The position numbers and the translations under genes are program-made. The notes under the pieces are model-generated. The model ran no database searches. It was given only the letters and a program-made list of their open reading frames with translations, and had not been told where the DNA came from. This document shows, one piece after another, positions 1 through 23,662 of a stretch of 23,662 nt of DNA; positions within the stretch are counted from its first letter, which is position 1; the number at the start of each line of letters is the position of its first letter. The stretch is from a virus. The stretch covers positions 1 through 23,662 of the IMG/VR virus record IMGVR_UViG_3300003894_000031; one strand, 5' to 3'.

Positions 1-208
1 TTGCCTCAGTTGGACTGCTTCCTGAGACATTGAATGTTGCAGTTTGCCTGGCATACCCACCACCAGACACTTCTGTTCCCCCCGTTCCATCATCTCCTGG
101 AGATACAGTATACAAAGCAACATACAAATTCGTTGGTGCTGTGTAAGCATTGCCACCAAAAACGTGATCCAATACTTTATCTTCTAAATAATCCGTGAAT
201 CCACTCAC
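1..208 (-). CDS. Tail-fibre-like structural protein, N-terminal part (cut by window edge)
   Basis: This is the first 69 codons of a leftward gene that continues past base 1. It starts at GTG 208, behind an AGAGGAAA ribosome binding site. The visible protein begins SGFTDYLEDKVLDHVFGG, followed by NLYVALYTVSPGDDGTGGTEV and a SGGGYARQ segment. This N-terminal pattern (a short helix, then an LYVALYT strand, then Gly/Thr-rich EVSGGGYAR) is one I associate with phage tail-fibre or minor structural proteins of many tailed phages; that family assignment is from memory. It lies downstream of the adaptor gene, where tail genes are expected. The C-terminal receptor-binding part, if any, is outside the window, so the exact role cannot be judged. 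Confidence 0.7.
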   Translation of the reverse strand, partial: MSGFTDYLEDKVLDHVFGGNAYTAPTNLYVALYTVSPGDDGTGGTEVSGGGYARQTATFNVSGSSPTEA

Positions 209-229
209 AATTTTTTCCTCTAATTAAAT

Positions 230-880
230 TTAATTATTGCCCCAATAAACAACTTGTTTTTGGGTTCTGCCGTAAGTTCTTCGCCTCGGAATCATTGATC
301 CTTTGCCGAAGGCGGCACGTTCTTGTTCCATCCTCATTTCTTCCAATGCCTTATCAAATAAATTGGTGAAACCCGCTGCGCGATCATCTTCCATGAGATA
401 AATCGATGCAGTGCGTAAACACCCATAGAGATAAACATCGGGATAGCTTGTTGAGACAAAGTTTGAAGTATTGCTGCTGCTCAGTGCTGAAATTTTTGAG
501 TAGTAGGTTAATTGTAACGTATATGAGCCGTCAGGTGTAGGACATAATTCCATGGTGTCATCAACCAGGGCGTAGTAAACGGGTTGACCCGTGCTGTTGT
601 TGTTCTTTTTGCGATAAACATCCAAAGACTCAATGCTCATTTGCATCAATGGACTGAAATTGTTTGCTGTGATTTCGACATTGATGGCCTCTAACCAATC
701 TGTCGGTAATGTTAAATATTGGGCATCAGCAGTAGCCGTTGCACGTTTTACCATGTCTTTTGTTCTGAGCTTGCGATTCAGCTCTGCCTCGGTTTGAATA
801 ATGAAGGTGTCCATCATTGAATCTAAATCACTGCGATTCAGATAATTTGCAACTGCTGTTTTTAATTCACTGTATGTCAT
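230..880 (-). CDS. Head-tail adaptor protein (SU10 adaptor-like)
   Basis: A 216-aa protein starting MTYSELKTAVANYLNR. I chose ATG 880 because it overlaps the stop of the upstream gene as ATGA; a TTG 15 bases earlier is also possible. The N-terminal helix with YSELKxAVxNYL, then FIxxxExELNRKLR and a YLxLPxDWLE stretch, is the pattern of phage head-tail connector/adaptor proteins that bind under the portal ring in SU10-like and related podoviruses. The basic C-terminus (IPRRRTYGRTQK) would suit contact with DNA or portal. Its place after the capsid gene and before a tail gene agrees with this role. Family assignment rests on sequence pattern and synteny. Confidence 0.65.
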   Translation of the reverse strand: MTYSELKTAVANYLNRSDLDSMMDTFIIQTEAELNRKLRTKDMVKRATATADAQYLTLPTDWLEAINVEITANNFSPLMQMSIESLDVYRKKNNNSTGQPVYYALVDDTMELCPTPDGSYTLQLTYYSKISALSSSNTSNFVSTSYPDVYLYGCLRTASIYLMEDDRAAGFTNLFDKALEEMRMEQERAAFGKGSMIPRRRTYGRTQKQVVYWGNN

Positions 881-1170
881 ATTTTGCCTTGCCAAGTGCG
901 AAATGCTTTGTTGTCAGGATCATTTAACCAACGCTTAAATTTGGCTTTGTCTTTGATCCAGCCCTCTCTCATGGCTTGTTGATAAATAACCATTGGAATC
1001 TCGGCAACGTGGCGCATTTCTTTACCTGGTGTTTGCTCACTTAAAACCTTGCAATGCTCGATGATTGGTTTGACATCCTGTTTGGTGTGATAAACGAATT
1101 TATCGTCCTCGGTTGCAAACTGATTGACGAGACCGCCTGATTTTATTTCCAATGTTGTTACTTTTGCCAT
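877..1170 (-). CDS. Conserved phage protein between capsid and adaptor, function unknown
   Basis: A 97-aa protein starting MAKVTTLEIKSGGLVNQF. It contains HVAEIPMVIYQQAMREGW, then KRWLNDPDNKAFRTWQGK, a C-terminal signature I have seen in small proteins encoded between the major capsid and adaptor genes of marine podovirus-like phages. No catalytic motif is visible. The end overlaps the start of the adaptor gene as ATGA, so the two are probably translationally coupled. A role in head completion or capsid assembly is inferred from position only. Confidence 0.75.
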   Translation of the reverse strand: MAKVTTLEIKSGGLVNQFATEDDKFVYHTKQDVKPIIEHCKVLSEQTPGKEMRHVAEIPMVIYQQAMREGWIKDKAKFKRWLNDPDNKAFRTWQGKI

Positions 1171-1177
1171 CTTGAAA

Positions 1178-1203
1178 TAGTGGGGCGATTGCTCACCCCA
1201 CTA
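1178..1203 (-). terminator. Hairpin after the major capsid gene (weak terminator or mRNA stabiliser)
   Basis: A perfect 8-bp inverted repeat (TAGTGGGG / CCCCACTA) with a 10-nt loop lies just downstream of the capsid stop. On the transcribed (minus) strand it is followed by only TTTC, so it would be a leaky terminator or a 3' end protector. Such hairpins after capsid genes can raise capsid over downstream expression. Confidence 0.5.
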
Positions 1204-1213
1204 AATTACTCAC

Positions 1214-2404
1214 TTACGATGTAGATAAGTCAGCAGCCAGACCATGAGCCTTCTCATTAGAACACTCTAGTCCGTACTCGACTATCAACATTTTAGTTTG
1301 AGCATCACCGATTGTTGAAATGTCAACAGTTTCGAAATCTCTGAGATATGAAACTTTTGCAAAATCAGGATCGATGAACAGTGCTGTTCTGCCTCTGCTG
1401 AAGTTAGAAGGCATTACCTTCAACTCACCAAAGTCTCCAGAATACACACTTACGCTGGCTTCGATCGCTGTAGCATCGATCATTTGCCTAGCAGAAGCTC
1501 GCCCAGTGAAGCCAGACACAACGCCTTTGACGTGAGAACCGACAACCAACATAGTTGGCTCGCCGCCGTTGTCAAAACAAAGTTGTTGTACGTCTTTCAA
1601 AATGGTTTCTGTGAACGCTCTTTGTGTGCCGTCTGTAGGTGCAGCACCATTACCAGCACCAGAACCACCAGTACCTCGATCGACATTGGTTTCAATCCAA
1701 GTCTCGAATCCACCAGTCTGTCTTGCTGTGGTTGCGTCACCCGCGTTTTTAGCAGTGTTTCCACAAATGGTCTTTTCCATATCGCGTTTCAGGGCTTTTG
1801 CCATAATTGCGAGTTGGTGAGCCATTTCTGATTTCTTACCAGCGGGGTCTGATGCTTGCTGTGAACCTGTCACAGTTGCATCTCTGCTTGAGATTTGACA
1901 AATGTTGCTTTCTCTTACAGTAGCGGTCGCTGCTGATCTTGAAAGCTCAAAACCCTCTAGCTGTCCAGTAGCGGATGCTGCGGGTAATGCTTCAGTTTGC
2001 CAATCAAATTGGACATTCTTTACCGAATTACGGCCAATACTACTGAGTATGGGCGTGCTCATTGGTGAAATGTTATAGATCAGATCACTCAAAGCCTCTC
2101 TGTCAGCAGTAGCTGTATAGGTATCGACATTAATATTATCGTCAAACTGTTTATGGATGACCTCTATGTCTTTCGAATCATAGATTGGACTATCTCACCA
2201 ACTCTAAGAGTTGCTCCGCGCTCTTGGGTTTTTACCATCCTCGTCTTATTCGTTAGGACTCCATAACCTAGTCTCTGAACCTTACAAGCATTTCTACTTG
2301 TCTTGGCTGCTGATTACCCTCGTCTTATTCGTTAGGGCTTCCCAGCAATTCACGGAGTTTTAAATGCGCATGATACCAGTTTACGCATTGGTTACTTTAG
2401 CCAT
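1214..2404 (-). CDS. Major capsid protein (SU10-type), interrupted by a group I intron
   Basis: The capsid shell subunit. Exon 1 is 2404 to 2383 and exon 2 is 2127 to 1214; joined they give 936 nt, 311 aa plus stop. Exon 1 starts at ATG 2404 behind AGGAG and encodes MAKVTNA, then hits an in-frame TAA two bases into the intron. Splicing gives MAKVTNAFDTY, then TATADREALSDLIYNISP, MSTPILSSIGR and so on, the N-terminus expected of SU10-type (DUF5309-like) major head proteins: (R/N)xxLSDLIYNISPxxTP. Without splicing only a 292-aa product from TTG 2092 would be predicted, lacking its N-terminal arm. Scaffold lies directly upstream and adaptor downstream. The 3' splice site is predicted from P10 pairing; an alternative at 2143 would add five residues (junction MAKVTNAYDNINVDTY). 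Confidence 0.85.
2128..2382 (-). ncRNA. Self-splicing group I intron in the capsid gene
   Basis: About 255 nt with no open frame of its own. The conserved blocks are present in order on the minus strand: P (AATTGCTGGGAA, from 2350), Q (AATCAGCAGCCAAGA), R (GTTCAGAGACTA, 2280 to 2269) and S (GAGATAGTCC, 2196 to 2187). P1: exon AATGCGT (2389 to 2383) pairs with guide GCGCATT (2369 to 2363), leaving the required U·G pair at the 5' splice site. P3: ACTCCGTG (2358 to 2351) with TATGGAGT (2265 to 2258). P4: TGCTG with CAGCA. P7: GACTA with TAGTC. P9-like stem: CTATG with CATAG. P10: exon GATACC (2125 to 2120) with GGTATC (2377 to 2372) just before the guide, in register with a G at 2128 as the last intron base. 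The P8 assignment is uncertain because an extra hairpin CAACTC/GAGTTG lies before S. Confidence 0.93.
2239..2336 (-). repeat. Duplicated 19-nt hairpin inside the intron
   Basis: On the plus strand the same 19 bases, CCTCGTCTTATTCGTTAGG, occur at 2239-2257 and 2318-2336. On the RNA strand each forms a hairpin closed by CCU/AGG (CCCU/AGGG and UCCU/AGGA when extended). One sits in the P5 position and the other after P3', so two peripheral loops of the ribozyme have the same sequence. Confidence 0.85.
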
Positions 2405-2438
2405 GCTATTCTCCTTCTAGTTGCCTAGAAATAAAAAG

Positions 2439-3443
2439 TTAAATTAATTGTTCAAATACTTTCGCCGCATCTTGGACTTTCCCAGACTTGGCTAATCGTG
2501 CTTTCGATTTCTTTAAAGGAGTGCTGGTTTTTTTACGAGAGACTGAACCAGGTTTTGCAACTCTGTTTCTAGCCGATGCCTTTTGAGTGGGTTTTTTCTT
2601 GACAGCTTTTTGCGTTTTATTTTGCATCCAGCTATTTCTTAACCCTAACAACAAACGGTAATCATACACTTGGTTGATTTCCTCTGCTGTAAATCCCAAA
2701 TCATTGATTGCATGATCTCGAATCGCTAATTTTTCTTCTTGTTGGATGGTTTTATCCTTCCACTCAGGAACATGATTTTCCAGTAATTGTTTTTCGCCGT
2801 AAGCCATATACTTTTGTATTTGCTCTTGCTGTTTCACTTGATCTTCTTCTTGAAGTCTTGCTTTTTCAGCTTGAACGGCTTGCAATTTCTGTTGTTTTTC
2901 ATTCCATAAATCGCGTTCTCGAACATAACCAATGGGATCGTTAGAATACATAGTTTCCCAGTCAGGCTCGTTACCCAAACTTTCGCTTAATGCAGCTTCC
3001 ATTTTGGGCAGCAGTTCCTTATAAATCGCCTCGTTTTTTGCAACCTCGCTTTTTTGTTCTTCAACAGTCTTACGCTGTTGAGCGAGTTCTTGAGTCTTTC
3101 GAGTGTAATCTGCTTGTCTAGAATACGAGCTTTGAAGTTCGTCAATGGTGACTTCAACATCTTCGCCGTTTACTTTAACGGAGTAAAGTTGAGGTTCATT
3201 TTGTTCCTCTATCTCGTCTTGTTCATCGTCAAGAGTTTCTGTTTCTTCTGTTTCTTCAAAGTCATCGGCTTGGAGTTCTTCTTCCTCGACAATTTCTTCT
3301 TCAACAGTTTCATCGGCTTGTGATTCTATTTGTGCCTCTTCTGGTTTGTCCTCTTCAGGTTCCAGGTATTGCTCAAAAGAGGTCACAGCCTCTTCCATAC
3401 TTGTTTGTAATCCCAATGGTTTTGGTGTAACCGTGTTGGCCAT
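2439..3443 (-). CDS. Scaffolding protein
   Basis: A 334-aa protein that should fill the procapsid and guide capsid assembly. The first 85 or so residues are extremely acidic (runs of E and D). A short strand-rich segment follows (LYSVKVNGEDVEVTIDELQSSYSRQADYTRKTQE), then a long charged helical/coiled-coil region rich in Q, E and K. The C-terminal 60 residues are strongly basic (KKKPTQKASARNR, RKKTSTPLKKSKAR). An acidic-coil-basic layout, with the basic tail binding the capsid, is typical of phage scaffolds. It is transcribed immediately before the capsid gene, the usual order. The YSVKVNGEDxEVTxDEL segment also occurs in other phage scaffold-like proteins. Confidence 0.85.
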   Translation of the reverse strand: MANTVTPKPLGLQTSMEEAVTSFEQYLEPEEDKPEEAQIESQADETVEEEIVEEEELQADDFEETEETETLDDEQDEIEEQNEPQLYSVKVNGEDVEVTIDELQSSYSRQADYTRKTQELAQQRKTVEEQKSEVAKNEAIYKELLPKMEAALSESLGNEPDWETMYSNDPIGYVRERDLWNEKQQKLQAVQAEKARLQEEDQVKQQEQIQKYMAYGEKQLLENHVPEWKDKTIQQEEKLAIRDHAINDLGFTAEEINQVYDYRLLLGLRNSWMQNKTQKAVKKKPTQKASARNRVAKPGSVSRKKTSTPLKKSKARLAKSGKVQDAAKVFEQLI

Positions 3444-3510
3444 AATATTATCCTTGAAAATTATTGATAATTAGATTGATTCTAACCCCTTGGTATTTGT
3501 AAATCAATCA

Positions 3511-3774
3511 CTAGACCATAACTTTTCGGATTCTGCTCAAATTAGTTTTTGTGATTTTGCCTTTTTCTATGATGATTCGTAGATGTTTTTCTATCTCAGG
3601 CAACAGCTTGACAGCAGTGTGCATTGATTCTCTAAACGCTTTGTCGTCTTGATCGGATTGCACCCAGAGCTGGATGTATTCATCGTGTAGTTGTTCGATT
3701 GCTTTTTTAAAAACAACAGAATTAAGTATTAGTTCTGCCTCGTTTGATTCAAGGACTTCTTGTTGTGTACTCAT
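3511..3774 (-). CDS. Small helical phage protein, unknown function
   Basis: An 87-aa protein ([19 protein letters not shown]...) predicted to be almost all helix, ending in a basic stretch ([15 protein letters not shown]). Its ATG overlaps the stop of the Pro/Thr-repeat gene as ATGA, so it is likely translationally coupled. It lies between a structural repeat protein and the scaffold. No catalytic motif is visible. A similar small helical protein is common just before scaffold genes in marine podovirus-like phages, from memory, but its job is unknown. Confidence 0.7.
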
Positions 3775-5366
3775 GTGTCTCCTATCTTGTTAATCATTGA
3801 TTGTATGCTGCCAAGGCTCAATGGTTGATAGCCACTTGGCATAGTCGGTAAACTTGTGATTGATTCAGCCATTGATGGCAATGGTGCAAATGGATCATAA
3901 ACTATCGGTGGCCCGACATAAGATGGAACGGGCGGTGGATCGTAAACATAAGGCGTATAAGACTCGTCAAAAACTGTATAGCCCTCTGGCACTCCTGGCG
4001 AATATGAAATACCTGGTGCAATGTAATCTCTCGGCTCAAATACAGGGTTTTGAATTGTAAAAGGTGTGTACGCAACAGGTGAATACGGTGCGGTATCACC
4101 ATCTAAAACGCCAGCACCCGTTCCTAAACCAACGGTATCACCAATCCCAAAACCAGCATCATCTGTGCCGTCATCTGTGCCTGTACCTGTATCGCTGGTT
4201 CCTGTGTCACCTGTTCCTGTGTCACCTGTACCTGTGTCACCTGTACCTGTGTCACCTGTTCCAGCTGGAGTAGGCGTAGGTGTTACCACTGGTGTAGGTG
4301 TTACCACTGGTGTAGGTGTAGGCGTTGGTGTCGGGGGAACAGTGGGTGGAAATGGATCGGTTGGCGCAACTGGAGTTGGCGTAGGCGTTACAACTGGAGT
4401 AGGCGTTGGAGTTGGTACTACAGGTGTAGGTGTTGGTACTACAGGTGTAGGTGTTGGTACTACAGGTGTAGGCGTTGGAGTTGGTACTACAGGTGTAGGC
4501 GTTGGAGTTGGTACTACAGGTGTAGGCGTTGGTACTGGAGTAGGAGTAGGTGTAGGAGTAGGTGTAGGTGTAGGTGTAGGTGTTGGTGTAGGTGTAGGGG
4601 TAGGTGTAGGTGTTGGTGTAGGTGTAGGGGTAGGTGTTGGTACTGGAGTAGGGGTAGGTGTCGGTACTACTGGTGTAGGGGTAGGTGTCGGTACTACAGG
4701 AGTAGGTGTTGGCACTGGAGTTGGTGTCGGCACTACAGGAGTAGGGGTAGGTACTACTGGTGTAGGAGTTGGTGTAGGTGTTACTGGCGGTGTAGTGACG
4801 ATTGGTGGCAACACAGTGCCATCAGGTAAAACGATTGGCCCGATAACAGGCACTTCAGCTTCAGGCTCATCTATTTCTTTAACCCAAGGAGAAACCCCGC
4901 CTTCATCTTGTGGGTTATATATTCTTGACTCAAATCCAGACATTGTTCTCCTATCAGAAACAGTGTCATATTCATATTCTGGAAAAAGAACCTCATCGCC
5001 AACTTGCCACTCAAATTCGTTTAGTGAACCAACAATTTCCAGACCGCCATTTTCATTGACTGTCCAAACATAACCCGTGTCACCATCTGTAAACTTGTCG
5101 CCTGTTTTTAATTCGTACTCATTTTTCATGCCGCGCACAGTTGAGACTTGCGCCTTGGTCAAACCATATTCGCCAAATTTTTTGCTTGGCTCTTGTCCTG
5201 GTCTGCCACCACCGAATTTTCTTGATGGCGTATTGATGCCAGCAATGCGGTTCCCGCCTGGACCAATATTGCCAATCGTCAAGCCAAATGGGTTCGTGAC
5301 AGTTTCACCAGGTAAGTGTGTTGTCGCCTCGCCATAATCATTATCAATGTCAGCAAAAAATGACAT
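3771..5366 (-). CDS. Proline-threonine and GDTGT repeat protein (putative virion-associated)
   Basis: 531 aa. Residues 1 to about 185 form a non-repetitive head ([20 protein letters not shown]...), with a region resembling a small beta domain ([19 protein letters not shown]). Residues about 190 to 367 are almost only TP and VVPTP repeats. Residues about 368 to 395 are GDTGT repeats, followed by a Tyr/Pro-rich tail ([14 protein letters not shown]...). There is no signal peptide. Long PT linkers of this kind are used as stiff, protease-resistant spacers in surface proteins. A virion decoration or head-fibre role is inference from composition and from its place among structural and lysis genes. 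The repeat tract is likely unstable in copy number. Confidence 0.8.
4264..4795. repeat. GTAGGT/GTTGGT hexanucleotide tract (Pro-Thr coding)
   Basis: About 530 bases made almost only of GGTGTAGGTGTTGGT-type units on the plus strand, interrupted by GGTACTACAGGT units (VVP codons on the minus strand). The most regular part is near 4545-4640, where GTAGGT units run nearly uninterrupted. The immediately adjacent 4180-4263 stretch is another short tandem repeat, based on GTGTCACCTGTACCT (GDTGT codons). The plus strand has regularly spaced GG pairs, so weak two-layer G-quadruplexes are possible. Confidence 0.9.
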
Positions 5367-5525
5367 TTATTTTTTGTTGGCTGCGTTAGCCACATTGACG
5401 GCAAGAAGATTTACAAATTTCATTGCTTTCTCTAGCCATTCATTGTCTTTGGGATTAGGTGTTACAGCCGCAATAATTGAGCAAATACTGATGATTGCAG
5501 TGATGATGTCGATGATGTGTTCCAT
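5367..5525 (-). CDS. Small membrane protein, 52 aa
   Basis: The protein starts MEHIIDIITAIISICSIIA and ends LLAVNVANAANKK. The first 22 residues form one hydrophobic membrane segment; the rest is a short amphipathic helix. The stop abuts the start of the repeat-protein gene with no spare base. The upstream AAGGAATAAATC could serve as a ribosome binding site. It belongs to a run of four small membrane-associated genes with a holin-like member, so a lysis-cassette role is plausible, but no specific family is recognised. Confidence 0.65.
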   Translation of the reverse strand: MEHIIDIITAIISICSIIAAVTPNPKDNEWLEKAMKFVNLLAVNVANAANKK

Positions 5526-5536
5526 GATTTATTCCT

Positions 5537-5779
5537 TTAGTTATTGATTGTTAATTTGTCTAGTTTTTCTTCGATTTTGTCGAAGCGTTTGAACATCTTG
5601 TCCATGTCGTTTCTAAGATCAGCTTTTGTTACATACGTTCTTGGGATCTCTTCTCTGGTTTTAGAAAGTAAAATATCGATGCGTTTGATCTCTTGCAGAT
5701 TCGCTCTGATCCCATATATCAATGGCGCATACACTAAACTGAGTAAGACATTCCAAAAAATTAAGCTGTTCATTTCCAT
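5537..5779 (-). CDS. Small membrane-anchored coiled-coil protein (lysis cassette)
   Basis: 80 aa. Residues 4-24 (NSLIFWNVLLSLVYAPLIYGI) form an N-terminal membrane segment. The rest is a charged helix with heptad-like spacing (KIEEKLDKLTINN at the end). ATG 5779 directly follows the stop of the holin-like gene, whose last codons carry the AGGAAG ribosome binding site. The arrangement of one N-terminal anchor plus a coiled coil is seen in inner-membrane spanins and in holin-accessory proteins. There is no lipoprotein partner in the window, so the spanin idea remains open. Confidence 0.65.
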   Translation of the reverse strand: MEMNSLIFWNVLLSLVYAPLIYGIRANLQEIKRIDILLSKTREEIPRTYVTKADLRNDMDKMFKRFDKIEEKLDKLTINN

Positions 5780-6109
5780 TTATTTCTTCCTATTCATAAT
5801 GCCAACCGCACTGCGCACACCGAAACTAGCCGCCACAATGACTGATAGCATGTATTGATACCAAGTCGGCATTTCTTGTAAGACAGCAAAGCCATCTTTC
5901 ACATAAGGCACAGCAGATGGGATAAAACACATCACCAAAGGCAATGAGAATAAAACTGTCAACCATTCATCTTTCCAAGAATTGCCCGCGTTTTGTTGTG
6001 CAACAGTCTCCCAATCTTGGGCTGCTTTTGCTTTCGCTTCTGATTTAGCAATTCGACCTTGTAAAAAAGTATTGCCAAGCTGACTGATTAATTTAATCGC
6101 CTGTATCAT
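5780..6109 (-). CDS. Holin-like membrane protein (GTA_holin_3TM type)
   Basis: 109 aa from ATG 6109, which overlaps the preceding gene and has AAGGAC at the right distance; a longer reading from 6235 would add 42 residues that only shadow the upstream gene. The N-terminal third is a charged helix (RIAKSEAKAKAAQDWETVAQ), followed by hydrophobic segments WLTVLFSLPLVMCFIP and WYQYMLSVIVAASFGVRSAVGIM. The WKDEWLT...LP...F.P and MPxWYQYxL...FG.R pattern matches the three-segment holins first described in gene transfer agents. It would form the membrane hole for endolysin release. No endolysin gene is seen in this window. Confidence 0.75.
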   Translation of the reverse strand: MIQAIKLISQLGNTFLQGRIAKSEAKAKAAQDWETVAQQNAGNSWKDEWLTVLFSLPLVMCFIPSAVPYVKDGFAVLQEMPTWYQYMLSVIVAASFGVRSAVGIMNRKK

Positions 6110-6398
6110 GTTCGTCCTTGTGTTTTTCCACTTGTTTTTCCAAATAATCCAAACGCATGTTTTGTTCAGCGTCATCGGGTAAACTGCCAAGCTCACCTCT
6201 GGGCCACTTAATACGAAACTCAGAGTTTTGTTCAACCGACATGTTTAATAAATCGATGTTTCGCTCAACAATCGATATGCGTTCAGTGATACTAAAGTAT
6301 GTCGTTACAGCGACACCGACAAGCATAATCAAGCCGATCAGATTCCTCAGTGGAATCGTAATTTCGCTGTTATCAGATACTTCAAATCGTTCACTCAT
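6093..6398 (-). CDS. Membrane-anchored protein with FRIKWPRGELGSLPDD motif
   Basis: 101 aa. There is a short cytoplasmic head, one membrane segment at about residues 16-36 (PLRNLIGLIMLVGVAVTTYF), then a helical region ending in a coiled coil (YLEKQVEKHKDEHD). The central EFRIKWPRGELGSLPDD block is highly recognisable; I recall it in small proteins of many marine phages, next to holins. A role in lysis control or as an inner-membrane spanin is inferred. Its last 17 bases overlap the holin-like gene. Confidence 0.7.
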   Translation of the reverse strand: MSERFEVSDNSEITIPLRNLIGLIMLVGVAVTTYFSITERISIVERNIDLLNMSVEQNSEFRIKWPRGELGSLPDDAEQNMRLDYLEKQVEKHKDEHDTGD

Positions 6399-6405
6399 TT
6401 TTTAA

Positions 6406-6531
6406 TCATTTCTTTTTCTTATAACCGCTTGCGTATATCGCTTTCGCTTGTCGCTTTGCTTTTGCTTTCGTTTTGTAAGTCTTGCCCGACTTACCCCACT
6501 TGTAACCGCCTTTTACTTTTTTAATTGGCAT
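6406..6531 (-). CDS. Very small basic protein, 41 aa
   Basis: MPIKKVKGGYKWGKSGK, then TYKTKAKAKRQAKAIYASGYKKKK. Strongly basic (lysine in more than a third of positions). The KGGYKWGKSGKxYxTKAKAxxQAxAIYASGY pattern is a conserved small phage protein that I recall from marine phages, often near portal or lysis genes. Its ATG shares one base with the stop of the preceding gene (TGATG). It may bind DNA or RNA; the function is unknown. Confidence 0.75.
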   Translation of the reverse strand: MPIKKVKGGYKWGKSGKTYKTKAKAKRQAKAIYASGYKKKK

Positions 6532-6719
6532 CAGTGTATTGTTGTCTCCTCATGCGATAACAGTTCTGAATCTTCATCGATGAAGTCAGATAAAAAACAC
6601 ATCACGATCTCTCGTGCATGTTCTAAGTTTTTGGCTTTAATGCCTTGGGCGGTGTAAATCATCTCGCCCGCTGCATCCAGAAACTCTAAATCAAAATATT
6701 TATCCGCTTCCTGTACCAT
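6531..6719 (-). CDS. Small acidic protein after portal, 62 aa
   Basis: MVQEADKYFDLEFLDAAGEM, then IYTAQGIKAKNLEHAREIVMCFLSDFIDEDSELLSHEE. Start ATG 6719 lies within the 3' end of the portal gene in another frame (20-base overlap). A reading from 6749 would add ten residues with no supporting binding site. The protein is acidic, with a strand-then-helix layout. It is tightly packed between portal and the 41-aa gene, so it is probably expressed with the head genes. The family is not recognised. Confidence 0.65.
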   Translation of the reverse strand: MVQEADKYFDLEFLDAAGEMIYTAQGIKAKNLEHAREIVMCFLSDFIDEDSELLSHEETTIH

Positions 6720-8826
6720 TGAACAATCCCGCAGCTTGTGATTTAGCAAGTTGTCGAATGGTCTCTCGATCTCGTTCCATCAATGCATTTATCTCAGCAA
6801 TGTTGACCTGAGTGCCATATTTGGCAGACAGTTCAGCAGCCTTTAAGCGTATATCCGCTTCGGCTTCATCGCGTTTAAAGTCATCTTCCATAATCAGTTT
6901 CATGCGATCCGTTTCAGAATCGATGATTGCCTTTTGTGCTTGCACTTGGGCTTTTTGTATCTCTGCTTGTGCCAACATTTCAGCAGCATCAGGTTTTTGC
7001 TCTCCTTGCTGTGGTGGCATCGGCGGTATATCGGTGTTGATAAACGCACTCACATCTTTAAATCCAGCCAATTCGATGATGCGAGCCAGTGTATTTGCGT
7101 ATTGTTGCAAGCTCACCATTGGGTTTTGTGGCCCCAAGGTTTGTAAAATCTGTTCTTGTTTGCCCGCCATTTGAGCCAAAACTTGCATTTTTTCCTCATC
7201 CGAACCTTTGGATATGGCGACATTGACCACGATGTCCTTGTTTGTATCCCAATATCTCGGATCAACAGGCACAAACTCGTTGTTTAAGCGAAACACATCT
7301 TGTTTGTCTTGGTTTTTAATAACCAGGTTGTTGACCAGACCGTATAAGTCACGCAAACCTTCGGCAAAGTGACGACAAATCAACTCGATTCTGCCTTGTG
7401 CGGCAGACATGGTGGCTGTTACGGCAGCTTTGGTGGATGATTGCAACGCATCGGCGTTCAGACCCGCAGCAGCCTTTGAGACACCACTGCGGTTTTCGGA
7501 AGCCTCATCCAGATAATTGAGGACTCCAAATGCTTCGCGCCCCACAAATGGCGTGGTCAGTGGTTGCACCATACCAGGCGCACGCATACGAATCGGTTGC
7601 CCGATGTCCGTATTTAAAACGTCCTCAATATTTACTTGGCCCTCAACGATTCCGAATCTGGGGTGGATGGCGGCACCCAATGAATCAAGTGTGTCTCGCA
7701 TGATCTGAGACTTCGAGGCTTGTATTGGTATGAGAAAGTCTGCGGGGCATGAGCCAATGGCGGTATGCGGTTCAGGATCGGGAGAGAAGATTGTGATAGG
7801 TAGATCATCCCAAGGCATCGCATTGACTATGTTCATGCCATTGCCCAGTGTGCAGACTCGGATGCGCTCATCAATGCCATCGCCATCCAAATCGTAAAAT
7901 AAATAATGTTCGACATACAATATGTCTTGTCCAGCGGGGTCGGGGCGGTCGGCATACATGACCTCGCTCAGAGGATTCCTTGCTTGTTCCGCCTCAAATT
8001 CAGCCGTGTCATATACACCACCTGTACCCGAATATTGTTCAATCTCTTCTTTTTCATAACCCATGGCAATCAGCTCGCTCATGGTTTTGACCATGCGATG
8101 TGCAACATAGGGTGATGTGTGTATGTCTCTTGCAGCACGAGAAATCAAAATCTCTTCGGGCGGTACTGCCTCGATGACCACTTGGTCTTTTGCTTTGACT
8201 CGTCTGATTTTTAGATCGTAACTGAGTGGGCGTTCCTCGGTGATCTCATCGCCTGTCATTTCGTTTATGATCGTCAAAGTTTCCATTTCAGCTTTTTCCT
8301 CAACGATCTCGACATTCTCATCCATGATGAGTGCGGTGTAATCTTCAGGTGAAATATTGCTGAACTCGTGGCAAGTGGATGTCACAGAATCATCCCAATA
8401 GCACTTGATGTAACCCGTTTTTCTAATCAAAGCATCCTTAAAAGCGTTATACATGACCTGAAAGCCTGGATTCTTCTCTTGTATGATGTGATTGATATAC
8501 GCCGTTTGCTGCTCGGCAAAAGGTATGTCCTCGGCAGAGTGCGGTACAAACTCAACCACTTTCTTTGTGCCAAAGAAGGTACGCATGATCGATGGCAGCA
8601 TGAATAACACGCTGTCTCTGACATCGGTTGAAATGTATTCCGATTGCAACTCAGAAGTTGCGCCAGGTTCTTTGCCTAAATAATAACGAGTTGCCTCGTC
8701 ACGTTCTTGCCCAATCTGTTCGATGAAATCCTGTGCGGATTCCATTTCGCTTTTGACGACCGCTTGTAAATCAAGCGTATCTTCATCGCTAATATCGTAT
8801 GACCCTTTGGTATCTGTATATTCCAT
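6700..8826 (-). CDS. Portal protein
   Basis: 708 aa, the dodecameric ring at the capsid vertex through which DNA enters and leaves. Visible landmarks are the N-terminal FIEQIGQERDEATRYYLGK helix, SEYISTDVRDSVLFMLPSIMRTFFG, the FKDALIRKTGYIKCYWDD strand region, IEAVPPEEILISRAARDI, and the C-terminal helical crown/barrel rich in Q, A and E (AEMLAQAEIQKAQVQAQKAI). The DVxDxVxxxxPxxxRxFxG and GxGxxKxxW-like patterns are typical of large podovirus and SU10-type portals. The length suits that group (about 700 aa). It sits directly after the large terminase (6-base gap), the usual order. Confidence 0.9.
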   Translation of the reverse strand: MEYTDTKGSYDISDEDTLDLQAVVKSEMESAQDFIEQIGQERDEATRYYLGKEPGATSELQSEYISTDVRDSVLFMLPSIMRTFFGTKKVVEFVPHSAEDIPFAEQQTAYINHIIQEKNPGFQVMYNAFKDALIRKTGYIKCYWDDSVTSTCHEFSNISPEDYTALIMDENVEIVEEKAEMETLTIINEMTGDEITEERPLSYDLKIRRVKAKDQVVIEAVPPEEILISRAARDIHTSPYVAHRMVKTMSELIAMGYEKEEIEQYSGTGGVYDTAEFEAEQARNPLSEVMYADRPDPAGQDILYVEHYLFYDLDGDGIDERIRVCTLGNGMNIVNAMPWDDLPITIFSPDPEPHTAIGSCPADFLIPIQASKSQIMRDTLDSLGAAIHPRFGIVEGQVNIEDVLNTDIGQPIRMRAPGMVQPLTTPFVGREAFGVLNYLDEASENRSGVSKAAAGLNADALQSSTKAAVTATMSAAQGRIELICRHFAEGLRDLYGLVNNLVIKNQDKQDVFRLNNEFVPVDPRYWDTNKDIVVNVAISKGSDEEKMQVLAQMAGKQEQILQTLGPQNPMVSLQQYANTLARIIELAGFKDVSAFINTDIPPMPPQQGEQKPDAAEMLAQAEIQKAQVQAQKAIIDSETDRMKLIMEDDFKRDEAEADIRLKAAELSAKYGTQVNIAEINALMERDRETIRQLAKSQAAGLFNGTGSG

Positions 8827-8832
8827 GTGTGT

Positions 8833-10368
8833 TTATCCCACTCGTATAATTTTTGATTTGAGGGGTTTTTTGAAATTATACCCCATCGAGGAAATCGTGC
8901 CACCCGTAAAGGTCGCAGCGGTGCTTGCCATCGTCAGTGCCAGCGCATCGGCTTTGTCGGGAGACTTGATGCCGCGCTTGCGCATTGCCTCTTTTGCTTC
9001 AATCTTTATCTTGCCAGCACTTGTATAAGTATATTGCGGTGAGGTCAGTTCTGCAATCAATTCGTCATCCTCTGGCAAGCGACAATCTCTTTTGGTGAGC
9101 CAATCCTTAATCGCAAACCACAACTCGGCACGAAGATTTAAATAGTTTCTGCGACTGGCGGGAGACTCCGCAACATTGACACCGCGCACTGGCATACCCA
9201 TCTCAGAAAGACGATCCACCACGCCCGAACCTAGACCAATGACATCGACCAATATCTCTTGCGGTTGATTCATTGTGGTCGCAGAATCATAAATATTTTT
9301 TATGGCCCCGCAGAGTTGCATCAAATCCATCGATTTAAATGTTTTAATCTCAAATACCGTGTTGCCCTGGCGAATACACAACGCAGAATTATCGCCCCCG
9401 AATCGTGCCACATCCAAACCCCATACAATCGGCTCGGATGCAGTCAATTCCACATCGCGATTCACCGCTGCTCTTGCCAACTCCAAAGGAATCACAGTGT
9501 CGTCATCGGCTTTTGGAAACTGACCCATGACCTCGACTCTGGCAACGGTGGAATCCTCACCGTATTGCTCAATCATTTTATGAAACAACGCTTGGTCTGT
9601 GCCTTCGACATCACGCGAGTCGATCTGTTCCGTGTTCCAGTACGCTCGTTTTGAGTGAAACGCATCGAAAAATGGCCCAGTGTTACGCCTTGGGTTTGAG
9701 AAGCACATCCAATAACGATCTTTGGTGGGTTCTGTAAAAAAGCCCTCAGACACACTAAAAATGGACTTATCTATACCTGAAGATTCATCCATTATTAAGC
9801 AAACGCCATACGATGAATGAACCCCAGCGAATGCATCTGGATTGTCAGGCGACCAAAGTTGAGCTTGTGCATAGTAATAGCCGCAATCGATGTTTAGGTC
9901 TCTGACCAATAATTCTTCAAACCATTGTTGCGGTCTCAATGTGGTCGCTGTCTTTGCAAACCAATGACTGTTAATAAGAAGCGTATGCCATTTGCCCAGT
10001 TCAGCCCATGTTCTCGATCTGAGCTGTTGCTCGGTGTTTGCTGTAACAATGACTGTTGCACCAAGCCGCGTTGAAAGCATCCAAAGAATGATCCAAGACA
10101 CCAAAGCCGACTTGCCGATACCACGACCAGAGGCAACTGCGAGTCTAAACATCTCAGGCAGATCGATTGTTTCGTTTTTGCGTATGTGATTGCCAATATC
10201 TCTTAAAATTTTTTCTTGCCACTCTCTAGGGCCATCAAAGTCCTGGAGGGGGGTGTTCTCGATGCCCCAAGGGAAGGCATAACGCACAAAGTTTAACGGC
10301 GAATCCTTTATGGTGAGTGACCATATATCGGTCATCAATTCTTCTTCTTGTTTAGGGGTGTATTTCAT
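8833..10368 (-). CDS. terL: Terminase large subunit (DNA packaging ATPase-nuclease)
   Basis: 511 aa from ATG 10368, which lies 17 bases inside the end of the radical SAM gene; a TTG at 10380 is the alternative. The ATPase domain has Walker A SGRGIGKS (residues 80-87) and Walker B VCLIMDE (189-195) with the catalytic Glu 195, and a coupling-type SNPRRN follows. The RNase-H-like nuclease domain has WGLDVARFGGDNSA (Asp 319), EILVDVIGLG (Asp 375) and SPDKADALALTMA (Asp 474), the expected metal-binding acidic triad. It cuts concatemers and pumps DNA into the prohead through the portal encoded next to it. All key residues are intact. Confidence 0.95.
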   Translation of the reverse strand: MKYTPKQEEELMTDIWSLTIKDSPLNFVRYAFPWGIENTPLQDFDGPREWQEKILRDIGNHIRKNETIDLPEMFRLAVASGRGIGKSALVSWIILWMLSTRLGATVIVTANTEQQLRSRTWAELGKWHTLLINSHWFAKTATTLRPQQWFEELLVRDLNIDCGYYYAQAQLWSPDNPDAFAGVHSSYGVCLIMDESSGIDKSIFSVSEGFFTEPTKDRYWMCFSNPRRNTGPFFDAFHSKRAYWNTEQIDSRDVEGTDQALFHKMIEQYGEDSTVARVEVMGQFPKADDDTVIPLELARAAVNRDVELTASEPIVWGLDVARFGGDNSALCIRQGNTVFEIKTFKSMDLMQLCGAIKNIYDSATTMNQPQEILVDVIGLGSGVVDRLSEMGMPVRGVNVAESPASRRNYLNLRAELWFAIKDWLTKRDCRLPEDDELIAELTSPQYTYTSAGKIKIEAKEAMRKRGIKSPDKADALALTMASTAATFTGGTISSMGYNFKKPLKSKIIRVG

Positions 10369-11341
10369 TGAATATATCAACCTGTCTTGTGTCTTTTTTA
10401 TAAAACTTGTTTCTGTTTACTTTTGAATAATCATCCCAAGGTATAAATTGGTAATGCCTCATGATGACCCAACGCTGAAATTTTTTTAGTTCTGTACTGT
10501 TGTTGTTATAAACCATGGGGTAGGGCATACAACCAAGGTCGATAAGCGTGTTAAAACGATGAAATATGTCATCCCATGTCTCGTTCTTCTTAAAACCGAT
10601 TAACATATAAACCATTAAATGGCCCATTGGGATTCCATTTTTGGCTAGTTTTTCTGCGCCCCTAGTAAATATTTTTTCATCGCCTAAGTTATCCCATGCA
10701 GTGTAGAGCCTTCTTGTTTTAAATTTTGCATCATAATACTTAATCTTAGGCAATGTTTCGGCAGCTCGATCATCAATCAATCTTATGTTGATGCCTTGAT
10801 TGAAACTGACCTTATAGTTGCCATCTATGATTTGATTGGCTTTTATTTCCCAATCGGGTTGCCCAAAGAAATCATTGTCCAATAACAATAAATTTTTTGG
10901 GTATGGATAGCCGCGATAGATTTCATCGATCCAATTACTATGCACATTCTCACCCTCTTTTTTGCTTACGACACAGAATTTACACTTCAAACGACATCCT
11001 CTTTGTGAGAAACCGATGCTGTGTTCGAAATCAGGATAGATTTCGTAATCATAATTTTCATAAACAGGCTTGCCGATAATTTGCTCTATTGTCACGCCGT
11101 TCTCGAAGCCTGTGCCGCCTACAATGGCATTGGGAAAGTTTTGCAAAAATTTTTGCTGCTTCTTCTCGCTGAACGTAAAAATAGAAGAACCATAAACTCG
11201 GTCATATTCAGACTCAAACATATCGGGTGTTGTTCTTTTTGTAAAATACACATCATCACCTCTTTGTTTGTGCCAGTGTGATAGCTTCATCAGTGCCAAA
11301 TTCGGTATCTTGCCGTCTAAATGTGTAATCCTTACTTTCAT
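10352..11341 (-). CDS. Radical SAM protein of unknown substrate
   Basis: 329 aa. The cluster-binding motif is clear: RGCRLKCKFC, Cys 116, 120 and 123 (CX3CX2C), which should hold a 4Fe-4S cluster and S-adenosylmethionine. The N-terminal 100 residues (ITHLDGKIPNLALMKLSHWHKQRGDDVYF..., IVGGTGFE) resemble the vestigial cobalamin-binding-like domain found in front of B12-type radical SAM enzymes. Later LLLLDNDFFG, VSFNQGINIRLID and HLMVYMLIGF fit successive strands of the radical SAM barrel. It lies between the small- and large-terminase genes and overlaps terL. The start has no ribosome binding site, only an A/T-rich leader. What it modifies (DNA base, RNA, protein or metabolite) cannot be told from sequence. 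Confidence 0.9.
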   Translation of the reverse strand: MKVRITHLDGKIPNLALMKLSHWHKQRGDDVYFTKRTTPDMFESEYDRVYGSSIFTFSEKKQQKFLQNFPNAIVGGTGFENGVTIEQIIGKPVYENYDYEIYPDFEHSIGFSQRGCRLKCKFCVVSKKEGENVHSNWIDEIYRGYPYPKNLLLLDNDFFGQPDWEIKANQIIDGNYKVSFNQGINIRLIDDRAAETLPKIKYYDAKFKTRRLYTAWDNLGDEKIFTRGAEKLAKNGIPMGHLMVYMLIGFKKNETWDDIFHRFNTLIDLGCMPYPMVYNNNSTELKKFQRWVIMRHYQFIPWDDYSKVNRNKFYKKDTRQVDIFNEIHP

Positions 11342-11722
11342 AAAAAATTAAAAAATTTTAGTTCGGGGGTACGAAAACAAACGCCCCCCGCTTGGAATCG
11401 ACCTGGGGGTCTAGCAGCGATCCAGCCGCCGAAAATGGGCTAAAATTGCTTACTATGTTCTGGTATAGAACGTGGAAAACCCTATAGATACAGGCTTTCA
11501 AGGCATTTCCTTTGTTAAAATCTGCATTTACCTGGTTAAATTTTGCGTTTGTTGGCAGCAACGGCCAAACTCGAACCCAGTTTCGGTTCGTGAACTGGTT
11601 TGGCGGTTTGAACTGTCGCTCCCCCTCTTTTACTGGCACAAATTTAATGGAATTAAACAGCCTTAATTCCTTGAAACTCCTTTGCAACAATGGTTTTGTT
11701 AGCTTGTGGTAAAAACAAATAA
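11342..11722 (-). promoter_or_regulatory. Structured 380-bp gap before the radical SAM gene
   Basis: No confidently recognised gene. Two sets of mutually exclusive pairings are visible. (1) Plus-strand blocks CGGGGG 11364-11369, CCCCCCG 11384-11390 and GGGGG 11405-11409: the middle block can pair with either side, and on the minus strand the promoter-distal hairpin is followed within nine bases by A- and T-rich runs up to the ATG at 11341. (2) 11565-11603 holds CCAAAC/GTTTGG enclosing two competing stems, CGAACC/GGTTCG and CCAGTT/AACTGG. This suggests attenuation, a processed RNA, or a packaging (cos/pac) site. None is proven. Confidence 0.45.
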
Positions 11723-11726
11723 TCAT
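11358..11726 (-). CDS. Doubtful 122-aa open frame in the structured gap
   Basis: The frame starts at ATG 11726, overlapping the small-terminase stop as ATGA, and stays open to 11358. The product (MIICFYHKLTKPLLQRSFKE...) is basic at the start and has no family I recognise. For it: the ATGA coupling and a long open frame with little spare sequence. Against it: the DNA is full of inverted repeats and GC-rich blocks, composition differs from neighbours, and the amino-acid pattern lacks helices or domains. It may be a real small gene, a decayed one, or chance. Confidence 0.3.
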   Translation of the reverse strand: MIICFYHKLTKPLLQRSFKELRLFNSIKFVPVKEGERQFKPPNQFTNRNWVRVWPLLPTNAKFNQVNADFNKGNALKACIYRVFHVLYQNIVSNFSPFSAAGSLLDPQVDSKRGAFVFVPPN

Positions 11727-12142
11727 TGTGCTTTATCTGTTTTTGCTATTTTTTTAGGCTCTGGAGTGACATCAATGAGCCTTTTTTTAGCCGAATCTAT
11801 TACATTTGATAGGCTTAATGTGTGATCGTGCGTTGTTTCTACTCTGTCACGCCATCTGTTTTCATCTCGGTTCTTCAAAAAGAATATTGAAGCAGTTGTA
11901 TTGCCATCAAGTGCTTGCTCGTATAAAGAATTGGTTACGGCATCTAAGCCTTCAGCAACGCCTTGTTCGTAAGCAGCATTAAATTCTTTGGAACGTTTAC
12001 GATTTGCATTTAAAGTTCCCCAGGCAACGCCCATTGCTTTAGAAATTTGTTTTTGGCTCAATCCTTGTGCTGCAAGTCTCCTAACTTTGTTTGGGTCTAA
12101 AACTATTTTTTTTCTTCCGACTCTGCCTTTTTTGTTGTTCAT
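11723..12142 (-). CDS. Terminase small subunit-like DNA-binding protein
   Basis: 139 aa. The basic N-terminus GRVGRKKIV is followed by a helix-turn-helix, NKVRRLAAQGLSQKQISKAMGVAWGTLNANRKRSKEF (residues about 19-55), then YEQGVAEGLDAVTNSLYEQALDGNTTASIFFLKNRDENRWRDR (residues about 58-100), a block characteristic of phage small terminases and related helix-turn-helix packaging proteins. The C-terminus is basic and probably flexible. Its position upstream of the large terminase, with the radical SAM gene in between, supports a role in recognising the packaging site. ATG 12142 directly follows the TAG of the preceding gene. Confidence 0.75.
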   Translation of the reverse strand: MNNKKGRVGRKKIVLDPNKVRRLAAQGLSQKQISKAMGVAWGTLNANRKRSKEFNAAYEQGVAEGLDAVTNSLYEQALDGNTTASIFFLKNRDENRWRDRVETTHDHTLSLSNVIDSAKKRLIDVTPEPKKIAKTDKAQ

Positions 12143-12325
12143 CTATTCACATACCTTGCAAGCATCATTGCCATTGTCCACGATTTCACCACGACTCATT
12201 GTCTCTGCAATTTTGATGGCAAGCTGTTTGCCAACGAAGCCACGATGAGTCCAATATGCAGCCACCGATTCCAATGTCAGCTCTTGCTTTTGATTTTCAG
12301 TTTCAGTTTTATTTTCATTGTCCAT
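12143..12325 (-). CDS. Small hypothetical protein, 60 aa
   Basis: MDNENKTETENQKQELTLES, then VAAYWTHRGFVGKQLAIKIAETMSRGEIVDNGNDACKVCE. The first 17 residues are polar and disordered; the rest looks like two helices. The last residues CKVC place two cysteines close together. AGGG lies eight bases before ATG 12325. The stop is immediately followed by the small-terminase ATG, so both are probably made together. The GTAGTTGTAA motif lies 16 bases upstream of the start. No family recognised. Confidence 0.65.
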   Translation of the reverse strand: MDNENKTETENQKQELTLESVAAYWTHRGFVGKQLAIKIAETMSRGEIVDNGNDACKVCE

Positions 12326-12340
12326 AATTATAACCCTATG

Positions 12341-12350
12341 GTAGTTGTAA
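12341..12350. promoter_or_regulatory. GTAGTTGTAA motif, intergenic copy 1
   Basis: A 10-mer found three times in the window, only between genes: here, at 18113-18122, and as its complement at 22379-22388. It may be an operator or another regulatory site. Its occurrence next to the divergent promoter makes a repressor site plausible. Confidence 0.35.
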
Positions 12351-12353
12351 TCT

Positions 12354-12758
12354 TTATTTAATTTTTTTTAGCATCTCGTCAAATGATTGTTCTTCTGCTT
12401 CCTTGGTAAACAAATCGAGTGTTGCAACCTTACTCTTCTGGCCTCTGTTTACCTCAAACAAAATCAGTTTTGTTTTAAGGTCAACGCAAGCAAAGATATG
12501 CACAATGTTTCGATCGTAAGGCTCATTGCTTGAGCTGTGCTTCAAATTAAACTTATATCGTGCCTTTTTTCTGTAAGGGTCTTTCCAGGCATTCATAGCA
12601 CTCTTTACTTGTACGCCGTAATAGTTGCCTTCAATCTCCACGAGCAAATCCCTTGTGCTTGTCGCAATAGGTTGAAACACATTGAAGCCTTTTAATAGAA
12701 AATAGGTCGCTGTCAGCATCTCCCCTGAAATGCCATATTGTTTTTTGTAATGAGCCAT
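12354..12758 (-). CDS. PD-(D/E)XK nuclease resembling intron-type endonucleases
   Basis: 134 aa. The fold signature reads GISGEMLTATYFLLKGFNVFQP (Glu 13), then STRDLLVEIEGNYYGVQVKSA (Asp 37, then Gln 50-x-Lys 52). A GxxGE helix, a D at the end of a strand, and QVKS in place of ExK is the pattern of the PDDEXK_5 type, which includes group I intron endonucleases such as the cyanobacterial I-Ssp6803I class and archaeal Hjc-like resolvases. A free-standing homing endonuclease or a Holliday-junction resolvase are both possible. The group I intron lies 10 kb away, and it has no endonuclease of its own. ATG 12758 is two bases after the previous stop. Confidence 0.7.
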   Translation of the reverse strand: MAHYKKQYGISGEMLTATYFLLKGFNVFQPIATSTRDLLVEIEGNYYGVQVKSAMNAWKDPYRKKARYKFNLKHSSSNEPYDRNIVHIFACVDLKTKLILFEVNRGQKSKVATLDLFTKEAEEQSFDEMLKKIK

Positions 12759-12760
12759 TT

Positions 12761-13348
12761 TTAATAAAGTATTTCATCTTCAATAAAGTTCTGTGACTCC
12801 TTATCAATATCAATCGGTTTTCGATTGACAATCGTCACATCTCCAAAGCTCTCCTTAAATCTTTTCTTTATATCAAACGCTTCCTCTGGAACCATGCAAA
12901 ATATCTCATTGATACTGAAATACAAACTCGGTGGTTCTGCCTGGCAAATGGCAGCACATTTAGCCAAAGCATCACGATCCAATGCAATCAATATTTGCAC
13001 ACCCAATTTTTTATGCTTTGTAATCCATATATTCGGATCGAGTTCTTCGAATCCTTGTTCAGATACATATTGAGTCAGTTTCTCAATGCCTCGCATCATG
13101 CCCTCGGATTGTTTGATGATCTCGTCTGGCTCGTTTTCCAATAACGAATTGGTCAACAACATTTGCTGACGATAGAATCGCTTTCTCAGATCAGGCGATA
13201 TAATCTCAATGATTCTTTCCCATCCATAACGAGCCGATGCCTCTGCTTTGAGTTTTAACATCTTTGAATAAACCGCGTTGGCTTCTTCCTTTTTCTTTTT
13301 AAAAGCCTCGTCTCTGATGTTCTTCATTCTGTACTCTAAATTACTCAT
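12761..13348 (-). CDS. Unknown protein following the iteron array, 195 aa
   Basis: MSNLEYRMKNIRDEAFKKKKEE, then a helical N-terminal half with ARYGWERIIEIISPDLRKRFYRQQMLL. The second half looks alpha/beta (GVQILIALDRDALAKCAAICQ, DVTIVNRKPIDIDKESQNF). The start is uncertain: ATG 13348 (chosen), ATG 13327, or 13390 inside the repeat array. Its place between primase-helicase and a nuclease suggests a replication or recombination accessory role. I do not recognise a family and see no catalytic motif. Confidence 0.6.
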   Translation of the reverse strand: MSNLEYRMKNIRDEAFKKKKEEANAVYSKMLKLKAEASARYGWERIIEIISPDLRKRFYRQQMLLTNSLLENEPDEIIKQSEGMMRGIEKLTQYVSEQGFEELDPNIWITKHKKLGVQILIALDRDALAKCAAICQAEPPSLYFSINEIFCMVPEEAFDIKKRFKESFGDVTIVNRKPIDIDKESQNFIEDEILY

Positions 13349-13385
13349 AAGTATAAAAGCCTCAAAGAAGTGCAATTTTTGCCCA

Positions 13386-13606
13386 TGCAAACTGCAACCC
13401 TGTCTTTATTAACAGGGTTTGCAGGTTGGCATTTTGCATCGAAGGTTTGCATTGCGGTTTGCACCCAGGTTTGCACCCCTCTGAAACCCCCGTATTTATT
13501 GACTTTAAGTGCAAACCCCCATGTGGGCAAAGGTTTGCACCCATGTTTGCACACTGCAAACCTGACCCCTTTTTTAGGGCCATTTTTTGCAAACAGGGTT
13601 TGCACC
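13386..13606. repeat. GTTTGCA iteron-like array, candidate replication origin or control region
   Basis: About eleven copies of GTTTGCA or its complement TGCAAAC in 220 bases, in both orientations. They start near 13386, 13416, 13445, 13457, 13469, 13510, 13533, 13545, 13554, 13588 and 13598. Several are extended to GGTTTGCACCC. The last copy abuts the primase-helicase stop (TAG directly followed by GGTGCAAACCC on the minus strand). No credible gene lies here: the two short frames read through repeats. Iterons next to a replication gene suggest an origin or an autoregulatory site. Confidence 0.65.
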
Positions 13607-15409
13607 CTAAAATTCTGGCTCATCGTCATATAACATAAGGCTTTTAGCCGTTTTCGCGTCTTTATCGATGGTTGTGCTGCTCACACCCAATTCTTTCGAT
13701 ATTTGTCGATTTGACATGCCTTCACGCTTCATTTTAGCGACTATTTCTATCCTGGATTCACGATCTGTTTTCTCTTTTGTGAGCAATCCATTGCCATATC
13801 GCCAGTTAATATCTGCCACATCATATCCGTATATATGTCGCCCTTTTTCAAACCGCCAGATGAAATTGGTCTCATAATCGGCTGTATCTAGCCCCAATAA
13901 ACCATCATCTGAGTCCTCATCTTCTTTGACATTGATTGAGATCACACCATCAAGCAGAATCTCTTTACTGACACTTCCTAATTGTTTGCCCGATTTACCC
14001 GCATGATGCAGCATCCAAACAACACGGTTCTCAGCTCTCATTTTGAGGAGTAGGGGATTGATTGTTGCCACAAACTCTTCTGCCGAGTTGTTGTCTTCGA
14101 AGGCACATAGGTTCAATAGGTTGTCCCAGCAAATCCAGGATGGTTGCACACGCTCTACCAAGTCCAAATACCATTCTCGACCCTCTGGCGTATTAAGTGG
14201 TGCCAACCCTTCAGGTTGATCGTAATGGCTCACAATGACAAAATTTTCATTGACTCGTTTCAACAACTCCTCTCTCTGCGGTTCACCCGCAAATATGCCG
14301 TGTGTCATCGACTCAAACCTTGTTTGTAAACTGCGAGGATTCATCTCCGCATCGATTAGCAAAACTTTATGTGGCCGTGAGATGTGATAATGAGCAAAGT
14401 TGACTCCCGCAGACAAAGCAATTCCCATGTACTGGCTCACGATGCTTTTGCCCGATCCTGGTGGCCCGAACAGCATCCACAGATCGCCATGATGTACGAG
14501 TTTGTTGTTGTCATCACCGATCATCAGCGTCATTTCAGGGTATTCATAGTCTTTAAAGTCGCCGTATTTCTGATAGACAACGCGTCTACCCGCATCGTAT
14601 TCATTGTCCTTACTATACTCAACAATGTTGATCTGCTCCTCTCGCTCAAACGCATCCATGAGGTCGTCTTTGGGCTGGAAGTGTTTGGGTGGCTCAACAA
14701 TGACCGTGTCAATGCCGTGCGTTTTCAGCTCGTCTTTGATCGACTTGGCAACCTCAAACCCCGCCTCATCGTTGTCGGGCCATATGATCGCTTTGGGAAA
14801 GCGTTTGAGTTGTGACCAATCCTGATTGTTCCAACTGCCCGTGCCACCGTGCCATGTGACCACAATGCCCTCGTACAGAGATCGTGCGCCCAAATGGGCA
14901 TTTTCACCCTCTACAATCAAACAGGGCAAACTCTCATCGCCCTCGCTTGAGATCAGCAATGGAAGTTGCCCCTTCGGGCGTTTCATTTGCCATGTGCCAT
15001 CATCCAATCGGCTAAATGGTCGTATGACCTTGCCTGGAAAACGCATGACACAGAACGTCTCTGAATAGCGTGAGACCAACTCGGCTTTCTTCGCCATGTT
15101 GCGCATCTCGTCATTGCTGTAACTCTTTGTGGGTTTTTCGGGTTGTGGCGTGACCGATACGGGTTGCAAATCCTCGATGCCCATCGACCTTAAAAACTGG
15201 CTCACATCCTCGCCGTGATATTTCTTTATAAAACTGATCATGCCACCGCCTTCATCGGCTTCGTGGTCGAACCAAGTGCCTTTGTTGAGATCGACCGACA
15301 AGCTGCCCTTGTTGCCATATCTCAGCTCATAAGCACTGCTGAGTCGCTTGTTCTCCTCGCCGAGTAAGGCCAGAGCGATCTCTTTGCTGTATTGACTGAT
15401 TTCAATCAT
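13607..15409 (-). CDS. Primase-helicase (Toprim plus RecA-like ATPase)
   Basis: 600 aa from ATG 15409 with AGGAG eight bases upstream. The N-terminal region (YELRYGNKGSLSVDLNKGTWFDHEADEGGGMISFI) is the primase-associated segment of phage and plasmid primases. Toprim motifs are CLIVEGE (163-169) and WPDNDEAG (210-217). The ATPase domain has Walker A GPPGSGKS (315-322), KVLLIDAEM (348-356) and a sensor-like VVWMLHHAGKSGKQLGS. A C-terminal helix-turn-helix (GMSNRQISKELGVSSTTIDKDAK, about 565-588) may bind the origin. It resembles RepA/AAA_25-type replicative helicases fused to a primase. It follows the SSB gene and precedes the iteron array, forming a replication module. There is no N-terminal zinc-binding motif. 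Confidence 0.88.
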   Translation of the reverse strand: MIEISQYSKEIALALLGEENKRLSSAYELRYGNKGSLSVDLNKGTWFDHEADEGGGMISFIKKYHGEDVSQFLRSMGIEDLQPVSVTPQPEKPTKSYSNDEMRNMAKKAELVSRYSETFCVMRFPGKVIRPFSRLDDGTWQMKRPKGQLPLLISSEGDESLPCLIVEGENAHLGARSLYEGIVVTWHGGTGSWNNQDWSQLKRFPKAIIWPDNDEAGFEVAKSIKDELKTHGIDTVIVEPPKHFQPKDDLMDAFEREEQINIVEYSKDNEYDAGRRVVYQKYGDFKDYEYPEMTLMIGDDNNKLVHHGDLWMLFGPPGSGKSIVSQYMGIALSAGVNFAHYHISRPHKVLLIDAEMNPRSLQTRFESMTHGIFAGEPQREELLKRVNENFVIVSHYDQPEGLAPLNTPEGREWYLDLVERVQPSWICWDNLLNLCAFEDNNSAEEFVATINPLLLKMRAENRVVWMLHHAGKSGKQLGSVSKEILLDGVISINVKEDEDSDDGLLGLDTADYETNFIWRFEKGRHIYGYDVADINWRYGNGLLTKEKTDRESRIEIVAKMKREGMSNRQISKELGVSSTTIDKDAKTAKSLMLYDDEPEF

Positions 15410-15413
15410 GTTA

Positions 15414-15462
15414 TCTCCTATAGGTCTGAGGTGGGAAAGATAGGAGAACGTACCCACCTCAG
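15414..15462 (-). promoter_or_regulatory. 10-bp hairpin whose loop is complementary to the primase ribosome binding site
   Basis: On the minus strand CTGAGGTGGG (15462-15453) pairs perfectly with CCCACCTCAG (15435-15426). The 17-nt loop contains TCTCCTAT, the exact complement of ATAGGAGA (15421-15414), the ribosome binding site of the primase-helicase. The loop and the binding site could pair and block translation. There is no U-run after the hairpin, so it is not a typical terminator. Confidence 0.6.
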
Positions 15463-15483
15463 CCTTTTGGGTGACGATAGTAT

Positions 15484-16071
15484 TCAGAAAGGAATGTCGC
15501 TATCGTCTTGGGGGTTATCTTCTGCCACTGGCTCTCCAAAACCAGGCTCCTCGTATGCGCCGTTGGGTTCGTTCTTTTCAAACTCATCCGACTCGACCCA
15601 TTTGACCAACTTAAACTGTGGCACTCGTGTATTGCCTTTGCCTATTTTGATCGCCTCAGAACCCGTGTATTCGATCACGGGAAACTTGCCCACGTTCTCT
15701 GCTTGTTGGGCATGAATCTCGCTGTAAAGGTTCTCAAAGCCAATGTTTGATCCAGTGGTTGTGGTTGACCATGTTCTCAGCCCTTCCTCTTGGATAAACA
15801 TATCCACAGAGAAACCACGTTTGTATTCCATTTTTTCTTCTTCCGTGTCACCTGGTCTGATGGCTCTTTTGCCAAGGGCTTCATCAAACACCCAATCAGG
15901 GGCTTCTCCTTTGGTAATTTTGCCCCATCCTGTTTTCACAGAAGTTGGGTTGAGCATGAAATACTTCAAAGAAATTTCATAATCCTTTCCAGTAAACCAT
16001 CCATTAGTAGATGGCATGTATCGGATGAACAGCTTATCGTCAGCTGCATCGTTTAGTCCTAATAAACTCAT
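15484..16071 (-). CDS. Single-stranded-DNA-binding protein (SSB-like, DDSDIPF tail)
   Basis: 195 aa. An N-terminal beta-rich region (DDKLFIRYMPSTNGWFTGKDYEISLKYFMLNPTSVKTGWGKI) and an OB-fold-like middle are followed by a long acidic tail (ESDEFEKNEPNGAYEEPGFGEPVAEDNPQDDSDIPF). The final DDSDIPF is the standard SSB tip that recruits helicases and nucleases. It sits upstream of the primase-helicase and downstream of the methyltransferase. AAGGAGAAG lies just before ATG 16071. The body is unlike bacterial SSB and more like phage-specific ssDNA-binding proteins. This is a confident functional call from tail plus context. Confidence 0.82.
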   Translation of the reverse strand: MSLLGLNDAADDKLFIRYMPSTNGWFTGKDYEISLKYFMLNPTSVKTGWGKITKGEAPDWVFDEALGKRAIRPGDTEEEKMEYKRGFSVDMFIQEEGLRTWSTTTTGSNIGFENLYSEIHAQQAENVGKFPVIEYTGSEAIKIGKGNTRVPQFKLVKWVESDEFEKNEPNGAYEEPGFGEPVAEDNPQDDSDIPF

Positions 16072-16081
16072 TTTCTTCTCC

Positions 16082-16168
16082 TTATAAATTATTAGTGATT
16101 AAAATTACGATGGCCCCCAAAAATAGAGCGACCACCACCCGTTTAAAATCTTCAAACTTAGGATTCAT
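16082..16168 (-). CDS. 28-aa membrane peptide
   Basis: MNPKFEDFKRVVVALFLGAI, then VILITNNL. A short polar head is followed by one hydrophobic segment of about 18 residues. ATG 16168 overlaps the methyltransferase 3' end, and GAGG sits six bases before it. The stop is followed by the SSB ribosome binding site. The size and single membrane segment recall small phage membrane peptides. It could be chance, but the good binding site and the gap-filling position favour a real gene. Confidence 0.5.
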   Translation of the reverse strand: MNPKFEDFKRVVVALFLGAIVILITNNL

Positions 16169-17114
16169 TTTTTGCCTCTTGTTCTAAAATCGCATTGCCA
16201 ATGTGGTATGCAATCTGTGGCACGATGGAATTACCCAATGCCTTTAATCTGTCTTTGCGATATTGATTCTCTGTCGTGACTCTTGCAATGTCAGGCTCGT
16301 TGGGAAAGCCCTGATGAGAACCCAAAGTGAATTTGTCTTTATTATCGGGATCGGTATAGCCCTGACCATAACCCATCAACCATTCAACCCAATCGGGGTT
16401 GAGTGAACCTGTCGGCATGTCAGGGTCTTTTGTCACCGCACATAAGTAGTTTTTCTTCTCCATGTGTGCATGGCTTTTACTGCCTACTGGCCCACATCCT
16501 TCGTATTCGCTTGCCCTCGGTGTCGGCAACATCTCAACATGACTCACCGCATCTTTTAACTTCACACCCCATCTGACACCTTTCTTATTGGTGCGACTGA
16601 AGTTGCCATCTTTCAGCTCGACATTCTTCACCACACCGCCCTCGGTGTCGCTGACTCTTGGTGTCGGCCACATTTGATGCACTTGCTCTCTCAAGTTTAC
16701 ACAACCACCCGCTTTTGCTTTTTCACTCAACTGACTTCTCTCCCTCGGCTTTTGATCGCCCCTCATTCCATCCATCGCTTGTGGGGTTGCCCACATTCTT
16801 TCCGATGATCCAGACTCGGTCTCTACGATGGGGTGCTTGGATACTGCAAGCTGGAATAATAAACGATTGTGTGGCGTAACCTTCGGCTTCCAAGTCAAAA
16901 CACACAAGGTCGAGTGCCACGTTGATGAAGCCACCAACGTTTTCGATAACTGCATAAGTGGGTTTTTTCTGTTTAATAATTTCAAGCATGTACGGCCAGA
17001 GGTGTCGGTCGTCTTGCGTTCCTTTTTTTCGACCCGCGACACTGAACGGCTGACAGGGGATGCCACCGCAGATGAGGTCGTGGTCGGGAATAGCTCTGAT
17101 TGTTTCTTCGTCAT
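16158..17114 (-). CDS. C5 cytosine methyltransferase, C-terminal part in a second frame
   Basis: An open frame of 318 aa from ATG 17114. Its last 210 residues contain methyltransferase C-terminal features: repeated MWATPQA, MWPTPRVSDTEGG and LPTPRASEYEG segments, SLNPDWVEWLMGYGQGYTD, and RKDRLKALGNSIVPQIA (motif X region, which completes the SAM pocket). The first 105 residues shadow the catalytic half in the +1 frame and are probably not an independent domain. A separate start at ATG 16796 (MWATPQAM) is possible but has a poor binding site. Either a +1 frameshift or two polypeptides would be needed to rebuild the enzyme with the 16723-17283 half. Confidence 0.75.
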   Translation of the reverse strand: MTKKQSELFPTTTSSAVASPVSRSVSRVEKKERKTTDTSGRTCLKLLNRKNPLMQLSKTLVASSTWHSTLCVLTWKPKVTPHNRLLFQLAVSKHPIVETESGSSERMWATPQAMDGMRGDQKPRERSQLSEKAKAGGCVNLREQVHQMWPTPRVSDTEGGVVKNVELKDGNFSRTNKKGVRWGVKLKDAVSHVEMLPTPRASEYEGCGPVGSKSHAHMEKKNYLCAVTKDPDMPTGSLNPDWVEWLMGYGQGYTDPDNKDKFTLGSHQGFPNEPDIARVTTENQYRKDRLKALGNSIVPQIAYHIGNAILEQEAKNES

Positions 17115-17283
17115 TGGCTAACTCTTTTAAATCTCCATAGATGGGTGTGCCTGGAAAGTTCTTTTCCAAGATGCTCTTGCAAAATGGGTCGTACTCACAA
17201 AAGGCGACTGTTTCAAATCCACCTGTGGCATGAAGCCCAAGTGAGAACCCGCCGATGCCAGAACAAATGTCAAAGACTCGCAC
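16723..17283 (-). CDS. C5 cytosine methyltransferase, N-terminal catalytic part
   Basis: 186 aa from GTG 17283, two bases after the preceding stop. Motif I FDICSGIGGFSLGL (residues 4-17), motif IV GGIPCQPFS with catalytic Cys 77, motif VI ENVG (114-117) and motif VIII QAPHRRDRVWIIG (149-161) are all intact. It ends soon after motif VIII with SDGWNEGRSKAEGEKSVE. Target recognition and motifs IX-X are in the +1 frame (16158-17114). It adds a methyl to cytosine C5, probably to protect phage DNA from restriction. No partner restriction enzyme is obvious, although a PD-(D/E)XK nuclease lies upstream. Confidence 0.88.
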   Translation of the reverse strand: MRVFDICSGIGGFSLGLHATGGFETVAFCEYDPFCKSILEKNFPGTPIYGDLKELANDEETIRAIPDHDLICGGIPCQPFSVAGRKKGTQDDRHLWPYMLEIIKQKKPTYAVIENVGGFINVALDLVCFDLEAEGYATQSFIIPACSIQAPHRRDRVWIIGKNVGNPTSDGWNEGRSKAEGEKSVE

Positions 17284-17285
17284 AA

Positions 17286-17468
17286 CTAATGCACCAACCC
17301 TTTGAACTCTTTGTATCGATCCACGAGCCAAAAGAATCGTGTGTCCACATAGACCTCGTATTCCAATGGTTCTTTGTCATCTGATTTGCAAGATTCCACA
17401 TAACCCTGATAAAAGGATTTAATGAAATCCAAAAACTCTGCGAAATCGCCTTTATCATCACTGCTCAT
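17286..17468 (-). CDS. Small acidic protein, 60 aa
   Basis: MSSDDKGDFAEFLDFIKSFY, then QGYVESCKSDDKEPLEYEVYVDTRFFWLVDRYKEFKGLVH. Acidic and rich in aromatic residues, probably helix-strand-helix. ATG 17468 overlaps the end of the nuclease gene by 11 bases and has AAAGGCG before it; a frame one base later gives a 63-aa alternative that looks like a shadow. It lies between nuclease and methyltransferase in a tight operon. No family recognised. Confidence 0.6.
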   Translation of the reverse strand: MSSDDKGDFAEFLDFIKSFYQGYVESCKSDDKEPLEYEVYVDTRFFWLVDRYKEFKGLVH

Positions 17469-17892
17469 GTTTCGCCTTTATATAAGAGATGAATGGATGC
17501 AAGAATTTATCGAAATCCATGCGTACAAAATATTCGTTGTATTCAGGTTGATGCTCTCTTTCTGTGATGAACATCATCAAAGGGAATTGCACCTCTGATT
17601 GTTGCCGATCAAATCGGTAGATGAGTAGGGGGATGGCATTTTGATAATCAGCAGCTTTCGTGACTTGATCCCACCAGGCGGTGAGGGGTTTGTTGCCTTT
17701 GGCATATCGTTTGCACTCAATCACAAAACCATAGTCCTCAAGACCAACGAGATCGCCTCGGTCTCTTTCTTGGTATTGTGCTAAATCACGTTGTACTTTG
17801 ATGGGTAAATCTGCCATGTAAAAAGCCTCGTTTAAAATTCGCGCAACTTCATTTTCGTAAGCTTTGCCCTTCGTTCTGCTTTTCTTTGACAT
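17458..17892 (-). CDS. PD-(D/E)XK nuclease, Holliday-junction-resolvase-like
   Basis: 144 aa from ATG 17892, eight bases after AGGAG. The N-terminal helix RTKGKAYENEVARILNEAF has Glu 13/15; RDLAQYQERDRGDLVG gives Asp 47 and FVIECKRY gives Glu 59-x-Lys 61, the complete PD-(D/E)XK metal site. KxGKxxExxVA...GDLVG...VIECKRY resembles phage-encoded endodeoxyribonucleases and putative Holliday-junction resolvases. It is the second gene of the leftward arm, next to methyltransferase, SSB and primase, so processing of replication intermediates is the likely role. A restriction-type function paired with the methyltransferase cannot be excluded. Confidence 0.75.
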   Translation of the reverse strand: MSKKSRTKGKAYENEVARILNEAFYMADLPIKVQRDLAQYQERDRGDLVGLEDYGFVIECKRYAKGNKPLTAWWDQVTKAADYQNAIPLLIYRFDRQQSEVQFPLMMFITEREHQPEYNEYFVRMDFDKFLHPFISYIKAKHEQ

Positions 17893-17916
17893 GCGCAAAT
17901 CTCCTATTTTTTGCGT

Positions 17917-18081
17917 TTATTTTTCACCGTTTTCAATTTTCTCGGCTTCTTCTCTGATTGCTTTTTTAAGTATGCTTTCCACTACATTTTTAATGCTGCG
18001 CCTCTGAAAGTCCGCTAAACAAAGGATTTGAGCGTGTAGCTCTGGATCAACCCATAGTGCTTTGTATTGTGGTTTTTTCAT
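17917..18081 (-). CDS. Ribbon-helix-helix (Arc-type) DNA-binding protein, 54 aa
   Basis: MKKPQYKALWVDPELHAQIL, then CLADFQRRSIKNVVESILKKAIREEAEKIENGEK. The layout is that of a ribbon-helix-helix dimer: strand YKALWV, helix A PELHAQILCLADFQ, turn, helix B IKNVVESILKKAIREE. It is the first gene of the leftward arm and sits against the divergent promoter region. By analogy with Arc and CopG, it probably represses one or both divergent transcripts. There is no ribosome binding site before ATG 18081, so translation may be weak or from a leaderless mRNA. The next gene follows 24 bases after its stop. Confidence 0.75.
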   Translation of the reverse strand: MKKPQYKALWVDPELHAQILCLADFQRRSIKNVVESILKKAIREEAEKIENGEK

Positions 18082-18112
18082 AAATATACAACTTGAAAAA
18101 GATGACCCAATA

Positions 18113-18144
18113 GTAGTTGTAATTTATATATAAGTCTATATATT
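18113..18144 (+). promoter_or_regulatory. Rightward sigma70-like promoter with GTAGTTGTAA copy 2
   Basis: TTGTAA at 18117-18122 as -35 and TATATT at 18139-18144 as -10, 16 bases apart, drive into the cassette array. The -35 is part of the GTAGTTGTAA motif (18113-18122). Around the spacer TATATA-TAAGTC-TATATA is an imperfect palindrome, a possible operator for the divergent ribbon-helix-helix protein. No equally good leftward promoter is visible. Confidence 0.5.
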
Positions 18145-18183
18145 GAACATTAAATAAACATTTCACATACATAGGAGAACGAA

Positions 18184-18459
18184 ATGCAACTTACTGTAAA
18201 AGAATACGATCCAATCGAAGCTAAAAAAGAAAGAGAGTTAGAAATCAAAAGAAGGCGAAAACAATACAAACTGCCACTCTCTTCTGAAATTAGAGAGGAA
18301 ATACTTAGGCGATGCGAGATACTTCGATATGAGGGTGATGCCTCAATTATGAGCAATTATTATGAGTCAACCGATCAAGAGTTGGTTGATAATTATAGTT
18401 GGGTTCTTAACTCAGAGCATGATGACCATCTTGGCAAACCATACACAATTACAATTTAA
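18184..18459 (+). CDS. Cassette gene 1, charged 91-aa protein
   Basis: MQLTVKEYDPIEAKKERELE, then a very basic stretch (IKRRRKQYKLPLSSEIREEILRRCEI), and an acidic C-terminal half (YYESTDQELVDNYSWVLNSEHDDHLGK). It is probably a helical protein with a possible DNA- or RNA-binding segment. It is the first gene after the rightward promoter, behind leader copy 1. Very early small phage genes often redirect or inhibit host functions, but no family is recognised here. Confidence 0.65.
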   Translation: MQLTVKEYDPIEAKKERELEIKRRRKQYKLPLSSEIREEILRRCEILRYEGDASIMSNYYESTDQELVDNYSWVLNSEHDDHLGKPYTITI

Positions 18460-18482
18460 TTTCACATACATAGGAGAACGAA

Positions 18483-18644
18483 ATGGAATGGAACAAAAAA
18501 GTAAAAGTTGAATTAACAATAGGTGAGATATTTGAAATTGTTGGTCATTTAAAAGATGTCATTAAAGCCAATGGTGGAACAGATTACACTGATGATGATG
18601 TTGTTAATGCCTTTAATAAACTTTATAAAATAACTGTCAAATAA
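18483..18644 (+). CDS. Cassette gene 2, 53-aa protein
   Basis: MEWNKKVKVELTIGEIFEIV, then GHLKDVIKANGGTDYTDDDVVNAFNKLYKITVK. It is too short for many gene callers but has the exact leader copy 2 before it, and leader copy 3 starts at the base after its TAA. The predicted layout is strand-helix-helix-strand. The function is unknown; the cassette position is the main evidence. Confidence 0.75.
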   Translation: MEWNKKVKVELTIGEIFEIVGHLKDVIKANGGTDYTDDDVVNAFNKLYKITVK

Positions 18645-18667
18645 TTTCACATACATAGGAGAACGAA

Positions 18668-18907
18668 ATGGAAATAAAAACATTCACCAACAACAGTTGG
18701 GTCACTTTTGACAGAACAGATGTAAACCTAGATGGCATTAGATACACAACAACAAGTAATTATTGGTGCAAAATTATTGAAGAAGATATGCCAAAGTTAA
18801 AAGCATTGTTAGGTGACAGACTTTATGAGATTGCACTTGATGGTGGTAGTAATGGAGAGGGTGGTAATACTATTGCGATACCCGAAGATGAAGTATGGGC
18901 AAAATAA
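18668..18907 (+). CDS. Cassette gene 3, acidic 79-aa protein
   Basis: MEIKTFTNNSWVTFDRTDVN, then LDGIRYTTTSNYWCKIIEEDMPKLKALLGDRLYEIALDGGSNGEGGNTIAIPEDEVWAK. Net acidic with several strands and one helix. It is flanked by leader copies 3 and 4 with no spare base. Small acidic early phage proteins are sometimes anti-restriction DNA mimics, but nothing in this sequence proves that. Confidence 0.7.
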   Translation: MEIKTFTNNSWVTFDRTDVNLDGIRYTTTSNYWCKIIEEDMPKLKALLGDRLYEIALDGGSNGEGGNTIAIPEDEVWAK

Positions 18908-18930
18908 TTCAACATATATAGGAGAACGAA

Positions 18931-19173
18931 ATGAAACAAACATTCAAAGTTGATTGCAATGAAAATATATATGGAAAATGTGAAGCAGATATTGTGACTT
19001 TAAAAGAGTTCATTGAAGATGCTGAATCATGGGAATTAGAGCAAGGAAATCAATTCGGAGCATTTAAGCATGATGAATACACAGTTGAGAATCTAAAGAA
19101 AATGAAAACAGGGCAGACGATAACAACATATTCACCTTATGGTTGGGACACGAAAGTTACTCGAATCAAATAA
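18931..19173 (+). CDS. Cassette gene 4, acidic 80-aa protein
   Basis: MKQTFKVDCNENIYGKCEAD, then IVTLKEFIEDAESWELEQGNQFGAFKHDEYTVENLKKMKTGQTITTYSPYGWDTKVTRIK. Mixed strands and one acidic helix. It has leader copy 4, which is slightly diverged (TTCAACATATATA start), and leader copy 5 follows its stop directly. No family recognised. Confidence 0.7.
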   Translation: MKQTFKVDCNENIYGKCEADIVTLKEFIEDAESWELEQGNQFGAFKHDEYTVENLKKMKTGQTITTYSPYGWDTKVTRIK

Positions 19174-19196
19174 TTTCATTTATATAGGAGAACGAA

Positions 19197-19439
19197 ATGG
19201 AACAACAAAAAAGCAAATTCAGTTTGTTTTGGTTCATGGGAGATATATTAGTTAACTTTTATGACAAAAATGGATTAGAGCATAAATGCGGTAACGAAAC
19301 ACTGTGTGAGTTGATGTCTTTAAATGCCAGAGATGCCAAAACAGAAAAACAAATCAAATGGCTCAAGCGATGGAACAGAATCTATGAAGAAGTAGATTAC
19401 AGAGAAGAAGAAAGAGGCAATCCAAGTTGGGCAAAATAA
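19197..19439 (+). CDS. Cassette gene 5, 80-aa protein
   Basis: MEQQKSKFSLFWFMGDILVN, then FYDKNGLEHKCGNETLCELMSLNARDAKTEKQIKWLKRWNRIYEEVDYREEERGNPSWAK. It has a hydrophobic, aromatic N-terminus (residues 8-21), then a helical charged region rich in W, K, R and E. It ends in PSWAK*; cassette gene 3 ends in EVWAK*, so the two genes share their last WAK codons (GGGCAAAATAA). That may reflect homologous joints at the leader. Confidence 0.7.
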   Translation: MEQQKSKFSLFWFMGDILVNFYDKNGLEHKCGNETLCELMSLNARDAKTEKQIKWLKRWNRIYEEVDYREEERGNPSWAK

Positions 19440-19462
19440 TTTCATTTATATAGGAGAACGAA

Positions 19463-20311
19463 ATGGAAACACTCAATAAAGCCTTTGAGCTTTATGTGTG
19501 CGACCTCAATCGCCGAGAGAAGAAAACCGTATCTTCCATGGAGAGGGCATGGCACAAACACATCAAAGACTCAATAGGTGACAAAAACATCAAACGCATC
19601 AAACACGATCAGATCAACGATTGGTTCTATGAGGTCAGCAAAAGTGGCAATGGCATCGCCAATCGATGTCTCACGATATTGAAATGCACATTTGATATTG
19701 CCATGCGATACGAGATGATTGAGCAAAACCCATGCACCTTTATCAAGCGACATCCAGACTTGCAACGCAAACGCTATTGCAGTGAAGATGAAATGAAACG
19801 CATCTTTGATGTACTGAATCGCAAACGCACAAAAGACAATCAGAAACACATCGATTTCATCATGCTTTTAATTTACACAGGTTGTCGCAAGGGTGAGTTG
19901 GCATCTGCCAAATGGGATGACCTAGAAGGCAACAGAATCGTTTTAAGGGAACACAAGACCGATGACAAAGATGGTGATCGCGTGATCCATCTAAACGATC
20001 AAGCGATGCAGATTGTGAACCGTTTGGAACGCAAAGGCAGTTCAATGATGCAAAGCAAATACCCCGATAAGTTTTGGTTGCAAGTGAGGGAAGAGGCGGG
20101 TGTACCCGATCTTCGTTTACACGACCTCAGACATTCGTTTGCGACATTTGCTCTGCGTTCTAAGAAAGTGAGCCTTGTTGAAATAGGCAACCTTCTAGGG
20201 CATAAAAGTCCAAAGACGACTATGCGTTATGCACACGTCATGGATGAGACTGCCAAGCAGAATGTGAACGATGTTGGCAACGAGATTTTTAATTCAATAC
20301 AATCATCATAG
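19463..20311 (+). CDS. int: Tyrosine recombinase (phage integrase)
   Basis: 282 aa, behind leader copy 6. The N-terminal SAM-like core-binding domain covers about residues 1-95. The catalytic set is complete: Arg 142 (YTGCRKGEL), Lys 165 (LREHKT), His 220 and Arg 223 (LHDLRHSFAT), His 247 (LLGHKSP) and Tyr 256 (MRYAHV). It integrates the phage genome at a host site and, with a directionality factor, excises it. This shows that the phage is, or descends from, a temperate phage. It lacks the long arm-binding N-terminus of lambda Int. No clear attP core or tRNA fragment is seen nearby. Its stop TAG overlaps the next ribosome binding site. Confidence 0.95.
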   Translation: METLNKAFELYVCDLNRREKKTVSSMERAWHKHIKDSIGDKNIKRIKHDQINDWFYEVSKSGNGIANRCLTILKCTFDIAMRYEMIEQNPCTFIKRHPDLQRKRYCSEDEMKRIFDVLNRKRTKDNQKHIDFIMLLIYTGCRKGELASAKWDDLEGNRIVLREHKTDDKDGDRVIHLNDQAMQIVNRLERKGSSMMQSKYPDKFWLQVREEAGVPDLRLHDLRHSFATFALRSKKVSLVEIGNLLGHKSPKTTMRYAHVMDETAKQNVNDVGNEIFNSIQSS

Positions 20312-20320
20312 GAGAACAAT

Positions 20321-21037
20321 ATGACAAAAGATGATTTTGCAGATGTCAATAAAGTCAAAGTAGGGCGCACCACTCGGTTTGTGACTTACTACATCAATGA
20401 CGATGACATCGAAGAAAAACGCATCCAGCTCAAGGAAGCGACCGATCCACCCCTTCGTGATAAGGGCAAGACACGACACATATTAAAGGAATACATCGAA
20501 GAGAAATCGAGGAATCCTTATCACATGCCACAGCTTGAATTGGCAATCAAATATGCAGTCAGAAACAAAGCCAATATATTGAGTCCAAAGCTCGGTTCCA
20601 GGATCAACAACTTAAAGTTTGTGAGCCTGATGTTAGAGGCATACAACAAGTATGGCCTAAAATTTGCAGCACTCGACATTTGGGGCATCCATTGGATTCC
20701 GATGGACATGATGGCAAACATCGTGGCACAGAATCGCAAAAAGATTTCTCGTAACACGAAGAAAGCAATGGCAAAACTGAAAGCCAAAGGCATGAAGTTT
20801 GGCAATCCAAACATCAAGGAAGCCACCAAAAAAGCCTCGGAAGATCACACCAGACGAGCCAATGACTTTGCGGTCACGATGCGCCCTGTGGTGAAGAAGA
20901 TTCAAAAGAGTGGGGCGACCACCTATCAAGACATTGCCAATAGGCTCAATGCCGAAGGCATCAAATCACGCTATGGAAGAACCTGGTACGCATCAAACGT
21001 CAGGAATCTATTATTAAAAATTAAGGAGCTCAAATGA
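20321..21037 (+). CDS. Degenerate serine-recombinase-like protein
   Basis: 238 aa. From about residue 70 it lines up with the small serine resolvase fold: PQLELAIKYAVRNKANILSPKLGSRINNLKFVSLMLEAYNKYGLKFAALDIW, then MDMMANIVAQNRKKISRNTKKAMAKLKAKGMKFGNPN, then a C-terminal helix-turn-helix (GATTYQDIANRLNAEGIKSRYGRTWYASNVRNLL). Two catalytic sites are lost: the YxRVS start is TYYINDDD (Ser replaced by Asn 26), and the KLDRLSR loop is KLGSRIN. It therefore probably binds DNA without cutting, perhaps as a regulator or directionality factor for the adjacent integrase. It ends as ATGA overlapping the next gene. Confidence 0.75.
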   Translation: MTKDDFADVNKVKVGRTTRFVTYYINDDDIEEKRIQLKEATDPPLRDKGKTRHILKEYIEEKSRNPYHMPQLELAIKYAVRNKANILSPKLGSRINNLKFVSLMLEAYNKYGLKFAALDIWGIHWIPMDMMANIVAQNRKKISRNTKKAMAKLKAKGMKFGNPNIKEATKKASEDHTRRANDFAVTMRPVVKKIQKSGATTYQDIANRLNAEGIKSRYGRTWYASNVRNLLLKIKELK

Positions 21038-21756
21038 ATAAGTCGCCATTTTTAAACGAAAACAAACATTTAAAAGCAGTGCCACCGCAAGCGAGTGGAA
21101 TGCGTAGCAATAAAGAGTTGATAGAGCAGAAAGCAAAAGCCGATCTCGATGAAGTGTTGAAAAGATCACAGCTTCAATTCGATTCAAAAATGAAAGCGAT
21201 GCAAGTTCTGGGCATTGCTTGTATTCGACTCGGAATGGCACAAGCGCATAAAGAAATGCCCGACAGCAACTTTGTTCGATATCTAAGCAAAGGCAGAACG
21301 CATCGATGTTTGCTCGACAACATCATCGGTATGCAAATGAGAGGAGATCGACACATCACGTTTCAAGTGTTGCAACAATCGCTCAACTCAACGATTGGCG
21401 TCAAAGCAGATCGACTGAGACAGATTATAAACGATGCGGTGCAACAAAAAGTGCTTCTCAAGCGAAAGTGGTCAAAAGATTCGCGTGTGTCGCTTTATGC
21501 TTTCAATCATGCGTACATCGATGAATACATCGCTTTTGGCAATCGCATGACAGGAATCAGTGGAGAAGTGATGCAGCACGTTTTACAAGGCGCGCTCGAT
21601 GACGATGGGATTGATTACTTAATGAACGTGATCGGGTTTTATGAGAAAGAAACCAAAAGCAACATAGAAGATGCCATAAAAAATAACCCGCAATGGAGCA
21701 GTAATTTAGACGAAGTTGCAGAGGCAAGCGATCCAGAAAACCCCGATGCTTATTAG
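21034..21756 (+). CDS. Putative winged-helix DNA-binding protein
   Basis: 240 aa. The central segment HITFQVLQQSLNSTIGVKADRLRQIINDAVQQKVLLKRKWSKDSRVSLYAFN (about 105-155) reads as helix-turn-helix plus wing, as in replication-initiation or MarR-like proteins. The start overlaps the recombinase-like gene (ATGA). The C-terminus is acidic and likely disordered. It may be a transcription or replication regulator; direct repeats (21769-21804) lie just downstream. Family not certain. Confidence 0.65.
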   Translation: MNKSPFLNENKHLKAVPPQASGMRSNKELIEQKAKADLDEVLKRSQLQFDSKMKAMQVLGIACIRLGMAQAHKEMPDSNFVRYLSKGRTHRCLLDNIIGMQMRGDRHITFQVLQQSLNSTIGVKADRLRQIINDAVQQKVLLKRKWSKDSRVSLYAFNHAYIDEYIAFGNRMTGISGEVMQHVLQGALDDDGIDYLMNVIGFYEKETKSNIEDAIKNNPQWSSNLDEVAEASDPENPDAY

Positions 21757-21768
21757 TGATGTGGGAGA

Positions 21769-21804
21769 TACTGTTAAAAAATTCCAAATTACTGTTAAAA
21801 AATT
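21769..21804. repeat. Two 15-bp direct repeats, 21-bp period
   Basis: TACTGTTAAAAAATT occurs at 21769-21783 and 21790-21804, two helical turns apart. It is followed by A/T-rich ACCAGTAATAAATTACCACT. It lies between the winged-helix gene and the next gene, and may be an operator for one of the DNA-binding proteins encoded nearby. Confidence 0.6.
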
Positions 21805-21898
21805 ACCAGTAATAAATTACCACTAATTTATCTTGACCAAACTTAAACAAAAAAAATATATTAGGCAAACAATGAAAAAACAGGAGAACAAAACAGGC

Positions 21899-22168
21899 AT
21901 GACTCTACCCACCACAGAAGACACAGAAAATCAGGATATTTATTATCTTGAATATTTTGGGTGGGGTACAAAGAGACTTGAAATCCCAATGCTGACCAGT
22001 GACGACCTCGATGATGCCATCGATGTATTCAAAGACGTATTGGATGAATTAAGGGCCATCAAACGCGCCGAGCTTCGCATGTCAATGAAGGCTGCTATTG
22101 CCCAGCGCATATTGGATCATGCCCGTTTAACCCTTCGGGAACGCCGATCAACCAGGGATGCCGAGTGA
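21899..22168 (+). CDS. Small acidic hypothetical protein
   Basis: 89 aa from ATG 21899: MTLPTTEDTENQDIYYLEYF, then GWGTKRLEIPMLTSDDLDDAIDVFKDVLDELRAIKRAELRMSMKAAIAQRILDHARLTLRERRSTRDAE. The AGGAGAAC phage binding site is about 10 bases upstream. ATG 21872 or TTG 21833 would lengthen the N-terminus by 9 or 22 basic residues. The domain looks like a beta pair (YYLEYFGWGTKRLEIPML) followed by two charged helices. Function unknown. Confidence 0.6.
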   Translation: MTLPTTEDTENQDIYYLEYFGWGTKRLEIPMLTSDDLDDAIDVFKDVLDELRAIKRAELRMSMKAAIAQRILDHARLTLRERRSTRDAE

Positions 22169-22206
22169 TTGCCCCTTTGGTAAATTGGCTCCGAGAACCC
22201 CTTTTT

Positions 22207-22265
22207 AGGTGTTTTTCCTATGAAACACCTGATTCATTATCCACCGATGAGGCTCAAACCTCGTC
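22207..22265 (+). promoter_or_regulatory. Two consecutive hairpins downstream of the acidic gene
   Basis: AGGTGTTT (22207-22214) pairs with AAACACCT (22223-22230), 8 perfect bp. GATGAGG (22246-22252) pairs with CCTCGTC (22259-22265), 7 bp with one G-U. Neither is followed by a U-run, so they are not standard terminators. They may end the preceding transcript weakly or be processing sites. Confidence 0.4.
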
Positions 22266-22328
22266 AAACTCAATAAAATCAAGCGAAAGCACCGTATCGT
22301 CTAAAAAAATTTACCCTATCCGAGTACG

Positions 22329-22459
22329 TATAATATATATTAAGTGTAAGTTGGTAGTTGGAACTATCCTGACAGCTTTTACAACTACTCTAGTTGAAGC
22401 TGTAACGATACCAATGGTAGATGTACGGTCGCAATCGCTTTCAAAGAAAGGAGATTGCA
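22329..22459 (+). promoter_or_regulatory. Candidate promoter and highly structured 5' leader
   Basis: A perfect -10 TATAAT lies at 22329-22334 with a poor -35. Two nested hairpins follow. First, ACAGCT (22372-22377) with AGCTGT (22398-22403) encloses CAACTA/TAGTTG around CTC and includes GTAGTTGTAA motif copy 3. Second, GCAATC (22431-22436) with GATTGC (22453-22458) encloses CTTTC/GAAAG around AAA. The second hairpin contains the AAGGAG ribosome binding site and ends one base before ATG 22460, so it can hide the start. Confidence 0.55.
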
Positions 22460-22759
22460 ATGTTAGATATAACTGTTACAACCAATCCTAATATTAGTTT
22501 AAGGGCAAACTATTGTCCACCGACATCCAAATCGGTATGTTTTTGGTCACTAAAGCATGAGAACTATGCACAGATAAAAACAAATTCCATTGATGGTGTT
22601 GATAAAGATTACAGCACTGGAATGAATTTTCTTATTGTAAAAAACCCAATTACAAAAAAATGCAGTCGTGTCGATATAAGAGAACCAAGAGTGCAAATTG
22701 GGCAAGCTATTAATAGATCAAGAAAGCTGGTCTCAATGCAAGGAGGTGTATCATCGTAG
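22460..22759 (+). CDS. Hypothetical protein, 99 aa, before the exonuclease
   Basis: MLDITVTTNPNISLRANYCP, then PTSKSVCFWSLKHENYAQIKTNSIDGVDKDYSTGMNFLIVKNPITKKCSRVDIREPR... The start at 22460 has AAGGAG before it; an upstream in-frame ATG at 22421 has none and would add 13 residues. The middle looks beta-rich. Its last codons contain the ribosome binding site for the exonuclease, so the two are translationally coupled. A recombination-accessory role is possible by context only. Confidence 0.65.
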   Translation: MLDITVTTNPNISLRANYCPPTSKSVCFWSLKHENYAQIKTNSIDGVDKDYSTGMNFLIVKNPITKKCSRVDIREPRVQIGQAINRSRKLVSMQGGVSS

Positions 22760-22773
22760 GCAAGGTTACACCT
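22744..22773 (+). promoter_or_regulatory. Hairpin enclosing the exonuclease start
   Basis: AGGTGTA (22744-22750) and TACACCT (22767-22773) form a perfect 7-bp stem around a 16-nt loop. The 5' arm overlaps the AAGGAGG binding site; the loop holds the upstream stop codon (22757-22759) and the likely ATC start. Opening by ribosomes finishing the upstream gene would couple translation. Confidence 0.5.
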
Positions 22774-23662
22774 GATTATCAGCTCTCATGTTCTGGTCTA
22801 GCGGTATTTGATCCCAACTACCCTTATGGCCTAACCAAGAATGAGTTGCTGGATCGCTGTATCAGGGCAGCACGATTTGAGAATGTCAGAGACGATAAGC
22901 AACCTCTCTTTATGAGAGTAGGCGATGTCCTGGAAAATCCAATCTTAGAGGAAGCATGTCTTAGGCTCGGTCTAAAAAACCCACAGCTTGATATTGATGA
23001 GCCTCTAATACACAAAACACTACCGCTTGCTGGATCGCCTGATGGCATCGCAACGGCAACGGTAGGTGATGAATCCCCCTTGGTTGTCAAAACCGATTTA
23101 ACGCAAAACATATTTACCTCAAAAAATGAAGAAGTGCGTTTGGTCGGTGATGGCATCCTAGAAGCCAAGACCACGAGAGACTATGGGGAAGATGATCTCC
23201 CCGACTGGCGAGGCAAACTCCAAGCTCAGGGGCTTATGGAATGTGCCGATTTAAACTGGTGCGCTGTCGTGGTCTTGTATGCTTCAACCGATCTCAGGGT
23301 TTATGTTTATGAGCGTGACCCTGAGTTCGGGAAATGGTTGGAAGAAATCGTGACTGACTTTGATGAACGCATAAAGACTCGCAATTACTTTGCGCCAGAG
23401 AACAGCATCGATGCCAATATCATTTGGTCGGAATCGGTGGATAAATTAGTCGAGCTTCCAGATGAAATCGCAATGAAGGTTGAGGACATACAAGCCTCAA
23501 AGCGAATCATTGAGAACGCAAAACAAATCATTGATGACAGAGAGACTGAGATCAAAGCACTTATGCAAGAGAATGATCATGCAGTCACAGGCAACTTTCA
23601 GATCAAATGGGGTTCCAGGCGATACAAAGCAAAGCCAGAAGTCACCAAAGTCATACCCGCAA
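22753..23662 (+). CDS. YqaJ-type exonuclease (partial at window edge)
   Basis: At least 303 aa, running off the end. The N-terminal VTPDYQLSCSGLAVFDPNYPYGLTKNELLDRCI is the conserved opening of YqaJ/lambda-exonuclease-like proteins. Later FMRVGDVLENPILEEACLRLGL gives the helix with Glu. The nuclease core has LPLAGSPDGIA (Asp), GDGILEAKTTR (ExK) and GKLQAQGLMECAD (the QxQ helix). It degrades double-stranded DNA ends 5' to 3' for phage recombination, probably with an annealing protein encoded further on. No ATG, GTG or TTG lies between the in-frame stop at about 22713 and the LSCS block, so I place the start at ATC 22753, six bases after AGGAGG. The start is uncertain. Confidence 0.85.
   Translation, partial: MVGKVTPDYQLSCSGLAVFDPNYPYGLTKNELLDRCIRAARFENVRDDKQPLFMRVGDVLENPILEEACLRLGLKNPQLDIDEPLIHKTLPLAGSPDGIATATVGDESPLVVKTDLTQNIFTSKNEEVRLVGDGILEAKTTRDYGEDDLPDWRGKLQAQGLMECADLNWCAVVVLYASTDLRVYVYERDPEFGKWLEEIVTDFDERIKTRNYFAPENSIDANIIWSESVDKLVELPDEIAMKVEDIQASKRIIENAKQIIDDRETEIKALMQENDHAVTGNFQIKWGSRRYKAKPEVTKVIPA

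Follow-up and report, generated by a model that had tools for sequence, protein, structure and literature searches.

A repeated stop-to-start joint as a probable crossover site for accessory-gene exchange in a family of temperate, podovirus-like phages

We analyzed a 23,662-base virus record (the window, meaning the whole stretch of DNA analyzed) from a temperate phage known from environmental sequence alone. The window contains an array of small genes joined by one short repeated leader. The joint is probably a stop/ribosome-binding-site (RBS)/start adapter that doubles as a crossover site, and the region a site of accessory-gene exchange. The phage family hosting this site is temperate and podovirus-like.

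Results

A compact array of genes joined by one leader

Six leaders of 23 bp lie within positions 18161-19462, each with an ATG immediately 3' of it, and five of the six start directly after a stop codon. An initial annotation had described this arrangement, and its positions were confirmed exactly. The features of the locus and its surroundings are:

15484-16071, minus strand, candidate ssDNA-binding protein (acidic tail ending IPF; from alignment and homologue sequences)
17458-17898, minus strand, PDDEXK nuclease/RusA-like resolvase of the left flank (PF24608, 8.2e-15; phrog_244, 2e-21)
17917-18081, minus strand, HicB/CopG-like small protein, the conserved left border (weak PF05534 match)
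18082-18160, plus strand, A+T-rich block between the divergent HicB/CopG-like gene and leader 1, probable promoter of the rightward operon
18161-18183, plus strand, leader 1, TTTCACATACATAGGAGAACGAA; no gene upstream of it
18184-18459, plus strand, cassette gene orf1 (91 aa; without family match)
18460-18482, plus strand, leader 2, directly after TAA
18483-18644, plus strand, cassette gene orf2 (53 aa; without family match)
18645-18667, plus strand, leader 3, directly after TAA
18668-18907, plus strand, cassette gene orf3 (79 aa; without family match)
18908-18930, plus strand, leader 4, TTCAACATATATAGGAGAACGAA, directly after TAA
18931-19173, plus strand, cassette gene orf4 (80 aa; without family match)
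19174-19196, plus strand, leader 5, TTTCATTTATATAGGAGAACGAA, directly after TAA
19197-19439, plus strand, cassette gene orf5 (80 aa; without family match)
19440-19462, plus strand, leader 6, directly after TAA
19463-20311, plus strand, tyrosine-recombinase integrase (282 aa; phrog_1, 2.9e-51; PF00589, 8.9e-21)
20298-20320, plus strand, degenerate seventh leader (core ATAGGAGAACAAT), overlapping the end of the integrase gene
20321-21037, plus strand, serine-recombinase-like protein (PF07508 above cut-off), the array's right border in most lineages examined
22756-23661, plus strand, RecE-like recombination exonuclease (phrog_434, 2.9e-24), cut by the window end

The leftward genes of the window include those for the scaffold, portal, large terminase, a radical-SAM protein, a primase-helicase, a methyltransferase and the PDDEXK/RusA-like nuclease. 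The rightward genes are the five small ORFs (orf1-5), the tyrosine integrase and the serine-recombinase-like gene, with the RecE-like exonuclease at the truncated right end. G+C content is 28-36% in orf1-5 vs 44% in the leftward backbone. As had been proposed, the gene bodies of orf1-5 are unrelated (no match in all-against-all blastp) and the last leader serves the integrase, leader 6 directly preceding its ATG. Position and similarity pattern suggest that the block at 18082-18160 is the promoter: relatives remain similar across the left flank and the whole block, and the similarity is lost past the first ATG. A single, weak σ70-like match at 18117-18144 is no better than the shuffle rate.

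The leader had been called invariant, which holds for its 3' part and not for its 5' part. All six copies agree in the final 13 bases (ATAGGAGAACGAA) and the ATG; over the full 23 bases three of the six are identical and the other three deviate at three positions, all within the 5' ten bases. The leader contains AGGAG a few bases 5' of the ATG. The seventh, weaker copy, CATAGGAGAACAATATG, stands ahead of the gene starting at 20321. Dinucleotide shuffles predict 0 such leaders in the window.

Sequences ahead of the starts of the other window genes are weak and varied; their best agreement with the 13-nt core is 9/13 positions, and usually six or fewer. We also examined 151 unrelated phage loci (1.25 Mb), obtained by chance or via a distant nuclease. 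Three or more genes with a common upstream 13-mer (at most one mismatch) occurred in 0/151 of these loci; the window has six. Plain RBS similarity is ruled out as an explanation by the other window genes and these unrelated loci. L180 was the sole control that looked like an exception when settings were loosened, and it proved to be a protein with internal repeats.

Across 20 related or leader-bearing records, searched whole, core matches (at most two mismatches) fell on one strand per record and, in relatives, at the array locus only; a reversed control pattern had no match in the same records. Among 50,697 phage records there was no convincing match to the leader and no protein match to orf1, orf3 or orf4, and 84,980 bacterial and archaeal genomes held no prophage copies detectable by integrase or by leader pattern.

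Gene content changes completely between conserved flanks

Loci of relatives were gathered by the leader and, independently, by the integrase, the right-border gene and the left-flank nuclease; all of the loci compared are metagenome contigs. Searching other genomes for the leader located the core at the same locus in relatives. The order of the flanks is kept, with the HicB/CopG-like and PDDEXK genes on the left and the integrase and recombinase-like genes on the right, and the genes between them are wholly different in each close relative. The window has five such genes, L028 two (242 and 87 aa), L018 and L083 a single gene each (95 and 64 aa, respectively), and L081 none. In L081 the promoter leader is joined straight to the integrase, a structure that would be expected of a deletion product. 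Within this close subgroup (the window, L028, L018, L083 and L081) the HicB-like protein is 83-98% identical and the nuclease 91-96%; across all relatives the HicB/CopG-like protein is 41-98% identical. More distant relatives, with left-flank proteins from ~87% down to ~40% identical, carry other gene sets. Across the 28 cassette genes examined the median length is 88.5 aa, and nearly all are mutually unrelated. A fixed set of genes, with leaders as diverged as the genes, would have spoken against a modular array; the opposite was found.

Mosaic accessory regions are common in phages, and a leader that is not special could owe its similarity at the joints to recent common ancestry or, every locus being a metagenome contig, to assembly. 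Ordinary mosaicism of this sort is a very improbable explanation. The same arrangements recur across differently numbered samples (L004 and L012; L042 and L065), the 151 control loci show no repeated upstream 13-mer of this kind, and the core is unchanged between lineages whose left-flank proteins are only 41-51% identical.

Identity breaks within the leader core

We aligned relatives at the ATG and sorted pairs by whether they share the upstream or the downstream side. In pairs sharing the upstream side only, identity usually ends at the ATG. In L028, L018 and L081, 150 or more identical bases run through the ATG, to +3 to +4, and three unrelated genes follow; identity is likewise lost at the ATG for orf1 (window vs L004) and in the pairs L029/L092, L042/L096 and L072/L047. 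In pairs sharing the downstream gene only, identity usually begins 10-19 bases ahead of the ATG. The starts fall within -10 to -18 for orf1 (window, L004), orf2 (window, L029), orf4 (window, L040), the integrase (window, L028, L018, L081, L083) and a gene beginning MKKTKH (L040, L042, L100). The zone common to both types of break is the invariant core.

In blastn alignments of whole regions, 57 of 169 free alignment ends lay at the leader in both genomes (-30 to +10 of the leader ATG in both sequences) vs 0.42 expected for random positions; the 57 ends are not mutually independent and represent about 15 different junctions. The clearest transfer is that of orf2, which encodes an identical protein in the window and L029. 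The shared segment of 177 bp, from 15 bases before the ATG to the stop codon, has 99.4% DNA identity, vs about 74% for the left flank. Single genes are shared elsewhere as well: the orf1 homologue in L004/L012 (95% identical) is followed by the same leader and then by another gene, the orf4 homologue in L040 (98% identical) has neighbours on either side that differ from those in the window, and an orf5 homologue (84% identical) lies in an unrelated 52-kb contig, L166. Some junctions are exceptions: to the right of orf2 in L029 the leader is missing, and in the distant group a different RBS often precedes the right-border gene. A short conserved sequence at module junctions with mosaic breakpoints, the mark of a phage boundary sequence, is found at this locus.

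One cassette gene of L096, encoding an unrelated 95-aa protein, has the same first 18 bases as the integrase (METLNK; L096, oriented, 6772-6789 vs window 19463-19480) with one mismatch, and a crossover just inside the coding sequence is possible there.

The position of the breaks bears on whether the leader is primarily a translation or regulatory signal kept identical by selection, with breakpoints lying there only since gene boundaries tolerate joining, by illegitimate recombination followed by selection. A strong RBS with AGGAG just before the ATG, restriction of the leader to the rightward operon in related records and the fact that lineages can have their own consensus are all consistent with such a signal, and a regulatory role has been proposed for the ESAS of Cluster K phages (PMC3203893). 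We nevertheless consider this account rather unlikely, as breakpoints cluster in the 13-16 base core and not across intergenic DNA, incoming genes begin at the same base past the ATG, the 5' half varies freely, up to an intrinsic terminator, and the same phage's other genes manage without the leader sequence. Regulation and recombination are compatible roles, a uniform good RBS being the safest place for a crossover.

Anatomy of the joint

The 5' part of the leader exists in several forms and travels with the preceding gene. The 5' part TTTCACATAC stays with orf1 in the window and L004, and TTTCATTTAT follows orf4 in the window and L040; the integrase is preceded by four different 5' parts in close relatives. 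Where a TTTCA-type joint has an upstream gene, TAA precedes it in 16/16 cases. Because TAA makes up only 14/26 of the stops in the window (P = 4e-4), the stop is best seen as part of the element.

At seven junctions the 5' part holds an intrinsic-terminator-like hairpin, whose full form is GGCAGCC-AATTAA-GGCTGCC-TTTTTT (-16.5 kcal/mol, z -4.05) and whose U-run adjoins the RBS of the next gene. These junctions are in L028 (7680-7716), L018, L096, L100, L071, L072 and L047, and the hairpins are near-identical in phages with backbone proteins less than 50% identical. In L028 and L096 the upstream stop codon sits in the hairpin loop. The two proteins that end there are otherwise largely different, and both end EEHQTNNRAAN (42% identity over 38 residues by blastp), pointing to a possible shared C-terminal domain. 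The L166 homologue of orf5 has a longer C-terminus; orf5 of the window is without that tail and stops at the joint, where the leader may have supplied the stop upon gene capture.

Related and unrelated repeated joints occur elsewhere. At the same HicB-integrase locus, the more distant relatives L038 and L037 use a third type of leader, TTAACTAACCGAGGATAAAAAAATG, which precedes three genes in L038 (5710-6368) and one in L037 (2388-2412). A second repeated-joint array, in L166 (313-3435), has AACGAAGGGGGTGCGTGATG before several genes and carries the orf5 homologue near an apparently intact serine recombinase. In this joint the stop TGA overlaps the next ATG. Several unrelated L166 proteins end GGA, mostly EGGA ((N)EGGA or similar), because AACGAAGGGGGTGCGTGATG spans the upstream stop TGA and the next ATG. 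Sought in other phages, the L166 joint was found in multiple copies only in the L166 contig. A single complete TAA-leader-ATG lies before a MazG-like gene (10282-10310) in L019, a 63-kb contig whose large terminase is unrelated, suggesting that a cassette was transferred together with its joint.

Recombination functions near the array

Homologues of the RecE-like exonuclease occur in all main lineages of relatives (31-95% identity). The initial annotation had named the phage exonuclease as a possible agent of recombination, which its RecE-like character (phrog_434) and distribution make plausible; that it acts at the leaders is inferred. None of the annealing proteins RecT, Red-beta, Erf or Sak was recognised, and for this reason we only infer the recombination enzyme. 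The product of 15484-16071 is tentatively an ssDNA-binding protein, from its conserved acidic C-terminus ending IPF; the best match in a fold search was a phiC31 integrase + RDF entry (E 0.011, TM 0.34), which is weak.

A tyrosine integrase closes the array in the window subgroup and itself bears the leader, and in most lineages a recombinase-like gene stands at the array border. These features would suit site-specific recombination, in which the integrase or another recombinase uses the leader as an attachment site. As in integrons, there is an array of promoterless genes, a short repeat and a neighbouring tyrosine recombinase. Unlike in integrons, the integrase is not of the IntI type (35 bits against TIGR02249, cut-off 265), the leader does not fold into an attC-like site (z -0.15; no inverted repeats of at least 18 nt were found), the repeat is on the 5' side of each gene and contains the RBS, and arrays also occur apart from the integrase, which is kilobases away in L100 and L088. 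Different phages also have different leader types. Integron-like or integrase-driven exchange was rejected on the integrase score, the lack of a foldable site and the arrays apart from the integrase, which leaves the integrase a poor candidate for the enzyme; site-specific recombination at the leader is very unlikely. The serine-recombinase-like neighbour also speaks against it: the usual catalytic residues (the conserved serine and arginines) are absent from it in an alignment of 14 homologues. Its structure was predicted with low confidence (pTM 0.48) and a structure search gave no significant match; the protein may be a remnant that binds DNA and has a regulatory role. No tRNA that could mark an attachment site is present in the window or in nine related loci.

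Discussion

A proposed route of exchange

Aligned sequences document the joints, whole-gene exchange between conserved flanks, crossovers in the core and transfer between diverged phages. In the exchange model that we favor, each gene would be a cassette whose bounding joint ends in a strong RBS and ATG and, in the TTTCA form, opens with the stop codon of the upstream gene. With one joint common to every gene, any two joints could recombine, whether in two phages in one cell or within one genome, by a crossover within the 13-16 invariant bases. One gene would thereby be exactly replaced, added or lost, with stop, RBS and start intact. Homology would direct the crossovers: the phage RecE-like exonuclease would expose ends, and a phage or host annealing protein, its presumed partner, would anneal them. 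The cassette genes may provide accessory functions that are useful against some hosts only.

The idea of modular cassettes recombining at the leaders, already put forward in the initial annotation, is supported by the change of gene content, the leader breakpoints and the sharing of single genes; the agent in it is presumptive. Other points weigh against the exchange model. At 13-16 bases the core is short for a RecA-dependent process, and random joining followed by selection could mimic the breakpoint map if donor genes already bore the leader. Certain junctions break outside the leader (orf2 in L029 and the right-border gene of the distant group), and the loci are all metagenome contigs, with interdependent alignment ends among those counted.

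Comparison with known systems

Cluster K mycobacteriophages carry 11-19 copies of a 13-bp Start-Associated Sequence (SAS), GGGATAGGAGCCC, before the start codons of non-structural genes (Pope et al. 2011, PMC3203893; PMC12699233). The SAS/ESAS and the leader described here are alike in being short asymmetric AGGAG repeats directly before starts (GGGATAGGAGCCC vs ATAGGAGAACGAA), in one orientation ahead of many unrelated non-structural genes. By printed consensus, the only form in which they were compared, the two cores share ATAGGAG only. SAS genes mostly follow intergenic gaps of more than 50 bp and are scattered across half a genome. The present leader, in contrast, is 23 bp long and directly follows the stop codon. 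Its copies are packed into a compact array, its 5' part takes alternative forms, among them a terminator, and crossovers map to the leader. The phage itself lies outside Cluster K: its portal protein matches Manatee Spring records and Sinorhizobium phage phiM5 best, in every case at less than 60% identity.

The boundary sequences of lambdoid phages are different sequences at few junctions. Here, too, a short conserved sequence lies at gene junctions; unlike in lambdoid phages, one sequence is present at every joint and also provides the RBS and start. Lambdoid boundary sequences are short conserved junction sequences that have been proposed to promote homologous exchange of modules (PMC3029335; PMC2327257); the main objection has been that at most junctions no such sequence can be found (PMC3029335). 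In the Island3/Brujita mycobacteriophages, proteins share only C-terminal residues, and recombination took place at about 50 bp of shared sequence (PMC3029335). The L028/L096 proteins, with their common C-terminal residues, resemble that junction; Island3/Brujita is a single event, whereas the system here is a repeated one. The array is a case of the boundary-sequence kind. New to it are the compactness, a design that runs from stop to start, 5' parts in several forms and the many crossovers mapped directly to one short core.

Implications for phage gene exchange

Functions in anti-defence or host takeover had been suggested for the encoded proteins and have no support yet: Pfam, PHROGs, NCBIfam and PADLOC gave no functional family above curated cut-offs for the cassette proteins tested, and the only significant match, in L025, was to DUF3164, a family without assigned function. 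The description of the proteins as mostly acidic fits the window, where 4/5 have a pI below 6.5, and not the cassette genes overall (16/28). With the joint as a search sequence, small and rapidly changing phage genes can be collected and then tried for functions against bacteria.

Phage mosaicism has been debated as homologous exchange at short boundary sequences vs random joining cleaned up by selection. Here almost all joints of an exchange site bear one sequence of 13-16 bases, and several natural replacements, the transfer of a single gene and an empty site are there for comparison, making the question directly testable. A further-reaching reading, possible though doubtful, is of a dedicated single-gene exchange system, in which a common stop/RBS/start adapter is kept across a pool of phages and a phage-encoded annealing pathway, made up of the RecE-like exonuclease and a presumed partner, trades accessory genes. 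If this were true, accessory genes would be traded singly and always in working form, even between distant phages, and the L038 and L166 arrays, with their unrelated joint sequences, would mean that the strategy arose more than once.
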